Assembly: GCA_025463055.1 (NCBI GenBank)
Contig: JAOAPV010000090.1
Location: forward strand, 1 to 64,000
Length of the DNA: 64,000 nucleotides
Source: Candidatus Acidiferrum typicum
Lineage (GTDB): Bacteria > Acidobacteriota > Terriglobia > Acidiferrales > UBA7541
Direction of reading: 5' to 3'
Of the stretch, positions 1-64,000 are shown one piece after another. A program made the translations under genes and the position numbers. How positions within the stretch are numbered: the first letter of the stretch is position 1; every line of letters starts with the position of its first letter. The notes beneath the pieces were generated by a model. That model was not told where the DNA came from, ran no database searches, and was given only the letters and a program-made list of their open reading frames with translations.

Positions 1-1006
1 CCACGCGCCGCGCGTGTATCTCTGCCATCCCCCGAGCGAGCTTATTCGCCAAGTCACGACCGCTCAGATGAATGTAGAGCGTGGTCGTCTGTAGACTGCG
101 GTGCCCAGCAAACGTCGCTATTTCGTGAATGTCCCAGTTCGCCCTCGCCAGATCGGTCAGACACAGATGACGCAGTGTGTGCGGAGTGAAGCGGGGAAGA
201 TTGCACCGCTCGGCCACGCGAGCGATTGTCTTGGACCAGGTCCAGATCGAGATTGGCTTTCCGTAATTGCGACAGGACTCTGATAGGAACAGCGGACCGC
301 GTTCTCGGCTCAGTTCGCGGCGCATTTGGAGATACCTGCTAAACAGCTCGCTCGTTGCCAACGAGTATGGGACCACTCTCTCGCGTCGGTTCTTCGTAAC
401 CTCCAGCCGAATTCGCAGCAGGCGATGTGCGGGATCGATGTCGGCTACTTCAAGCGAGCAGATCTCCTCGCGGCGGAGAGCTGGATCGTAGGACATCGCC
501 AGCATCACTCGATTTCGCAGCGGCTCCTGCTTACAGACCTGAAGAATGTTCTGCCACTCTTCCTCGCTTGGAATCCACGGAAGCCGGTGATGCCGTTGGA
601 TTAGGCCCCGCCCGCCTATAAGCGGGCGCAGACGGTTTCTCGTACAGACTCGTTCTTCGAGTAGGAAGTCATGAAAGAGGCGAACCACTGTGAGGTGCTG
701 TTGCAGAGTGGCGTTCGCGAGAGTGCTTCTTGCTTCCATCCCCTTTCTCGAAACCCTCGGAACCTCGAGCTGACTGATGCTCCGAATGTAGGCTCCGATC
801 GTCGGACGAATGACCGAGTGAAACGGGATATTGTCGGTCTCCAGAAAACCGAGATAGCAGTCCAGGTCTCGCCCGTAGGCTTCGATCGTGTTCGCGGCTA
901 GACCGCGTGCGGCCTGAAACTTTAGCCACTCCCTTGCGTGGGGATTCTCTGAAACCCTCCGATATCGCTCCCATCGAACTTCACAAATCGAAAACTCCAG
1001 GGCCAT
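1..1006 (-). CDS. Tyrosine recombinase / integrase (partial, cut by left edge)
   Basis: Reads leftward from ATG at 1006 and is open to base 1, giving at least 335 residues, close to a full-length XerC/D-like protein. Residues ~20-115 look like the SAM-like core-binding domain (GLAANTIEAYGRDL). The catalytic domain shows all expected residues: R175 in LRREE, K202 in EVTKNRR, H273 and R276 in TPHTLRH, H299 in AGHRSLQ, and nucleophile Y308 in TTTLYIH. It catalyses site-specific strand exchange, probably for excision, integration or dimer resolution of the mobile element. It is divergent from the ssb-like gene, with a perfect palindrome between them. It is distinct from the second recombinase at 17656-18882. 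Which one drives excision cannot be told from sequence. Confidence 0.9.
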   Translation of the reverse strand, partial: MALEFSICEVRWERYRRVSENPHAREWLKFQAARGLAANTIEAYGRDLDCYLGFLETDNIPFHSVIRPTIGAYIRSISQLEVPRVSRKGMEARSTLANATLQQHLTVVRLFHDFLLEERVCTRNRLRPLIGGRGLIQRHHRLPWIPSEEEWQNILQVCKQEPLRNRVMLAMSYDPALRREEICSLEVADIDPAHRLLRIRLEVTKNRRERVVPYSLATSELFSRYLQMRRELSRERGPLFLSESCRNYGKPISIWTWSKTIARVAERCNLPRFTPHTLRHLCLTDLARANWDIHEIATFAGHRSLQTTTLYIHLSGRDLANKLARGMAEIHARRV

Positions 1007-1020
1007 TGGTTCCTCCATTT

Positions 1021-1050
1021 TGGGTTCGGCCCCCGAGGGGGCCGAACCCA
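1021..1050. repeat. Perfect 13-bp inverted repeat between divergent integrase and ssb-like gene
   Basis: TGGGTTCGGCCCC and GGGGCCGAACCCA flank a 4-nt loop (CGAG). It lies 15 bp upstream of the integrase start and about 40 bp upstream of the ssb homology. No T-tract follows on either side, so it is more likely an operator or leader hairpin than a terminator. Confidence 0.7.
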
Positions 1051-1086
1051 ACGATACGTCTGGCGGGAGAACCAGCCCTATTCCAC

Positions 1087-1503
1087 ATAATCAATCACGT
1101 CCAACTCATCGGCTTCCTCGGAAAGGATCCGGAGAAGCGGCCAGTCCGCGGCAATGGGACGAGCTTCACCGTCCTTTCCGTTGCCACGCAACAGTCGTGG
1201 AAAGACGGGAACGACGAGTGGCAGTCGCGCACCGAGTGGCACCGCGTCGTGGCCTTCAACCGCCTCGGCGCGTCGCTTGCCGACACGCTCCGCAAGGGCG
1301 ACCACGTCCTCGTGGACGGCATGCTCGTCAGCTCGAAGTACGAGCGCGAGAACGGCAAGAGCAAGAAGGCCAAGGCCGCAAAGGTCACTGTCTTCTGTAG
1401 CGTGCGCGCCAATTCCGTGCGCCGGCTCAGCCGCGCCGAAGCGGAAATCCCGGCGACGCCGAGCACGGAAGCCGCTGCGGAGTCCGCTGAACCGCCGTTC
1501 TGA
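1087..1503 (+). CDS. ssb: Single-stranded DNA-binding protein (SSB/OB-fold), start uncertain
   Basis: The protein begins NHVQLIGFLGKDPEKRPV, the classical SSB OB-fold N-terminus, and continues through TEWHRVVAFNRLG and KGDHVLVDGMLVSSKYE. It ends EPPF, close to the usual acidic/aromatic SSB tail that recruits partner proteins. It should coat single-stranded DNA during transfer or replication of the element. Homology starts near 1090, where only ATA (1087) or ATC (1090) could initiate; TTG at 1006 and ATG at 907 are in frame, but the added residues do not resemble SSB and the ATG overlaps the integrase antisense. I list the homologous part. A strong terminator follows immediately, so it is probably monocistronic. 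Confidence 0.82.
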   Translation: MINHVQLIGFLGKDPEKRPVRGNGTSFTVLSVATQQSWKDGNDEWQSRTEWHRVVAFNRLGASLADTLRKGDHVLVDGMLVSSKYERENGKSKKAKAAKVTVFCSVRANSVRRLSRAEAEIPATPSTEAAAESAEPPF

Positions 1504-1512
1504 GAGCGGCGC

Positions 1513-1549
1513 AAAAAAGGCCCTCCGGCTTCGGTCGGAGGGCCTTTTT
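1513..1549 (+). terminator. Rho-independent terminator after ssb-like gene
   Basis: GGCCCTCCG (1519-1527) pairs with CGGAGGGCC (1536-1544). The stem is flanked by an A6 run before and a T5 run after, so it could work on both strands. Confidence 0.92.
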
Positions 1550-1767
1550 CTGTCCGGCATTCCCGCCAATAAAGAGAAATTTCACAGCCACGCCGCTGAA
1601 GTGCACAGGATGCGGGTTCTCCGCTGGCGCTCTGTGGCCGCCGGGGACCGGCAGCGGTTCATCCCGCAACCGGTTCGTGTTGCTTTGCTGTTCAGAATTT
1701 ATCGAGAGCACGTCCCCGCTCTCCCGTATCGCCCCAGTCTGCCACTGGGAATGAGGGGAGGACGCCC

Positions 1768-2517
1768 ATGCCCCTGGGAGCCTGCAACTGCACACTCTGC
1801 CATATCGAGGAGCGTCTGCTCACCGATTTGGCCCTTACGGAATCGAATGTTTTCGAACTGCTTTCCGTTTCAAACCACTTGCGCCAGTTTCCGTCTGTCG
1901 GCGCTTTGCTCTTGCATTTGAGAGCGTTGCCCGCCGCCACAAAGTCGGATGAGTTGCTGCGCGAACTCTTCGCGGCTCGCGCCATCCATCCTGTGTTCAC
2001 CGAGAGCCTTCTGGTTCTCGTGTTTCTTCCCATGCTGCACGGCACGATCCGCCGGGTGGAAAGGCAGCAACCCGGGCTCTTGGCGGAAGACATTACCCAG
2101 CAAACCCTGAGTTTTCTGCTGCAGTTTCTGCGTTCCGACGAACTCCGCACACGTCAGTCGCACTTCGCCTTTGCGATTTCGCGTGCCGTCAAGCGCCAAG
2201 TGTTTGAATGGGCCAACCGCGAGGGCGCACGGAATGGAACGCTGGACCACGATACCGGGCAAATCGTCGCCGCTTTAGTGGTGGAGGAGCCAATGGAACG
2301 CCATATCCTATTGCGTCACTTCCTGTACCGCTGCGTGAGCAAAGGCCTGATCACCGACCCGGAACTCGACCTGTTGATTCAATTTAAACTGGAAGGAAGT
2401 ACCGGTGAGGACCTGTGCGCGTCCAATGGAACTTCTTCGAACGCACTCCGGCAGAGATTAAAGCGGCTGCTGGCGAAGCTCCGTCGCCTGGCACAGTACC
2501 CTTCCAATGGCTGCTGA
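1768..2517 (+). CDS. Sigma-70-like region 2/region 4 protein of the mobile element
   Basis: 249 residues starting at ATG 1768 after a good AGGGGAGG ribosome-binding site. Residues ~105-155 (EDITQQTLSFLLQFL followed by FAFAISRAVKRQVFEW) resemble sigma-factor region 2. The C-terminus (~205-245, DLLIQFKLEGS then SNALRQRLKRLLAKLR) resembles a region-4 helix-turn-helix. The N-terminus has a CNCTLC cysteine cluster. It stands alone ahead of the transfer operon, so a role in switching on transfer genes is a reasonable inference. No pairwise family match could be run; a non-sigma DNA-binding protein remains possible. Confidence 0.5.
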   Translation: MPLGACNCTLCHIEERLLTDLALTESNVFELLSVSNHLRQFPSVGALLLHLRALPAATKSDELLRELFAARAIHPVFTESLLVLVFLPMLHGTIRRVERQQPGLLAEDITQQTLSFLLQFLRSDELRTRQSHFAFAISRAVKRQVFEWANREGARNGTLDHDTGQIVAALVVEEPMERHILLRHFLYRCVSKGLITDPELDLLIQFKLEGSTGEDLCASNGTSSNALRQRLKRLLAKLRRLAQYPSNGC

Positions 2518-2838
2518 AAAAAAATGCCTAGCGGGAGGGAATGTCTGGTCCCGATCTGCGGACAGCGCTCCGCCGCCCGCGGCTCACTCCAAATATTTTC
2601 ACCTTCCGGCGACACATTTTTCGGCGCGAACGCTGAATTGCTAGATAGAGGGAAGTTTACGCTCGATACTTCGGTCGCTGTCGCACGGCGTTAGCGCGTT
2701 CCAGAACACTTGGCTGGAAACACTTTCGTCTCTCCGGAGCCGTGCCTTTACACCGTGACCAGGCGGCGCACACGCGCGAGCCGTGAGCTTCCTTCCGTCC
2801 CTGTTCTTGCGATTCAAAACTCTCTGCGAGGTTTCGAA
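2518..2838 (+). other. Gene-free leader before the transfer operon
   Basis: About 320 bases separate the sigma-like gene from virB2. No convincing coding sequence, tRNA or terminator is seen. This is the expected place for the promoter of the transfer operon, but I see no clear -35/-10 pair for the housekeeping sigma factor, which would fit use of an alternative sigma. Confidence 0.5.
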
Positions 2839-3156
2839 ATGAAAATACGTTGGACTGCTCTTTCTCGTTGCCGTTGTTCGGTCCGAGTTCTCGTAGCATC
2901 TGTCGTGGCTCTCTTCGTCGCCACATCGGCCTTCGCCCAAGCAACCACCAATTCTCCCTGGGAGAACGCCGTCGGTGTTCTCCAGCAAGCGTTCACCAGC
3001 ACCATCGCGCGCGGCTTATCGCTCGTCGCGATCGTTGTGTCCGGGCTCACCTTCGCCTTCGGGGAAGGTGGCTCGAAACGCGTCCTGGCCGGCGTTCTGT
3101 TCGGCGTCGGCATGGCGATCGCCGCCGTCAACTTTCTCGCTTGGCTCTTTCCGTGA
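2839..3156 (+). CDS. virB2: VirB2/TrbC-type conjugative pilin
   Basis: 105 residues from ATG 2839. A basic N-terminus and hydrophobic signal end at TSAFAQA, a clear signal-peptidase site around residues 31-33. Two hydrophobic helices follow (RGLSLVAIVVSGLTFAFG and VLAGVLFGVGMAIAAVNFLAWLF) separated by a short charged loop with GEGGSKR. This is the layout of VirB2/TrbC pilin precursors, which form the extracellular pilus. It is first in the transfer operon and is followed 25 bases later by virB3. An alternative ATG at 2710 would add a charged stretch before the signal and is unlikely. Confidence 0.85.
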   Translation: MKIRWTALSRCRCSVRVLVASVVALFVATSAFAQATTNSPWENAVGVLQQAFTSTIARGLSLVAIVVSGLTFAFGEGGSKRVLAGVLFGVGMAIAAVNFLAWLFP

Positions 3157-3181
3157 AGCCCGCCGGGAACGAGAAACGGCC

Positions 3182-3487
3182 ATGACCTGCCAGAGACGCA
3201 CGAATCCGGTGCAGCGCTCGCTTTCCCGCCCGCTGACCATCCTGGGCGCGGAGCGAAAGCTGTTCTTTTTCGCGATGTGTCTCGGTGCCGGCACCTTCAA
3301 CCTGCTGGGAAGTCTGCTCGGCGGCGTGCTGATCTTTGTGCTGCTCTATTCCGCTGCCCGCTGGGCCACGCAAACCGACCCACAGATTCTGCGGTTTCTT
3401 CTCACCGCCGCCCGGTTGCGCACTCAATACGACCCCATGAAGTTCACTCCCATTGCCGTGCGCAGGACAGATCATGCTCAGGCTTAA
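3182..3487 (+). CDS. virB3: VirB3/TrbD-type T4SS inner-membrane protein
   Basis: 101 residues from ATG 3182. The arrangement is a short polar N-terminus, a paired hydrophobic segment (ERKLFFFAMCLGAGTFNLLGS then GGVLIFVLLYSAARWAT), the motif TDPQILRFL and a hydrophilic tail. This matches VirB3/TrbD, which anchors the VirB4 ATPase at the inner membrane. Its last codons overlap the virB4 start by 14 bases, consistent with coupled translation of two partner proteins. Confidence 0.85.
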   Translation: MTCQRRTNPVQRSLSRPLTILGAERKLFFFAMCLGAGTFNLLGSLLGGVLIFVLLYSAARWATQTDPQILRFLLTAARLRTQYDPMKFTPIAVRRTDHAQA

Positions 3488-5921
3488 ACGAATTTTCAAG
3501 AACTATGAAGAAACCGGCTCGCTAAACGAGCAGGTGAATCTCTTCGGATTCATCGGGCCCGAAGCGTTTCTCACGAAAACAGGAGAACTAGGCGTCATCC
3601 TCGAAGTGCGCGGCGTCGACTATGAGTGCCTCGATGGAGCGGCGATCGACGGGTTCACCAAGCGCCTCGAGTCCGCGCTGAAGCTTTTCGGAGAGGATTA
3701 CCGCGTTTACCAATACCTCTTCAAGCGCAACAACGAGACCATTCCCTACAGGCTGTACGGCAACCCGGTCGTGGATGCGGCGATCCAGAACCGCATCGCC
3801 TACCTGAACAGCAAAGCCGGTACCCTCTTCTCCCTCTCTATTTACTACGTGATTCTCTATCAGGGATCACGCATTTCCCACCACCTGGCAAGCACGCTCG
3901 CGCGATTCCCGGCAAATCCGAGAAAAGCCATCGCCGAGCTTCTTGCCCATTTCTGTCGGAAAAAACTGGTACTGCGCCTCGACCGGGAGATGAACGCCGC
4001 AGAAGCGGCGCTTCTTCAGAAGGCGCGGAGCTTTATCCTGCAGGTCAGTGACTTCCTGTCAATCCGCCTCCTCAGCAAGCAGGAGGCGTTCCTTGTCCTC
4101 AAGAGGACTCTGAACTTCGAACCACGGAAACTCGATCTCGCCAAACTCAAACACGACACCTTCCTTGATTACTATCTCTGTGAATCCCATCTTGAATGCC
4201 ATCGCGGGCATCTGCGTGTGGACGATTTCTACGTCAAGGTTTTAACGCTGAAAGAGCCTTCCGCCCAGAGCTTTCCGCTCATTTTCCAACGCCTTCTTGA
4301 AGTGGAAGCCAACTACCACGTCGTCACCGAATGGAAGAAAGAAGACTCCGGCAAAACGCGGCGCACGATCCAGGCCAAGCGCCGTCACTTTCACAACACG
4401 AAGCGCTCGTTCTTCAGCCAGGTCAACATCAACGACGCGCCCCAGCAGGACATGTTGCTCGACGACTCGAAGGAATCCCAGGTCCGGGAACTCGGCGAGG
4501 GCATCAAGGAGATCGAGCTGCACGGGAACTACTTCGGCCAGTTTTCACTGACCGTGGTCCTCTATGACCTCGAGCTTAGCAAGCTGGACCGTGCGTGCGC
4601 GGAGTTTTACAAGGTCTTCAGCGTCCACGACGCCCAGCTCTACGAAGAGAAGTACAACCTTCTGAATGCCTTTCTTGCCGCGGTGCCCGGCAATCACGCC
4701 TTCAACCTGCGCTATCTGTATCTGCTCAATACCAACTACGCCGACTTCTCCTTTCTCTTCACGCTGCATCGTGGCGAGCCGCGCAACCGCCATCTCGGGC
4801 AGGAATACCTCGCGGTGCTCGAGACCAACCACCGCACCACGTACTTCCTGAACCTGCACTATCACGATGTCGCCCACACGATGATCCTGGGCCGGACCGG
4901 CGCGGGGAAGTCGTTCCTGCTCAACTTCCTCATCACCAACCTGCAGAAATACGAGCCGCTCACGTTCATCTTCGACTTGGGCGGCAGCTTCGAAAGCCTC
5001 ACTCATCTCTTTGGCGGTTCGTACGTGCGCGTCGGATTGGAGTCCGAGGATTTCAAGATCAATCCCTTTTCGCTCCCGCCCACGAAGGAAAACCTCGATT
5101 TTCTCGCTTTGTTCCTTAAGGTTTTACTCCAGGGAAGTCGGATTGCCGAACTCGACCCTGCCATCGAGCGCGACCTCTACCATCAGATCGAGAATCTGTA
5201 CGCCATCGACCCCGCGCTTCGCACCCTCAGCGTGTTGGTTAACACCCTCGGGCATGACCTCGCCGGCCGCCTCTCCAAATGGACCCGCGGCGGTCAATTC
5301 GGCTTCCTCTTCGATAACGCGGAGGACACCATTTCGTTCTCCCGCTTTCAGTGCTTCGACTTCCAGCGCATGAGCCAGTACCCGGAACTACTCGAACCGC
5401 TGCTCTTCTACATCCTGCACCGCGCCAATGCCGTTATCGGGGACCGGCAGATCACTTCCGTCTTCAAAGCTTTCTTCATCGACGAGGCTTGGGTGTTTCT
5501 CAAGAACCCCAGCATTCAACGCTACGTCGTCGAGGCCTTGAAGACTTGGCGAAAACACAACGCCGCGATGGTGCTCTCCACGCAATCCGTCGATGAGCTA
5601 AAGCGTTCCGACATTCTCGATATCATCGTCGAAAGCTGCGCCAGCAAAATCTTCCTCGCCAACCCGGATATGGACCGCGATCTCTACCGGCGCCAGTTTC
5701 ACTTGAACGAAAACGAAGTCGAGCTGATCGCAGGCCTCATTCCCAAGCAACAATTCCTGATCAAGACACCGGAGTCGGGGAAAGTCGCCAATCTCACCGT
5801 GGACGCCAAGAGCTATTGGCTCTACACCAACGATCCCTATGACAACAAAAAACGGAAAGAAGCCTTCGAGACCTACGGCTTTGCGCGGGGCCTCGAAGTG
5901 CTTGCCGGCGGGCAGCCGTGA
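3474..5921 (+). CDS. virB4: VirB4/TrbE-type T4SS ATPase
   Basis: 815 residues from ATG 3474 (MLRLKRIFKNYEE). This start overlaps the end of virB3 and avoids upstream residues that read virB3 in another frame. The N-terminal ~450 residues form the CagE/TrbE domain. The C-terminal RecA-like domain has Walker A GRTGAGKS (473-480) and Walker B AFFIDEAW (D670, E671), then the STQSVDEL motif. It powers pilus assembly and substrate transfer at the inner membrane. Length is typical of the family and no key residue is missing. Confidence 0.95.
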   Translation: MLRLKRIFKNYEETGSLNEQVNLFGFIGPEAFLTKTGELGVILEVRGVDYECLDGAAIDGFTKRLESALKLFGEDYRVYQYLFKRNNETIPYRLYGNPVVDAAIQNRIAYLNSKAGTLFSLSIYYVILYQGSRISHHLASTLARFPANPRKAIAELLAHFCRKKLVLRLDREMNAAEAALLQKARSFILQVSDFLSIRLLSKQEAFLVLKRTLNFEPRKLDLAKLKHDTFLDYYLCESHLECHRGHLRVDDFYVKVLTLKEPSAQSFPLIFQRLLEVEANYHVVTEWKKEDSGKTRRTIQAKRRHFHNTKRSFFSQVNINDAPQQDMLLDDSKESQVRELGEGIKEIELHGNYFGQFSLTVVLYDLELSKLDRACAEFYKVFSVHDAQLYEEKYNLLNAFLAAVPGNHAFNLRYLYLLNTNYADFSFLFTLHRGEPRNRHLGQEYLAVLETNHRTTYFLNLHYHDVAHTMILGRTGAGKSFLLNFLITNLQKYEPLTFIFDLGGSFESLTHLFGGSYVRVGLESEDFKINPFSLPPTKENLDFLALFLKVLLQGSRIAELDPAIERDLYHQIENLYAIDPALRTLSVLVNTLGHDLAGRLSKWTRGGQFGFLFDNAEDTISFSRFQCFDFQRMSQYPELLEPLLFYILHRANAVIGDRQITSVFKAFFIDEAWVFLKNPSIQRYVVEALKTWRKHNAAMVLSTQSVDELKRSDILDIIVESCASKIFLANPDMDRDLYRRQFHLNENEVELIAGLIPKQQFLIKTPESGKVANLTVDAKSYWLYTNDPYDNKKRKEAFETYGFARGLEVLAGGQP

Positions 5922-6103
5922 CCTACGGCCTGCGTTTCGAAACCGGGGCTCCGGATCTCTACCCCACGTACGTTCTTCTACCGTTCGCGCTGGCGGCATT
6001 TCTCGCCGCGACTCTTTTCTCCGTGCAGTGGCTGGTCGAGTTATTTGCGGATCACAACCAAAGTCACGAGAAACACCACAGATCGTCACAAGGAGCACAG
6101 TAA
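5918..6103 (+). CDS. Small single-pass membrane protein in T4SS operon
   Basis: 61 residues from GTG 5918. The start overlaps the virB4 stop (GTGA) and the stop abuts the virB9 start, so it sits exactly between two core genes with no spare DNA. One hydrophobic helix (YVLLPFALAAFLAATLFSVQWLVELF, about residues 18-43) is followed by a charged, His-rich tail. There is no lipobox, so it is not an obvious VirB7. I do not recognise a family; position and coupling suggest an accessory T4SS subunit. Confidence 0.6.
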   Translation: MTYGLRFETGAPDLYPTYVLLPFALAAFLAATLFSVQWLVELFADHNQSHEKHHRSSQGAQ

Positions 6104-6951
6104 TGAAACTTCGCACTCGCAGTTCCTGGAAAAACCCGTTCCTTTCCATGCTGGTCATCGCTGTTTTTGGCGCGCCCGCTCTGTATGCACCACCGATCGC
6201 AGCGGCCGCTGAAGCGGCGCGTGTGGTGAAGTACGCGAAAGAAGACATCGTCCCCGTTCGCGCCAAGCTCCGCTTCTCGACCTTGATCGTACTTCCCGAC
6301 GCGGAAGAGATTCTCGATTTCACAACGGGCGACAAGGAGTTCTGGATCATCAACGGGTCGCACAACCTCTGCTATGTCCATCCCGCGCAGTCTGGCATCC
6401 GCAGCAACTTAAACCTCATCACCGCGAGCGGCCACGTTTATTCCTTTGTGCTGGCGGAGATCAGCAACGACCCGAATGCCGAGCCCGACCTCAAGATTTT
6501 TGTCGAGCCCAAGGAAGGCTCAGGCGTCTCCAAAACTTTGTTGCGCGGCTACGTGAGCGCGGGCGAGGCCGAAGCGTACAAGAAGGAGCTCGAGGCCTTG
6601 CGCGCGCAAACGGCGGCGCAGCTCCAGGCGGCACAAATCCAGTCAGCGGAGCAGGTCAATCGCTTCCGCTCCGCGTACACCACGAAACTCCAGTTTGACT
6701 ACCACCTCGACGCGAAAGCAGCGCGCGAACCGTTCTTGGTTTCCACTATCTATCATGACGACGCGTTCACGTATATCAAGTGCGCCGCGCGCGAAAAACC
6801 CGCGCTGTACGAAATCAAAGACGGAAAACCGAACCTCACCAACTTCCAATTCGAAAACGGCGTCTACATCGTTCCCAAAATCGTCGACAGCGGGTATCTC
6901 GCCATCGGCAAGAAAAAATTGCCGTTCAAGCGGCAAAGTTCCGCCAAATGA
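6103..6951 (+). CDS. virB9: VirB9/TrbG-type T4SS outer-membrane core protein
   Basis: 282 residues from ATG 6103 after AAGGAG at about 6090. A signal peptide covers residues 1 to ~36. The N-terminal half carries the typical TLIVLPDAEEILDFTTGDKEFW stretch, a coiled region (~155-190, EAYKKELEALRAQTAAQ) forms the middle, and the C-terminal beta domain includes FNFENG-like NFQFENGVYIV, DSGYLAIG and KKLPFKR. VirB9 forms the outer-membrane core ring with VirB10. The order virB4-small gene-virB9-virB10 resembles Trb-like systems. Confidence 0.85.
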   Translation: MKLRTRSSWKNPFLSMLVIAVFGAPALYAPPIAAAAEAARVVKYAKEDIVPVRAKLRFSTLIVLPDAEEILDFTTGDKEFWIINGSHNLCYVHPAQSGIRSNLNLITASGHVYSFVLAEISNDPNAEPDLKIFVEPKEGSGVSKTLLRGYVSAGEAEAYKKELEALRAQTAAQLQAAQIQSAEQVNRFRSAYTTKLQFDYHLDAKAAREPFLVSTIYHDDAFTYIKCAAREKPALYEIKDGKPNLTNFQFENGVYIVPKIVDSGYLAIGKKKLPFKRQSSAK

Positions 6952-6961
6952 GGGGTGGCCG

Positions 6962-8227
6962 ATGAACCAACCGAATCAACTGGAAGTGAAAGCTCCCCAG
7001 CCGGCCGGGCTCCTGCCGAAAAACGTTCAGTCTTGGCTGCTCATTGGCCTGGCGGTGCTCATGGTTCTGGTTATGTGGCTCACCGGAGGCAAGAAGCCCG
7101 CCGTCCCTGCCCGGACGCTTCCGCCCGCACCTCCTGTGCAAGCACCGCTCGAAGTCAATGAAGCCAAGATCGTGGATCTCCAGAATCGCATTCAGGAACT
7201 GCAGCGCGAGCAGATTGTCGCGCAGAACGCGTTGGCGCAGCAGAGCCGCTTGCTCGGCGCTGGAAATCAGGAGCCTTCATCCGCCGCAGTGCCGGGTTCG
7301 TCGGGTAACGCTCCACCCGAGCGGATCGAAGATCCGATTCGCACCGAGCGCAAGAAACGCGATTACCTGTCTCTGTTTGCCTCGAACGTGGCGCTTTCCT
7401 ACAGAAAAAATCCTCAGACACCGCAGCCGCGCGAAGGCGAGGCGCCTCCGTTCCCGTCCACTCCAGCGCCGGACCCGAGCGCCACGCAACTCGCCGACCT
7501 TCTCAAGCCGCTCCAGCCGGCCGCACTGGCCCCGACGGCGACACCCAATGCCCGCAAGGATTCCATTGCCGAAACCGATCGAAAGGAGGACCCCAAGATC
7601 CTTGCCCCTTCGCTGGCCGGTGCGCCGGCCGCGGCGGTAGGGAAAACCTATGTTCTGTTTGAAGGAACCGTACTCGAAACCGTGCTTGTCAACCGGCTCG
7701 ACGGACAAATGGCTGGACCCGTCGCGTGTCTGCTGACCAGCAACGTCTATTCCCATGATCGCCAGCATCTTCTGATTCCCTCAGGCTCGAAACTCCTCGG
7801 GGAAACCCGCAAGGTGGAGAATTTCGGGCAAAGCCGGCTGGCGGTTTCCTTTCATCGCTTGCTCATGCCGGATGGCTATTCGGTCAGCCTGGACCATTTC
7901 CAGGGACTCAACCAGATTGGGGACGCGGGTCTTCGCGACCAGGTCAACAACCACTATCTCCGGATCTTTGGCACCTCCCTCGCCATCGGGGCCATCGGCG
8001 CCGTCGCCGAAGGTGGTACCTCCGGGGCCTTGACTGCGTCTGGGGGAGATCTCATGCGCCAGGGATTTGCCCACAGCACCGCGCAATCCTCGGCACAGAT
8101 CCTCGACCGCTTTCTCAATATTCTTCCGACCATCACGATCCGCGAGGGGCACCGGATCAAGGTCTATCTGTCGGGCGACCTCGCGCTTCCCGACTACGCG
8201 AATCACACCATGCCTTCGGACCTCTGA
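6962..8227 (+). CDS. virB10: VirB10/TrbI-type T4SS core protein
   Basis: 421 residues from ATG 6962. A short cytoplasmic N-terminus is followed by one membrane helix (SWLLIGLAVLMVLVMWLTGG, ~24-43), a proline-rich periplasmic arm with a coiled coil (VDLQNRIQELQREQ), and the C-terminal VirB10/TrbI beta barrel (KTYVLFEGTVLETVLVNRLDGQ, LLIPSGSKLLGE, SVSLDHFQGLN, REGHRIKVYLSGDLALP). It spans both membranes and senses energy from the ATPases. It sits 10 bases after virB9. Confidence 0.93.
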   Translation: MNQPNQLEVKAPQPAGLLPKNVQSWLLIGLAVLMVLVMWLTGGKKPAVPARTLPPAPPVQAPLEVNEAKIVDLQNRIQELQREQIVAQNALAQQSRLLGAGNQEPSSAAVPGSSGNAPPERIEDPIRTERKKRDYLSLFASNVALSYRKNPQTPQPREGEAPPFPSTPAPDPSATQLADLLKPLQPAALAPTATPNARKDSIAETDRKEDPKILAPSLAGAPAAAVGKTYVLFEGTVLETVLVNRLDGQMAGPVACLLTSNVYSHDRQHLLIPSGSKLLGETRKVENFGQSRLAVSFHRLLMPDGYSVSLDHFQGLNQIGDAGLRDQVNNHYLRIFGTSLAIGAIGAVAEGGTSGALTASGGDLMRQGFAHSTAQSSAQILDRFLNILPTITIREGHRIKVYLSGDLALPDYANHTMPSDL

Positions 8228-8247
8228 GGGCGGAAAGAGAAAACTGC

Positions 8248-9069
8248 ATGCGAAAGAAGATTTTTATTTGCTTGCTCGTGTTTGGCTTGTGCGTCGGCAC
8301 CGCTTCGGGGCAATTCGGAATCGGCATCGTCTACGACCCCACGAATTACAGCAATGCGCTCCTCCGCTACTTCCAATTGCAACAGCAGCTCCTCCAGCTG
8401 CGCAACACGTACGCGCAGCTCGTCTCCCAATACCAACTGGCCGTCCAGATGGCCAAGAACCTGCAAAACATGCCCGCGCGCTATCGCGCGCAGTTCGCGC
8501 CATGGCGCAACGTCACCGCGCTCGACACCTATGCCAACACCGCCGGCTGGATCAATGGCGCAAACTCCGGCCAGCCGCAGACTGTTTTAACGGGTTATCA
8601 GCGAGCCACCACGCAACTTGGAGCGTACGACCCGGCGGCGCTCTCCGGCATGACCGCGGACGAGCTGGCCCGCGTCCAATCCCAGTACGCCTCGGTCGAA
8701 CTCGCCGACGGCGCCAACACCAACGCTCTTCTGACCATCGGATCGATCCGCGGCAACGCGCAGACGCTCGAAACCCGCATCAACAACCTCGAACAAGACT
8801 CGTTGTCGGGAGACTCCGCCCTCAATAGCGAGGTGCAGGTCCTGAACAAGATCAATGCCGCGAACGTGCTGACCCTTCGTTCGATTCAGGATTCCAACAA
8901 GCTCCTCGCTGCGCTTCTCGAACAACAAACCATCCTGGCCAAACAACAGCGCGAAGCCACAACCAACGCGATCAACACCGACATTAGCCGCCGTGCCAGC
9001 CTTGCCGGGAACATGGCGCAAGTCACGAGCACATTGACCAACTCACTGCAGAACTTCCGCATGCCGTAA
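8248..9069 (+). CDS. virB5: VirB5/TrbJ-like T4SS minor pilus protein
   Basis: 273 residues from ATG 8248. A short signal peptide (KKIFICLLVFGLCVGTASGQ) is followed by a mature protein that is almost wholly helical and Gln-rich, with YFQLQQQLLQLRNTYAQLV near residue 45 and DTYANTAGWINGAN near 95. The pattern is that of TrbJ/VirB5 periplasmic proteins that tip the pilus. Position between virB10 and virB6 supports this; sequence identity in this family is usually low, so the call is partly by context. Confidence 0.78.
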   Translation: MRKKIFICLLVFGLCVGTASGQFGIGIVYDPTNYSNALLRYFQLQQQLLQLRNTYAQLVSQYQLAVQMAKNLQNMPARYRAQFAPWRNVTALDTYANTAGWINGANSGQPQTVLTGYQRATTQLGAYDPAALSGMTADELARVQSQYASVELADGANTNALLTIGSIRGNAQTLETRINNLEQDSLSGDSALNSEVQVLNKINAANVLTLRSIQDSNKLLAALLEQQTILAKQQREATTNAINTDISRRASLAGNMAQVTSTLTNSLQNFRMP

Positions 9070-9101
9070 GTCCTCCACCCGCTTCGAAGGAGCCGAGCCC
9101 C

Positions 9102-9956
9102 ATGCAAACCGATTTCATCCAGTTCCTGTATCAGGCGATCAACAATCTTCTGACACAGAACCTCGGCTTCTTCGACGCCATGGGACAGAACTTGTTCCGC
9201 ATGTTCGCCACGATTCTCGTGGCTTGGTATGGCGTCAAGTCCGCTCTCGCCGCCGCTGGCGGAAAGCAATACTTCCACTTCGACAATTTTGCCAGCCTGC
9301 TCCTCACCATCGCCTTCGGCTTCGCCATGGTCAACTACTACAGCACCCCGATCCCCGGCATCGGCGCCAGCTTCCACAACCTGATCACCGACGAAGCACA
9401 ATTCCTCGCCAACCGCATCGACCAGGCCGAGTTGCAGACCATCGTGGCCCGCATCGGGGACTTTGAGGCCCGCATCGATGCTCCGGGCGTGACGGACTTC
9501 CTCGGCATCCTCATCTATGCCCTTGTCATTATTCTGCTGGCCGCGGCGCAGGCCATTTCCATCGTGGTCATCGCCTATGGGTTTATTGCCACCGCGGTTT
9601 GCGTGCTCGTGGGCCCCGTATTCGTGCCGTTCTTTATCGTTCCGAAGCTCGAATGGCTTTTCTGGGGCTGGCTGCGCTGCTTTATCCAATATGCCTTTTA
9701 CGAAGTCATCGCCGCCGCGGTCGTCTATGTCATCGGGAACCTAATCATCGGCGTGCTGACGTTGCAACCCGCGGGTACGATCTCGACGCTCCAACTCATC
9801 GGTTGGTTTCCCGTCCTCTTCATTACCTTTCTCGCCTCCATCTATGTCCTGCTCAAGGTTCCCGCACTCACCAATCACATCTTCAGTGGAACGGCGGGAG
9901 GTTCCTCCGCCGGAATTTTGGATGCGCCGGCCGCCGCTCTTGCCAAGGAGTTCTGA
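9102..9956 (+). CDS. virB6: VirB6/TrbL-type polytopic T4SS membrane protein
   Basis: 284 residues with five or more hydrophobic helices, including LGILIYALVIILLAAAQAISIVVIAYGFIATAVCVLVGPVFVPFF and VFFITF-like VLFITFLASIYVLLKVPAL. The invariant-looking GPVFVPFFIVPKLEWLFWGWLR stretch is a hallmark of VirB6/TrbL. The protein forms the inner-membrane channel. A Gly/Ser-rich tail ends the protein. The stop overlaps the next start (TGATG), so translation of virB8 is coupled. Confidence 0.88.
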   Translation: MQTDFIQFLYQAINNLLTQNLGFFDAMGQNLFRMFATILVAWYGVKSALAAAGGKQYFHFDNFASLLLTIAFGFAMVNYYSTPIPGIGASFHNLITDEAQFLANRIDQAELQTIVARIGDFEARIDAPGVTDFLGILIYALVIILLAAAQAISIVVIAYGFIATAVCVLVGPVFVPFFIVPKLEWLFWGWLRCFIQYAFYEVIAAAVVYVIGNLIIGVLTLQPAGTISTLQLIGWFPVLFITFLASIYVLLKVPALTNHIFSGTAGGSSAGILDAPAAALAKEF

Positions 9957-10627
9957 TGGACCGCGACACGACCTTCGAGGATGCCAAGCGTTTGTACCTG
10001 GAATCCTGCGGTGACCCCATGGTGACCAATACCTATTTGAAGATCGCCCTGGTTCTCGTGTCGCTCATCGCGCTCGCCCTTGGCCTCGTGGACCTGAGGA
10101 CCCTCCGCACGTTCGAGAACTTTCGCCCGCTGGTCATCCGCATCGACGACCTAGGTAGAGCCGAAGCCATCAACTACCACAACTTCGAATACAAACCGCA
10201 GGACGCCGAAGCCAAATACTTTCTTTCCCAGTTCACTAAGCTCTACTACCGCCGGAACCGCTACACGATCCAGGACGATTTCGCCAAGTCGCTCTACTTC
10301 CTCGACGGCAAGCTCGCGAACGGCATTCTCGATGCCTATCACAAAGATGACATCGTCCGGAAATTCCTAACCAACACCTCCGCGCCAGAGATCGATGTCG
10401 ACGTCAAGAAAGTCGCCCTAGAAGAGCTGCAGAATCCTCCCTATCGAGCCCGCGTCGATTTCTATTTGGTTTACTACTCGCCCGCCGATCACAGCGAGTT
10501 CAAGCGCGATTTGTATACCGGGAACTTCGTCTTTGTATTCCAGAGCCGCGTGCCGAACGAACTGATCCCCATCAATCCGCTGGGCCTGACGATCAGCTAC
10601 TTCCGCGAAGACCAGGCGTTCAAATGA
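9956..10627 (+). CDS. virB8: VirB8/TrbF-type T4SS assembly protein
   Basis: 223 residues from ATG 9956. A short cytoplasmic N-terminus with the AKRLYLESCGDP motif is followed by one membrane helix (YLKIALVLVSLIALALGLVDL, ~27-47) and a periplasmic NTF2-like fold ending LIPINPLGLTISYFREDQAF, which is characteristic of TrbF. VirB8 nucleates the inner-membrane complex. It overlaps virB6 by one base and the following small gene by four. Confidence 0.85.
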   Translation: MDRDTTFEDAKRLYLESCGDPMVTNTYLKIALVLVSLIALALGLVDLRTLRTFENFRPLVIRIDDLGRAEAINYHNFEYKPQDAEAKYFLSQFTKLYYRRNRYTIQDDFAKSLYFLDGKLANGILDAYHKDDIVRKFLTNTSAPEIDVDVKKVALEELQNPPYRARVDFYLVYYSPADHSEFKRDLYTGNFVFVFQSRVPNELIPINPLGLTISYFREDQAFK

Positions 10628-10887
10628 AACCGCGGGTCCAAACCGGTAGCCAACAGGTCGCGGTCCGGCGCCGGGCAACATCGGCCCAACCTCCGCGCGC
10701 CACTTCTCTCTTCCCGCTGTGGTCCTCCTCCCCACGTGCGCCACATCCCTTCCCACCGACCACGGTCCTCGACGCCCCAGGCGCGCTGCGGGAGGGCCTC
10801 CATTGCTTTCCGGCTGCCGGCCCGCTCCCTGTGAACTTTGAAGGGAATGGGAAAAACATCGTGGGATTTTTCAGAGATTCCCAATGA
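10624..10887 (+). CDS. Small Pro/Arg-rich hypothetical protein in transfer operon
   Basis: 87 residues. ATG overlaps the virB8 stop (ATGA) and its own TGA overlaps the next start (ATGA), which is the main evidence that it is translated. The protein is Pro-, Arg- and Ser-rich with no membrane helix or recognisable motif. I do not recognise it. It could be a spurious reading frame that merely bridges virB8 and the next gene. Confidence 0.4.
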   Translation: MKPRVQTGSQQVAVRRRATSAQPPRATSLFPLWSSSPRAPHPFPPTTVLDAPGALREGLHCFPAAGPLPVNFEGNGKNIVGFFRDSQ

Positions 10888-11177
10888 TAGCGAACGCCGT
10901 GCTCATCACCATCGCCATCCTGCTAGCTCTTGCCTTCTGGCTCATGGCCGAACTGAAATTCTTCATCCCGTACAAGGTCGTTCTTTGGCGGGCATACGCC
11001 ACACCGATCCTTACCTATGTGGCAGTCCTCTCCGCCAATGTGTTTGCCGCTGTCTTCGTTCTCATCCGCAAGTTCTTTCTCAAAGACACCGGGCGAAAAC
11101 TCTCGCATCTCGACAAACAGCTTCATGCGGGTCAAACGGACGTGCCCGCGCCTTGGCAGGAAGAGGAAAGCGATTGA
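10884..11177 (+). CDS. Small two-helix membrane protein in transfer operon
   Basis: 97 residues from ATG 10884. Two hydrophobic segments are clear: AVLITIAILLALAFWLMAEL (~4-24) and PILTYVAVLSANVFAAVFVLIRKF (~41-64), followed by an acidic, soluble tail (PAPWQEEESD). No family is recognised. It lies between virB8 and the putative mobilisation genes, so a role in docking the DNA-processing complex at the membrane is a possible inference only. Confidence 0.6.
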   Translation: MIANAVLITIAILLALAFWLMAELKFFIPYKVVLWRAYATPILTYVAVLSANVFAAVFVLIRKFFLKDTGRKLSHLDKQLHAGQTDVPAPWQEEESD

Positions 11178-11178
11178 A

Positions 11179-12099
11179 ATGTCCCGAGGCTACGAACACG
11201 ACGAGCATCTTGATCCGCGGCGGTCTTCCGATGGGCGGGAGCCTTACAACAGAGAGGCGCCGAAAACCGATGCGGTTTGCGCGCGTGCCACCGACCACGC
11301 ATCCCCATTGACGGGTGCCGAACGGCATCGCGCCGCCACTCGCCCGGCGGAACCCCGCACAGTGTACGAGCTTCGCGGTCGAACCTATCGTCTGCGCAAC
11401 TCCGAAATCGCAACGATGGTCGAGCTGGGAAAATTCCGCACCGTGGCCGCAGAGGATCTCGCTGAGTTCGCCTACGGCGGGGACAGCGACCGTATGCGAC
11501 CCGACGTGGAAAATCTCTTCCGGCACGGCCTCGCGGAAATGAAGTCCATTCCCCACGAGGAAACCGGCTTTCGGCAACTGCTCACCCTTACCAAGAACGG
11601 TCATCGCTTCCTCAAGGAGACGCAAGCCGCCGGCAAACAGCAGGCTGTCTACCACGGATTCACGAAGCCTCGCGAGGCCCACCACGATGCCGACCTCTAC
11701 CGCCTTTATCAAAAGGAGGCGGAAAAGATCGAGCGCCACGGAGGCAGAAACCTTCGCGTGGTCCTCGATTACGAGATGAAGAAGCGTCTCTATCACGATC
11801 TCGCGAAGCTCGGAAAAGACCGCAATTTGGCCGATAGCAAGCACGCTGTCGCGGAGACGCACGGGCTTCGAGTGGTGCGCGGCAAGATTCCCATGCCCGA
11901 TGTACGTATCGAATACGAAACGCGGGATGGTGAGAAGGCTCGCGTGGACCTGGAACTCGCCACCGGGCACTACCGCGGACGAACGCTGGCGGAAAAAGTA
12001 CGCGCTGGTTTCTCGATCTACGCCCATCCGGACGAAGCGTCCAAACTCCGGCGCATCTTGGACCAGCGGGAATTGACCGCGGAGATTTTGTCGCTATGA
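11179..12099 (+). CDS. Replication-relaxation-like (Replic_Relax-type) protein, candidate DNA-processing factor
   Basis: 306 residues from ATG 11179, one base after the previous stop. A disordered N-terminus (~1-65) precedes a winged-helix-like region (~70-155: SEIATMVELGKFRTVAAEDLAEF, LLTLTKNGHRFL). Next come an HHDADLYRLY helix and a nuclease-like strand pattern, PDVRIEY then RVDLELATG and KVRAGFSIY, resembling a PD-(D/E)xK core. This domain order fits Replic_Relax proteins of conjugative elements, but I could not align it. It occupies the place where a relaxase is expected; no HUH histidine triad is visible. It overlaps the next gene by four bases. Confidence 0.5.
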   Translation: MSRGYEHDEHLDPRRSSDGREPYNREAPKTDAVCARATDHASPLTGAERHRAATRPAEPRTVYELRGRTYRLRNSEIATMVELGKFRTVAAEDLAEFAYGGDSDRMRPDVENLFRHGLAEMKSIPHEETGFRQLLTLTKNGHRFLKETQAAGKQQAVYHGFTKPREAHHDADLYRLYQKEAEKIERHGGRNLRVVLDYEMKKRLYHDLAKLGKDRNLADSKHAVAETHGLRVVRGKIPMPDVRIEYETRDGEKARVDLELATGHYRGRTLAEKVRAGFSIYAHPDEASKLRRILDQRELTAEILSL

Positions 12100-13118
12100 A
12101 GATGCCTGGGGACCAAGTCGACAGGATCGCGGCCCTGGGTTACGCGGAAACCGAGGCGCGCTTCCTTTACATCGTGGCCACGCACTCCGGGTACTTTACG
12201 CTGCGCCAATTCCTTGCCTTTGCCGACGCCCATCGCGGGAAGCGTTCCACCGCGTTCGCCCAGAAACTCTTGAGACACGCGCATGCGACAGTTCGGGATT
12301 ACATGGGTACAGGCTCAGTCTTTCATCTCTTTTCCCGGCTCATCTACCGGCCTATCGAGAAAGACAATCTCCGCAATCGCCGGCGGCATTCGTTCGAGTA
12401 CATCCGCACGCGGCTCGTGCTTCTCGATTTTCTTCTTGAGAATCCCGACTACGACTTCCTCGAAACCGAACAAGACAAGGTCCGTTTCTTTTGCGAGTCT
12501 CTGGGAGTAGCGAAAGACGCTCTTCCCGCCAAAGTGTATGAAGGCGGCCCGGAGAGCCGACCCACGGTTCGCTATTTCGTGGATAAGTTTCCTCTGTTCG
12601 TTGCCTCGCCCATCTCCGATGTCTCTCCCGTGGTCACCTTCAGTTATGTGGATTCCGGGTGCGCCAGCCTCTCGAATTTCGCCGCCCATCTCGGAGCTTA
12701 CCAGGCGCTCTTCCGCCAGTTGAAATCGTTTCGCTTCCTGTATGTCGCGCCGAAAACCAGCCACTTTGCGAGCGCGGAAGCACGCTTTCGCAATTTCATC
12801 AAGCCGCCTCTCGAGTCCGACGTCTCGAGCGAGATCGTCCGCTATTTCGATGTTCGCCGGAATTGGGAGCGGCACGAATACGTGATCCCGGTCACGGAAG
12901 ACTTCGAGTTTCTCGCGGAAGCGCGGCGACGCTTCCACGGTGAGCGCTTCGAAAGCCTGTACGCGTCATGGTGCGCGGGCCGCCTCGCCGAGCGGGAGTT
13001 GCGTGGCGAGTTTCGGCAGTTAACGCCGGATCGAGCGGTTTCTTTTGAAACCTATCTCGTCAGGAATGGCCGCTCGCCCGTCGACGAGAAGCACAGGAAT
13101 CGGGTGAACGGTGCATGA
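12096..13118 (+). CDS. Unknown conserved-looking mobile-element protein, possible partner of preceding gene
   Basis: 340 residues from ATG 12096 (ATGA overlap with the preceding stop). The N-terminal ~60 residues (AETEARFLYIVATHSGYFTLRQFLAFAD) read like a winged helix. The centre has RRHSFEYIRTRLVLLDFLLENPDYDFLETE and then beta-rich TVRYFVDKFPLFVAS. I do not recognise a family. The similar size, winged-helix start and tight coupling suggest it works with the preceding protein, perhaps at the structured DNA that follows directly. Its last codons contain the first copy of the GGTGAACGG repeat. Confidence 0.6.
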   Translation: MKMPGDQVDRIAALGYAETEARFLYIVATHSGYFTLRQFLAFADAHRGKRSTAFAQKLLRHAHATVRDYMGTGSVFHLFSRLIYRPIEKDNLRNRRRHSFEYIRTRLVLLDFLLENPDYDFLETEQDKVRFFCESLGVAKDALPAKVYEGGPESRPTVRYFVDKFPLFVASPISDVSPVVTFSYVDSGCASLSNFAAHLGAYQALFRQLKSFRFLYVAPKTSHFASAEARFRNFIKPPLESDVSSEIVRYFDVRRNWERHEYVIPVTEDFEFLAEARRRFHGERFESLYASWCAGRLAERELRGEFRQLTPDRAVSFETYLVRNGRSPVDEKHRNRVNGA

Positions 13119-13173
13119 ACGGCACAGATCACCCACTGGTTCACGGTTCCGTTCACCTCCGCGGTGAACGGAA
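13103..13173. repeat. GGTGAACGG direct and inverted repeats upstream of coupling-protein genes
   Basis: GGTGAACGG occurs at 13103-13111 and 13163-13171, a near copy CATGAACGG at 13114-13122, and the inverse CCGTTCACC at 13149-13157. TTCCGTTCACC (13147-13157) and GGTGAACGGAA (13163-13173) form a perfect 11-bp inverted repeat with a 5-nt centre. The pattern fits binding sites for a transfer or replication protein. Confidence 0.7.
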
Positions 13174-13220
13174 GTTGTGGAGAGCACGGCGGTTGCGCAT
13201 CGCGCGACGATTGATTTTGG

Positions 13221-13340
13221 ACGCGGGCAAAACACTCGGATGGGCTGGAGCGACCCCACTTCGTTGCCGCGGAAACCGTGGCGGTCGCTCCAGCCCAGGG
13301 AACAGGGAACCACTCTGTTCACCCTGTGTTTTGCCCGCGT
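13221..13340. other. Three-way-junction inverted-repeat element, candidate oriT or structured RNA
   Basis: An outer perfect 15-bp pair (ACGCGGGCAAAACAC 13221-13235 with GTGTTTTGCCCGCGT 13326-13340) encloses two hairpins. The first is TGGGCTGGAGCGACC (13241-13255) with GGTCGCTCCAGCCCA (13283-13297), extended by CCAC/GTGG across a one-base bulge. The second is CAGGGAACAG (13296-13305) with CTGTTCACCCTG (13315-13326), two unpaired bases. It sits 37 bases before a small putative DNA-binding gene and the coupling protein, a common place for oriT. It could also be a non-coding RNA. Confidence 0.7.
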
Positions 13341-13377
13341 TCCGTAAGGCAAAAACCAAATAGAACAGGAGAACCCA

Positions 13378-13614
13378 ATGTCCATCATTAACAAACCGCC
13401 GGAGATGGTAAAACGGGAATACGAATTGCAAGAGCCGATCGCGGTCGCCGTCGAGAAGTATGCAACGTTCATCCAGAGCACGCCGGATCATGTCGTCAAC
13501 TCCGCGTTGAAAATGGTCATCTGGAGAGACGCGGAGTTCCGGCGCTGGCGCAAGCAGCAGACCTCGACTGAAAAGAAGGACAGCCACACCACGGTTAAGG
13601 CAGCGCGCGCATGA
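13378..13614 (+). CDS. Small putative ribbon-helix-helix-like accessory protein
   Basis: 78 residues from ATG 13378 after AGGAGAA. The core, MVKREYELQEPIAVAVEKYA then TPDHVVNSALKMVIWRDAEFRRW, gives one strand and two helices as in ribbon-helix-helix or TraM-like accessory factors; the tail is Lys/Thr-rich and soluble. The stop overlaps the virD4 start (ATGA). Its place between the structured repeats and the coupling-protein gene suggests it binds the candidate oriT. The fold call is by eye and tentative. Confidence 0.65.
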   Translation: MSIINKPPEMVKREYELQEPIAVAVEKYATFIQSTPDHVVNSALKMVIWRDAEFRRWRKQQTSTEKKDSHTTVKAARA

Positions 13615-15608
13615 TGCAGCGAGTCCTGCACACGAGACACTTCCTCGCGTGTCTCCTCGCGGCGGCCACCGGGATGGCGCTCTTCTTCCGGGCGCCGTTC
13701 CCCGAGGCCAATCTCTTTCTGCAAGTCATGGCCCTACGGTCCGCCGCGGCCTATCTCTTTTTCAAGTACTCCTACACCGTCTTCTTGTACACCACGCCGT
13801 ACATCGCGTTTTCCGTCGTGCTTTCCGGCATCTACATTTTCGCCCTCAAGGCCGATCGCAAAATCCGCGCGGGACGACTTCCGCTCTATCCCGACCCGCG
13901 GACCAGAACTGAACTTTCGCTCGTGCTCGGCGAGGTGCACGACCCCCGCAAACAGGTTCCTTCGGAGACGCCCCGCTGGCTAGTCCTCCCGGAACGCGGG
14001 CTCTTCACGGGGGTCGCTATCGTAGGAGCCGTCGGATCGGGAAAAACCGCGAGCTGCATGTACCCTTTCGCCGAGCAGATCCTCGCCTATCGCGCCGCGG
14101 ACCCCGACCGGCGCATTGGCGGACTCATTCTGGAAGTGAAAGGCGATTTCTGTGCCCGGGTTCGCGAAATCCTCGCATGCCACGGCCGCGCCGATGATTA
14201 TGTCGAAATCAGCCTTGAATCCGACTACCGTTACAACCCTCTCCACAACGATCTGGACGCGTACGCCCTCGCCTACAATATCGCTTCCCTGTTGAATAAC
14301 CTCTTCGGCCGCGGCAAGGAACCTTTCTGGCAGCAGGCCTACACGAACCTTGCGAAGTTCATCATCCTGCTTCACAAGGTCGCCTTCGACTACGTCACGC
14401 TCTTCGATGTCTACGAATGCGCCATCAACCCGGATCTCTTGGAAAGCCGAATCAAGGAAGCCCAGCGCCGGCTGATCGAGTCCGATTCCGTCCTGCTCTG
14501 GGAAGAAGAGTATCTGAAGTATCCGCGCGACCTCGAACCGTTCCAGTTCCGCCTGGAAAAGGAATTGAACCGTTACCGTGCCCCGCTGACGCTGGGTCTC
14601 GCCGCGGTGTTGAAAGACAGAAGCATTCAGTGGGAGGCGGAAAATGCCTCGCGTGCCAACCCTATTCCCGCGCAGAAGAAAGCGCAGCTCGAAGCCGTCG
14701 AGCGATGGTTCTATCACGATTGGAGAAGAATCGAGCCCAAACTACGTACCTCCATCGTAGAAGGGATTTCCGTATTTCTCTCGCTGTTCGACGACAATCC
14801 TGCCGTCAAGCGCACGTTCTGTCCGCCCGCGGAGTGTTACGACCCGCACGCCAACGCGGATTTCAGATTCGGCAAACCCCTGCCTTCTCTCTCCTGGCTT
14901 GTCGAAAATGGCCGCCTCTGCTGCCTCAATTTCCCGATCGCCATGAATGCGGGCCTGGCCAAGGCGCTGGGTGTGATGTTGAAGCTCGATTTCGAACGTG
15001 CCGTGCTCAACCGCGTGCCCGTGATGGAAAAGAATCCGGAAAGCTACTTTCGTCAGGTGCTATTTCTTTGCGATGAGTACCAACATTTCGCTACCGTGGG
15101 CGAGAGCGAACCGACCGGCGACGAAAAATTCTTCAGCCTGTCTCGCCAACCCAAGTGCATTCCTATTATCGCCACGCAAAGCATCAGTTCCCTCAAATCC
15201 GCACTGCCGGGAGAATCGTGGCGCACCCTGCTGCAAACGTTTCGAACGAAAATCTTTCTATCGCTCTCCGATGACTTCTCCGCGCGCACGGCCAGCGAAC
15301 TCTGTGGGCGGGAGGACCGGCTCAAAGCCAGCTACAGCCTCTCGGAAAGCGGGCACGACGCGCGGGTCAGCCTGCTCACCGGCAAAGCCCTCTCGCACCG
15401 AGCGAATATCACCGCTTCCAAAAGCTACAGCCCGCATCACGATTTCCGGTTCGACACCAAGACCTTCATGGAGCTGCGCAACGCACAGTCTGTAACCATC
15501 GCCTATGACGGCACGAACCCGATGCCACCGATGTTCTGTTACCTCAAGCCCTACTACAACAACGTCAACAAATCCTACTTCCGCCAGCTCGCGGACGGAG
15601 AACTGTGA
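13611..15608 (+). CDS. virD4: VirD4/TraG-type type IV coupling protein
   Basis: 665 residues from ATG 13611. Hydrophobic N-terminal segments (~10-35 and ~50-80) anchor it in the inner membrane. Walker A is GAVGSGKT (139-146) and Walker B is LFLCDEYQ (D488, E489), followed by ATQSISSL. Downstream ELCGREDR and FDTKTFMELRNAQSVTIAYDG fit the TraG/VirD4 C-terminal motifs. It links the DNA-relaxase complex to the secretion channel. Alternative start: the next ATG, three bases on. It overlaps the virB11 start. Confidence 0.9.
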   Translation: MMQRVLHTRHFLACLLAAATGMALFFRAPFPEANLFLQVMALRSAAAYLFFKYSYTVFLYTTPYIAFSVVLSGIYIFALKADRKIRAGRLPLYPDPRTRTELSLVLGEVHDPRKQVPSETPRWLVLPERGLFTGVAIVGAVGSGKTASCMYPFAEQILAYRAADPDRRIGGLILEVKGDFCARVREILACHGRADDYVEISLESDYRYNPLHNDLDAYALAYNIASLLNNLFGRGKEPFWQQAYTNLAKFIILLHKVAFDYVTLFDVYECAINPDLLESRIKEAQRRLIESDSVLLWEEEYLKYPRDLEPFQFRLEKELNRYRAPLTLGLAAVLKDRSIQWEAENASRANPIPAQKKAQLEAVERWFYHDWRRIEPKLRTSIVEGISVFLSLFDDNPAVKRTFCPPAECYDPHANADFRFGKPLPSLSWLVENGRLCCLNFPIAMNAGLAKALGVMLKLDFERAVLNRVPVMEKNPESYFRQVLFLCDEYQHFATVGESEPTGDEKFFSLSRQPKCIPIIATQSISSLKSALPGESWRTLLQTFRTKIFLSLSDDFSARTASELCGREDRLKASYSLSESGHDARVSLLTGKALSHRANITASKSYSPHHDFRFDTKTFMELRNAQSVTIAYDGTNPMPPMFCYLKPYYNNVNKSYFRQLADGEL

Positions 15609-16579
15609 TGAACGGATTTGAAATCATCCTCCCGTTTTTGAAGCCGATCGAGCACCTGATTCTTGACGAATCCATCAGCGAGGTCATGGTCAACGGTCCG
15701 GACCACATCTTCATCGAGAAGGCCGGATTCCTTGAGCCGGTCCAAGGTATCCATCTTGGCGAAAAATCCCTGATGGTGGCGGTCAAGAATATCGCACGCC
15801 GGCTGGGTGACGATATTTCCGAATCGAAACCCATCCTGGATTCGCGCCTCCCGGACGGAAGCCGTGTCGCCGCCGTGATCCCTCCCTGCAGCGTCAACGG
15901 CGTGACGCTCACGATCCGCAAATTCAACGCCCGCCTTTTCGGTGTCGAAGACCTCGTTCAGGCGGGAACGCTCGAACGCTGGCTCGCGAATCAGCTGGAG
16001 GCTTACGTTCTGGCCCGGAAAAGCATCCTCATCGCCGGCGCTACAGGATCAGGAAAAACTTCGATGCTCAACGTCCTTGGGAAATTCATTCCCGCCGACG
16101 AACGCATCCTCCTCATCGAGGACACCTCGGAAATCCACATGGGCCAGGACAATCTCGTTCGTTTCGAAGCCCGGCAACCCCAGAACGGTCTTCCCGGCGT
16201 CACCATCCGAGAACTCCTCAAGGCAGCGCTTCGCCACCGGCCGGACCGCATCATCCTCGGCGAAATTCGAGGAAGTGAGGCCTTCGATCTCCTGCAGCTA
16301 CTCAACACCGGACACTCCGGCAGTCTTTCGACCGTTCATGCTACGTCGGCGAGACAAGGCCTCGCGCGATTCACCAGCTGCGTATTGCAAAGCGGCGTGG
16401 ACCTCCCCTACCGCGCCATCAAGACCAACATCGGCGATTCGCTCGATGTCGTCGTGCATCTCGAACGCCGCCCCGGCCGGCGCTTCGTCTCCGAAGTCGT
16501 GGAAATCCAGGGTTACGATCCCGATAGAGATGAGTACAGCTACGCTTGCATTTTCGACGGCCATAAGGAGGCTCTATGA
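15608..16579 (+). CDS. virB11: VirB11/TrbB-type T4SS hexameric ATPase
   Basis: 323 residues from ATG 15608; GTG at 15605 is an alternative. The N-terminal domain includes ISEVMVNGPDHIFIE. The C-terminal domain has Walker A GATGSGKT (144-151), the Asp box LLIEDTSEIH, and the His box GHSGSLSTVHA, all typical of VirB11/TrbB/GspE secretion ATPases. It supplies energy for pilus assembly and substrate transfer in the cytoplasm. Start and stop both overlap neighbours, so virD4, virB11 and the primase gene are translationally coupled. Confidence 0.94.
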   Translation: MNGFEIILPFLKPIEHLILDESISEVMVNGPDHIFIEKAGFLEPVQGIHLGEKSLMVAVKNIARRLGDDISESKPILDSRLPDGSRVAAVIPPCSVNGVTLTIRKFNARLFGVEDLVQAGTLERWLANQLEAYVLARKSILIAGATGSGKTSMLNVLGKFIPADERILLIEDTSEIHMGQDNLVRFEARQPQNGLPGVTIRELLKAALRHRPDRIILGEIRGSEAFDLLQLLNTGHSGSLSTVHATSARQGLARFTSCVLQSGVDLPYRAIKTNIGDSLDVVVHLERRPGRRFVSEVVEIQGYDPDRDEYSYACIFDGHKEAL

Positions 16580-17481
16580 CTCCCGTGGAGAACGCGACCT
16601 CCTTGGCGCCGTCTGCTTCGGAATACATACTCGACACCTTCGAGCCAACCGACCGGATTGCCATGCTCGTGTTAAACCGAGACTTCGGCGAAACCATCCA
16701 ACGCATCACCGGCGCCCAGAAAGCCGCGAGTCCCGAATTTCAGGCCTGGCTTCGCTACAAGAATGCGAACGGCTCGGACATCTATCTGGGGATGAACCCC
16801 CTCCGGCAAGATGCCGCTACGCGCACAAAAGAAGAGATCCAAACCATTCGGCATGTTTACCTCGACTTGGACCAGGGCGGTCCGGAAGCGCTCCAATCCG
16901 TCGAAGACTCCAGCGCCGTCCCCAAACCGAATTATGTGCTGACCAGTTCTCCGGGAAAATTCCAGGTCGTATGGAACGTGGAAGGGATGGGTCTGGACGA
17001 GGCGGAAAGTCTATTGCGCGCCATGGCGCGCGAATTCGGCGGTGATCCCGCCGCCACCGATGCCACTCGCGTTTTGCGCCTTCCCGGTTTCGCCAACAAG
17101 AAATACGAAACGGACTTCTATGTCGAGGCTCGCAAAGAGTCCACGGAAACCTATCATCTTCGCGATTTCAAACTGCACATCGACTCGCAGGACTCGCCGC
17201 GTTACAACCACCGCAACCGCTCACGACGGGAGTCCCCTCAACCCAGCAGTCTGAGCCAGTCCGAACACGACTGGGCTTTCGCCAAGCGGGCCCTCGCCCG
17301 CGGGGACGCCCCAGAGGAAGTCATCCGCCGAATCGCGGACTATCGAGGCGGCGAAAAACAGCCTAACTATGCCAGGTACACCGTCGAGAAAGCTCAATTG
17401 GACCTGCAACGCGGAGGAGCCAAGTTGCAGCCGAGCGAGAGAAATACAGCTCCGACAACCGAACCTAGCCACGAACCGTGA
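16576..17481 (+). CDS. RepB-like (AEP) DNA primase domain protein
   Basis: 301 residues from ATG 16576, overlapping the virB11 stop. The primase core shows the metal-binding DxD in HVYLDLDQGG (~95-104), then YVLTSSPGKFQVVW, and the nucleotide-binding signature ATDATRVLRLPGFANKK (~157-173). These are motifs of archaeo-eukaryotic-type primases of the RepB-like plasmid family. The C-terminal ~100 residues are polar, with a helical segment AFAKRALARGDAPEEVIRRIADY. It probably primes complementary-strand synthesis of the transferred or replicating element. It is the last gene of the transfer operon before the integrase. Confidence 0.82.
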   Translation: MTPVENATSLAPSASEYILDTFEPTDRIAMLVLNRDFGETIQRITGAQKAASPEFQAWLRYKNANGSDIYLGMNPLRQDAATRTKEEIQTIRHVYLDLDQGGPEALQSVEDSSAVPKPNYVLTSSPGKFQVVWNVEGMGLDEAESLLRAMAREFGGDPAATDATRVLRLPGFANKKYETDFYVEARKESTETYHLRDFKLHIDSQDSPRYNHRNRSRRESPQPSSLSQSEHDWAFAKRALARGDAPEEVIRRIADYRGGEKQPNYARYTVEKAQLDLQRGGAKLQPSERNTAPTTEPSHEP

Positions 17482-17655
17482 GGAGTAGTCGAGGAAAACC
17501 CATGGAAGTGAAGGCCGTCCACGATGCATGGCAAGTCCATTCCTAAATCTTCTCCGGATGCACGTGTCCGGTGCGGGCTCAACGTTGATCCTGCATGCAA
17601 TCCTGATACGATTGCCGTGCCGCCAGTTCCAGCGACTCGAAAGCGAGGCAAATGC

Positions 17656-18882
17656 ATGAGTCGCAGGAAAGGGCAAAATCCAAAAGTGCGCGTGGGCAAG
17701 CGCGCCGATGGAACCAAGTATTACTTCTTCCAGTACTGGCTTGACGTACCGGGACGGGAAGAAAGAAGGCGTGAGACAGAAGTGATCGGACTGGTAAGCC
17801 ACATTACGCGGAGCGAAGCGGAACGAAAGAAGCTGGATTTCATTACGAAGCTCGAACTCAATTCGGATGATTACCGGATTCCTTCGTCGCGTACCTTCGC
17901 GGATGCGGTGAAGCACTATCGGGAAGTTTTCGCCCCACGTATGCACAGAGGGTCTACCTTTTCCGTACGGGACGGCCTTCTAAAGAATCACATCGAGCCA
18001 GACTGGAACGATGTCCCGATAGAGCATGTGAACATTGATTCGGTCAACGAGTGGGCTTGGAAGAAGCGGCAAGCCGGCGTTTCCTGGGGGACGATAAAAG
18101 ACGCACTGCGAACCATGCAGCGCGTCCTGTCGGCGTTCTCCAAGGACGGTAAGCCGCCGTTCTCACAGGCAGGACTCGCAATCCCGGAACGTGACAAGTT
18201 GCAGATGACAATCGCGAGCCGTCGTAAGGTGTCGTACTCGTGGGCGGAGGCACAGCAAATCGCCGAGCAAGTCCGAAAACTGGACGGACTCGGACCTGCG
18301 CGCCGAGAGCAATACGCGACAGCTATCCTTGTGGCGGCGAGTGCCGGGTTGCGGAGCAGCGAACTACTCGCGTTGAAGGTGGACGATATTGACTTCCGCG
18401 CGAGCACCATCCGAGTAGATGAGTCCTCAGACCAACGGAATGCGGGCAAGATCGGTCCTTGTAAGAACGCGACCGCTTATCGAACCGTGCTTCTGCGGGA
18501 CCCTGAGGGACAGAGGGCCTTGCGGGAGTTGCGTCGATTTGTCAGCAATGGAACAAATCCCGAGGTCCTTGTCTTCCACTCGAAACGCGGCGGTCCTCTT
18601 CTGGAAACCACCATACTGAATCAAGGTCTATACCAGGCCCTGGGAGCTCTAGGTCTAAAGAAAGCAGGTATGCACGCCCTTCGTCGAGGCTGCAACCGCA
18701 GGTGGGAACTCGCCGGTATCAACCCCGCTATTCATCGCCAACAGATGGGACATACCTCTGCTGCGATGACAGCGCTGTACACTGGAGAGATTCCACTTGA
18801 ACACGTACAAGCCGAATTTTCATCCAAGATTGGCAACGAAATTGTAGTTTTGGAAAATATGGAAAATGAGGCGATAGCGTAA
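17656..18882 (+). CDS. int: Phage/ICE-type tyrosine integrase adjacent to tRNA-Gly
   Basis: 408 residues from ATG 17656 with GAGG eight bases upstream; an in-frame ATG at 17524 would add a tail lacking similarity. An AP2-like N-terminal arm-binding part (GKRADGTKYYFFQYW) is followed by a core-binding helix domain (~80-165) and the catalytic domain with R233 (GLRSSE), K270, H340 and R343 (MHALRRG), H366 (QMGHTS) and Y375 (TALYTG). All catalytic residues are present. It ends 14 bases before the 3' end of tRNA-Gly, the standard layout for an integrase at its own attachment site. Confidence 0.92.
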   Translation: MSRRKGQNPKVRVGKRADGTKYYFFQYWLDVPGREERRRETEVIGLVSHITRSEAERKKLDFITKLELNSDDYRIPSSRTFADAVKHYREVFAPRMHRGSTFSVRDGLLKNHIEPDWNDVPIEHVNIDSVNEWAWKKRQAGVSWGTIKDALRTMQRVLSAFSKDGKPPFSQAGLAIPERDKLQMTIASRRKVSYSWAEAQQIAEQVRKLDGLGPARREQYATAILVAASAGLRSSELLALKVDDIDFRASTIRVDESSDQRNAGKIGPCKNATAYRTVLLRDPEGQRALRELRRFVSNGTNPEVLVFHSKRGGPLLETTILNQGLYQALGALGLKKAGMHALRRGCNRRWELAGINPAIHRQQMGHTSAAMTALYTGEIPLEHVQAEFSSKIGNEIVVLENMENEAIA

Positions 18883-18896
18883 GTTCTTTAGAATGA

Positions 18897-18925
18897 TGGA
18901 GCGGCCTATCGGAATCGAACCGACA
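18897..18925. other. attR: Probable attachment site (tRNA-Gly 3' end) of the ICE-like element
   Basis: The 3' half of tRNA-Gly faces the integrase stop only 14 bases away. In this class of element the core repeat usually covers the T-arm and acceptor 3' end. No second copy of the tRNA 3' sequence is seen in the window, so the other junction is expected left of base 1. Confidence 0.6.
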
Positions 18926-18970
18926 CCTGAACCTTGGCAAGGTTCCGTACTACCACTATACTAAGGCCGC
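18897..18970 (-). tRNA. glyT: tRNA-Gly (anticodon GCC), CCA encoded
   Basis: Read leftward from 18970: GCGGCCT acceptor, D-arm with TAGTGGTAGTA, anticodon stem-loop CCTTGCCAAGG with anticodon GCC, T-arm GGTTCGATTCC, acceptor AGGCCGC, discriminator T and encoded CCA. 74 nt including CCA. The gene is intact, so any insertion has restored its 3' end. Confidence 0.95.
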
Positions 18971-18986
18971 TTAACTCAGACTCTTT

Positions 18987-19015
18987 TTATAACACGCGCA
19001 GCCGAGCAGGGACAA
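18987..19015 (-). promoter_or_regulatory. Sigma-70-like promoter of tRNA-Gly
   Basis: On the minus strand TTGTCC (19015-19010) and TTATAA (18992-18987) are 17 bases apart, with the tRNA 5' end 17 bases downstream of the -10 box. Confidence 0.65.
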
Positions 19016-19044
19016 GCGCTGGATAATCCGACATTGCGAAAAAA

Positions 19045-19254
19045 TTAAGAAACCTGACTGATCCTTGCCGCTTTCACTACGGGTGATCGGCGCTGGCGCT
19101 CCGCGAAGCGTGTCGCTTTGTCCTTATCGGTATATACGCGCCCAAACTTTTCGCCGTCCTCGTAGTGCACGGTCACCAAATAATGATGATGCTTACGGCG
19201 GCGATCCTTCTCAAATTCAGCCTTGGCCCTTGGCTTCTTCGGCTCTATTTTCAT
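19045..19254 (-). CDS. Small basic hypothetical protein
   Basis: 69 residues from ATG 19254, preceded by AGGAAG. Very basic N-terminus with RRRKHHHY, a short strand pair (LVTVHYEDGEKFGRVYT), then a Lys/Arg-rich helix (DKDKATRFAERQRR). No family recognised. The compact strand pattern and ribosome-binding site favour a real gene. It is the first chromosomal gene right of the tRNA and is transcribed toward it. Confidence 0.5.
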   Translation of the reverse strand: MKIEPKKPRAKAEFEKDRRRKHHHYLVTVHYEDGEKFGRVYTDKDKATRFAERQRRSPVVKAARISQVS

Positions 19255-19619
19255 GAACGCTTCCTGTAGTGGAGCAGGCTTGCGGCACTATCGCAGGGTA
19301 ATCACATCCACGCAAGTACCAGCCCAGAGAGTAACGTGCAATGTATCATAACGACGGGGAGAAAGAAACCATGCTGCAGGATGGTGCAAGCAGCCGCACA
19401 AATACGATTACGGACATGCCGTGCAGGGAAATATCGCTCGGCGGCCGCCCCTCTCGATACGGCTCGCTTTGAGTAACTGCCCGAAAATGAACAACAACCG
19501 AGGCGTGTAGAAGGCCGGAAACTGCCCATGTAAAAAGTTGTTCCTCATGAAACTTTCGCCGAAGTTTTACGTCTTTACCTATGAGGCCAGAGCTAAGCTA
19601 TATGTGGCGGAAGAACATC
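19255..19619. other. Gene-free stretch right of the tRNA
   Basis: 365 bases without a supported gene, RNA or repeat. It separates the divergent small genes at 19045-19254 and 19620-19895, so it should contain both promoters, but I see no strong consensus boxes. Confidence 0.45.
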
Positions 19620-19895
19620 ATGACTACCAACTTCACAAAAAAACCGCCTCTGCTTGAAGACCTCCGGAGTCATTCTCCGGAGCAGCTCGCGGAACTGCGT
19701 CTGCTCCTCACATCCGGCGCCATAACGCGCCCGGATCCGCGGCGCCCGGGCTTTTTTGAGCTGGATGGCACAGAAAACGTTTTTTACATCTTTCGATACC
19801 CGAGCGGCAGCAAAGTTCTGCTGTTGGGAGTTTGGGAACGGGAACACGATCGCGTGGCTGAATTAGCCGCGTGTTCCTGCTGTTCCGCGGCTTAG
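19620..19895 (+). CDS. Small hypothetical protein
   Basis: 91 residues from ATG 19620 (MTTNFTKKPPLLEDLRSHS); an upstream ATG at 19581 is less likely as it lacks a ribosome-binding site. A helical N-terminal half (SPEQLAELRLLLTSGAI) is followed by a beta-rich part (GFFELDGTENVFYIFRYPSGSKVLLLGVW) and a cysteine pair near the end (CSCCSAA). No family recognised. A good terminator follows at once, which supports a real, single-gene transcript. Confidence 0.6.
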   Translation: MTTNFTKKPPLLEDLRSHSPEQLAELRLLLTSGAITRPDPRRPGFFELDGTENVFYIFRYPSGSKVLLLGVWEREHDRVAELAACSCCSAA

Positions 19896-19922
19896 ACCTA
19901 TTTGACTGTCCAATTTCCGAAG

Positions 19923-19951
19923 CGCGCCGTGCATTTCGCGGCGCGTTTTAT
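19923..19951 (+). terminator. Rho-independent terminator
   Basis: CGCGCCG (19923-19929) pairs with CGGCGCG (19939-19945), followed by TTTTATTTTT. It closes the 91-residue gene and lies at the end of the convergent msrB. Confidence 0.8.
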
Positions 19952-20373
19952 TTTTGCTTTTGTTTTTTGTCTTCGTCCAATTTCAGCGCGGCCGAATTGA
20001 TGCAGTAGCGTAATCCGGTCGGCTGAGGGCCATCCTCGAACACGTGTCCCAGGTGCGCTTCACATCGGCTGCACTTCACCTCTGTGCGAGCCATCCCATG
20101 GCTCGTATCGGTCTCGGCCGCCACCGCGTCCCTGTCTGCCGGTGCGTAAAAGCTCGGCCAACCCGACCCTGAATTGTACTTAGTATCCGAACGAAAGAGT
20201 AGTTGGCCGCAGCACACGCAGGTGTACGTCCCTGCGCTCTTGGTGTCCTCATATTCTCCGCTGAATGGAGGCTCGGTTCCCTGCTGCCTCGTGACGTAAT
20301 ATTGATTTGGAGTCAGTTGCTTTTTCCACTCCGCATCATTTTTCTGTATTTTCTCGCGTGTTTTGTCGCTCAT
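19948..20373 (-). CDS. msrB: Peptide methionine-R-sulfoxide reductase
   Basis: 141 residues from ATG 20373, with GGAGAAAG upstream; a longer in-frame start at 20448 lacks family similarity. MsrB reduces the R form of methionine sulfoxide in proteins. Two zinc CxxC pairs are seen (C52/C55 and C101/C104), the SGSGWPSFY substrate motif (~69-76), and catalytic C124 in RYCINSAAL. There is no signal peptide, so it is cytoplasmic. The stop lies at the edge of the convergent gene's terminator. Confidence 0.96.
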
Positions 20374-20451
20374 GAAACTTTCTCCAGAAACCTGCTGCTT
20401 TGGGGGTGCCGCATAGATAAGATTCGCCGCCCCGCCTTGAGGATACAATTT

Positions 20452-22662
20452 CTAAAAGACGCGGCCCAACTGAAAGAACCATTTGTGGTGACCACTATCG
20501 CCGACGCTTCCACCGACGAAAAACGGCCCGAGTGCCGTTTCAGCTAGAACGCCTGCCGCGAAATCATTTGGGAACTTGCTCTCATTCAATGCGCCATACA
20601 TCTTGCCGGCCTCGTACGAGCCTATCGCGTAAACCTTTTTGCCGACGAACGGCGGCAGCGACACGATCTCGTGCAAGTATCCGCCACGGAATAAATAATA
20701 CTGGTTTCCGAATAGTTCATTCACTCCGTACGCGCTGAGGCGAGGTGCTCCGCCAAGAAAAAACTGGGGCACGCCCGTGTTGCGCGACCCAAACGTGCTT
20801 CCGCCTTCACTGCTCAAGAAAAAGGACGCCACTCGCGATACTGGCTGAAAGAAATCCACCTTCGTATCCAATACCGGAAACGCGCTGGTTGCGCCGGGAC
20901 TGGTGTCAAACCAGCGAAAATTTGACTCGACACGGAATCCACGCCGTGGGATCACCGGGTCATCCGTGTGGTCCATCAGATAACGCATGCGCGCGGCACC
21001 TGTGCGGCCATCCACCGCCGGGATTTCCAGAGTACCGAGTCGCAATTTCGTGCTGAGAGTGCCCACTTCATACCCCACACGCACCTCGCTGAATCGGCTG
21101 AATCCGTAGCCGAGGTCCGTCCCGATACTGGTGCGGTAAAATCGATAGTCCGCGAGGGGATCATTTTCCGCGTAAATCTGAAAAGTCGTGTCGCTGGCGC
21201 TCGCGTGCGGTGCAACGAACCATTTGCTCTCTGCTCTGAACGGCCGGTACAGCTCGCTGGCGACTCCGTAGGTGTTCCCGAACAAGAAATCGGTCCGCCA
21301 CTCCGACCGGAATCCCGCCACGTCCATTAGCGTCAGGCGCGTGCCGAGGGTGAACTCGATGTCGCCTGCTTCCGAGCCGTCTACTTCAAAAGCGGGCTGC
21401 AGGGTCGGGGGCGCAAAATCTTTCTCCTTCACGATAATCAGCAGCCCTTGCTTCCCGCCGCGCTCTACGATGCGATAGTTCAGAGTGTCGTAACGGCCGC
21501 TCCCGGTCAGTTGCGTCAGTGCGGGGTCCAGACTGTCTGCGTTGAGTGGCTTGCCGAGGAAATTTTTCAAGTAGCGCCGGATGTCTTCTTGCGCGGGTGC
21601 GCTGGTTCCCTGCACGTCAATAAACTGCGGCACGGCCGTGCTGGTCTGCTTGCGGCTGTCACGTTCGTGCAGATATTCGTTCCATCCGTTATCGTCCAGC
21701 GCGAAAGCGGCCAGCAATTTGGATTTTGCCTTCGCCGCTTCGTATCCTGACTGCATTATGGGGCCATTCTTTGTGAAATCTCTCATCAGAAAATGCCCCA
21801 GGGGCACGGACACTACCGCGTCCGCGTTGGCGAGCCCGCGTACTTCGCTCTCTGAAATCACTGCGCGCACGGACTGCTCCAGGACAGTCAGCAGCGACTG
21901 AATCTCATTCGCGTCGGTCGGCTGGGTCTCGAGGTGAACTGCAATCACGATGTCGGCACCCATCTGCCGCACCACGTCTGTCGGCAAATTGTTCACCAAA
22001 CCTCCATCGACATACACGCGCTGGCCATCGTGCACGGGCGTAAACGCGCCGGGAATCGACATCGTCGCGCGGAGCGCTTCGGCTAGCGAGCCATTTTTGA
22101 AGACAAATTGTTTAGCGCTCACTAGATCTGTCGCTACACAGCGAAACGGCACAGGCAAAGCGTCAAACGAGGACAATCCAAAGTAAGGGAGCATCTCGCG
22201 ATCGATCAGCAAACCAATCTGGTGGCCTGCGTTGAGCCCGGCAGGCAGATACAAACCTTTTCGCAATCCCAAAACTAGCGAATTCGGGTAGGCGCGCTGA
22301 TCCTGCTTCCGCAGAAATGACAAATCCTGATAGGGTGTTCGGTCTCGCAGAATCGCATCCCAGTCGAGCCTCTCGATCAAATTCTTCATGTCCGCGGGGC
22401 TTACTCCCGCGGCGTAAAAGCCTCCGACCAACCCGCCCATGCTGGTGCCCGCGATGTAGTCGACCGGAACGTGCTGCTCCTCGAACCATTGCAATACGCC
22501 GATGTGCGCCAGTCCCAACGCGCCGCCGCCTTCCAGTGCCAAGCCAATCTTGAGCCGGCGCTTCGGCGCGGTTCTCGGCACTTCCTGCGGAGCTGGTGGT
22601 TCTTGCGCAGCGGCAAAAATGGGAAGCACAAGCAGCGCAAGAAGAGAAAAAACACGACGCAT
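20452..22662 (-). CDS. Patatin-like phospholipase with outer-membrane barrel domain
   Basis: 736 residues from ATG 22662 (RBS GGAGG); a start at 22707 would hide the signal peptide (MRRVFSLLALLVLPIFAAAQ). The patatin domain has GGGALG (oxyanion hole, ~45-50), nucleophile S74 in GTSMG, and D219 in VDGG. After ~residue 320 come a POTRA-like segment (PRYLKN-type IRRYLKNFLGKPLNADSL) and a beta-rich C-terminus ending in aromatic WFFQLGRVF, as in Omp85-type barrels. The architecture matches PlpD/RssA-type secreted lipases that carry their own transporter barrel. It is likely an outer-membrane lipid acyl hydrolase. Confidence 0.9.
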   Translation of the reverse strand: MRRVFSLLALLVLPIFAAAQEPPAPQEVPRTAPKRRLKIGLALEGGGALGLAHIGVLQWFEEQHVPVDYIAGTSMGGLVGGFYAAGVSPADMKNLIERLDWDAILRDRTPYQDLSFLRKQDQRAYPNSLVLGLRKGLYLPAGLNAGHQIGLLIDREMLPYFGLSSFDALPVPFRCVATDLVSAKQFVFKNGSLAEALRATMSIPGAFTPVHDGQRVYVDGGLVNNLPTDVVRQMGADIVIAVHLETQPTDANEIQSLLTVLEQSVRAVISESEVRGLANADAVVSVPLGHFLMRDFTKNGPIMQSGYEAAKAKSKLLAAFALDDNGWNEYLHERDSRKQTSTAVPQFIDVQGTSAPAQEDIRRYLKNFLGKPLNADSLDPALTQLTGSGRYDTLNYRIVERGGKQGLLIIVKEKDFAPPTLQPAFEVDGSEAGDIEFTLGTRLTLMDVAGFRSEWRTDFLFGNTYGVASELYRPFRAESKWFVAPHASASDTTFQIYAENDPLADYRFYRTSIGTDLGYGFSRFSEVRVGYEVGTLSTKLRLGTLEIPAVDGRTGAARMRYLMDHTDDPVIPRRGFRVESNFRWFDTSPGATSAFPVLDTKVDFFQPVSRVASFFLSSEGGSTFGSRNTGVPQFFLGGAPRLSAYGVNELFGNQYYLFRGGYLHEIVSLPPFVGKKVYAIGSYEAGKMYGALNESKFPNDFAAGVLAETALGPFFVGGSVGDSGHHKWFFQLGRVF

Positions 22663-22761
22663 CGAGGTCCTCCGAAAAGGCACGAACAGCTCAGAACTGG
22701 GGGTCAAGTTTGTAGCAGGCTCGCGGTTCCAGCAAGCCAGGACCTCGGAGGAGTTTCAAAA

Positions 22762-23559
22762 TCACGCTGATTTGTTTTCTTGCAAAATGTTGCCGCCATC
22801 TACCACGAGGCATTGCCCCGTGATATACGAAGCAGCTTTCGACGCCAGAAAGCACACCGCCGCCGCAACTTCCTCCGGCGTTCCCGCGCGCCCGGCCGGC
22901 GTGTGCAATCCTGCTATCCGCTCGGCTTCCGTCGACGATGCCGTTGCAATCCATCCCGGCGCCACGCCGTTGATCGTGATTCCATCAAGCGCCGTTTCCA
23001 AGGCAACGGCCCTCATCATGCCGTCCATGGCCGCCTTTGCGGCGCCATAGGCTGCTGAGCCGCGATTGCTGACCAGCGGACCAGTTACGGACGAGACGTT
23101 CACGATGCGGCCGTATTTTCGTTGCGTCATCAGCGGCAGCACCGCGCGCGTCATCAGAAAAGCGGTGTGCAGCGTGATTTCGATTTGCCGCTGCCAATCC
23201 GCGTACGAACTTTCTTGCAGCGTCTTTCCTTCCAGTGACTGGCCCGTCTGTGCCATGCCCGCATTGTTGACCAGCACATCGATTCTCCCGCCGCGCTCGA
23301 TTGCTACGTCGACGATCCGGCGGGCTGCGCTCTCCTCCGTCAAGTCCGCGACAATCCCAATCACGTTCTTGCCGCTCGCGTCGAGTTCGCGCGCGCGCTC
23401 GTAAATGCGTTCCGTCGTCGAGGTGATCACAACCTGCGCGCCGCTGGAAAGTAAGCCGCGCGCTATGGCAAAGCCGATTCCCGCGGGGCTTCCCGCGCCG
23501 GTCACAATCGCTGTCTGTCCTTGCAAGAGATTCTCCATGGCGCTTTTATTCACGTTCAC
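22762..23559 (-). CDS. SDR-family oxidoreductase (FabG-like)
   Basis: 265 residues from GTG 23559, which overlaps the stop of the P460 gene (GTGA); ATG 23538 is an alternative. The Rossmann glycine motif is TGAGSPAGIG (~20-29), NNAG is at 98-101, and the catalytic set is S156/S157, Y171 and K175 (AYGAAK). The C-terminal GQCLVVDGG is typical of 3-oxoacyl-ACP reductase-like classical SDRs using NAD(P)H. The substrate cannot be inferred. The tight coupling to a cytochrome P460 gene is unusual. Confidence 0.92.
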   Translation of the reverse strand: MNVNKSAMENLLQGQTAIVTGAGSPAGIGFAIARGLLSSGAQVVITSTTERIYERARELDASGKNVIGIVADLTEESAARRIVDVAIERGGRIDVLVNNAGMAQTGQSLEGKTLQESSYADWQRQIEITLHTAFLMTRAVLPLMTQRKYGRIVNVSSVTGPLVSNRGSAAYGAAKAAMDGMMRAVALETALDGITINGVAPGWIATASSTEAERIAGLHTPAGRAGTPEEVAAAVCFLASKAASYITGQCLVVDGGNILQENKSA

Positions 23560-24146
23560 TCGTCCAATCGCAATCCAGGCTTAATCGTCCCCTTCGCGCG
23601 CGCAATCTTCAGCAGCTCCGGATAAAACTGCACAAAGGAATGCTCGACTGCCGCGCTCTGTTCATGACATTTCCAGCAATCGTTCCTGGTCGGCGTGTCC
23701 GCGCCAGCTAGTTTAGCCGTCTCGGAAAAATTAAAGTAAGCCCACTTGTCAGCGAAGCGCGCTTCATCCTTTACCTCAACGTCCAGGCCTGACAACTGCG
23801 TCTGATAGCTTCCATGCTTATTGATCGAGCCGCGCGATGTCGACCCATACACCTCGAGCACGAACATCGTCTTGTCCGGCCATTTCCCGTTGGCTACAAA
23901 GTAGTCATACGCCGCAGGCGTCACAAAGACATTTGTGAACATCTGCATTCCGCTCGAACTCTGGCTGTAGCTCATCCCGTATCCCGAAGAAACGTACACC
24001 CATTTCCGATAACCTTCCGGACGCACCAGCTTTCCGTCCGCGGTGAATTGTGGCGCGGCGTTCTGCGGCTCAGCCGCCGCTCTCGCGAAGAGGGCCAGAA
24101 AAACGCTTGCCACGCCGACACCGCATAACAGCAGAACCTTTTTCAT
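23556..24146 (-). CDS. Cytochrome P460 family protein (periplasmic c-type heme)
   Basis: 196 residues from ATG 24146 with GGAGG upstream; longer in-frame starts run into unrelated sequence. A signal peptide covers ~1-25. The body has EGYRKWVYVSSGYG and FVTPAAYDYFVANGKWPD, the family fold, and a single heme-attachment motif CWKCH (C157, C160, H161) near the end. P460-type proteins oxidise hydroxylamine or resist nitric oxide, or have unknown roles. The Lys needed for the P460 heme cross-link cannot be assigned by eye. It is co-transcribed with the SDR gene. Confidence 0.85.
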   Translation of the reverse strand: MKKVLLLCGVGVASVFLALFARAAAEPQNAAPQFTADGKLVRPEGYRKWVYVSSGYGMSYSQSSSGMQMFTNVFVTPAAYDYFVANGKWPDKTMFVLEVYGSTSRGSINKHGSYQTQLSGLDVEVKDEARFADKWAYFNFSETAKLAGADTPTRNDCWKCHEQSAAVEHSFVQFYPELLKIARAKGTIKPGLRLDE

Positions 24147-24354
24147 CGTAAGTCCTCCAACGCGCCGCCGCTTCCAACTATGTCGCGCGCCGCCATAGTG
24201 GTACGACGACAGAGCCCGGCTTTCGTTTCCGATCCTATCCATTTCGTCGTATCCATTTGGTCGCGCCTGTACCCGCGTTCTCTTGCCGCAAACAGTTCTA
24301 CCTCTTAGGGTTTGTACCAGGGATACTCGCGAATCGCGGCAAAGGAGGGGCTCC

Positions 24355-25068
24355 ATGAACACCCCCGCTACGATCAACAGCGGCAATCGCTCCGATGATT
24401 TGGCGCCGCGCAAAGCCAGTTCGCTGCGCCTGATTTTCAGAATCGTGCGCTGGACGACCTACATCGCCGCCGCCGTAACTCTTCTGATGGTTTTTCACGC
24501 CGCGCCTGCTCCCGTGATCGCCACGAGCCCGCAAGCCGCCGCGCGCGTGGAACAGAAAGTCCAAGCCGTCGAGCAAGCCGTGGCCAGCGGCCAATCCGCC
24601 ACGCTCCGCCTCGATCAGACCGAGCTGAACTCCTACCTCGCTTCTCATCTCGACATTTCTCCTGCCGCCACAGCTCCCGCGTCGACCACGGCTCCGGCTG
24701 GTCCCAATTCCGCCGCGCTCCCGACGCCGCCCGGCACTTCGAGCGAGCAGATCGCGGAAGTGCGCTCTTCCGTCCGCGACCTAAAGGTGGAACTGATCGA
24801 GGATCGCGTGCTGGCCTACGTGGTCTTCGATTTTCACGGCAAAGACATGACTCTGCAACTCGAAGGCCGCCTCGCTGCCATGAATGGATATCTTCGGTTT
24901 GAGCCCATCAGCGGCCAGCTCGGCTCGCTGCCCATTCCTCAATCCACACTGCAGACGGCCGTGGAGAAGATGATGGACTCGCCGGAAAATCGCGAAAAGC
25001 TAAAACTGCCAGCCGAAATTTCCGGCCTACGAATCGAAAACGGCGAACTCCTGGCCACCTACCGCTAG
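24355..25068 (+). CDS. Membrane-anchored hypothetical protein
   Basis: 237 residues from ATG 24355, directly after a strong AAGGAGGGG. One N-terminal membrane helix (TTYIAAAVTLLMVFHAAPAPV, ~34-54) is followed by a helical stretch (RVEQKVQAVEQAVASGQ), a Pro/Ala/Thr-rich linker (~100-130) and a beta-rich domain (VRDLKVELIEDRVLAYVVFDFHGKD, QLEGRLAAMNGYLRFEP). The strand pattern resembles LmeA/DUF2993-like periplasmic lipid-binding domains, but this is not certain. The stop is one base from that of the convergent CoA-transferase gene. Confidence 0.7.
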   Translation: MNTPATINSGNRSDDLAPRKASSLRLIFRIVRWTTYIAAAVTLLMVFHAAPAPVIATSPQAAARVEQKVQAVEQAVASGQSATLRLDQTELNSYLASHLDISPAATAPASTTAPAGPNSAALPTPPGTSSEQIAEVRSSVRDLKVELIEDRVLAYVVFDFHGKDMTLQLEGRLAAMNGYLRFEPISGQLGSLPIPQSTLQTAVEKMMDSPENREKLKLPAEISGLRIENGELLATYR

Positions 25069-25069
25069 G

Positions 25070-26230
25070 TCAAACACTAATTCCCAGCCCGCGCAAAATT
25101 TCCTCCGTGTGCTCGCCCAAAATCGGCGGAGGCAAACGATAACTGACTGGCATATCCGAAAAACGCACGGGATTGGCGATACTGCGCACCTCGCCGAGCG
25201 CCGGATGCTCGATCTGCACAATTAGTCCCCGCGCTAACGCCTGCGCGTCGTGCAACGCTTCCGCCGTGGTATTGATCGGCGCCGCCGGAATTCCGGCCCT
25301 TGTAAACTTCTCGAGCCACGCATCGCGAGCCTCCGCATCGAAGCGCCCCTGCAGTATCGCAACCAATTCCGCACGGTGCTCGATGCGCAGCGGGTTGCTC
25401 GCAAACCGATCATCGCTGCCGAATGTCGCGTGCGCCTCTAAGACCTCCACGAATTTCCTCCACAGCCGCTCTGTACCCACCGCAACCACGAAGTATTTCC
25501 GGTCGCTTCCGCGAAACACCTGGTATGGCACGATGTTCGGATGAGCATTTCCCCAGCGCCGCGGTTCCGAATTAGCATTCAGGTAGCTACTGCCGGCATT
25601 CGCCAGCCAAGTAAGCTGCGAATCGAAAAGCGACATATCCAAGAATTGGCCCTCGCCCGTTTTTTCTCGTGCAAACAGCGCGCCCAGAATGCCCATTGCG
25701 GCGTACATCCCGCAAGTCATGTCTGCAATGGCAATCGGATAGCGCATCGGACCGCCTTCCGGCTCGCCCGTGAAGCTCATCAATCCGGTTTCCGCCTGCG
25801 CCAGAATGTCGTAGCCGGGCCGTCCCGCGTTCGGCCCCGTGAAGCCATACCCCGTGATGCTGCAATAAATCAGCCGCGGATATTTCGCGCGCAGGGTTTG
25901 CGGATCGAGTCCGCGTTTCTGTAACGAAGCGAGCGATGGTTGATTGCTAAGAAATACATCCGACGACGCAATCAGCTGCAGAAGAATTTCCAAGTCGTGC
26001 GAATCATCATAATTGAGCGCGATCGAGCGCTTATTCCGGTTCGTCGCTAGAAAATACGCAGACTCCCCGCCCACGAACGGCGGCCCCCAGCCGCGCGACT
26101 GATCTCCGGTGCCCGGCCGCTCCACCTTAATCACGTCGGCGCCAAAATCGCCCAGCAGCATCGCGCAATAGGGGCCAGCGAGCGCCTCGGTCAACTCGAT
26201 TACGCGAACACCTTCAAGAATGGTTTTCAC
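25070..26230 (-). CDS. CaiB/BaiF family (class III) CoA-transferase
   Basis: 386 residues from ATG 26230. N-terminal GVRVIELTEALAGPYCAMLLGDFGADVIKVE and the GDQSRGWGPPF motif are characteristic. The catalytic Asp that forms the acyl anhydride is D170 in ADMTCGMYA. The C-terminal GIPAAPINT and LGEHTEEIL motifs are present. It moves CoA between organic acids; the acceptor acid cannot be told, though formyl-CoA, carnitine-like or succinyl-CoA-dependent substrates are typical. Full family length, no defects. Confidence 0.92.
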   Translation of the reverse strand: MKTILEGVRVIELTEALAGPYCAMLLGDFGADVIKVERPGTGDQSRGWGPPFVGGESAYFLATNRNKRSIALNYDDSHDLEILLQLIASSDVFLSNQPSLASLQKRGLDPQTLRAKYPRLIYCSITGYGFTGPNAGRPGYDILAQAETGLMSFTGEPEGGPMRYPIAIADMTCGMYAAMGILGALFAREKTGEGQFLDMSLFDSQLTWLANAGSSYLNANSEPRRWGNAHPNIVPYQVFRGSDRKYFVVAVGTERLWRKFVEVLEAHATFGSDDRFASNPLRIEHRAELVAILQGRFDAEARDAWLEKFTRAGIPAAPINTTAEALHDAQALARGLIVQIEHPALGEVRSIANPVRFSDMPVSYRLPPPILGEHTEEILRGLGISV

Positions 26231-26290
26231 GGGCCAGATTATAGCTGAGGAGAAGTTCCGAGCCGAAGACTGCGACCAGGACTGAACCCT

Positions 26291-26319
26291 TAGACTGGTT
26301 CACTCCTAACTCTTATACT
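26291..26319 (+). promoter_or_regulatory. Sigma-70-like promoter giving a near-leaderless pfkB transcript
   Basis: TAGACT (26291-26296), 17-base spacer, TATACT (26314-26319). The ATG of the kinase begins at 26328, so transcription would start within about two bases of the start codon. No ribosome-binding site is visible. Confidence 0.6.
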
Positions 26320-26327
26320 CTTGCCCC

Positions 26328-27289
26328 ATGACAACTGTCGTCGGAATCGGTAGCTGTGGCGTCGACTACTTCGCCATTGTTCCTCGCTTGCTGGGAGCAG
26401 ACGAAAAAATCAATGTCGAGCGTATCGAGATTCACGCGGGCGGCGTCACGGGCAACAATCTCACGCAGGTCGCGCGCCTGGGTGCGAAAGCCGGCTGGCT
26501 CGGGCTCATCGGCGACGACGAAAGCGGACGCCTGATTACCCGCGCTTTCGCTCAGGATGGACTTGATCTTTCCGGAATAGAAATCGTGCCCGGACAGAAA
26601 TCCACCTTCACCTGGATTCCCGTTGATGCAAAGGGCGAGCGCTGCATTTACATGTTCCCGAATGTGAACGGGAAATTGAGCGCGGAGCAGATCCGCACGC
26701 GGTTTGCCGGACACATTCTCAACGCCAGGCACTTTCACACCGAAGCGTCGCAGCTTTCGTTGGCGCCTGTGCGCGAAGGAATGCGCGTCGCCCACGAAGC
26801 CGGTGTTCGCGTGATTTTCGATCTCGATGTGGCGCCCAGCTACTTTGCGCAAGCCGGGCTTGGCGCCGAAAGCGACCTACTCGAAGCATTACAACTGGTC
26901 GATGTTCTAAAACCGTGCAAAGCGGCAGCCCGTGAAATCACTGGCGAAACTGACTACAAAAGATGGCCGCCAAGCTTCTCGCCTTGGGCCCGAAGATCGT
27001 AGCCGTCACGATGGGCGCGGAAGGCTCGCTGCTGGCCAGCGCGAATACGATGGACTACGTCCCCGCTTTCGACGTCAATGTCATCGACAGCACCGGCGCG
27101 GGTGACGCCTTTATGGGCGGCCTCTCTTTTGGATTACTGCAAGGGTGGGATCTCCCGAACTCGGGCCTCTTCGCCAACGCCTGCGCTGCAATCTGCTGCA
27201 GTAAAGTGGGCGCCCGCGCGATGGGCAAGCGCACCGAAGTCATCGCGTTGATTAAGTCGCAGCGTCCAGCCGACGCTTCTCTCTTCTGA
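26328..27289 (+). pseudogene. PfkB-family carbohydrate kinase with one-base frameshift
   Basis: The N-terminal part (26328 to ~26960) has the ribokinase-like start VVGIGSCGVDYFAIV, the GGVTGNNLTQVARLGAK substrate region and DLDVAPSYF. The C-terminal part (~26963-27289) carries the catalytic and ATP-binding signature DSTGAGDAFMGG. They are in different frames; the break is at TACAAAAGATGG near 26958, where one missing A, or a -1 slip on the A run, joins them without loss (TDYK to MAAKLLALG). Together they make about 320 residues, normal for the family. It is either a real or sequencing frameshift, or a slippage-decoded gene. Family members phosphorylate sugars or nucleosides. Confidence 0.85.
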
Positions 27290-27509
27290 AGCCGCAGCCG
27301 CCTGCACTCTCCAACGGTAAGAGAAGTTCTTGCTTGCACCTTGTCCAAACGGCGAACTATACTTTTCTCCTCCACCAAAAGTTGGCAGGCATTCATGAGC
27401 GCTGCTCAGCGGCAAACGCGGAGCTGCGCTCAAGCGCCGAAGTGTGCGGTTGCGAGGCCCGCGATTGCCTCTTCGATTTCTCGACGCGTCGGTGGAGAGA
27501 GAAGGATGT

Positions 27510-28382
27510 ATGACTAATAATCCAAAAGACGTCGACCGTCGGATAAACCCGCCCACGACACCCCGCCGCGCAAAAACTCCAGCAGAAAGAGTCATGCCAC
27601 CGGTCGTGTATCGATTGCCCGGAATGGATGACGTTATGGTGCATTCAAACCTGAAATACAGCGACGTAGACAATCCGTTTCTGCTGATGGACGTTTATAC
27701 GCCACCACGCCTCTCGAGCGACGCCTCCGTTCCGGTGGTCATGCTCATTCACGGCGGAGCAGGCGCACAATATAAGCCGAAAGACTGGGGATTCTTCCAA
27801 TCCTGGGGCCGGCTGATTGCCGCATCCGGAATGGCCGCCGTGATGTTCACGCATCGGCTAGGCTACCCCAAGCCCCTGCTCACGGAAGCCGCCCTCGACC
27901 TCAGCAACGCGCTCGATTACATTCGCTCTCATGCACCTTCCTTTAAGGCCGATCCTGAGCGCATCGGGCTGATTGCATGGTCCGCAGGCGGCCCATTGCT
28001 CAGTCCCGCAATGCAGCAAAGAACGCCATTCGTGCGCTGCCTGCTCGCCTTCTATGCATATCTTGATATTCAACGCTCCCCATCTCACATCGAAAACGAA
28101 TCTGCAGAAACCCTGAAATCCTTTTCGCCGGTTTCACATCTGCACGGTGATTCCCTCGCGACGGTTCCGATCTTTGTAGCCCGTGCGGGGCAAGATGAGA
28201 TCCCCATGATGAATGACTCCATCGATCGTTTTGTCGCGGCAGCTTTGGCCGCAAATACGCCCCTAACGTGTATGAACCACCCATCCGGGGAGCATGGGTT
28301 TGATAACCAAAATGACGACGACCGGTCTCGCGAGATCGTAGCGGCTGCGCTGGCGTTCCTGCGAGCACATTTAGGGGATTGA
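27510..28382 (+). CDS. Alpha/beta hydrolase (esterase/dienelactone-hydrolase-like)
   Basis: 290 residues from ATG 27510, preceded by GAAGGA; an in-frame start at 27444 lacks support. The oxyanion-hole motif is HGGAG (81-85). The nucleophile elbow is AWSAG with S158, so the first Gly of GxSxG is replaced by Ala. Asp in RAGQDEI (~230) and His in SGEHGF (~262) complete a triad. There is no signal peptide, so it is cytoplasmic. HGG plus this fold suggests an ester hydrolase; the substrate is unknown. Confidence 0.85.
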   Translation: MTNNPKDVDRRINPPTTPRRAKTPAERVMPPVVYRLPGMDDVMVHSNLKYSDVDNPFLLMDVYTPPRLSSDASVPVVMLIHGGAGAQYKPKDWGFFQSWGRLIAASGMAAVMFTHRLGYPKPLLTEAALDLSNALDYIRSHAPSFKADPERIGLIAWSAGGPLLSPAMQQRTPFVRCLLAFYAYLDIQRSPSHIENESAETLKSFSPVSHLHGDSLATVPIFVARAGQDEIPMMNDSIDRFVAAALAANTPLTCMNHPSGEHGFDNQNDDDRSREIVAAALAFLRAHLGD

Positions 28383-28412
28383 TTGGAAATTGGCGGTTAG
28401 AAGTCCAGCGGG

Positions 28413-29351
28413 TCAGCCTAGAAATTGCAGCGTCTGCTTGATTAGGGCAGCGGTGCCAGAATACGGATCTCCTGGCGCGTCAAACTCCATCGAGCAATAG
28501 CCACGGTAATTGGCGCGTTTGAGGATCCCAAACGTGCGTGCCATATCGACGTTGAAAACCTGGCCTTTGTCGTTCGCTTCCCTGTCTTTGACATGACAGA
28601 TGCCGTAAGCGTGCTCGAACATGGCTGCGATCCCTTTGTAGGCATATTCCTCGCGGCCAGTCGCCAGCGTGTTGCAAAAATCGGGATTGGAACGCAGCCA
28701 TGGGCTGTTCACCTTTTCAATCAACTGCACCAGGAAGAATGGATCTTCGCTAGACGGGTTGTCGTTCTCCAGATGTACCACCACATTTTTCGTAGCGGCA
28801 TACTCCGCCACGCGCTTCAGGGTTTCCGCAGCGCGCTCCACGTCAGGCTTGGCATCTTTGGCTTCTGCGATATTGGTTCGCACGCTGGGCGAGCCGATGA
28901 GGGCGGCAACGTCGATCCATTTCTTGCTGAAGGTCACCGTCTGATCGCGTTCCACAGCGTCCGCGGCGTATGGGCTATGATCGCCATCGACGGCGATGTT
29001 GACCACTGCGCCGCGCGCTTTTCCGACGGACTCGCGAAATTCGTCCAGGTACTTAGCGTCTGTTGAGCGAAAGTGCTGGTTCCAAGGCTCAATCTTGTTG
29101 ATGCCTAGCTTCTCGCGGCAATGCGCAGCGAAATCCTTCACGTCGATCTTCTGCGCGGCGTTGCCGTCCCGCGGACCCGAAATAAAATTGCGGAAAGGAT
29201 ACGACGCGATGGCAATGCGCTCCCGCGCTTCCGTGGGGAATTGCACATGAGGACTGGCGTCCAGCGAAAAGGCAAGCCGAGGGCACAGCGAAGCCCCTGC
29301 CGCTGCCAGCGCGGACTGAACAAGAAAGCGCCTTCGTGTGCTCTGCGACAA
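28413..29351 (-). CDS. Tat-exported sugar phosphate isomerase/epimerase-like TIM-barrel protein
   Basis: 312 residues from ATG 29351. A twin-arginine signal STRRRFLVQSALAAAGA (~4-20) ends near a predicted cleavage around residue 30. The body is a xylose-isomerase-like (AP endonuclease 2) TIM barrel with metal-ligand-like motifs VVHLENDN (Glu), FCNTLA, HVKDRE (His, Asp) and MEFDAPGD (Glu). It would act in the periplasm on a sugar or polyol derivative. No neighbouring transport or catabolic genes define the substrate. Confidence 0.88.
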   Translation of the reverse strand: MSQSTRRRFLVQSALAAAGASLCPRLAFSLDASPHVQFPTEARERIAIASYPFRNFISGPRDGNAAQKIDVKDFAAHCREKLGINKIEPWNQHFRSTDAKYLDEFRESVGKARGAVVNIAVDGDHSPYAADAVERDQTVTFSKKWIDVAALIGSPSVRTNIAEAKDAKPDVERAAETLKRVAEYAATKNVVVHLENDNPSSEDPFFLVQLIEKVNSPWLRSNPDFCNTLATGREEYAYKGIAAMFEHAYGICHVKDREANDKGQVFNVDMARTFGILKRANYRGYCSMEFDAPGDPYSGTAALIKQTLQFLG

Positions 29352-29599
29352 AACAGCACAGTCTACCAGAGTCGAGCTCTAACGTCGTGGCCACATAACA
29401 CTCTGCCCCCCTAGGACCTACTCGGGTGAGGCGAACGTCGAACTCGTGCATTTGCTGGATGGTTGCTTATGTCAATCAGTAGTCAGCTATATAGCGAAGT
29501 GAAGTTACAACCGAACCGCTTGCCGGGGCCGCGACGCGGAAACGCCGTAGGCGGACGGGCGAGAACGTCGAAATCCAGGGAAAAAAAGGGGAGAGCAAA

Positions 29600-29968
29600 A
29601 TGGATGCACAGGGACGCTACTCTGCGACGGATGCAGGGACAGAAGTGAAGGACAAGGTTTCTGATCTGGGAAGGAAAGCCGGAGAGAAGCTTGATCAGGG
29701 ACGCGTACGCGCTGCCGACACAGTGGACAGCACGGCTGCGACGTTGCGAGACCGCGCCGACCAGCTAGCGTCAACCACGTCCAACGCCGTACATAACGTC
29801 ACAGACAAGCTCCAATCGGCCGCCGACTACATCCGCGACAACGATGCCCGAGCAATGATGGAAGACGTCGGAGACTTTATGCGCCGCCATCCAGCCCAAT
29901 CGCTGGCTGCCGCCGCCGTTGTGGGCTTCTTGGCAGGTCGCGCTCTCAAGAATGCCGACTGGAGGTAA
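29600..29968 (+). CDS. YqjD/ElaB (DUF883)-like membrane-anchored protein
   Basis: 122 residues from ATG 29600 after GGGGAGAG. A long amphipathic helix with repeated Asp/Lys (VKDKVSDLGRKAGEKLDQ, ATLRDRADQLASTTSNAV) ends in a short C-terminal membrane segment (SLAAAAVVGFLAGRAL). This is the layout of YqjD/ElaB-type proteins that tether ribosomes to the inner membrane in stationary phase, or of CsbD/LEA-like stress proteins. It is the first gene of a three-gene cassette with the next two. Confidence 0.8.
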   Translation: MDAQGRYSATDAGTEVKDKVSDLGRKAGEKLDQGRVRAADTVDSTAATLRDRADQLASTTSNAVHNVTDKLQSAADYIRDNDARAMMEDVGDFMRRHPAQSLAAAAVVGFLAGRALKNADWR

Positions 29969-29974
29969 GGGAGT

Positions 29975-30373
29975 ATGCCTCCGCACAATGCGCAGAACGG
30001 CCGGACGATGACTGAGGTTTTGCAAGACATCGTCGCAAACATCCAGGAAATCGTCCGGTCCGAATTTCGCCTGGCAAAAGTTGAAATACAAGAAGAAACA
30101 GCGAAGGTAGCACGCTCGGGCGTACCTCTAATCGTCGGCCTTCTTTTGGGACTGTATGCCTTGGGCTTTCTCTTGCTGGCAGCCGTTCACGCCCTATCCC
30201 TAGTTGTCGACGCGTGGCTGGCCGCGCTGATCGTCGGCTTCGGAGTAGGCGTAATTTCGTTGATCCTCATCAGCGTCGGCAGAAATCGACTTAAGGGAGT
30301 GAAGGTCGTCCCAGAAAAAACAATCGGAACCTTCAAGGAGAACGTGCAATGGGCGAAACACCAGATCAGATAG
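29975..30373 (+). CDS. Phage-holin-3_6/YqjE-like (DUF1469) membrane protein
   Basis: 132 residues from ATG 29975, seven bases after the previous stop. A helical N-terminus (TEVLQDIVANIQEIVRSEFRLAKVEIQEE) is typical of the family and is followed by two hydrophobic helices (PLIVGLLLGLYALGFLLLAAVHALS and WLAALIVGFGVGVISLILIS). In enterobacteria YqjE sits beside YqjD and YqjK. The function is unknown but linked to envelope stress. It overlaps the next gene by 25 bases. Confidence 0.85.
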   Translation: MPPHNAQNGRTMTEVLQDIVANIQEIVRSEFRLAKVEIQEETAKVARSGVPLIVGLLLGLYALGFLLLAAVHALSLVVDAWLAALIVGFGVGVISLILISVGRNRLKGVKVVPEKTIGTFKENVQWAKHQIR

Positions 30374-30861
30374 AGCGTCACATTCACGAGAAGCGTAACG
30401 AGCTCGGTGAAAACATCAATGAGCTGCAGCAGAAGGTGAAAACCGCAGTCGATTGGCGCGCCCAGTTTGATCAGCGGCCTTTAGTCATGGTGGGGATTGC
30501 CTTCGGCGGCGGCTTACTTTTGTCAATGTTGATCGGCCGCCGGAACTCCGATCGCGCGTCGAGCCGGAGCTCGCGCGACCGGTGGCGACGCGAATCGCAG
30601 GATTATGACTACAGCAGCAGGCCCGAAAGGCACCAACCGGAAGAAAAACGTTCAACCGCCTGGGCCAACATTCGCGATGCGGTGATCGCCGTTGCGGCTA
30701 GCAAGCTGAGCGGTCTAATCGAGAAAGTGGTGCCAGGCTTCAGCGAGCAATACAAGAGAAGGCAGACAGAGAGAAGGTCTCCGTCGCCCCACAACGGGCC
30801 CGAGTCGGTATGGCGTCGCCGGACTGCAAGTGGCGAAACGGACTACAGTCCCCAAAGCTAG
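30349..30861 (+). CDS. DUF3618-like membrane protein, third gene of YqjD/YqjE cassette
   Basis: 170 residues from ATG 30349. The N-terminal PDQIERHIHEKRNELGENINELQQKVK is the DUF3618 signature (ExxR...LxxxVxxL helix). One membrane helix (PLVMVGIAFGGGLLLSMLIG, ~46-65) follows, then a very charged, Arg/Ser-rich tail with an amphipathic helix (NIRDAVIAVAASKLSGLIEKVV). It shares 25 bases with the previous gene, indicating translational coupling. The role is likely structural, in the inner membrane. Confidence 0.8.
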   Translation: MGETPDQIERHIHEKRNELGENINELQQKVKTAVDWRAQFDQRPLVMVGIAFGGGLLLSMLIGRRNSDRASSRSSRDRWRRESQDYDYSSRPERHQPEEKRSTAWANIRDAVIAVAASKLSGLIEKVVPGFSEQYKRRQTERRSPSPHNGPESVWRRRTASGETDYSPQS

Positions 30862-30950
30862 TGGCCTTCGATCCGAGCGTCTGTCCTCGGTATGCCGGTA
30901 TCCTCGGGATCGATAGCCTTTGTACGTCTAACCTGCATCTAAACTAGCGG

Positions 30951-31571
30951 GTGACGGTCCGGATACAATCTATCCTGTGGCTAGGCGGCGCGATGCTGCT
31001 ATGGTTTGCCGCAGGCTCCTGCAAGGGCAGCGACTACGGAGTTTTACAGCCGACGCCTGAAGATCTCTGCAAGTGCATCCCCATTGAGCCGGACATCGCC
31101 GATTTCCGACACATCGCCAAGCACACACCCATTCCCAACATCGCCGCTCAAGAAATCGGCGTCGACACTATTTTGAGTTGGACGCAGGACGCCTTCGTAG
31201 CCCCGGATGCCGCACGGACCGGCCGTGAACTCCAGGTGTTTCACATTGCCAACGCGTTTGTGCAAGAGGCCAGCGTAAACGCTGCTGACTGCGATGTGCA
31301 CCTTGAAATCTCCCAAACAGCGGATAAGAAGGCGCCGCGGGTAATCGTGGAAACGCCGGTGGATAGCGAATTTTGCAGCGCACGCCAAGCGGTACAAGCG
31401 CAGCTAAAAAACCATGGATTCCGTCTCGACTCGCAGCACGGCGGAGAGTTGCCGCAAGCGTTGCCGGCTCAAATAACTGGAATGGCCTTCGAGGACTTCG
31501 ATCACTCGCGCGGGTCTGCGCAAGTCGCCACCATTTGGGAGCTTCATCCCGCTATCGTGACGATTCCCTAA
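30951..31571 (+). CDS. Hypothetical exported protein
   Basis: 206 residues from GTG 30951. A hydrophobic N-terminus (SILWLGGAMLLWFAAGSC) resembles a signal peptide, perhaps a lipoprotein signal with Cys ~24. The mature part is beta-rich with several cysteines (CKCI, DCDVHLEIS, SEFCSARQ). The C-terminal ITGMAFEDFDHSRG and ELHPAIVTI resemble a domain seen in uncharacterised bacterial proteins that carry GxxFFD-H...ELHP. It overlaps the convergent AsmA-like gene by 20 bases. Function unknown. Confidence 0.7.
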   Translation: MTVRIQSILWLGGAMLLWFAAGSCKGSDYGVLQPTPEDLCKCIPIEPDIADFRHIAKHTPIPNIAAQEIGVDTILSWTQDAFVAPDAARTGRELQVFHIANAFVQEASVNAADCDVHLEISQTADKKAPRVIVETPVDSEFCSARQAVQAQLKNHGFRLDSQHGGELPQALPAQITGMAFEDFDHSRGSAQVATIWELHPAIVTIP

Positions 31572-33228
31572 TCCTCGGCTGCGCTTGGCCATTCCCTTTG
31601 TCTTTCTTCTTCCCGCCGGTAATTTCCAGCGCCGGCTCCGGATGCGAATACGTTCCCGTCATTTTTATAGGAATTTCTGCACCCTTCGGTTTCTTCTTGA
31701 AGATGGCGTCAAAGGGTTTCAGGAGTACGGACTTAATCCCGCCACCGCCGACTTTCGAAAATTCCGCCTGCGTTTTCAGCACGCCGTGAAAATCGATTTT
31801 CTGGTTCACCAGGTCAAAGGTTCCGTGCATGTAAGCGGTGGCGGCGGGAATACTGAAAGAAATGTTCGTGAAAGTCGCAACACCATTCTTCAGCACGACG
31901 TGCCCCCTCAGATTGGACACGGCGCGTTCGGGATCATCGGAGTCAGTATCCTCTTCTGTCTTTTTCTCTTCTTTTTCCTTCTGCTCGGTCTTCTTGCCCT
32001 CCGCGCGCTCGCTCAGATTATTCACTTTCTTCTGTGTTTCTGGTTTCGTGAAATGGCTCTCGTCGATCCCAAAATCTCCAACTAGCTCCACTTCCTGTTC
32101 GAACGGGCGTCCCTCTGAAGGAATCGTTACGTGCGCTCGAAAGCTGATGGTACCGACAATAGGCGACCGCGGCTCCTTAATGAACAAACGCAACACGTCT
32201 TGGATGCGGCCCTGGCTCACGTTCAAATCCAGAGAACTAAGTTTGCCGCGCGGGCCAGGCTCCTCTTCGACAGCTCCTCTGACCAGCACGTTAGTCTTTA
32301 CGATCACCGTTTCCACATGCTCTAGATGGACGTCGCCATTCAGCCCGCTAACAAATGCGTCAAAGCGGCTGTCAAGCGGAGAGCTGCGCGCCGCGCGCCG
32401 GATCTTGAAATCAGGAATGTCCACCGAGCCATGCGTTTCGATCTTCGCCAGCGTTCCCTGGAAATTGTCGTGCGAATTCATCACTCCGTCGATGCCCTGA
32501 AAAACGCCCAGGTATGCGTGCTCGAATTTGTACGTACCGGAAACCGGCGTCTCGCCCGGATTGTCGGAATTCCACGGACCGAAATGACCCCGGGATTTAA
32601 TTTCACCGGGCGGCAGCGCGTTAAGAAAGCTCACGTCGTAACTGAATCCGTCTTTGCGACTAACTGAATTAAGCGTCAGCTTGTGAAGCTCGAATCGCAG
32701 CGGCTTGGCGGTTTTGCGCGCAACCTCCAAGACCGCGTCATTGGCAATCACTTCCCCCACCCGCGTCGACGAGGGACTTTGGTTCCGTGATGTAGCCAGC
32801 ATTGTCCCGCGGGGCGGAACGTGAATCTGCAGTCCCTGCAGCTCGATGTGCGATATATATCCTGGGCGTATCAAAAAATCCCAGTAGTGAGCGCGGATGA
32901 TCAGTTTCTGCGCAGACGCAAACGGAGGAGAACCGGAGGGACCACCGGATCGGACCAATTCAACGCCTTCCGCAACGCAGCCGGGATGTGGGAAAACCGT
33001 CGTGTGAAACCGGGCGATGGTGACCGTTCCGTGGAAGTCGTCCTGCAGGTCTGCAATGACGCGGTGACGCGAAAATGGCCAATGCCGCGCCAGCAAGACC
33101 GCGCCGAGAGCGAACAACCCGACAACCGCAACGCCTGTAATGCCCAGCCATTTCCGCCGGCGCTGGCGAAACCGATCACCCTTCTCAGGCCTTTGCTCGT
33201 CAGCAGCCAATGCATGACTCTGGGACAT
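31552..33228 (-). CDS. AsmA-like protein
   Basis: 558 residues from ATG 33228. One N-terminal membrane helix (WLGITGVAVVGLFALGAVLLARHW, ~27-50) is followed by long beta-rich repeats (HIELQGLQIHVPP, HGSVDIPDFKI, VSNLRGHVVLKNGVATFTNISFSIP) and an AsmA_2-like C-terminus (YMHGTFDLVNQKIDFHGVL, PIKMTGTYSHPEP). AsmA-like proteins are thought to bridge lipids across the periplasm. A highly charged insertion of Lys and Glu (about 400-435) interrupts the beta repeats. Confidence 0.82.
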   Translation of the reverse strand: MSQSHALAADEQRPEKGDRFRQRRRKWLGITGVAVVGLFALGAVLLARHWPFSRHRVIADLQDDFHGTVTIARFHTTVFPHPGCVAEGVELVRSGGPSGSPPFASAQKLIIRAHYWDFLIRPGYISHIELQGLQIHVPPRGTMLATSRNQSPSSTRVGEVIANDAVLEVARKTAKPLRFELHKLTLNSVSRKDGFSYDVSFLNALPPGEIKSRGHFGPWNSDNPGETPVSGTYKFEHAYLGVFQGIDGVMNSHDNFQGTLAKIETHGSVDIPDFKIRRAARSSPLDSRFDAFVSGLNGDVHLEHVETVIVKTNVLVRGAVEEEPGPRGKLSSLDLNVSQGRIQDVLRLFIKEPRSPIVGTISFRAHVTIPSEGRPFEQEVELVGDFGIDESHFTKPETQKKVNNLSERAEGKKTEQKEKEEKKTEEDTDSDDPERAVSNLRGHVVLKNGVATFTNISFSIPAATAYMHGTFDLVNQKIDFHGVLKTQAEFSKVGGGGIKSVLLKPFDAIFKKKPKGAEIPIKMTGTYSHPEPALEITGGKKKDKGNGQAQPRIRESSR

Positions 33229-33254
33229 TGCGCACGAAAGTCAGCCGAGGCGGG

Positions 33255-33488
33255 TTAGTAGGCGTGGGACATTTCCTTCTTTGGGGATTTCGATCGGAGC
33301 TTGCCCGTTTCTTGATCAAATTCCCTGAGCCATACCGCACAAGCTTCGCGTTGAGCCGCGAATTTTCGCTTGAAGCTGGGCTCGGCTTTAGACTTGATGC
33401 ACCAGCCAGGCACCTCATTGTCATCGAACGTCACGCGGGCCACTTCTTCCTGGTTCTTGTTGAAATAGATCAGAGTTGACGAAAGCAT
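33255..33488 (-). CDS. Small hypothetical protein
   Basis: 77 residues from ATG 33488, preceded by GAGG. Mixed strand/helix content: STLIYFNKNQEEVARVTFDDNEVPGWCI, then Lys-rich SFKRKFAAQREACAVWLREFDQ. No family recognised. It is 26 bases upstream of the AsmA-like gene on the same strand and may share its transcript. A longer in-frame extension upstream has no ribosome-binding site and reads as random sequence. Confidence 0.55.
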   Translation of the reverse strand: MLSSTLIYFNKNQEEVARVTFDDNEVPGWCIKSKAEPSFKRKFAAQREACAVWLREFDQETGKLRSKSPKKEMSHAY

Positions 33489-33749
33489 GGAGTCCTCGAT
33501 GAGAGTAGCAGCGAATGCACCGGCTCGGGCCAAGATGGGCTGGCATTGCGGCCGCGCCGGGAAGTCAAAAATTAGACGCTGCTCGCCTGCGAAAAGACGC
33601 CGCATACAGCGTACTGAGTAGAAGGCTTCGTTGCTTGCCGCACATAACTCCCGCCTGGAACAACCCACGATACAGCAACGCTGGCGCGGGACGGCTTGCG
33701 TGCGTGAGAGTTCTCCCCGACAATAAGTAGTTCTAGGGAGCAAATAATA

Positions 33750-35579
33750 TTGACTACGGTGACCGATGTAGGTGTTGGCGAGGTGTCGAGGCCGATGGGG
33801 ACAAAGTTTAATTTGCCCAAACGGTTTGTCGCCTACTTTTCGATGGAGATCGCGCTGCAGAACGCCATGCCCAGCTACAGCGGCGGACTGGGCATCCTGG
33901 CTGGAGATACCGTGCGCGCGGCAGCGGACATCCGCCTGCCGATGGTGGCCGTCTCTCTGCTTTACCGAAAGGGATATTTTTCGCAGCGGCTTGCGGAAGA
34001 TGGCACGCAGACCGAGGAACCGGTCCAATGGCGCGTCGAGGATTTTCTGACCGAAGAAGATGCCCGCATAACCGTTCCCTTGGAGGGCCGGCGCATCGAG
34101 TTGCGCGCCTGGCGATACACCGTAAAAGGCGTACGCGGCTTTGAGGTGCCCGTCTATTTTCTGGACGCGGATTTGCCCGCGAATGCGGAGGTCGACCGTA
34201 ATCTCACCGGCAGCTTATACGGCGGCGACGCCTATTACCGTCTGTGTCAGGAAGTGTTGCTCGGAATCGGCGGCGTGCGCATCCTGCGTGCGCTCGGCTA
34301 CAACGATCTGACCCGCTATCACATGAACGAGGGGCATGCGGCCCTGCTCTCTCTGGAACTTCTCGGTGAAGAAGCGGAAAAGGCCGGCCGCACCTCCATC
34401 CGCGGCGAAGACATCCAAAAAGTCCGCAGCAAATGCGTTTTTACAACGCACACGCCCGTGCCCGCTGGACACGATCGCTTCCCTATGGAGTATCTGACGC
34501 GCGTTTTCCCAGAACAGAACGGTTTCTTTGATCTGAAGGACGCTTCTTCTGTAGACCTCGTTAAGCGCGTGCTGCAGGCAGAGCGCGAGTTCCCCGACCT
34601 ACGGGAGGCCGCGCGCGCCGGAGCGTCATTGAACATGACATACCTCGCTCTGAGCCTCAGCACCTACGTCAACGGCGTCGCCAAGCTTCACGGAGAGACC
34701 TCGCGCAAGATGTTTCCGCAGGTGCCGATTGAGGCGATCACCAACGGAGTCCATGCCGGCACCTGGACCTCTCCCGCCTTCCAGGAGCTTTTCGACCGCT
34801 GCATCCCGTCCTGGCGCGAAGACAATTACAGCTTGCGCAGCGCTTTAGGATTGCCGCCGGAAGAAGTCTGGGCCTCGCACCTGATTGCCAAGCACGAGCT
34901 CTTTGAAACCGTGCGCAAAAAAACCGGCTTATCTCTGGATCCCGAAGCTTTCACCATTGGCTTCGCCCGCCGCGCCACCGGATACAAACGCGCGGACCTG
35001 ATTCTTTCTGACTTGGATCGCTTGCGGCAGATTGCCAAGGGCGCCGGAAAATTTCAGATCGTCTACGCCGGCAAAGCGCATCCGCATGACGGTGGCGGCA
35101 AGGACATTATCCGCCGAATCTTTCAGGCTAAGAAAGCCTTGCGGAAAGCCGTGCCCATGGTTTTTCTAGACGAATACAACATGGAAGTGGGCGGTCAGAT
35201 CACTTCGGGCGTCGACTTGTGGCTAAACACGCCGCAGTACCCGCTGGAGGCTTCCGGGACAAGCGGCATGAAGGCCGCGCTGAATGGCGTGCCCAGCTTG
35301 AGCATTCTGGATGGTTGGTGGGTGGAAGGCCACATCGAAGGGATCACCGGTTGGTCCATCGGAGAGCCGCGGCTGCCCGGCTCCGCCACGGTTGAAACCG
35401 ACAATGCCGGCGAAGCGCAATCGCTTTATTACAAGCTGGAAAATATAATCTTGCCGATGTTCTATAAGGAGCGCGCCCGCTTCTTGAGCGTCATGCAGCA
35501 CGCCATCGCCATTAATGGATCGTTTTTCAACACGCAGCGCATGGTGCAGCAATACATCACGGACGCGTATCTGCGCTAA
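33750..35579 (+). CDS. glgP: Alpha-glucan phosphorylase (GT35, short bacterial type)
   Basis: 609 residues from TTG 33750 with AGGGAG ten bases upstream. The GT35 fold starts VAYFSMEIALQNAMPSYSGGLGILAGD. The HMNEGHAALL, TNGVHAGTW and YNMEVGGQ motifs are present, and the pyridoxal-phosphate lysine is K508 in EASGTSGMKAALNG. It splits alpha-1,4-glucans with phosphate, releasing glucose 1-phosphate. It is shorter than the E. coli enzyme (~800), as in the second bacterial/archaeal branch. No other glycogen genes lie nearby. The 3' end overlaps convergent hisC by 23 bases. Confidence 0.93.
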   Translation: MTTVTDVGVGEVSRPMGTKFNLPKRFVAYFSMEIALQNAMPSYSGGLGILAGDTVRAAADIRLPMVAVSLLYRKGYFSQRLAEDGTQTEEPVQWRVEDFLTEEDARITVPLEGRRIELRAWRYTVKGVRGFEVPVYFLDADLPANAEVDRNLTGSLYGGDAYYRLCQEVLLGIGGVRILRALGYNDLTRYHMNEGHAALLSLELLGEEAEKAGRTSIRGEDIQKVRSKCVFTTHTPVPAGHDRFPMEYLTRVFPEQNGFFDLKDASSVDLVKRVLQAEREFPDLREAARAGASLNMTYLALSLSTYVNGVAKLHGETSRKMFPQVPIEAITNGVHAGTWTSPAFQELFDRCIPSWREDNYSLRSALGLPPEEVWASHLIAKHELFETVRKKTGLSLDPEAFTIGFARRATGYKRADLILSDLDRLRQIAKGAGKFQIVYAGKAHPHDGGGKDIIRRIFQAKKALRKAVPMVFLDEYNMEVGGQITSGVDLWLNTPQYPLEASGTSGMKAALNGVPSLSILDGWWVEGHIEGITGWSIGEPRLPGSATVETDNAGEAQSLYYKLENIILPMFYKERARFLSVMQHAIAINGSFFNTQRMVQQYITDAYLR

Positions 35580-36630
35580 AACCCAGCCGCTTTATTTTCT
35601 TCAGCAATAGCTTCATCTCCGCTTGCGTGCCTACCGTGATGCGCACGAATCCCGCGCCGAGTTCCTTGCTGCGATCGCGGAGCAGAATCCCTTCGCGTTC
35701 GATCTCCTGAAACAATCCCGGTCCGCCCGGTCCGAAATTCGCCAATAGAAAGTTTCCCGCGCTAGGGAAAGTTTTGACGCCTAGATCGTGCAGCTCTCCT
35801 TCAAACCACACCCTGTCGCGATGAATTTCGCGGACCCGCCGCCGGATAGTGGCGCGATCCCGCGCCGCAGCTTCCGCTGCCACGAGCGCCGCCAGATTCA
35901 CCGGAAACGGCGGCATCGCCCGCCGCAAATACGACAGCGACTCGGCACCCGCAATCACCGCGCCAAGCCGCAACGCCGCAAGCCCAGCCGCCTTGGAGAA
36001 CGTTCTCGCGATGAACAGATGCGGATGTTTCTTGATGTACGAGACCAGTGTTACTCCGGAAAATTCAGCGTAAGCCTCATCGATCACGATGGCGGTCTTA
36101 GTCGCGGCCCGCAAAATCTTTTCAATTGCCTCAACCTGCAGCAGTGTCCCCGTAGGATTATTGGGATTCGCGATAAACAAAACACGCGGCTCTTTCTCCA
36201 GTTCGGCCAAAATGCCGGCCAGTGGAAACTCCATCTCGCGCCCGTAGCGCAGCGCATCCACTCTCGCGCCCGCAATTTCCGCGTAATAGCGATACATCGG
36301 GAAAGTAGGGTCGCAGATCAGAACGCTGGACCCCGGATCGACAAACGTGTCGAAGAACACGCGCAACGCGTCGTCGCCGCCATTCGTGAGCAGCAGTTCT
36401 TCGGGCTGCACGCCAAAATAGCGCGCCAACCGCGCACTCCTCTGCTGGTATTCGGGATACATCGCAAGCTGCTTCGTGGATATTTTTCGCAGAGCGCGCG
36501 TGACCGCAGGCGAGCATCCCGCCGTGTTCTCGTTGAAGTCCAGCCGCACTTTGCCTTCGCGGCCCTCGGCGGGAGCGTCGTAAGTCCGCCGTTCGAGAAT
36601 CGCTTTGCGCACAGGAAGCTGGGCCGTCAT
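35557..36630 (-). CDS. hisC: Histidinol-phosphate aminotransferase
   Basis: 357 residues from ATG 36630 (MTAQLPVRKAILERRTYDAP); an in-frame start at 36699 adds non-homologous residues. Fold-type I aminotransferase with LDFNENTAGCSP, NPNNPTGTL, the PLP-contact DEAYAEF (D184, Y187), Schiff-base K213 in TFSKAAGLAALRLG, and C-terminal LRDRSKELGAGFVRITVG. It converts imidazole-acetol phosphate to histidinol phosphate in histidine synthesis, and may also act on aromatic keto acids. It is isolated from other his genes. Confidence 0.9.
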   Translation of the reverse strand: MTAQLPVRKAILERRTYDAPAEGREGKVRLDFNENTAGCSPAVTRALRKISTKQLAMYPEYQQRSARLARYFGVQPEELLLTNGGDDALRVFFDTFVDPGSSVLICDPTFPMYRYYAEIAGARVDALRYGREMEFPLAGILAELEKEPRVLFIANPNNPTGTLLQVEAIEKILRAATKTAIVIDEAYAEFSGVTLVSYIKKHPHLFIARTFSKAAGLAALRLGAVIAGAESLSYLRRAMPPFPVNLAALVAAEAAARDRATIRRRVREIHRDRVWFEGELHDLGVKTFPSAGNFLLANFGPGGPGLFQEIEREGILLRDRSKELGAGFVRITVGTQAEMKLLLKKIKRLGFSADTRP

Positions 36631-36691
36631 GCAGGAAACGGTAGCATAGGCATCACACCTAAATCGCGGACTTCTCCAAAAACTGTTTGTT

Positions 36692-38080
36692 CTATACAAA
36701 ATGCGTGAAGAGGTTGTTTAACGATTCAGCCAGCGTAGGGTGCGCGAAAATGCCCTCCCGTAAAGCGGTAAATGGCAGTTTCCCCATCATCGCCAATTCC
36801 AGCATGGCCATGATTTCGCCGCCCTCAATTCCTAGAACCGCGGCGCCCAGGATTTGATTGCTCTCGCTATCCACGATCGCCTTCATGAACCCGCGGGTTT
36901 CATCGACCTCGAGCGCTCGAGCCACATAGCTCATCGGCATTTTGGCCACGCGAAAAGTCTTATTCTGCGCCCGCGCTTCCGATTCCGTAATCCCCACGCG
37001 CCCAAGCTGCGGATCAACGAAAACCGTGTACGGAACCAAGCGATTCTCGGTTGTAGCGCTTCCCTTCTCGATCAGGTTCGTCCGCAAAATCCGGTAATCG
37101 TCATACGAAATGTGCGTGAACGCTGGACCGTCCTTGATATCGCCAAGCGCGTAGACTCCTTCGACGTTCGTCTCCAGTTTACCGTTCACCTTAATAAACC
37201 CGCGATCGTCCATGGCGATTCCAGCAGCGCGCACATTCAGTGTGTCTGTATTGGGCCGCCGGCCCGTGGCGGCCAATAGGTGAGATCCGTGAAGCGCACT
37301 CTCCTCCTTACCCGCGCGAACCGTGAGCTGAATTTGCCCGCCGGATTTAGTCACGCGTACCGCCCGGCTATTCAGCAGCACTTCCATGCCATCTTGCTTC
37401 AGGATCGCCAAGACCTCCGAGGCCACATCCGCGTCCTCTCCGGTCAACACCTGCGCCCCAGACTGCACAATGGTGACGCGGCTGCCGAACCGTCGGAACA
37501 TTTGTCCGAATTCCAGACCGACATAACCTCCACCAAGCACCAGCAAGTGTTCGGGAACAGAGTCCAACTCCATGATCGATGTGCTGTCTAGAAACGGCAC
37601 TTCTCTCAAGCCGTCCAGCTCCGGCACCGCGGGCCGCGCACCCGCATTGATGAAGATGCGCTGCGCGGAAAGAGTTCGCTCCACACCTTCTTTCATCCGC
37701 ACGCTCAGGGTCTTGGGCCCCGTAAAGCTCGCTTCCCCGAAAATCAAGTCGAGATTCGCCGTCTTCTCTAAACGCGCCTGGCTCCCGTTCCGAAAACTAT
37801 CCACAATGTCGCGCTTCCGCTGCCTCACCCGCCGCATGTCGATGCGAATCTCACCAGTCTGCACGCCGTAATCCTTGCCGCGGCGCGCAAGATACGCCAC
37901 GCGCCCACTCGCCACCATCGTCTTCGTAGGCGTGCAGCCTTCGTTGACGCAAGTTCCGCCGATATGGCTGCGCTCGATCAACGCGGTCCGCAGCCCGGCC
38001 TCTGCCAAGGCCCGGCAAAGCGGCGTGCCGCCCTGCCCTGAGCCAATCACGATTGCGTGGTAATGTTCTGGCGCTCCCAT
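36692..38080 (-). CDS. Mercuric-reductase-like FAD-dependent disulfide oxidoreductase
   Basis: 462 residues from ATG 38080. FAD motif [19 protein letters not shown], redox disulfide C44/C49 in [16 protein letters not shown](P)-binding [15 protein letters not shown], second FAD motif [11 protein letters not shown], and the dimer-interface [12 protein letters not shown] with the active-site His-Glu pair. It lacks the N-terminal HMA domain and the C-terminal Cys pair of true MerA, and no mer genes are nearby, so mercury reduction is doubtful. It is a dihydrolipoamide-dehydrogenase-type enzyme of unknown substrate. Confidence 0.88.
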
Positions 38081-38532
38081 ACAGAAGCTCCTAAGGAAGG
38101 ATCGAAGCCCGACGCGTTAGCCTACTACCGGAAACAGGAAATCCACAGACCCAGCCACCCGTCCGATGCTGAAAATTACCGTTCAACCCTTAAAAACCGC
38201 CGTTTAATTCTTCTCAGTTTGATTTCCCCGTCTTCTATGCGATGCTGCGCTTGGAAGAGAGTGCGCCCATGCATCGGCTAATCCAATTCGACCGTTTTGC
38301 AGCGTTGTCGCTTATCGAGAAGCGCGGCAGCGAGTTGGCCTTCTCTGCCCACCCTCGCTAGTCCCCTTCTCCATCGACAGTCGCTAATAATAGCCGCATC
38401 GCGGCAATCAGCCCCAATCGTCACGTATTCGAGGTTCAATCGACCGAGCTTTACGTTGACTCTCGTGGTGGGGGGGGTACACACACCGAATTACAACCGA
38501 AGCGCAACGCGCTTCTTAGAAAAGAGACCGCC
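38081..38532. other. 452-base intergenic region
   Basis: No gene is supported. Its right end holds a promoter with a G8 tract (38456-38483) and a perfect 7-bp hairpin GAAGCGC-AAC-GCGCTTC at 38499-38515 just before the next start codon. The left 370 bases show nothing recognisable. Confidence 0.5.
38456..38483 (+). promoter_or_regulatory. Sigma-70-like promoter with G8 tract in the spacer
   Basis: TTGACT (38456-38461), 16-base spacer whose last eight bases are all G (38470-38477), then TACACA (38478-38483). It lies about 50 bases upstream of the GTG at 38533. Confidence 0.5.
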
Positions 38533-38874
38533 GTGGTTAAGGTAACTGTAAAAGGAGGAACTCCGGAAGGCTGCGAGTCTTTGTGTCGCAGTTGTGCTCG
38601 CGGCCACATCATCACAGGATTCCTCGCCTCGGATGAGGAAGTCTTTTGCAGAACTTTCTATATCGAACGCGAACTCCACTTCTCCGTGCGCGAGTGCACG
38701 TTCTATGAGGACAAGCGATTGGCCTCAAAGACGGAGATGGAGGAGATCGCCTGGCACTTGAGGTCGACCATCAGCAAGCCCTACCGTAATTTGGGTTTTG
38801 TTGGTCCTACCTCGGCCGGCGCGGAGCCGGAGGCAACGGAAACTGATTCCACAGTTTCTCCGCAGCGAAAGTAA
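38533..38874 (+). CDS. Small cysteine-containing hypothetical protein
   Basis: 113 residues from GTG 38533. The cluster CESLCRSC (about residues 14-21) together with C39 and C55 could bind zinc or an Fe-S centre. A charged helical segment follows (KRLASKTEMEEIAWHLRSTI) and the tail is low-complexity. No family recognised. It is single-gene, with a promoter upstream and a strong hairpin downstream. Confidence 0.65.
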   Translation: MVKVTVKGGTPEGCESLCRSCARGHIITGFLASDEEVFCRTFYIERELHFSVRECTFYEDKRLASKTEMEEIAWHLRSTISKPYRNLGFVGPTSAGAEPEATETDSTVSPQRK

Positions 38875-38884
38875 TAGTTAAATA

Positions 38885-38917
38885 GCTGGCGAGCGGTGGC
38901 ACCCGCCTCTCGCCAGC
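38885..38917. terminator. Hairpin terminator between convergent genes
   Basis: GCTGGCGAG (38885-38893) pairs with CTCGCCAGC (38909-38917), with further pairing inside the loop. On the minus strand it is followed by TATTTAACTATTAC, so it probably terminates the DUF4126 gene and may serve both. Confidence 0.65.
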
Positions 38918-38951
38918 AACTTTCGTGGCATCTGTGACTAAACAAGTCCAG

Positions 38952-39428
38952 TCAAAATCGGGTGACGATCAACAGTGCGCCCCCAATGGCGACCAGATCC
39001 TCAATGAGCGCAATAACAATATCCGGCACCTTGAGCGCACGGACCAGCCCGGTACGCACCTGATACCCCGCAAACGCACCGATCACGCCGGCAGCAGCCC
39101 CCAGAATGCCCCCAATAGAAAGGGACTGTCCGCCCGCCACCGCAACAGCAGCACCGGAGAGTCCGCCAAGAACGATGCGCGCTATTAATCCCACGGCTTT
39201 CGTGCGCGCAGGAGTCGAGGGAAGCTGATCAGCCACCAGCTCGACCAATGCAAGAATCGTGAAAATGACGACGGTGGCAGTCGAGCCCAAAAACGACAGC
39301 GCCGAGTTGTAAAGGTTGAGCCAGCCCAGGCGCACCGCCCAAGCCACCACAGCCGGTGCTGTCAGCGATCGAAGGCCGGCGACGATACCGATGCCAAATG
39401 CCAGGAGCAGAACATACGACGCATTCAT
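38952..39428 (-). CDS. DUF4126-family membrane protein
   Basis: 158 residues from ATG 39428; an in-frame start at 39527 is less likely as it lacks a ribosome-binding site and prepends a polar region. Five hydrophobic segments, beginning YVLLLAFGIGIVAGLRSLTAPAVVAWA, then TVVIFTILALVELVADQLPSTPART, match the DUF4126 pattern (GLRSLTAP and DKLP-like motifs). An inner-membrane protein of unknown role. Confidence 0.8.
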   Translation of the reverse strand: MNASYVLLLAFGIGIVAGLRSLTAPAVVAWAVRLGWLNLYNSALSFLGSTATVVIFTILALVELVADQLPSTPARTKAVGLIARIVLGGLSGAAVAVAGGQSLSIGGILGAAAGVIGAFAGYQVRTGLVRALKVPDIVIALIEDLVAIGGALLIVTRF

Positions 39429-39609
39429 GGCTGAAGCCTCTACCCAAGAGCAGTTACTGTCAACGAAAACAGCGCGACCGCGATATTGTTTCCGGTCCAG
39501 TGTGAACGCTACCCGTAACTCATTCATTTTCAGTCGCCTGCAGCCTCTTGAAACCTCTTGCCTCTCTTTTTACCGCTCGAAGACTTTGTTTTCAATGGCT
39601 TGCAGCCTC

Positions 39610-39639
39610 TTGTGGCAAAAACAGGGGGGTGGGTATACA
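39610..39639 (+). promoter_or_regulatory. Promoter-like boxes with G-tract spacer
   Basis: TTGTGG (39610-39615), 18-base spacer containing GGGGGG then GGG, and TATACA (39634-39639). Similar in design to the G8 promoter at 38456. Confidence 0.4.
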
Positions 39640-39678
39640 CCTCCCGCTGGAAACGGTACAAATTGCCTACAAAAGTCG

Positions 39679-39706
39679 TTGTGTTTCGCTTTTTATTCGC
39701 TATAAT
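39679..39706 (+). promoter_or_regulatory. Sigma-70-like promoter with consensus -10
   Basis: TTGTGT (39679-39684), 16-base spacer, TATAAT (39701-39706). Transcription would start near 39713, leaving a ~205-base leader before the ATG at 39920. Confidence 0.65.
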
Positions 39707-39729
39707 CGGGCTTGGTAAGAGGAAACGGG

Positions 39730-39781
39730 AAACGGCTGGCGGCTCCATTGCCTTTGGGCTCTCCCGAGCCGCCGGTCGTTT
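39730..39781 (+). promoter_or_regulatory. Long leader hairpin
   Basis: AAACGGCTGGCGGCTC (39730-39745) and GAGCCGCCGGTCGTTT (39766-39781) form a 16-pair RNA stem with two G-U pairs and a 20-base loop. It begins about 17 bases after the predicted transcription start. It is not followed by a T-tract. Confidence 0.6.
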
Positions 39782-39905
39782 GAAATCACAAGAGTTGTGC
39801 CACACCGCGTCGACACCACTTTCCGCACCTCGTAGGCAGCCACAAATGCCAAGTAATAGGGCAGACACACGCTCTGAGAGCCAGTTGCACCCTTCCCTGG
39901 CCCGG

Positions 39906-39924
39906 CCCATACTCGGAGTATGGG
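39906..39924. promoter_or_regulatory. 19-base palindrome spanning the start codon
   Basis: CCCATACTCGGAGTATGGG is a perfect inverted repeat with one central base. It contains both the GGAG that could act as ribosome-binding site and the ATG at 39920-39922, so as RNA it would hide the start, and as DNA it could be an operator. Confidence 0.65.
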
Positions 39925-40948
39925 TGTCCTCGCGAACCGCAGCTTTCGGCTGGCATCTCTTTGCGCGCTGGCCCTTGCAGCCTTGCCCGCGTCGGCTGAT
40001 GAGATCCGCCTCAAAGACGGCAAAAAGCTTTATGGCGTGATCGTCGCGTACGAAGAAAACATGTTCAAGGTCAAGACTGACTTTGGATATGTGCTCGTCG
40101 AAAAAGATAAGATTGCCTCGATCATACCCACCGTGCCGGCAAGCCCGGAAGCGCAAACCGCCGCGAAAGATTCCGCCAATTCGACCAAAGGCACAGCCAG
40201 CGTGCCGCCGAAGTCGGAAACCGTTGCTGGTTCCGGCGTGGACGCTACGCCTCCAGCCACCAATGCCAGCGTAAAGGCCATCATTCCTAATGCAAGCAAA
40301 CCGGCCACCAAGATTAGCGGCACGCCAGTGAAGCCGGAGATTCCCGCGGCCGTGACGATCAGCGAAGCGCACGCACCGGCATTAAAGGGTTCCCCAGCGG
40401 CTGCTAACACAGCTCTTCCGCCCGCCGCTGCGCAGCCTGCGCCGCCGAAGGAGCCGGAGCTTCCCGCCATTCGCGAAGACGTGCAAAGAAATCTCTACAC
40501 CAACTACACGCACGGATTTCGCATGTACAAAGCGCCAAGTTGGGAAGTAATGGGAGATGCGCGAAGTGCCCTGCCCAACGCAATCGTCGCCATGGGCACG
40601 TCAAATGAATCATCGCTGATGGTCGTAGGCCGCGAGAAAACCAAGGAGCCGCTCGATACTGCGGCAGTTACGGTCGAGAAGCGCCTGTACGATGTGTACG
40701 AAAACTATCGGCGGGTTTCACAGCGCAAAACGGTTATCGGCGGATCGCCGGCCGTGGAGTTTCACTATCGCGGCAAAGCCGATGAGCACGACTGGTCCGG
40801 CACTCTGGTGGTGATCAGCCGCAACGGCGACATTTTCACCGTCCTCGGCATGACCTACGCGGACAGCGATTTGATCCAGATCCAGGAAAATGTGATTGCC
40901 AAGGCCATCGCCAGCCTCAGCTTCGACGTACCAGAAATAAAAAAGTAA
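39920..40948 (+). CDS. Exported protein with N-terminal Sm-like strand pattern
   Basis: 342 residues from ATG 39920. A signal peptide ends near PASADE (~26). Residues 28-70 (IRLKDGKKLYGVIVAYEENMFKVKTDFGYVLVEKDKI) form a small beta fold like that in uncharacterised RNA-Sm-like or SHD1-type domains. A long Pro/Ala/Thr-rich linker (~75-180) leads to a C-terminal domain (NYTHGFRMYKAPSWEV, VIGGSPAVEFHYRGK, IAKAIASLSF) similar in pattern to PsbP/DUF1795 folds. It is probably periplasmic or surface-linked. Function unknown. Confidence 0.7.
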   Translation: MGVLANRSFRLASLCALALAALPASADEIRLKDGKKLYGVIVAYEENMFKVKTDFGYVLVEKDKIASIIPTVPASPEAQTAAKDSANSTKGTASVPPKSETVAGSGVDATPPATNASVKAIIPNASKPATKISGTPVKPEIPAAVTISEAHAPALKGSPAAANTALPPAAAQPAPPKEPELPAIREDVQRNLYTNYTHGFRMYKAPSWEVMGDARSALPNAIVAMGTSNESSLMVVGREKTKEPLDTAAVTVEKRLYDVYENYRRVSQRKTVIGGSPAVEFHYRGKADEHDWSGTLVVISRNGDIFTVLGMTYADSDLIQIQENVIAKAIASLSFDVPEIKK

Positions 40949-40993
40949 ATTCCCGCAATTTGAAAACGAAGGCGTGAGATGAATTGAGCAGTC

Positions 40994-41908
40994 TTAGTCC
41001 GACGCGCCCGCTGAAGAGTGTTCTGCTCCCTTGCGGTACTCGCGAATCAACGCGATTAGCGCTTGCGCGGCCCGTGGTAAGCTGCGGTCTCGCCGGTACA
41101 CAAGCCCAAGCTCGCGGAACAAATCGACGCCTTCCACGGTGAGCAGTTTCACTTCGCCCGCTTTCACCTGATCCTTTGCAAAACTCTCGCTGATGAACGA
41201 AACGCCCGCATCCGCGCCCACAAAGCGCTTGATCATCCCGATGCTCGGCAGCTCCATGGTGACGTGAATTCGCGAGCGGTATGGCCTGAACAATTTGTCC
41301 AGCACCTGCCGCGTAAATCCGGTGCGAGGAAAAATGAGGGGCTGCGAAGCCACTTCCTCGAGCGTCAACTTCGACCGCTGCGCCAGGGGATTCCGCGTGC
41401 TGACCATAAATCGCAGCCGGTCGCGATGGATGTGATGCACCTTCAAGTTTGGCGATTTCGTCGGCAACGTGACAATACCGACATCAATCGAGCCGTCCTC
41501 TACGCGCTGCAAAATTTTGTGGCTGAAATTACGGTAAATGCTGATGTGCACCAGCGGAAACCGCCGTTGAAACTCCGCGAAAATGTCCGGCAGCAGATAC
41601 AAGCAGGTGGCTTCGTTGGCCCCGAAAACCACCGGTCCCTGCACCACGTTGCCGCGATCAGCCACCAACTGCACGGATTCGTCGCGCAGTCTCAACAACT
41701 TCTCGGCGTACTCGTAAAGCACTTCCCCAGCCGGGGTCAATTCAACCGATTTTGCCGAACGGTCCAGCAGGCGCGCGTGGTATGCCTGTTCCAACTGCCG
41801 GATCTGCGCGCTGACCGCCGACTGCGAGCGGAAAACTTTCTGTCCCGCGCGCGAAAAACTCTTAAGCTTTGCAACGTAGACAAATGTAGCAAGTTGGTCG
41901 AAGTCCAT
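40994..41908 (-). CDS. LysR-family transcriptional regulator
   Basis: 304 residues from ATG 41908. The N-terminal winged helix has the family hallmark SFSRAGQKVFRSQSAVSAQIRQLEQ (~17-41) and LTPAGEVLYEYAEKLL. A periplasmic-binding-protein-like effector domain spans ~90-300 (GPVVFGANEATCLYLLP, SIDVGIVTLP). It is 59 bases downstream of gltB on the same strand, probably co-transcribed, and a LysR-type dyad overlaps the gltB promoter. A GltC-like or CysL-like role in glutamate synthesis is inferred. Confidence 0.88.
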   Translation of the reverse strand: MDFDQLATFVYVAKLKSFSRAGQKVFRSQSAVSAQIRQLEQAYHARLLDRSAKSVELTPAGEVLYEYAEKLLRLRDESVQLVADRGNVVQGPVVFGANEATCLYLLPDIFAEFQRRFPLVHISIYRNFSHKILQRVEDGSIDVGIVTLPTKSPNLKVHHIHRDRLRFMVSTRNPLAQRSKLTLEEVASQPLIFPRTGFTRQVLDKLFRPYRSRIHVTMELPSIGMIKRFVGADAGVSFISESFAKDQVKAGEVKLLTVEGVDLFRELGLVYRRDRSLPRAAQALIALIREYRKGAEHSSAGASD

Positions 41909-41967
41909 GGGCGAATCGCTCGACGTGGATTATAACGGAATCGTCGGGCGCGGCTCTAATTCTCTTT

Positions 41968-44900
41968 CTAGGCGTGCAGTGCCGCCTGTGAAATTTCGGG
42001 AAACCCTGGCCCAACCACAAGGGGCTCACGCTGTTGCAAACGGTCTAGCACCGGCTTCCATGTGTCCGCAATCGTGCCCTGGAAATGCACAGGTTGCACG
42101 CGAACGAGCGGAAGCAACCCTCGCTTCGACAGAAGCCGGGCCGTGCGCGGACTGGCCGTAAATTGGTGATGCGCCTCCAGGACACGCCGCAGCCACAATT
42201 GCTCGTCGGGTTCCGTGTCCGCCAGCGCCACGAATTCGCGGTGCAGAACGTCCTCGGCTTCCGCGCGCAAAACGTATGCCAGCCCGCCTGTCATGCCGGA
42301 TCCAAAATTGAGTCCGAGCGGCCCAAGAACCAGAACCACGCCGCCAGTCATGTATTCGCAGCCGTGCTGCCCGACACCTTCCACCACGGCGAGCGCGCCG
42401 CTGTTCCGAACGCCAAAGCGTTCACCCGCGCGGCCCGCAATGTACAGTTGCCCGGAGGTCGCGCCATACAGGACAGTGTTTCCGGCAAGCACGTCGCCGC
42501 GCCGCGAGGCCGCCGAGCCCGCTGAAATCGCAATCGTCCCACCGGATAGCCCTTTACCGACATAATCGTTCGCTTCGCCGGACAATTTCAATGTCACGCC
42601 GCCAGCCAGAAAAGCGCCGAAGCTCTGCCCCGCCGAACCCGTAAACGTCTGCGCAAACTCCTGCTCGCCGCCGCAATCCTGCGCGCGCCGCCGCATCAAT
42701 TCTCCGCTGAGTCCCGTCCCAACGCTGCGATCGGAATTGTGAATGGGCTGCGGCTCGGTCTGCGCTGCGATTGCGTTGCTAAAGTGCAGCGAATCCTCCA
42801 GCGCCGCGGAGTGATCCGTCGGAACCTGCTGCGGAGCCACACGCCGCGTCTCCGAAATTGGCACGACCAAAAACGCGTCCATTCCCGACCGCGTCCCCAA
42901 CCGGTCGTACCACCCGCGCAGCTCACCCAGCGAGCGCACGCCAAGTTGCGCCATCTTCTTGCGCACTTCTTCCGCAAGAGCACGAAAATAGGAAACGACC
43001 ATCTCAGGCTTGCCGTTGAAGCGCAGCCGCAATTTTTCATCTTGCGTCGCGATCCCCACCGGGCATGTGTTCAAGTGGCATTGCCGCGCCATCACGCAAC
43101 CAATCGCCAGCAACGACGCGGTGCCAAAGCCAAATTCATCGGCGCCAAGAATCGCCGCAATCAAAATGTCGCGAGAGAATTTCAGGCCTCCGTCCACGCG
43201 GAGAGAGAGACGTGAACGGAGACCCGCGCGAACCAATGTGTCATGTGTTTCGCGCAAACCGATTTCCCACGGCAACCCGGTATTCTTGATCGAGGTCAGC
43301 GGCGAAGATCCCGTCCCGCCATTGTGCCCGCTGATGGTGATGACGTCCGCGCCCGCTTTCGCCACGCCCGCGGCAATGATGCCCACGCCTGAGCCCGAAA
43401 CTAGTTTCACGCCAATGCGCGCGCGCGGATTTACTGTGCGCAAATCGTGAATCAACTGCGCTAAATCCTCGATGCTGTAGATATCGTGGTGCGGCGGAGG
43501 TGAAATGAGCGGCGTACCCGGCGTGGCGTGCCGGATGCGCGCGATGTATTCCGTAACTTTGCGCGCCGGAAGCTGGCCGCCTTCGCCGGGCTTGGAGCCT
43601 TGCGCCATTTTGATTTCGAGCTCCTGCGCGTGCACCAAGTAGTCGGCAGTCACTCCAAATCGCCCGGAAGCCACCTGTTTGATCTTATTTGCCGCGTTTG
43701 GTTCGCGCCGATACAGCGCGGGATCCTCGCCACCCTCGCCCGTGTTGCTTCGTCCGCCAAGCGAATTCATTGCTAGCGCAAGAGTGCGGTGCGCTTCGAG
43801 ACTTAGCGAGCCCAGGGACATCGCTTGCGTGCTGAATCGCCGCACAATCGCGTCGACCGGCTCAACTTCTTCCACCGCGACGGAAGGCGCCGGCACAGTC
43901 TCCAGCAGATCGCGCAAAAATACGGTGCCCTGGCTCTCGGCGAGTTCCTCGAAAGCGGAAAATTTTCCAGCGTCTGGCGCCTTCACATGCGCGTGCATGC
44001 GTCGCACAATTTCCGGCGAATTGGCATGCAGCTCCGCGCCTTTGCGGAAGCGATATAAGCCCGCATCCGCCAGCTCATACGCAGCTCCGGAAAATGCCGC
44101 CCGGTGCATGCGCAAATAATCGCCAAGCAGATCGTCCAAACTCTTTTGCCCCGGAAAATCCGCGGCATCCTCAAAATATTCTGCACACAAATCTTCCGAG
44201 AGGCCCACGATCTCGAACAAGTGGCTGTTCCGATAGCTTGCGAGCGTCGAGACACCCATGCGCGCAAGAACCTTCAGCAAGCCCGCGTTGATGGCCGCGC
44301 GCATTTTCTCCGTCCCGCCCGGCTCGATCGATTCCGCAAACTGCTCCGCAAGATAGGGCACGACCGCACTTGCGCCTGCCGCAACCAACAGCGCGACATG
44401 ATGCGTATCGAAAACCTGCGCTGACTCCACAATCAGCGGCACGTCCCACAGTCCCTCGCGCACCATGGTCTTCCAGACCGCTGCGGTTGCCAGCAAAGCC
44501 GGTAAGGCCGCGCGCTCAGCGCCAATCGCGCGATCGGAAAGGAGGAGAAGTCCCGGACGCGCACTGCCGCTCAGAGGGGTAGTCAACTGAGACAAACTGC
44601 AGCGAGCGCCCGGGACTTCGTTGGGGGCGGAAAAAGTAAAATCGATGTTCTGTACAGGGCCAAATGTCGCGGAAAGTTCCGCCAACTGCTGCGCGCCAAT
44701 TAGGGGACTCGGCAGAACGATGCCGTTCTTCAGGTGTACGGCAAGTGACATCACGTGCGATTCGCGCAGCGGATCGATCGGCGGATTCGTCACTTGCGCG
44801 AAGCGCTGTTTGCAGTAATCCCACAGTGTCCGAGGCAAATTCGAGAGAAAAGCCGGTGGAGCGTCGTCGCCCATGCTCCAGTTCGCCTCATGCCCTTGAA

Positions 44901-46293
44901 TCAACGGCGAAAACAAAATCTTGAATTGGTCTTCCGTCCAGCCGGCCGCCGCAGCCATGCGCGCTGGGCGCTCGACGCTTGCTGCCGACGCGGAGCCGGA
45001 CACGCTTACCTGGCGCACCACAGGCAGGGAGCTGCGCGATTGCAGCGTGGCCAGCCGCTTCAGGATTTCGCGATAGCGAAAAACAGTTCCCGTCGCCGGA
45101 TTCGCTAGAATCATTTCGCCGGGGCCCAGCCGCTGCCGTTCGGCAATCCGCGACTCCTCCAGATCGATGATGCCAACTTCGGAACCAGCAACCAGCAACC
45201 CGTCATGCGTCAACGTGTAACGGAGCGGCCGCAAACCATTGCGATCCAGCTTCGCTCCCACAAATTGCCCATCGGAAAAAACCAGCGCTGCCGGCCCATC
45301 CCATGGCTCGCCATGCTGCGACAGTGACGCCAGTGCGGCCCGCACATCACGCGAAAGCAACGGGTCATTCTCAAATGCCGGCGGCACCATCGACAGCATC
45401 GCGGCGTCCGCGGAAAATCCCTCCAGCAATTTCAGCTCGAAGGCATTGTCAAAGCTCGCTGAGTCGCTGACGTTATCCTCTAGCAGTCGCAGCCACGGAC
45501 CGGCGGTAAGCTTCGCCCGAATCTCGCGCTCTTTGGCGCGCAGCCAGCGCCGATTGGAAACAATGGTGTTGATTTCACCGTTATGCGCCACGTAGCGGAA
45601 GGGCTGCGCCAAATGCCAGGATGGCTGCGTGTTGGTCGAATACCGCTGGTGAAATACGGCAAACGTTGTCGCAAAAGCGGAGTCGCGCAGATCCTCGTAA
45701 AACTGCGGAAACTGCCAGGGCGTCAGCAGGCCCTTGTACACAACCGTCTGCGACGAAAGAGAACAGATGTAACAGCGTGCCGGTAGAAGCGACTCGGCGC
45801 GCTTGCGCAGCAGCGCCAGTCGCCACTCAAAGCGCGCCGCAACGCGCGCAGGATGAAATGGCTCGACGAAAAACTGCCAAGTCTCCGGCATGGTCTCGAG
45901 CGCCAGCCGGCCCAGCGAATTGGTGTTCACCGGAACGCGCCGCCACCCCAGTACTCTCAGCCGCTCGACATCCGCCGCTGCTTCTACCGCGGCGCGAGCT
46001 TCCGCAGAGGCCGCCGCAGGAAAAAATGCAAAGCCCAGCCCGAAGACTTCCGGAAGCGCAATCCCCTGCTCTTGGGCCCGCGCGCGGAAGAAAGCGTCAG
46101 GGATCGACGTCAGCAGACCGGCACCGTCACCGCTGGCGCCATCCGCGTCCACTCCGCCACGGTGCGTCAGCCGCTCCAGCGCGGTTAGCGCATGCTCAAT
46201 AATGTCGTGATTTGGTGTTCCACCGAGGCGCACAATGAACCCTGTCCCACAGGCATCGTGGTCAGGGTGGCCCCAGTTGGGGTGAGGGTACAT
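41968..46293 (-). CDS. gltB: Glutamate synthase large subunit
   Basis: 1441 residues from ATG 46293, full family length. A 14-residue propeptide precedes the glutaminase nucleophile C15 (DHDACGTGF). The GATase type II domain (~15-420), central domain, FMN-binding synthase domain (GSKPGEGGQLPARKV; ISGHNGGTGSSPLTSIK) with 3Fe-4S cysteines in CVMARQCHLNTCPVG (~1065-1077), and C-terminal GXGXG repeats (GLSGGTIAI, GNTVLYGATSGQ, GMTGGLAYVL) are all present. With a GltD partner it makes two glutamates from glutamine and 2-oxoglutarate. No gltD is in the window. Confidence 0.97.
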   Translation of the reverse strand: MYPHPNWGHPDHDACGTGFIVRLGGTPNHDIIEHALTALERLTHRGGVDADGASGDGAGLLTSIPDAFFRARAQEQGIALPEVFGLGFAFFPAAASAEARAAVEAAADVERLRVLGWRRVPVNTNSLGRLALETMPETWQFFVEPFHPARVAARFEWRLALLRKRAESLLPARCYICSLSSQTVVYKGLLTPWQFPQFYEDLRDSAFATTFAVFHQRYSTNTQPSWHLAQPFRYVAHNGEINTIVSNRRWLRAKEREIRAKLTAGPWLRLLEDNVSDSASFDNAFELKLLEGFSADAAMLSMVPPAFENDPLLSRDVRAALASLSQHGEPWDGPAALVFSDGQFVGAKLDRNGLRPLRYTLTHDGLLVAGSEVGIIDLEESRIAERQRLGPGEMILANPATGTVFRYREILKRLATLQSRSSLPVVRQVSVSGSASAASVERPARMAAAAGWTEDQFKILFSPLIQGHEANWSMGDDAPPAFLSNLPRTLWDYCKQRFAQVTNPPIDPLRESHVMSLAVHLKNGIVLPSPLIGAQQLAELSATFGPVQNIDFTFSAPNEVPGARCSLSQLTTPLSGSARPGLLLLSDRAIGAERAALPALLATAAVWKTMVREGLWDVPLIVESAQVFDTHHVALLVAAGASAVVPYLAEQFAESIEPGGTEKMRAAINAGLLKVLARMGVSTLASYRNSHLFEIVGLSEDLCAEYFEDAADFPGQKSLDDLLGDYLRMHRAAFSGAAYELADAGLYRFRKGAELHANSPEIVRRMHAHVKAPDAGKFSAFEELAESQGTVFLRDLLETVPAPSVAVEEVEPVDAIVRRFSTQAMSLGSLSLEAHRTLALAMNSLGGRSNTGEGGEDPALYRREPNAANKIKQVASGRFGVTADYLVHAQELEIKMAQGSKPGEGGQLPARKVTEYIARIRHATPGTPLISPPPHHDIYSIEDLAQLIHDLRTVNPRARIGVKLVSGSGVGIIAAGVAKAGADVITISGHNGGTGSSPLTSIKNTGLPWEIGLRETHDTLVRAGLRSRLSLRVDGGLKFSRDILIAAILGADEFGFGTASLLAIGCVMARQCHLNTCPVGIATQDEKLRLRFNGKPEMVVSYFRALAEEVRKKMAQLGVRSLGELRGWYDRLGTRSGMDAFLVVPISETRRVAPQQVPTDHSAALEDSLHFSNAIAAQTEPQPIHNSDRSVGTGLSGELMRRRAQDCGGEQEFAQTFTGSAGQSFGAFLAGGVTLKLSGEANDYVGKGLSGGTIAISAGSAASRRGDVLAGNTVLYGATSGQLYIAGRAGERFGVRNSGALAVVEGVGQHGCEYMTGGVVLVLGPLGLNFGSGMTGGLAYVLRAEAEDVLHREFVALADTEPDEQLWLRRVLEAHHQFTASPRTARLLSKRGLLPLVRVQPVHFQGTIADTWKPVLDRLQQREPLVVGPGFPEISQAALHA

Positions 46294-46322
46294 GGTTGTT
46301 TATCGAATGCGGAGGGCCTGCT

Positions 46323-46357
46323 TGTACAACGCAGAATTTGCATTCGACCAATCGAAT
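46323..46357 (-). promoter_or_regulatory. gltB promoter with overlapping LysR-type dyad
   Basis: On the minus strand TTGGTC (46351-46346) and TGTACA (46328-46323) are 17 bases apart, upstream of the ATG at 46293. The dyad ATTCGA-N4-TCGAAT (46342-46357) covers the -35 box and contains a T-N11-A core. An inverted copy of its arm, TCGAATGC, recurs at 46303-46310. Confidence 0.5.
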
Positions 46358-46387
46358 TTTGTGTGGCGTACTACAGACAGTGGATTG

Positions 46388-47797
46388 TTAAAACTTAGTG
46401 ACTTCCGAGAAGTGAAAGTCGCGGACCTTCATGGCCGGGACGACCATCTCAAAGGCCTCTTCCCCGGTCGCGCGGACGGCTGGTCCCATCATCTCGACAT
46501 TGCGCAGCATCTCCAGAATCGACTGATTAAAGCGGAAATTGCGCGCCGCCGAGGTCACTTGCCCGTTTTCGACTAAAAAAAGGCCGTCCCGCGTCATGCC
46601 GGTCATGATCTTTTCGTAGGGATCGACCTCTCGGATGTACCACAGCCGGGTGACCAGCAGCCCGCGCTCGGTCGATGCAATCATTTCATTGAGGGAAGCC
46701 TTGCCGCCCGAAAAAACCAGGTTCATCGGCGCCTCGCCGTACTCATTGGGCAGCATAAAGCCATGGCCAGTCGGTTTCACCTTGGCGATATTCGCGGATG
46801 CCCGCGAGTAAACGAGGTTCTTGGGCACTCCCTGATCGACCAGCAGCACTCGCTGGCGGGGAATGCCCTCGCCGTCGAAAGAAGCGCCAAGCTGCAAGGG
46901 ATGGTAGACGTCGTCTTCAATGCGGATGTTCTTCCCTAATACCTGCTTGCCCATGCGCTCGTTGAAACAAGACCGCTTGTCCCGCAGGGCCGTGGCTGCA
47001 AAGTCGTAGAAGAGAAAGCCCACCAGGTCGAGTACCGCCGCAGGCTCGAAAATGACGGTGTACCGGCCGGGCTCAAGCTCGCGCGGGTCTGTTGCGCGGT
47101 GTGCCTTATCGCTCGCGCGTTCCGCTAATTGCTGCGGATGGACGTCCGCGACACTTGCCGCATTTTCCTTTGCCCAACTCGCAGCCGAGCCTTCCTGCAT
47201 GGTGATTGAGAATACCGCGTGCGTATCGCGATACGCCGCAAACAGGCCGCGCGAATTCCCCATCGCGCTTTGCGCTTGCGCGCTGGAAAACATTCCCGCG
47301 GCCGTCTGGCCCTTTTTTATCGCGAGATCGCACGCCCGCCGCACCGCTCTGGCGCGATCTTCCGGCGTCAGCGCCGCAGTCTGCTTGACGAAGCGGTTGA
47401 CACGGCGGTAGCGCTGCTTCCCAGGTACGAGCAGCAAATTGGGATTTTTCGGCTGGCTACGCGCCAAAGAGAGAGACGCCTCGATAGCTGCGCGAAGCGA
47501 ATCTTCATCGGTGCGATTCGTTGTCGCCCGCGCGGTCCGTTGATGCGCCTGCGTTCGCACTGAAACGTTCAGCGTGTGCTCCGCCACATTTTGGTGGATG
47601 CCGTTATTGGCAAAGCGGGTCAGCGCGCTTATGTTTTCGTCGACGTGAACTTCGGTTTCCGCAACACCAATCGATTTGGCGAGCCGCAGCACCGTATCGA
47701 CAATTCCGCGAAGCTCGCGCTCGCCCATTAGTTGTTGCTGAACCTTAGAGGCAGCCTTTGCGCTGACCATCTTGGAGGATTTTCTCGAGGGGCTCAT
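46388..47797 (-). CDS. tldE: TldE/PmbA-type metalloprotease subunit
   Basis: 469 residues from ATG 47797, which overlaps the tldD stop (ATGA). The N-terminal ~20 residues are basic and variable; the PmbA/TldD fold follows (ETEVHVDENISALTRFANNGIHQN, VRTQAHQRTARATTNR, EPAAVLDLVGFLFYDF, VYHPLQLGASFDGEG). It lacks the HExxxH of the catalytic partner, as expected for TldE. TldD/TldE is a heterodimeric protease that degrades unfolded peptides and matures some ribosomal peptides or supports CcdA turnover. No precursor peptide gene is seen nearby. Confidence 0.88.
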   Translation of the reverse strand: MSPSRKSSKMVSAKAASKVQQQLMGERELRGIVDTVLRLAKSIGVAETEVHVDENISALTRFANNGIHQNVAEHTLNVSVRTQAHQRTARATTNRTDEDSLRAAIEASLSLARSQPKNPNLLLVPGKQRYRRVNRFVKQTAALTPEDRARAVRRACDLAIKKGQTAAGMFSSAQAQSAMGNSRGLFAAYRDTHAVFSITMQEGSAASWAKENAASVADVHPQQLAERASDKAHRATDPRELEPGRYTVIFEPAAVLDLVGFLFYDFAATALRDKRSCFNERMGKQVLGKNIRIEDDVYHPLQLGASFDGEGIPRQRVLLVDQGVPKNLVYSRASANIAKVKPTGHGFMLPNEYGEAPMNLVFSGGKASLNEMIASTERGLLVTRLWYIREVDPYEKIMTGMTRDGLFLVENGQVTSAARNFRFNQSILEMLRNVEMMGPAVRATGEEAFEMVVPAMKVRDFHFSEVTKF

Positions 47798-49254
47798 TGC
47801 TTGGAGAACGCTGCCCCGATCCGCACATTGCGAAACCGCGAAGGCGACGCTCCGTGCCCGGTTCCCATGGTCTGCATTGGCTGACCCTTCCCGCAATTGG
47901 GCGTTCCCCACAGCGTCCAATCCTCGCGCTTGCAAATAGCGTCGCAGGAATTCCAGAACTCGGTGGTGATTCCGCTGTAGCTGGGATTCTTTAACATACG
48001 GACGCGCTTCCCGCCTTTGATTTCCCAAGCAATTTCCGTGGAGAACTGAAATTGATACCGGCGGTCGTCGATGGACCAGGAACGATTCGTCTCCATCAGG
48101 ATTCCGTCGTCCGTGTCGGAAAGTAGATCCGCAAACGTCCATGTGCCCGGCAGCAGGCTCACATTGGTCATGCGAATAATCGGCAAACGATTCCAGCTTT
48201 CCGTGCGCATTGTTCCGGAAGAACGCTTTAAGCCGACAAGGTGCGCCGTCTCTCGATTCGACAGATACCCGCGGAACTGGCCTGCCTTAATGATGTCCGT
48301 GCACTGGGCGGGTACGCCCTCGTCATCGTAGGCAAAGGTGCCGAGCCCTTGCCCGTGATCAAGCCGTGCGTCCGCCACTACGTTAACGATGTCGGAGGCG
48401 TATCGAAGGTTGTTGAGCTGATCCAGCGTAAGAAAACTTGTGCCGGCAAAATTCGCTTCCTGTCCCAAAACACGGTCCAACTCAATCGGGTGCCCTATCG
48501 ATTCGTGAATCTGCAAACCCAACTGACTGCCGCCCAAAATCAGCGTGCCTGCTTTTTGGGGACACTGCGCAGCCGAATGCAGCGCCACCGCTTCTTCCGC
48601 AACCATAGGCGCGTGCTTTAGAAAGTCCAGCGACTCCACCAGCTCATATCCCTGCAACGCATGCTGCCCGCCAAAACTGTTGGGATACGAGCGTTTCTGA
48701 ATTTCGTCGCCCTGAAATGAAGTGGCCACAATTCCGCAGCCGGTAATCACTTTTCGCTGATGAATGCGTGAGCCGATGCTCGACGCAAACCAGGAATCGA
48801 TTTTCCTAAACTGCATGTCCGTCTCGGTAAGCGTCACTCCTTTGACGCGCCGCATCTCCGCGTCTGCCGCGAGCAGCAACGCAAGCTGCGTCTCCAGCGG
48901 GATTTCAAATGGATCTTTGCGAAAGGGGCTTTGCCAGCTATCCACGTAAGCGTCTTCTCGCGCCATCACCACATCTTCGCGCTTGGCCAACGCCGAAGCC
49001 TTCGCGATCGACACCGCTTGCGCCGCGCAAGCTGCCACACCCTCGCGCGTCAGACGATCCGTGGAAGCGAATCCCCACGCCCCATTGGCCAGCACGCGAA
49101 TTCCGAGGCCGATCGACTCCGACTGTGCCAGCGTCCCCACTTCGCCATTCTTCGTGGTCAGGTCGCGCTGCCGCAAATGCATTACACGTACATCGGCGTA
49201 CGATGCGCCTCGGATTCTTGCGGTGTCTAGTGCTGCGGTAGCCAAATCGTACAT
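47794..49254 (-). CDS. tldD: TldD-type zinc metalloprotease
   Basis: 486 residues from ATG 49254; a GTG at 49290 is an alternative start. N-terminal AALDTARIRGASYADVRVMHLRQRDL is typical. The zinc motif is HESIGH (H250, E251, H255), followed by PIELDRVLGQEANFAG; a later Cys in the GTPNCGKGQP segment is also usual. It forms a heterodimer with TldE, coded by the overlapping downstream gene. Cytoplasmic, no signal peptide. It is 25 bases downstream of a lipoprotein gene on the same strand. Confidence 0.92.
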   Translation of the reverse strand: MYDLATAALDTARIRGASYADVRVMHLRQRDLTTKNGEVGTLAQSESIGLGIRVLANGAWGFASTDRLTREGVAACAAQAVSIAKASALAKREDVVMAREDAYVDSWQSPFRKDPFEIPLETQLALLLAADAEMRRVKGVTLTETDMQFRKIDSWFASSIGSRIHQRKVITGCGIVATSFQGDEIQKRSYPNSFGGQHALQGYELVESLDFLKHAPMVAEEAVALHSAAQCPQKAGTLILGGSQLGLQIHESIGHPIELDRVLGQEANFAGTSFLTLDQLNNLRYASDIVNVVADARLDHGQGLGTFAYDDEGVPAQCTDIIKAGQFRGYLSNRETAHLVGLKRSSGTMRTESWNRLPIIRMTNVSLLPGTWTFADLLSDTDDGILMETNRSWSIDDRRYQFQFSTEIAWEIKGGKRVRMLKNPSYSGITTEFWNSCDAICKREDWTLWGTPNCGKGQPMQTMGTGHGASPSRFRNVRIGAAFSKQ

Positions 49255-49279
49255 GCGGAGGAAAGCGGCTCCAGAGGTT

Positions 49280-49975
49280 CTAATTCCCACTCTTCGCAGG
49301 TGGAACGTCTATCATGTCATCCAGGGCGAAACGATGTCCATCCCAGTGATAGATGAAGCGGCGCTCGCCGCCTTCGGGACAGCAGTTCGCCTCCGCGCCG
49401 GTATAGATTGCGTAGACTTCGTGTAGGCGGCCCTCTTTGATTTCGAGGATCATATGGCCGCGCAGATCGGCATATGTATCGCGTCCCTTGAATCGTTTGG
49501 GCATAGCCTCAATAGGCAGAACGGAAAGCTTGCCGTCCGACATCAGCTTCAGGACACCTCGAAAATCGGCGCCGCCGTTCCCGGAGAGACAGCTCCAGCC
49601 CAATACAACCGCCTCTTCCTGTCCGTCGCCGTCCAGATCTCCGTAGATGACTGGCGCGAGGGTCTGGAGCGGCTTCTCTCCCTCACCGCACGCAGTATCG
49701 AGCTCCGCCAAATCTGGATTTAAGTCGCCAAGGTGCGTCTCCACAAGCGGCTTTACGTCGATCGCGCGAATCCCGGCGGTCTTCCCCGACGCGTTAGGTT
49801 TGGTTTCCGCCGGAGTGGTTGTACTGGCCCGATCGGATGGAGCCGAGACCGCAGAATTGCTTGCGGGTACAAGGTGGGCAGCAGGCGGGGTAACCGGATT
49901 TTGTGCCTTATTGCAGGCGATGGAAATCAGAGCGAGCGAGATGGCACATACTTTGGCGAACAAGCGAGTCTGCAC
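49280..49975 (-). CDS. Putative lipoprotein with FG-GAP-like segment
   Basis: 231 residues from GTG 49975, chosen for AGGAGAGG upstream; TTG 50008 is a longer option that would overlap this site. A lipoprotein signal ends at C21 (ALISIAC). A Ser/Thr/Pro-rich linker (~25-65) precedes a domain with calcium-binding-like DLDGDGQEEAVV (~117-128), as in FG-GAP or VCBS proteins, and ends with FIYHWDGHRFALDDM. Two Cys near EANCCPEGG could pair. Function unknown; likely outer-membrane or periplasmic. Confidence 0.72.
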   Translation of the reverse strand: MQTRLFAKVCAISLALISIACNKAQNPVTPPAAHLVPASNSAVSAPSDRASTTTPAETKPNASGKTAGIRAIDVKPLVETHLGDLNPDLAELDTACGEGEKPLQTLAPVIYGDLDGDGQEEAVVLGWSCLSGNGGADFRGVLKLMSDGKLSVLPIEAMPKRFKGRDTYADLRGHMILEIKEGRLHEVYAIYTGAEANCCPEGGERRFIYHWDGHRFALDDMIDVPPAKSGN

Positions 49976-50076
49976 GGGTGGGCCTCTCCTGAGCGTTGTT
50001 GAAGCCAAGGATATAGACCGGATTTCGAGCGTTTGTCACAGAGATGTCTGCTATGGCGAATACGTCAATACCAACG

Positions 50077-50104
50077 AAAAAGGGCGCCTGCAAGAGACGC
50101 CCTT
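50077..50104 (-). terminator. Rho-independent terminator of ahcY
   Basis: On the minus strand AAGGGCG (50104-50098) pairs with CGCCCTT (50086-50080), followed by TTT. It lies 38 bases after the ahcY stop. Confidence 0.75.
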
Positions 50105-50141
50105 GGCCATTTCGGTGAGTAACCTGGTGATGCGGCGGAGG

Positions 50142-51434
<1,293 letters not shown>

Positions 51435-51496
51435 TTAAATTCGTGATTTCCAATTCTGCTAAAGCCGAAACGGGGTTTGCTTCGTTTGTGTCGAAC

Positions 51497-52705
51497 TTAA
51501 ACGAGGCTCGATGCGCGCGCGCCCACTTCCATGCCCGCGCTGGAGCTCGCACCCAACCCTGCGGCCTTGCGCAGCGCTGCAGCGCGATCGGTGCGCTCCC
51601 AGGTGAAGCCCGGGCCGGTGCGCCCAAAATGCCCGTACGCGGCAGTGGGCTTGTAAATCGGCCGGCGCAAATCCAGAGCGTCGATAATCCCCTTAGGGTT
51701 CAGGGCAAAATTTTCACGCACCAGGGCGGTGATGCGCTCTTCCGGCACGTTCTCTGTGCTAAACGCGTCGACCATAACGGAAACCGGCTCCGCCACGCCA
51801 ATCGCGTAGGCCAATTGCACTTCCGCCTTGCTGGCCAATCCTGCGGCCACAATATTCTTGGCAATGTACCGCGCCATGTAGCATGCGGAGCGGTCTACCT
51901 TGGAGGGATCCTTCCCGGAAAACGCGCCGCCGCCATGCCGGCTGTAGCCGCCATAGCTGTCCACGATAATCTTGCGTCCGGTCACGCCCGCATCGCCCAT
52001 TGGTCCACCGATCACAAATCGTCCCGTCGGATTGATGTGGTACTTCGTATTGCGGTCCAACATGGACGCTGGAACGATCGGGCGAATTACCTGTTCCATG
52101 ACGGCTTCGTGCAAATTTGCCGTCGAAACCTTCTCATCGTGCTGCGTGGAAATCACGACCGTGTCCACGCGAGAGGGGCGGCCATTGCGATATTCGATGG
52201 TGACTTGGGATTTTCCGTCGGGGCGAAGAAAATTGACTTTCTTGGACTTGCGAACTTCGGAGAGGCGCTGCGTCAGGCGGTGAGCGAGTTGGATGGGCAT
52301 GGGCATCAACTCTTCGGTTTCATCGCATGCGAAGCCAAACATCAGACCCTGGTCGCCCGCGCCACCGGTATCCACGCCCATAGCGATATCCGGAGACTGA
52401 CGTTTCACGGTGCACATGACCGCGCACGTGTAACCGTCGTAGCCGTAGGTCGCGTCGTCATAGCCGACGCCGCGAATCGTTTCACGTACCAAACTGTCGT
52501 AATCCACGTGCGCGCTGGTGGTAATTTCTCCGGCGACCACGGCCAAACCGGTGGTAACGAGCGTCTCGCAAGCCACGCGGCCCTTGGGATCCTGTCGCAT
52601 TACTTCATCGAGCACGGCGTCGGAAATTTGATCAGCGATTTTGTCAGGATGGCCTTCGGTGACGGATTCAGAGGTGAACAGAAAATTGCGTAATCCTTCG
52701 CTCAA
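51497..52705 (-). CDS. metK: S-adenosylmethionine synthetase
   Basis: 402 residues from TTG 52705, preceded by AAGGAG eight bases upstream. Full three-domain Met[25 protein letters not shown] at the N-terminus, the [10 protein letters not shown] loop (~115-124), DGKSQVT, and the phosphate-binding [17 protein letters not shown]. It joins ATP and methionine to make SAM. Directly followed by ahcY. The leader upstream contains a foldable element. Confidence 0.97.
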
Positions 52706-52755
52706 AACAGGATCTCCTTTTCAAGCTGGCTGCGAAACGGCAACCGGACTGGCAG

Positions 52756-52798
52756 GGTACAGCCCCACGCATCTGCTTTTGCAGGCGATGCAAGTACC
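52756..52798 (-). promoter_or_regulatory. Foldable leader element upstream of metK
   Basis: In the minus-strand transcript GGTAC (52798-52794) pairs with GTACC (52760-52756) and encloses GCAT-CGC-CTGC-AAAA-GCAG-ATGC (52791-52769), a stem with a 3-nt bulge and an A4 loop, followed by GTGGGGCT. It ends about 50 bases before the start codon. It matches no SAM or SAH riboswitch consensus that I can recognise. Confidence 0.45.
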
Positions 52799-53000
52799 TT
52801 TACAAAGCTACCATCCCGTTGTGGAAGAATCAACGAATTGAACTGAACGGCAATATGGCGCATTAAACGGCGAAAATCGCGGGTCGAATGGTAATGTTGG
52901 ACGCAACCTGAATGAGATTTGTAGCGGTAATCCGTGGTCAGCGGCCACCAGGGGGACTCTGATAGCCGGCGTAATTGATGCGAACTGACGCAATGCTGAA

Positions 53001-53030
53001 GCGCGCACCGGACCTCCGTCGGGTGCGCGC
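53001..53030. terminator. Strong hairpin after the WGxxGxxG gene
   Basis: GCGCGCACC (53001-53009) pairs with GGTGCGCGC (53022-53030), with CGGA/TCCG pairing inside. It lies 24 bases beyond the stop of the minus-strand gene. No clear T-tract follows. Confidence 0.5.
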
Positions 53031-53053
53031 CATTGCTCTATCTGCTCTTGATC

Positions 53054-53290
53054 TTATGCGGCGGGACGAACGCGGACGTTTTCATTGCGAACGTCTTCGC
53101 GTCGTCCACGCATGCCGGCCAGCCCTGCCAACCCTATCAGGCCGATCCAGCCAAAATTGCCGCCACGACGTACCGGCTCATTGCTCCCCGGCGCATTGCT
53201 GTCGTTTGGTGTGGACCGATCCGGCGCCTGCGCGAAACTCAACGTGGCGCTCAAGGCCATTAATACAAACAGCGAAAGAATCTTTTTCAT
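53054..53290 (-). CDS. Small exported WGxxGxxG-type protein
   Basis: 78 residues from ATG 53290 with GGAGGG upstream. A signal peptide (KKILSLFVLMALSATLSFAQA) is followed by a disordered Asn/Pro/Ser stretch, a Gly-rich hydrophobic C-terminal segment GGNFGWIGLIGLAGLAGMRGRRE, and a basic tail. This resembles the WGxxGxxG family of tiny exported proteins and PEP-CTERM/Myxo-CTERM-like sorting tails. There is almost no mature domain between signal and tail, so its role may lie in the membrane anchor itself. Confidence 0.75.
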   Translation of the reverse strand: MKKILSLFVLMALSATLSFAQAPDRSTPNDSNAPGSNEPVRRGGNFGWIGLIGLAGLAGMRGRREDVRNENVRVRPAA

Positions 53291-53583
53291 TTTAGTCCCT
53301 CCGTTATCCTCGCACAGTAGTATTCCGTGCCAAGGCCACAGTGCTTTTGTTTCCAAATATCCGCCATACCCAAAAAGCCCAATACCTCAACATTTTGCGG
53401 CCTAAATCTCCGTAGGGTCATGTCTGCAGGCCTGAGGCGAGCTAAGGGAGGAAGCGCGGCTTCGGAACTCTCCTCGCAGTCAAGCGCGATAGGCCCCGAC
53501 CTACTAGGAACCATGGATAACTGTCTGCATCGCAAACGCAGAGAATGGAGAGTTGCGCGCACACAGTTGCCGCGGGAGATACC

Positions 53584-54150
53584 ATGAGCAAGAAGGGGAA
53601 CCGCAACGGCTTGGCCGACCCTTCGCGCCTCAAGCCGGTCGATAAAAATGATAAGGACGTGGTACGCGTAATTATTGAAACGCCCAAAGGGAGCCGCAAC
53701 AAATATGCTTTCGACCAAGAAGAGAAAGCGTTCATCCTGAAGAAAGTCTTGCCAGCTGGAATGGCCTTCCCGCACGACTTCGGGTTTGTGCCCTCTACCC
53801 TAGCCGAGGACGGCGACCCGTTAGATGTGCTGGTGCTGATGGACGAACCTGCGTTTCCGGGCTGCTTAGTGAAGTGCCACCTGGTCGGAGTGATCGAAGG
53901 AGAGCAGAAAGACAAGAAGGAAACGCTGCGCAACGATCGTATTGTCGCAGTGGATATCGAAAATCATCAATGGGCGCACATCGAGCACGTGGATGACCTG
54001 GGAAAGCAGTTCGTGCGCGAATTAGAGGCGTTCTTCGTCAATTTTCATGAGTTAATAGGCAAGAAGTATCGAATCCTGGATGTGCGCGGGCCAGGGCAGG
54101 CGCGCCGCAGCGTCGATGACGCAAGGAAAGCGCTCGCCAAGAAATCCTGA
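53584..54150 (+). CDS. ppa: Inorganic pyrophosphatase (family I)
   Basis: 188 residues from ATG 53584. Family I signature EDGDPLDVLVLMDEP supplies metal ligands D76, D78 and D81; upstream VRVIIETPKGSRNKYAFD and PHDFGFVPST are typical. It hydrolyses pyrophosphate in the cytoplasm and drives biosynthesis. An extra ~15 residue polar N-terminus and a Lys-rich C-terminus are longer than the E. coli protein. Single gene, transcribed away from its small neighbour. Confidence 0.95.
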   Translation: MSKKGNRNGLADPSRLKPVDKNDKDVVRVIIETPKGSRNKYAFDQEEKAFILKKVLPAGMAFPHDFGFVPSTLAEDGDPLDVLVLMDEPAFPGCLVKCHLVGVIEGEQKDKKETLRNDRIVAVDIENHQWAHIEHVDDLGKQFVRELEAFFVNFHELIGKKYRILDVRGPGQARRSVDDARKALAKKS

Positions 54151-54161
54151 CGTTCCTGTTC

Positions 54162-54659
54162 TCAAACGGCGGACTTGACCGGCTCGCCGCGGAATTTGAT
54201 CGCCGCGAGAATGGTGAGCACGACAAAAGCGATCAATGCTGCGAGCTGCGCTTCCTTGAATGGCGCCTCGCTCTGCGTGGGAGCTAGTGCTTTTAGTGCC
54301 GGCACTTTCATAAAGAGTTGGGCGATTAAGACGAACACGTTGAAGTAGAGCGCAATCATGGCATTTATGGCGTAGGCTTTTCGCCAGCCTCCACTCAGAT
54401 GCTTGCCATACAGCGCATAGATGGCAATCGTCAAAACCAACAAAGACAGGATGCCGATGGCGTGCGAGGGTAAAAATTTGTGGAATGGAAACAAGAATCC
54501 GGTGACGCTGGTGGCCACGGTGGTCCAGATAAAAAGCGCCGTCCAGCCGTGGAGCTGTCTTGCGGTTAGGAATCCAAACATAACGACGAAACCCGCGAGG
54601 ATCCCAACCAAGCTCAACAAAACGTGCACGAAGGTCAATATCGTCATACCAAAGATCAT
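54162..54659 (-). CDS. Polytopic membrane protein of unknown function
   Basis: 165 residues from ATG 54659. Four to five hydrophobic helices (FVHVLLSLVGILAGFVVMFGFL; ALFIWTTVATSVTGFLFPFHKFLPSHAIGILSLLVLTIAIYAL; NAMIALYFNVFVLIAQLFM; LAALIAFVVLTILAAI). Two His in FPFHKFLPSHAIG face one helix and might bind a cofactor. I do not recognise a family. It is downstream of prfB by 105 bases on the same strand. Confidence 0.75.
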   Translation of the reverse strand: MIFGMTILTFVHVLLSLVGILAGFVVMFGFLTARQLHGWTALFIWTTVATSVTGFLFPFHKFLPSHAIGILSLLVLTIAIYALYGKHLSGGWRKAYAINAMIALYFNVFVLIAQLFMKVPALKALAPTQSEAPFKEAQLAALIAFVVLTILAAIKFRGEPVKSAV

Positions 54660-54764
54660 GGGTGCCTCCCTTTCAGGCAGAGGTTCTTCGGGATTACCGA
54701 GGGAGCGCTACGATACACGTGTCGATCCGGGCATGCAATCCATCGTAAAACGCCTCGGCTGCTT

Positions 54765-55926
54765 TTACGCGGCCGCGGTGTCGTCGTCTTCCGGCTGGAC
54801 TTCGAGCTTGCCTTTGGTTTTCTTGGCCATTAGATAGGAGCGCATGAAAGGGTCGAGGTCGCCATCGAGAACGCGGTCGACATCGCCGACGACGAACTTG
54901 GTGCGATGGTCCTTAATTTGGCGGTAGGGCTGCATGACGTACGAGCGAATCTGGCTGCCGAAGGAAATATCCATCTTCGTTTCGTCTAGCCTATCGGTCT
55001 CCGCCTGCCGCTTTTGAATTTCGAGGTCGTAGAGGCGCGAGCGAAGCATCTTCATGGCCAGCTCGCGATTTTTGTGCTGGCTACGCTCGACCTGGCAGCC
55101 GACGACGATGTTGGTGGGAAGGTGCGTGATGCGCACGGCGGTCTCGACTTTGTTGACGTTCTGGCCGCCCTTGCCCCCGGAACGGAAGGTGTCGACGCGC
55201 AGATCTTCCGGTCGGATGTTAATTTCGATTTTGTCGTCGACCTCGGGAATGACAAAGACGGATGCAAACGAAGTGTGGCGGCGCGCGGCCTGGTCGAAGG
55301 GAGAGATGCGGACGAGTCGATGCACGCCGGCCTCGCCGATGAGCATCCCGTAGGCGTTTTCACCGGCGAACTGGATGGTGGCGTTTTTTATCCCGGCTTC
55401 TTCGCCAGGCGTTTCGTCGAGGACGACGGCACTCATACCTTTGCGCTCAGCCCAGCGCAAATACATGCGCAGCAGGATGGAAGCCCAGTCCTGCGATTCA
55501 GTGCCACCGGCGCCAGGCTTGATGGTCATGATCGCATTGAGATGATCGCTTTCACCGGAGAGCAGCGTTTTCGTTTCCAAGTCGCCGATGTAATTTTCCG
55601 CGTTGTTGAGCTCGCGATCTAGCTCCTTGAGCAAATCGTTGCGCTGCTCGGCATTGGTTTCTTCCTGTACGAGATGGATGTAGGTGTCGAGATCACCGGA
55701 AAGCGAAGTGAGCTTTTCGTCGGCGGCGACCTGATCTTCCGAGCGCTTGCGATCGCGCAGGACGGATTGCGCGGCTTCTTGATTGTTCCAGAAGTCTGGC
55801 GCGGCGATGCGCGTTTCAAGGGATTTCAGGCGTTCGCGGTGGGGTGCAGCGTCAAAGATAACTCCGAACGAGCGTGATACGCGGCTTTAGGAGTTCGTAG
55901 CGGTGCTGGAGGTCTTCAAGAACCAT
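54765..55926 (-). CDS. prfB: Peptide chain release factor 2, programmed +1 frameshift
   Basis: Starts ATG 55926. The first 24 codons ([15 protein letters not shown]...VRSYL) run to an in-frame TGA at 55854-55852. A +1 shift at CTTTGAC skips T55854 and continues [25 protein letters not shown] to the stop at 54765, 386 residues in all. Later motifs are the codon-recognition SPF ([10 protein letters not shown]) and GGQ ([11 protein letters not shown]). RF2 reads UGA and UAA stops; the in-frame UGA makes its own synthesis depend on low RF2. A simple ORF call would miss the N-terminus. It lies 38 bases after lnt. Confidence 0.93.
55849..55868 (-). promoter_or_regulatory. prfB programmed frameshift site
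   Basis: Minus-strand CGGAGTTATCTTTGAC: the Shine-Dalgarno-like GGAG, then TAT, slippery CTT (55857-55855), stop TGA (55854-55852) and C. Same order and spacing as the E. coli site. Confidence 0.9.
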
Positions 55927-55963
55927 GAGATCAAGGCACGCGGTAGAGAGCATTTGCGAGCGG

Positions 55964-57619
55964 CTAAGTGCCGCTCGCTACCAGCGACGGCGGAATATCT
56001 TCCACCGGCATCAGCAGTTCCTCGCGCGCGGTGCTTCCTTTCCGGAAAGTTAAGGCTAACAGAATAACGGAAACGACGACGCAGAGCCAAGCAAACCAGT
56101 CGTCGAAACGCGTGTAGATCGTGTCGTCGGTGCGAAAGTCGTAGGGCAGGTCGACGGCGGCGCGGACGTCCGGAGGCAGCGGACTAAACACGCGGCCGTA
56201 GGGATCGACACTGACGGTAAAGCCGTTGTTGGTGACGCGAAGGAGCCAGCGGCGATTCTCCACGGCGCGGACGCGGGCCATGCGGACATGCTGTTCCGGC
56301 GCGGCGGAGCGGCCAAACCAGCCGTCGTTCGAAATATTGATGAGGAGGTCGGCGCCCGCGGCGGCGAAGTGGCGAACTTCGTCTGGGAAAATCGCTTCGT
56401 AACAAATAAATGCGCCGAAGGTGTAGCCGCCGGGCAGCGGCCCGATGGAATACTTGCGACCCTTGCGGAAGCCGCCGACTTCATCGGAGAAGCTGGCTAC
56501 AACGCGATGAATCAGCGGAAAAGGTTCGTATTCGCCGAAGGGGACGAGATGGACTTTGTCGTAACTGAAAACTTTCTGGCCTTGCGGGTCGATAAGAATA
56601 GCGCTGTTGTACGGGGCAAGAGCCGCGTGCGCGCTCGTGGCTGCTTCGGGCGCAGGTTCCCACTCGATGACTCCGGCGAGAAATGGATGCTGAGAGCGAA
56701 CCGCGAGCAGCGAAGCACGCCGTGCGAATTGCGGTTCTTCGAACGAAAAAGGCGCGGGCGCTTCAGGCCAGACGAGAAGATCGACCGCGTGATTCGAAGG
56801 GGCGAGGCTGAGCTGTTCGATTTGGTCCAGGTCACCTGCATGCGCTTGAAACCAGTCGGAAGGGTAGTCCATAGCTTCGGGAAGGTTTGGCTGGACGGCG
56901 CGAGCGTAGTGATTGGCGAAAGTTTGCGGAACGAAATGCGGTCCGATGGCCATAATTGACAAAACCAAAACGGCAGCGGCGGCAAGAAGCGTGATGCGAA
57001 CGTTGAAGCGGGGCGCGTAAGCCAACACGGTCCAGGCGATGAGCGCGTTGAACGCGGCAACAAGAAAGGAAAGACCCCAAATTCCGGTGAAGGTGGCGAG
57101 TTGGAGCAGCGCTAGATTCGCCGAAGCGGGATAGCCGAGCAAATTCCAGGGGAACCCGATTTCTGGCATGTGGGCGCGGGCAAATTCGAACGTCACCCAG
57201 AGAAATGGCGCGCCGATGCAGGCGAGTTCAAGACTGCGCTGCGCGAGTCGGCGAACACACCACGCGAAGGCGCCGGTGTGAATGCCGAATACGGTAGCAA
57301 TGAGAAGCAGAATTGCCCAGCCGCCCACGCGCGAAAGGCCGCCGTGAACGGCGAGCACGGTGGCAATCCAAGGCATGGAAGTAATTACGAAAAAGAGCGA
57401 GTGGACGAAGCCGCAAGCAAAAGCGATGCGCGGGCGTGCGTCCAAAATGACGATGAGCAGGAGCCCTATACAGAGCCAAGAGTAGATGCTGAAATAATAG
57501 CCAGTGTACGAGAGTGAGAGCGCCGCACCAGACACTGCCGCGCAGACTAAACGGAAAGCGGCGGGCGTGGCCGGTCCCGGATAGGGAGGAAAAAACTTCG
57601 TCCAGAAACGCAGCGACAT
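55964..57619 (-). CDS. lnt: Apolipoprotein N-acyltransferase
   Basis: 551 residues from ATG 57619, overlapping the stop of the SPOR gene (TGATG). Six or more N-terminal membrane helices (~20-220) are followed by a periplasmic nitrilase-like domain with catalytic E286 (WPEAPAP), K355 (YDKVHLVPFGEYEP) and C406 (ICYEAIFPD), then NISNDGWFG and RVTNNGFTV. A last helix lies near residue 520. It adds the third acyl chain to lipoproteins. Full length, all catalytic residues present. Confidence 0.95.
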   Translation of the reverse strand: MSLRFWTKFFPPYPGPATPAAFRLVCAAVSGAALSLSYTGYYFSIYSWLCIGLLLIVILDARPRIAFACGFVHSLFFVITSMPWIATVLAVHGGLSRVGGWAILLLIATVFGIHTGAFAWCVRRLAQRSLELACIGAPFLWVTFEFARAHMPEIGFPWNLLGYPASANLALLQLATFTGIWGLSFLVAAFNALIAWTVLAYAPRFNVRITLLAAAAVLVLSIMAIGPHFVPQTFANHYARAVQPNLPEAMDYPSDWFQAHAGDLDQIEQLSLAPSNHAVDLLVWPEAPAPFSFEEPQFARRASLLAVRSQHPFLAGVIEWEPAPEAATSAHAALAPYNSAILIDPQGQKVFSYDKVHLVPFGEYEPFPLIHRVVASFSDEVGGFRKGRKYSIGPLPGGYTFGAFICYEAIFPDEVRHFAAAGADLLINISNDGWFGRSAAPEQHVRMARVRAVENRRWLLRVTNNGFTVSVDPYGRVFSPLPPDVRAAVDLPYDFRTDDTIYTRFDDWFAWLCVVVSVILLALTFRKGSTAREELLMPVEDIPPSLVASGT

Positions 57620-58227
57620 CAATGCTTCACGATGGCTCTGAAGCCGGCGCCCTCGAGACCCTTCCTGGCGGCGTCGGCGGATTTTTGGTCGGCGTAGGGT
57701 CCGACCTGCACACGGTAATACTTGTCTCCCTGCGGAGACATGACAAAGGCGGGGAATTTTTTCTTTTGCAAGTGAGAGGCGAGACTCATTGCATCGGCCT
57801 CGCGGCGGAGAGCGGCCACTTGCAACGTGTAAGAACCGGACGGAATCGCGGCGGCCGCAGCCGATCTCCCGCCCCTGCCCTTTGTCGAGGCCGGAACGGT
57901 ACGCGGACTGGAAGCAGGAGCGGACCAGGCGGGCTTGAGATTGTCGTCGGACGGAGACGATTTGCCGGCGTTGTAGAAACTCCAGTCGGAGTTGGGCTGT
58001 GAGCTGGTGTCGGTGGCCGGATCGGACTTCGGAGCGACGGGCGTGGGTTGCAGCGTGCGCGGATTCGAAGCGGCGCGCACCTGGCCGTCATACTGATTGC
58101 GGCCCATGACGTAGCCGAGAGTAAAAAAAACGCCGGAGAAAAGGAGCATCAGCATGAAAAGGCCGATGACGTGCCTGCTCTCAAGCACGCGATCACCAGC
58201 TCCGCCGCGTCTACCTCCCGATGCCAT
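57619..58227 (-). CDS. SPOR-domain membrane protein
   Basis: 202 residues from ATG 58227. A short cytoplasmic part leads to one membrane helix (HVIGLFMLMLLFSGVFFTLGYVMG, ~20-43), a Pro/Ser/Ala-rich disordered linker, and a C-terminal SPOR domain (SYTLQVAALRREADAMSLASHLQKKKF, YRVQVGPYADQKSADAARKGL). SPOR domains bind denuded peptidoglycan at division sites, so it is probably a cell-division or cell-wall protein like FtsN/DedD. It lies between slipin and lnt with near-zero spacing. Confidence 0.9.
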   Translation of the reverse strand: MASGGRRGGAGDRVLESRHVIGLFMLMLLFSGVFFTLGYVMGRNQYDGQVRAASNPRTLQPTPVAPKSDPATDTSSQPNSDWSFYNAGKSSPSDDNLKPAWSAPASSPRTVPASTKGRGGRSAAAAAIPSGSYTLQVAALRREADAMSLASHLQKKKFPAFVMSPQGDKYYRVQVGPYADQKSADAARKGLEGAGFRAIVKH

Positions 58228-58229
58228 TC

Positions 58230-59003
58230 TTATTTTTTTGGCTCCGCTAACGATTGCACCCAACTGTTAATAATATCGATGGGCAGCGGAAACACAATGG
58301 TTGTGTTCTTCTCAACACCTATCTCGGTAAGGGTCTGCAGGTAGCGGAGTTGGATGGCGGAGCGTTGCGTCTCGAGAACCTTGGCGGCTTCGGCCAGTTT
58401 TGCGGAGGCTTGGAACTCGCCATCAGCGTGAATAATTTTTGCGCGGCGCTCGCGCTCGGCTTCAGCCTGGCGAGCGATGGCGCGCTGCATCTGCTCGGGG
58501 ATGTCGACTTGCTTCACTTCGACTTTGCTGACCTTGATGCCCCAGGGTTCGGTCTCCGTGTCAAGAATGACTTGCAGCTTGGCATTCACTTTGTCTCGCT
58601 GGGCGAGAATTTCGTCGAGTTCGAACTGGCCGACCACGCTGCGGATCGTAGTCTGCGCGAGCTGCGACGTAGCGTACTGATAATTTTGCACCTGAGAGAG
58701 CGCGAGATTTGCGTCCACGATGCGGAAATAGCAGACCGCGTTCACTTTCACCGAGATGTTATCGCGGGTGATGATGTCCTGCGGCGGGACGTCCAGCGTT
58801 TCGATACGCATACTCATGCGCGTGAGAGTTTCAATGGGCCAGAAGACAAGATTCAGCCCCGCGCCCTTGGCGTGCGGCAACATGCGTCCGAGTCGGAGGA
58901 CCACGCCGCGCTCCCATTCCTTAATGATGTAGAGGGAATTCCAGAACCAGATGAGCACGAAGCCGACGACGACGAGCGTCCCGATGCTGAAGGTCTCGAA
59001 CAT
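58230..59003 (-). CDS. SPFH/band 7 (slipin) protein
   Basis: 257 residues from ATG 59003 (RBS AGGGAGG). One N-terminal membrane helix (LVVVGFVLIWFWNSLYII) and the prohibitin/stomatin domain (EWERGVVLRLGR, LDVPPQDIITRDNISVKVNAVCYFRI, SQLAQTTIRSVVGQFELDEIL, VEVKQVDIPEQMQRAIARQAEAERERRAKII). Followed by a coiled region. Slipins form membrane microdomain scaffolds with an NfeD protease partner, and the NfeD gene is immediately upstream here. Confidence 0.94.
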   Translation of the reverse strand: MFETFSIGTLVVVGFVLIWFWNSLYIIKEWERGVVLRLGRMLPHAKGAGLNLVFWPIETLTRMSMRIETLDVPPQDIITRDNISVKVNAVCYFRIVDANLALSQVQNYQYATSQLAQTTIRSVVGQFELDEILAQRDKVNAKLQVILDTETEPWGIKVSKVEVKQVDIPEQMQRAIARQAEAERERRAKIIHADGEFQASAKLAEAAKVLETQRSAIQLRYLQTLTEIGVEKNTTIVFPLPIDIINSWVQSLAEPKK

Positions 59004-59091
59004 GTGTCCTCCCTAAACCAGGCGACCCAATCTAACTCATTGGCGAAGATATAGTCTTGAAAATCGCAAATGGCAGCACGATCGCGCGCCG

Positions 59092-60450
59092 CTAGACTAC
59101 CGGTTCTACGTAGAGCTTCAGGCCGTCCATTTTTACCACGCGAACGGGCTTGCCTTCGGGCACAGGCTGATTGGATATTGCACGCCAGAGTTCGCCGTGC
59201 ACGCGGATCATACCTTCGGCGCCGCCTGGAAGCGGCGTGACAACGGTCCCCTGCGCACCGATCATTTCTTCGGGCCCGGTTTGCGGTTTCCAGGCGCGGG
59301 AACGCAGGACAAGGCGCATCAACAAAACGGTCAGTGCAGCGAAAGGCAGCGTTACGGCGAGGGCGACGCCGAGACTTACGCCACCGGCTGTTAGTGGCGA
59401 GCGAATCAGGAACATGGCGCCGAGCACCATCGAGACGATGCCACCTGCCGCGAGCACGCCGTGGCTGGTAAATTTCGCTTCAAGGATAAAGAGCGCGAGC
59501 GCAAGGAGGATTAAGAACACGCCGGCCAGATTCACCGGAAGAATGTGCATGGCATAGAGCGCGAGAACCATGCAAATGCCCCCGACGACGCCCGGCGCGA
59601 CAACGCCGGGATGCGTAAATTCAGTGTAGAGACCTAGAACGCCGAGGATCAGAAGGATGAAGAAGATGTCTGGCTCGACGATGCGCGAAAGAAATTTCTG
59701 GCGCGCCGAGAGTTCGAAGGGCACCCGCACGGGATTTGCAAGCGCGAGCTTCGTCTTCGAGCCGTCAAAGCGGCTGATTTCTCGGCCGTTAAGCTGGCGC
59801 AGCAGGTCGTCTTCGGAACTCGCGACGAGATCGATGAGCTTGCCGTCGAGCGCTTCTTTTTCGGTGAAAGCCTTTGCCTCCGTAACCGCAGTCTCGGCGA
59901 GCTTCGGATTGCGGCCACGCTTTTCGGCGAAGCTGCGCAGAAAAGCTTGGGCGTCGTTCATGATCTTGCGTCGAAGAGTTTCGTCAATCGCGACAGGATA
60001 CCCGCCCACGCCAATGATCGGCGAGGCTGCGCCGGTATGCGTGCCAGGCGCCATGGCTGCGATATCAGCGCACAGCAAAATGAAAAAGCCGGCGGAAGCT
60101 CCGCGGGCACCGGTCGGATAAACGTAGACAGCAACGGGAACCTGCGAGGCCAAGATGTGCTGGATGATGTCCTTCATCGAGTCGCTGAGCCCGCCAGGAG
60201 TGTCCATAGTGATGACGACGAGCGAGGCGTGGCGGCTTGCAGCGGCAGCGAGGCCTTCATCAATGTAAGTGGCCAGAATGGGCTCGACTTCGCCTTCGAT
60301 TTTCAGTTCCAGGATGACGGGATTAGACGCGTGCTCGTCAGCGAACGCTGAAGGAAAAAGCGAAAGCATTGGCGCGGCGCATAGAGCCGTGACCAAAATT
60401 CTGCGAGTCACAGACCAGTCGCGATGAAAGAGAGCGCGGTGAAAGCTCAT
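59092..60450 (-). CDS. nfeD: NfeD-family membrane serine protease (long form)
   Basis: 452 residues from ATG 60450, overlapping the stop of the upstream TPR gene (ATGA). A signal peptide ends near SAFADEH. The ClpP-like domain has nucleophile S119 in ARGASAGF and catalytic Lys in RRKIMNDA (K162). Five hydrophobic helices (~265-390) precede the C-terminal OB-fold NfeD domain (GTVVTPLPGGAEGMIRVHGELW). It cleaves slipin (stomatin-like) partners. Paired with the following slipin gene, 88 bases on. Confidence 0.94.
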   Translation of the reverse strand: MSFHRALFHRDWSVTRRILVTALCAAPMLSLFPSAFADEHASNPVILELKIEGEVEPILATYIDEGLAAAASRHASLVVITMDTPGGLSDSMKDIIQHILASQVPVAVYVYPTGARGASAGFFILLCADIAAMAPGTHTGAASPIIGVGGYPVAIDETLRRKIMNDAQAFLRSFAEKRGRNPKLAETAVTEAKAFTEKEALDGKLIDLVASSEDDLLRQLNGREISRFDGSKTKLALANPVRVPFELSARQKFLSRIVEPDIFFILLILGVLGLYTEFTHPGVVAPGVVGGICMVLALYAMHILPVNLAGVFLILLALALFILEAKFTSHGVLAAGGIVSMVLGAMFLIRSPLTAGGVSLGVALAVTLPFAALTVLLMRLVLRSRAWKPQTGPEEMIGAQGTVVTPLPGGAEGMIRVHGELWRAISNQPVPEGKPVRVVKMDGLKLYVEPVV

Positions 60451-62186
60451 TGTGCGCCTCCGCTGGACTTTGACTTCGGAAGATGCTCCAGCAATTGCTT
60501 GGCTTCGGAGTAGTTGGGCGCAAGTTTTAGTGCGCGTTGCACCTCGGCGCGCGCCAGGTCGGGTTTTTTCTGCTCGAGGTAGATGCGCGCGAGGATGGTT
60601 CGAACCAGGGCTGAATCGCGTGCATCAAGCGATGCCTGGAGTTCCCTGACGGCATCATCCAGCTTGCCTCGGCGATGATCGATTTCGGCAAGGCCACGAT
60701 GAGCCGCGGCATTCGTGGGCTCGGTCCGCAAAACACCACGGAATTCGCTTTCGGCTGAATCGAGGCGGCCTGTGGCAAGCTCCTGGCGTCCGCGTCGAAT
60801 GCGCGATGCAGAACTTTCGGTTGGCGCACCAGAAGCGGCAGAATTCGCCGCGCTACCCGACGCAGCTATTTCGAGACGCAGAGCTGTGGTGTCCAGTTCG
60901 GTGCGGATGCGCGCCAGACGGAACGTCGCATCAGGCTTAGCATCTATGTGTGCGGATTGCAGAGCGTTAGGGCCGAGCGATTCGGCGGCGGATTCGCGCT
61001 CCTGGTCCGCCTCCGATTTCTTTCCTGTTTTTTCCAGCGCTTGCACAAGCAACGCGCGGTCTTCCGGGTTTTCCGGTTTTCGTTCGGACGCTTCGCGAAA
61101 GGCCGTGGCAGCCGCAGCAAAATCGCCGGATTGCAAAGCGAGCAACCCGAGGTTAAAAGGATAATCGTCCTCATCGGGATCGAGATCGGTGGCACGGCGA
61201 AGGCCGGCCTGAGCCTCAGCGATTTTTCCGCGGCGGGCGTGAGCAACTGCAAGATTGTTCAAAATTTCGGGCAGATCTCCGCCAGAAGCGCCTGTTTGTC
61301 CTTCGCTTTTGGTATCACCATTCAGCGACTTCTGCAGCGAGGTGAACACCTCTTCGGCCCGGTCCGGCTGATTCAGTTGGAGGCGGCACACACCCGTCGA
61401 GAACAGCGCCTCGACATACCGATCATGAGCGGGCGGAATGTGGGCCAGGAACGAGAGCGCGGTCGCACAATCGTTGCGCGTGAAATACGTTTGGCCGAGC
61501 GCGAAATAGGGATCGGGCCAGGCGGGCTCGAGGCGAGATGCTTCGCGTAATTCACGGATGCGCGGCTCGTCCTCATTGGCCAGCAGGCCTCGGATGTAAT
61601 GCTCGAAGGCGTCGAGGCGCAATGGGCGCTGTGACTTGGAGAACTCCGCCAGGGTGGGGCGGTATCGCTTGTCGTTTTCAGAAAGCAGGCGCCAGACCAG
61701 CTTAGATTGCATCTCGATCAGGGAATCGAGTGGACCCGTTTCGCGAACGGACGGAAGCAGCATCAGCGGATCAGTCCGCAACACGCGTGAATCGATCGTC
61801 AAACTCTTGCCGTCTGAAGTGAATGATCCGAAGACGACAAAGTCAGCGTCAAGATCTTGCGCCACGCGCAGCATGCTCGCGCGGCTCAGTTTGGCGGAAA
61901 AAGGAAGGCCGTTGCGTTCAAGCTCGGTGGTACGGCCAGCATGAGAATAAACCTGCTGACCACCAGCAGAGAGCGCTTGGATCGTGAGCTCTTCCAGTCC
62001 TTCGCCGAGCCAATCAAGGCGAGGAGAGGCGCCCGCATTTTCAAACGGAAAAACAAGATAGACGCCGGATTGGGCTGAACCGTTACTGGTGCGTGGAGAA
62101 GCCTGCTGCGCGCTGAGGAACGCGGCCGCACAAAGCAGTGCGCAGGAAACAAACGCAACGCGACCGATGAGTCGATACTGGGACAT
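60447..62186 (-). CDS. TPR-repeat protein with N-terminal FlgO-like domain
   Basis: 579 residues from ATG 62186. A signal peptide ends near AAFLSAQQ. Residues ~40-170 (YLVFPFENAGASPRLDWLGEGLEELTIQAL, VYSHAGRTTELERNGLPF, FVVFGSFTSDGKSLTIDSR) resemble the FlgO/adenylate-cyclase-associated N-terminal fold. From ~215 there are about seven TPR units (DPYFALGQTYFTRNDCATALSFL, NNLAVAHARRGKIAEAQAGLRRA, AHRGLAEIDHRRGKLDDAVRELQASL). It is likely a periplasmic scaffold. It overlaps nfeD by four bases. Confidence 0.8.
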   Translation of the reverse strand: MSQYRLIGRVAFVSCALLCAAAFLSAQQASPRTSNGSAQSGVYLVFPFENAGASPRLDWLGEGLEELTIQALSAGGQQVYSHAGRTTELERNGLPFSAKLSRASMLRVAQDLDADFVVFGSFTSDGKSLTIDSRVLRTDPLMLLPSVRETGPLDSLIEMQSKLVWRLLSENDKRYRPTLAEFSKSQRPLRLDAFEHYIRGLLANEDEPRIRELREASRLEPAWPDPYFALGQTYFTRNDCATALSFLAHIPPAHDRYVEALFSTGVCRLQLNQPDRAEEVFTSLQKSLNGDTKSEGQTGASGGDLPEILNNLAVAHARRGKIAEAQAGLRRATDLDPDEDDYPFNLGLLALQSGDFAAAATAFREASERKPENPEDRALLVQALEKTGKKSEADQERESAAESLGPNALQSAHIDAKPDATFRLARIRTELDTTALRLEIAASGSAANSAASGAPTESSASRIRRGRQELATGRLDSAESEFRGVLRTEPTNAAAHRGLAEIDHRRGKLDDAVRELQASLDARDSALVRTILARIYLEQKKPDLARAEVQRALKLAPNYSEAKQLLEHLPKSKSSGGAQ

Positions 62187-62285
62187 GGTTCTTCACGCAT
62201 TGTAACAGACGCGAGGGAACCGGTATTTACACGTGTGCAGCGTGCGACCAATGGTAAACGTGCCTGCGGGGTACCCGACCGCGGA

Positions 62286-63119
62286 CTACGGTTGCGCGGA
62301 CTCCACAGGTTTCGGAGCCAAAAGATCAATGACCACCGGGTCATCTAGTAAGGCCGCGAACGCAGGGTCTTTCTTCACTTCATTGATCTGGGCGTAGCCT
62401 TCCTCTTTCGACTTACGCAAATAGAAGATGGCGCGATCGAGATTCCCGGCTTCGGCAAATGATTTGGCTAGTAAGAAATAGAAGCGTCCACGGTCGGGCA
62501 CGGAACGATCCTGCAGAATAGAGCCCGTACGAGAGGAACCACGCTCGAAAAATTGCGGGTCTTTGGCTAAAGCGGTGCGAAACGCGGCGATGGAGTCATC
62601 GTATTTGCCCTGACTGAAATAGGCGTAGCCGAGATTGCTGTACAGCACGGGCATGTCGTCACGCATCTTGATCGCTTTTTGATAGGCGCGAACAGCTTTA
62701 CTGAATTTCTTGCGCTGATACCAGATAGTGCCAATGTTATTTTCGGCATCGGCATATTGCGGGTTGGCTTTCACGGCGCGTTCATAGTATTTCAGCGCCG
62801 CCGTCAAAGCGGTCTGCTGATGCAGAGCGATACCAAGCTTATTCAGGTAGACCGCGTTGTGCGGATTTTGGTCGCTGAGCGATCTGTACTGCTCCGTAGC
62901 TTCGCGATACTGCTTGCGCGCCATATATAGGTCGCCAAGCTCTTCGCCGCTAATCTGGCGCGCGGCAGGACTTGCCGGAGCATTGGAAACCTGAGACTGC
63001 GTCTGCATGGGAGAAACGAATGATTCTCTGCGAGAGTCGTCGCTGGTCTGGCCGATGGTTGGAAGGGTCAGGCTAACGAGGAGAAAACTAACGGGCAACG
63101 CCATTCGAAGACGATTCAT
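62286..63119 (-). CDS. Exported TPR-repeat protein
   Basis: 277 residues from ATG 63119. A signal peptide (MALPVSFLLVSLTLPTIGQT) is followed by four to five TPR units between ~55 and 240 (ELGDLYMARKQYREATEQYRSL, NKLGIALHQQTALTAALKYYERAVKAN, NNIGTIWYQRKKFSKAVRAYQKAI, SNLGYAYFSQGKYDDSIAAFRTAL). A periplasmic scaffold or assembly factor is likely. It is 99 bases upstream of the next TPR gene and just downstream of a penicillin-binding protein gene. Confidence 0.82.
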   Translation of the reverse strand: MNRLRMALPVSFLLVSLTLPTIGQTSDDSRRESFVSPMQTQSQVSNAPASPAARQISGEELGDLYMARKQYREATEQYRSLSDQNPHNAVYLNKLGIALHQQTALTAALKYYERAVKANPQYADAENNIGTIWYQRKKFSKAVRAYQKAIKMRDDMPVLYSNLGYAYFSQGKYDDSIAAFRTALAKDPQFFERGSSRTGSILQDRSVPDRGRFYFLLAKSFAEAGNLDRAIFYLRKSKEEGYAQINEVKKDPAFAALLDDPVVIDLLAPKPVESAQP

Positions 63120-63149
63120 GGCGAGTCTCCTTTTCTCCGGCCTATAGCC

Positions 63150-64000
63150 TTATTCCGGCTTCGATATCTCGTCGGGTTTTGGCTTGTCGGAGTCCTTCTT
63201 CTTACCCCCAAAGATACCAAAAATCTTCTTCAAAGGATTCTTTTTCTTTTCCTCTTCCTTGTCCTTGGCCTCCTTGGCTTCGGGCGTCTGTTGTGCCTGC
63301 TGACCTTGGCCGGTGGCATACGGCGGACGATTTGGATCATAAGGCAAAGCCTTGCCGTCAGCGTCCTTCGGAGGCTCCTTGGGCTGCCCTCCGCCAAAAA
63401 CGTGAGACAGCCAGGAACCAGCGGAAGTGAACACGTTGTGGCTCCCATGAATCTCGCAATATTGCGTGGGGGCGGAGCCAGCGATGTAAACCTCCTGGCG
63501 CGTGGTCGGGCAGTTAGAGGTGGCCAGTTCGAGAGATTCCGGGTCGATGAGCACGGACTGAATGCCTTCGGGAGCCTGGAAATCCTTTACGTCGCGGTAT
63601 TCCGAAAGCGCGGTGGCGTGGTTCATGAAGTCCGCCCAGATGGGAGCGGCAGCCACGGGACCGGAAAGGCCCAGGTCGCGATTGTCGTCAAAGCCAATCC
63701 AGACCACGCAAACGAGATTGGAGGTGAAGCCGGCAAACCAGGCATCGCGCGAGGTTCCCGTTTTTCCAGCCGCGGGCAGGGTGAAACCACGGGCGCGCAC
63801 GCCGGCGCCGGTGCCATGATTCAAAACGTCCTTAAGCACGCTAGTGACAAGATAAGCGACGCGTGGGTCGAGTGCGGTATGCGTTTGCGGCGTGATCCTC
63901 TCGAGGATTTCACCATCACCGCCGATAATATTGCGAATGAATTGTGGCTCGGCACGCATGCCGATATTGGCGAACGTAGTGTAGCCGGCGGCCACGTCCA
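63150..64000 (-). CDS. Class A penicillin-binding protein, C-terminal part (cut by right edge)
   Basis: Open to base 64000 on the minus strand, so only the last ~283 residues are seen. These include the KTGTS transpeptidase box (PAAGKTGTSRDAWFAGFT, ~75-92 of the visible part), DNRDLGLSGPVAAAPIWADFM, and a long Pro/Gln/Lys-rich tail with KEEEKKKNPLKKIFGIFGGKKK. This is the C-terminus of a PBP1A-like bifunctional peptidoglycan synthase. The catalytic Ser-x-x-Lys and the glycosyltransferase domain lie outside the window. Confidence 0.9.
   Translation of the reverse strand, partial: DVAAGYTTFANIGMRAEPQFIRNIIGGDGEILERITPQTHTALDPRVAYLVTSVLKDVLNHGTGAGVRARGFTLPAAGKTGTSRDAWFAGFTSNLVCVVWIGFDDNRDLGLSGPVAAAPIWADFMNHATALSEYRDVKDFQAPEGIQSVLIDPESLELATSNCPTTRQEVYIAGSAPTQYCEIHGSHNVFTSAGSWLSHVFGGGQPKEPPKDADGKALPYDPNRPPYATGQGQQAQQTPEAKEAKDKEEEKKKNPLKKIFGIFGGKKKDSDKPKPDEISKPE

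What the first reader, a model, noticed from the sequence alone, without database searches (positions are those of the whole stretch)
13103..13340. Three-way-junction DNA element next to iteron-like repeats: candidate oriT of a new type
Perfect 15-bp outer arms enclose two further hairpins (15-bp and 10-bp) in only 120 bases, just after four GGTGAACGG-type repeats. It sits between the putative DNA-processing genes and the coupling-protein gene, behind no promoter or terminator of its own. Such dense, compact dyads are not explained by protein coding: the one open frame across it is a shadow of the repeats.
Basis: partly seen in the sequence, partly recalled or inferred. Interest (0 to 1): 0.75.

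Follow-up and report, generated by a model that had tools for sequence, protein, structure and literature searches.

The report
Transfer origin of Acidobacteria conjugative elements
A short stretch of DNA that folds into a three-armed knot is very probably the start point (oriT) from which a self-transmissible element of uncultured soil Acidobacteria, and smaller islands that copy the same knot, send their DNA to other cells; no published oriT for this group turned up in the papers searched.

Summary
The structure is real. Perfect 15-bp outer arms (13221-13235/13326-13340) enclose a 15-bp hairpin and an ~8-bp hairpin (0 of 200 shuffles fold as well). It lies inside an ICE: VirB4, VirB9, VirB10, VirB6, VirB8, VirD4 coupling protein, VirB11, RepB-type primase and a tyrosine integrase beside tRNA-Gly. 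The same element follows the homologous gene in about 30 related ICE/IME loci, with compensatory changes in both long stems.

It travels through three grades of mobile element: complete ICEs; IMEs with only ORF1-ORF2-element-small protein-integrase; and islands with the element and an integrase but no transfer genes. Some islands carry two elements of different type. That hierarchy is the signature of an origin of transfer. ORF1 looks like a very divergent MOBC (Replic_Relax) relaxase: winged helix plus a restriction-endonuclease-like domain.

Limits: four loci keep ORF1-ORF2-coupling protein but have lost both element and small protein; three elements have poorly matched outer arms; class-level relatives keep only the inner hairpin (core GGGAGCGACCCC). 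So that hairpin is probably the essential part, with the outer arms and third hairpin lineage-specific. No nick site is mapped. oriT: about 0.85.

The parts
13221..13340 (+). three-way-junction element, candidate oriT
   Evidence: perfect 15-bp outer arms, inner hairpin, third hairpin; z -10.3; covariation; conserved in ICEs, IMEs and islands
13221..13235 (+). left outer arm ACGCGGGCAAAACAC
   Evidence: 8 of 19 outer pairs show changes on both sides among 16 relatives
13326..13340 (+). right outer arm
13241..13297 (+). inner hairpin with the most conserved core GGAGCGACCCC; probable recognition/nic core
   Evidence: core letters invariant in 16 relatives and kept in class-level relatives; pattern of the core found only in Acidobacteria apart from one record labelled Betaproteobacteria
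13300..13320 (+). third hairpin, 8 bp, sequence differs between types
13103..13173 (+). GGTGAACGG-type repeats and 11-bp palindrome (lineage-specific additional site)
   Evidence: similar GTTCACC/GGTGAAC palindromes in L010 and L027, GTCACCC/GGGTGAC in L014-L016
11179..12099 (+). ORF1, MOBC-like relaxase candidate (winged helix + PD-(D/E)xK-like domain)
   Evidence: hhalign against PF13814 proteins Prob 88, E 3e-7; C-domain model resembles restriction endonucleases, PaqCI Z 7.4; conserved PD..E..E..K
12096..13118 (+). ORF2, partner mobilization protein of unknown fold
   Evidence: overlaps ORF1; homologues in 42 of 151 genomes; no Pfam or PDB match
13378..13614 (+). small protein SMALL, ribbon-helix-helix-like accessory candidate
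   Evidence: homologue 90-190 bp behind the core in most loci, ICEs and IMEs alike; lost together with the element; weak profile match to PutA RHH
13611..15608 (+). VirD4/TraG coupling protein
   Evidence: PF12696, PF10412
15605..16579 (+). VirB11 ATPase
   Evidence: PF00437 E 2e-49
16576..17481 (+). RepB-type primase
   Evidence: PF16793
17524..18882 (+). tyrosine integrase
   Evidence: PF00589
18897..18970 (-). tRNA-Gly, probable integration site
3453..10627 (+). type IV secretion genes VirB4, VirB9, VirB10, (VirB5-like position), VirB6, VirB8
   Evidence: Pfam matches

Best explanation
The element is the origin of transfer of an Acidobacteria ICE family. Inferred mechanism: after excision, a relaxosome forms here from ORF1 (MOBC-like nuclease), its partner ORF2 and the small RHH-like protein. 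The inner hairpin with its near-invariant core GGGAGCGACCCC is the recognition site and the most likely place of the nick. The outer arms are two inverted copies of a lineage-specific site that can also pair into a three-way junction once the DNA is single-stranded or supercoiled. The nicked strand is handed to the VirD4 coupling protein encoded just downstream. Smaller islands carry copies of the element and so ride on ICE machinery. Shown here: structure, covariation, location, and distribution over ICE, IME and element-only islands. Inferred: nicking, binding partners, strand and transfer.
For: Conserved in place and architecture behind ORF2 in about 30 loci. On 16 distinct elements 92% of cells are paired, 47 cells show changes on both sides, covariation 0.220 against 0.058 or less when slid and 0/500 shuffles. 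Three grades of carrier: ICEs (for example L142, L154, L163, L168), IMEs with ORF2 or ORF1-ORF2, element, small protein and integrase but no coupling protein (L036/L140, L158, L161), and islands without ORF1, ORF2 or T4CP (L007 in the same genome beside tRNA-Ser; L105, L106, L147, L153, L164 and others). Two-element islands of different type (L106/L139, L110/L160, L111, L162) fit oriT mimicry of several ICEs. Element and small protein are absent together in L125, L127, L128, L129, and decayed together in L013. In L026 and L046 the left half matches one ICE type and the right half another. ORF1 is distantly related to MOBC relaxases with a restriction-endonuclease-like fold.
Against: No nick site, binding or transfer has been measured. 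Four loci keep ORF1-ORF2-coupling protein without the element, so either those have another oriT or are not transferable. Poorly compensated outer arms in L007, L026 and L046 and missing outer arms in class-level relatives argue that the three-way fold itself is not essential. Direct hmmscan to PF13814 is below cut-off. Element-only status is judged on contigs or stretches of limited length, and the left end of the window's ICE was not found.
Confidence: 0.85

Rival explanations
1. It is a structured RNA (a regulatory leader for the small protein/coupling protein, or a transfer-linked small RNA like the sgm-sRNA of SGI1) that acts when transcribed.
For: Very stable RNA fold, lies in a run of same-strand genes, stems covary. 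SGI1 shows that an sRNA can be needed for mobilization (PMC9299015).
Against: The element occurs with no small-protein gene detected behind it (L110, L111, L147, L160) and 300-600 bp away from it in L007, L113, L122, so it is not a fixed leader. G-U pairs are not preferred over A-C mismatches in the inner stem. No Rfam match. No promoter-like site.
Confidence: 0.08
2. It is a single-strand initiation site (ssi-like hairpin) or replication origin for the RepB-type primase encoded 3 kb downstream.
For: The ICE encodes a RepB_primase protein, and ssi sites of RSF1010-type plasmids are hairpins (recalled, not tested).
Against: Primase and element do not track each other: L125, L127 and L128 have the primase gene but no element, while islands and IMEs have the element without the primase.
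Confidence: 0.04
3. It is a recombination or target site (integrase arm site or insertion hotspot) rather than an oriT.
For: An IS110-family element sits inside the inner hairpin in three loci of two genomes; hybrids and one deletion join inside or beside it (L026, L046, L045).
Against: Integrases lie next to tRNA genes, not to the element, in the ICEs. The element is conserved beside the mobilization genes and independent of integrase type.
Confidence: 0.03

Closest known systems
MOBC relaxase systems (CloDF13 MobC, pAD1 TraX; PF13814 Replic_Relax)
   Same: Relaxase candidate has winged helix plus restriction-endonuclease-like domain with PD..E..K; gene beside a VirD4-type coupling protein; MOBC relaxases are described as related to restriction endonucleases (PMC6499999) and PF13814 as MobC (PMC5357655)
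   Different: ORF1 is below the PF13814 cut-off; always paired with ORF2 and, near the element, the small protein, neither of known family; element sequence not compared with CloDF13 or pAD1 oriTs
pWBG749-family oriT and SmpO (staphylococcal plasmids, PMC8136818)
   Same: Accessory small protein of the mobilization region, several oriT subtypes, and mimics on elements without mobilization genes
   Different: Different phylum and element class (ICE/IME instead of plasmids); here the mimics sit on integrated islands, some with two subtypes; binding by the small protein not tested
IMEs that integrate into or borrow ICE oriTs (PMC7563843)
   Same: Nested mobile elements built around an ICE's oriT
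   Different: There the IME inserts into the oriT of the ICE; here islands carry their own copy, and it is an IS110-family element that sits in the hairpin
SGI1 mobilization module (oriT, MpsAB, sgm-sRNA; PMC9299015)
   Same: Island with non-canonical mobilization proteins and its own oriT
   Different: SGI1 uses tyrosine-recombinase-like proteins; ORF1 here is nuclease-like

Membership tests
origin of transfer (oriT) | non-coding DNA with inverted repeats beside relaxase/coupling-protein genes | tested here: met
origin of transfer (oriT) | carried by mobilizable elements that lack secretion genes, down to elements with no transfer gene | tested here: met
   (within the stretches seen)
origin of transfer (oriT) | strand-specific nick by the cognate relaxase | not testable with these tools
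   needs purified ORF1/ORF2 and primer extension
origin of transfer (oriT) | makes a non-mobile plasmid transferable in cis | not testable with these tools
   mating assay; host group known here only from metagenome-assembled genomes
MOBC / PF13814 relaxase (ORF1) | Pfam PF13814 score above curated cut-off | tested here: not met
   1 of 18 members at E 0.076; no match in own genome
MOBC / PF13814 relaxase (ORF1) | full-length profile similarity including PD..E..K motif | tested here: met
   hhalign Prob 88, E 3e-7 against 10 PF13814-matching proteins, nine over its cut-off; invariant P, D, E, E, K
MOBC / PF13814 relaxase (ORF1) | restriction-endonuclease-like catalytic fold | tested here: met
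   C-domain alone: top rows are nearly all PD-(D/E)xK nucleases, PaqCI Z 7.4, rmsd 3.3, 105 residues; Z is below 8, so moderate
ribbon-helix-helix accessory protein (small protein) | RHH fold | tested here: inconclusive
   profile matches PutA RHH at E 0.16; no Pfam match
integrative and conjugative element | T4SS, coupling protein, relaxase, integrase, tRNA site | tested here: met
   relaxase only as MOBC-like
integrative and conjugative element | direct repeats at both ends | tested here: inconclusive
   no repeat of the tRNA-Gly end elsewhere in the window; the contig starts close to the ICE

The most novel reading that the evidence does not exclude
A new class of transfer origin for a divergent MOBC-like relaxase pair, in which a folded three-way junction is itself the recognised substrate, and which has become a shared currency: ICEs, IMEs and gene-poor islands, some carrying two origins of different specificity, form a hitch-hiking network in uncultured Acidobacteria.
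Probability: 0.3. Interest if true: 0.75.

Novelty: new variant of a known kind. Interest (0 to 1): 0.6.

Why it matters
No oriT or relaxase characterised in Acidobacteria was found in the papers searched, although ICEs there have been reported (PMC3158045). A searchable oriT model shows which islands in this mostly uncultured soil group can move and on whose machinery. It also offers a compact test case for MOBC-type relaxases, for which a 2019 paper reports no known structure (PMC6499999), and for how oriT specificity evolves by mixing half-sites.

Tried and rejected
Known RNA family: only the tRNA matches Rfam in the window. Multicopy repeat or MITE: the own genome holds only this copy and the C92 island copy. 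Coding explanation: minus-strand frames not conserved. Plasmid relatives: none by protein or DNA. CloDF13 was fetched as a MOBC yardstick, but the record's mobilization region reads as broken frames, so it was not used. The search for related loci with ORF2 found nothing in genome contigs; the genome search did. A first pair count was done with the structure mistyped by two columns and repeated correctly. Foldseek with full-length ORF1 was filled by the MarR/PadR-like winged helix, so the C-domain was modelled alone. No other R1-like element was found in the four element-free ICE-like loci. Fold and family of ORF2 remain unknown.

Full report
OBSERVATION. Outer arms 13221-13235/13326-13340 and inner arms 13241-13255/13283-13297 are perfect 15-bp inverted repeats, two of the three such repeats in the 64-kb window. 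As DNA or RNA it folds far more stably than shuffles (z -8.9 and -10.3, 0/200). The third hairpin is 8 bp with one G-T, and the inner loop holds one more 7-bp hairpin. Upstream are two direct and one inverted exact copies of GGTGAACGG.

SURROUNDINGS. The window holds an ICE: VirB4, VirB9 (CagX), VirB10 (TrbI), VirB6 (TrbL), VirB8, ORF1, ORF2, element, a 78-aa protein (SMALL), VirD4 coupling protein, VirB11, RepB-type primase and tyrosine integrase, next to tRNA-Gly.

CONSERVATION. ORF2 homologues are found in 42 of 151 relatives. Behind most intact ones in the genus and family lies the same element. On 16 distinct copies the 19-bp outer and 18-bp inner stems are 92% paired, with 11 pairs changed on both sides; covariation is 0.220 against 0.058 or less for slid versions, and no shuffle reaches it. 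GGAGCGACCCCA is invariant. Outer arms fall into types, for example ACGCGGGCAAAACAC (window), GTCACCGTGGAAAAAACAC and GCACGCGGCCAAAACAC. In other families of the class only the inner hairpin with GGGAGCGACCCC remains. The pattern GGGCKGGAGCGACCCCACTT occurs in 35 stretches of the 257-Gb genome collection, all labelled Acidobacteria or Acidobacteria groups (Terriglobia, Ca. Acidiferrales, Ca. Acidiferrum) except one labelled Betaproteobacteria.

HIERARCHY OF CARRIERS. This is the main evidence for function. (1) ICEs: ORF1-ORF2-element-SMALL-T4CP-VirB11-primase. (2) IMEs: ORF2 or ORF1-ORF2, element, SMALL, sometimes xis, integrase, without coupling protein (L036/L140, L158, L159, L161), or with their own coupling protein then integrase (L135/L155, L143). 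(3) Islands with the element and usually SMALL and an integrase but none of ORF1, ORF2, T4CP: L007 in the window's own genome beside tRNA-Ser, L105, L106/L139, L122 beside tRNA-Pro, L147, L153, L164 and others. L106, L110/L160, L111 and L162 carry two elements of different type within about 1 kb. In the own genome the island's left half and core are of the window ICE's type (GGGCTGGAGCG), while its SMALL is of IME type. An oriT predicts such a series; an RNA leader, a primase site or an integrase site does not.

COUNTER-EVIDENCE. L125, L127, L128 and L129 keep ORF1-ORF2-T4CP-VirB11 but lack both element and SMALL; L013 has a decayed element and truncated SMALL. Joint loss ties SMALL to the element but also shows that the mobilization genes can persist without it. 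L026 and L046 join a left half of one type to a right half of another, and L007 lacks the right outer arm. So pairing of the outer arms is not strictly kept; they may be two copies of a protein site, and their covariation would follow from shared protein specificity as well as from pairing. These two readings are not separated here.

PROTEINS. ORF1 (11179-12099): N-terminal winged helix like MarR/PadR (Z 11); C-terminal domain alone (pLDDT 84) aligns mainly with PD-(D/E)xK nucleases, PaqCI first (Z 7.4, rmsd 3.3, 105 residues). Profile-profile comparison with 10 PF13814-matching proteins of the same phylum gives Prob 88, E 3e-7 over the full length with PD..E..K aligned, although the direct Pfam score is below cut-off. 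PF13814 corresponds to MobC/MOBC relaxases (PMC5357655), which are related to restriction endonucleases (PMC6499999). I therefore call ORF1 MOBC-like, not a member of PF13814. ORF2 has no known relative. SMALL is RHH-like at best (PutA RHH E 0.16).

MECHANISM. ORF1/ORF2, with SMALL as accessory, bind the element; the inner-hairpin core is the likely nic region; the nicked strand goes to the downstream coupling protein. Structure, conservation and distribution are shown; nicking and binding are inferred. Parallels are the staphylococcal oriT mimics read by SmpO (PMC8136818) and the SGI1 mobilization module with its sRNA (PMC9299015), which keeps the RNA rival alive at low probability.

SIDE FINDING. 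An IS110-family element (transposase PF01548) sits in the inner hairpin in three loci of two genomes, after GGGCGGGAGCGACC(C); its end carries a 15-nt reverse complement of the target flank.

Noticed in passing
L175 (G005:C236:1-6000), L034 (G028:C37), L052 (G028:C4): An IS110-family element about 1.65 kb long sits inside the oriT-like hairpin at the same base in three loci; all copies found in these two genomes lie there. Its non-coding end carries GGGTCGCTCCCGCCC, the reverse complement of the target flank: possibly a guide (bridge RNA) specialised on the hairpin.
   Followed up: partly
L045 (G005:C208:37400-38700, reverse strand): An ICE remnant jumps from inside the core (GGGAGCGAC) straight into the 3' part of a tyrosine integrase gene next to tRNA-SeC: a deletion with one end in the candidate oriT core.
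   Followed up: partly
L110, L111, L106, L162: Islands with two elements of different arm type within about 1 kb, as if to be mobilised by two kinds of ICE.
   Followed up: partly
L125, L127, L128, L129: A subfamily of ICE-like loci with ORF1-ORF2-T4CP but neither element nor small protein; their oriT, if any, is unknown.
   Followed up: partly
window 16576-17481: RepB-type primase gene directly behind virB11 in these ICEs, suggesting priming or replication of the transferred or excised DNA.
   Followed up: no
L152 (CAJCHZ010000106.1): A contig labelled Betaproteobacteria carries the Acidobacteria ORF1-ORF2-element module; probably a misbinned contig.
   Followed up: no
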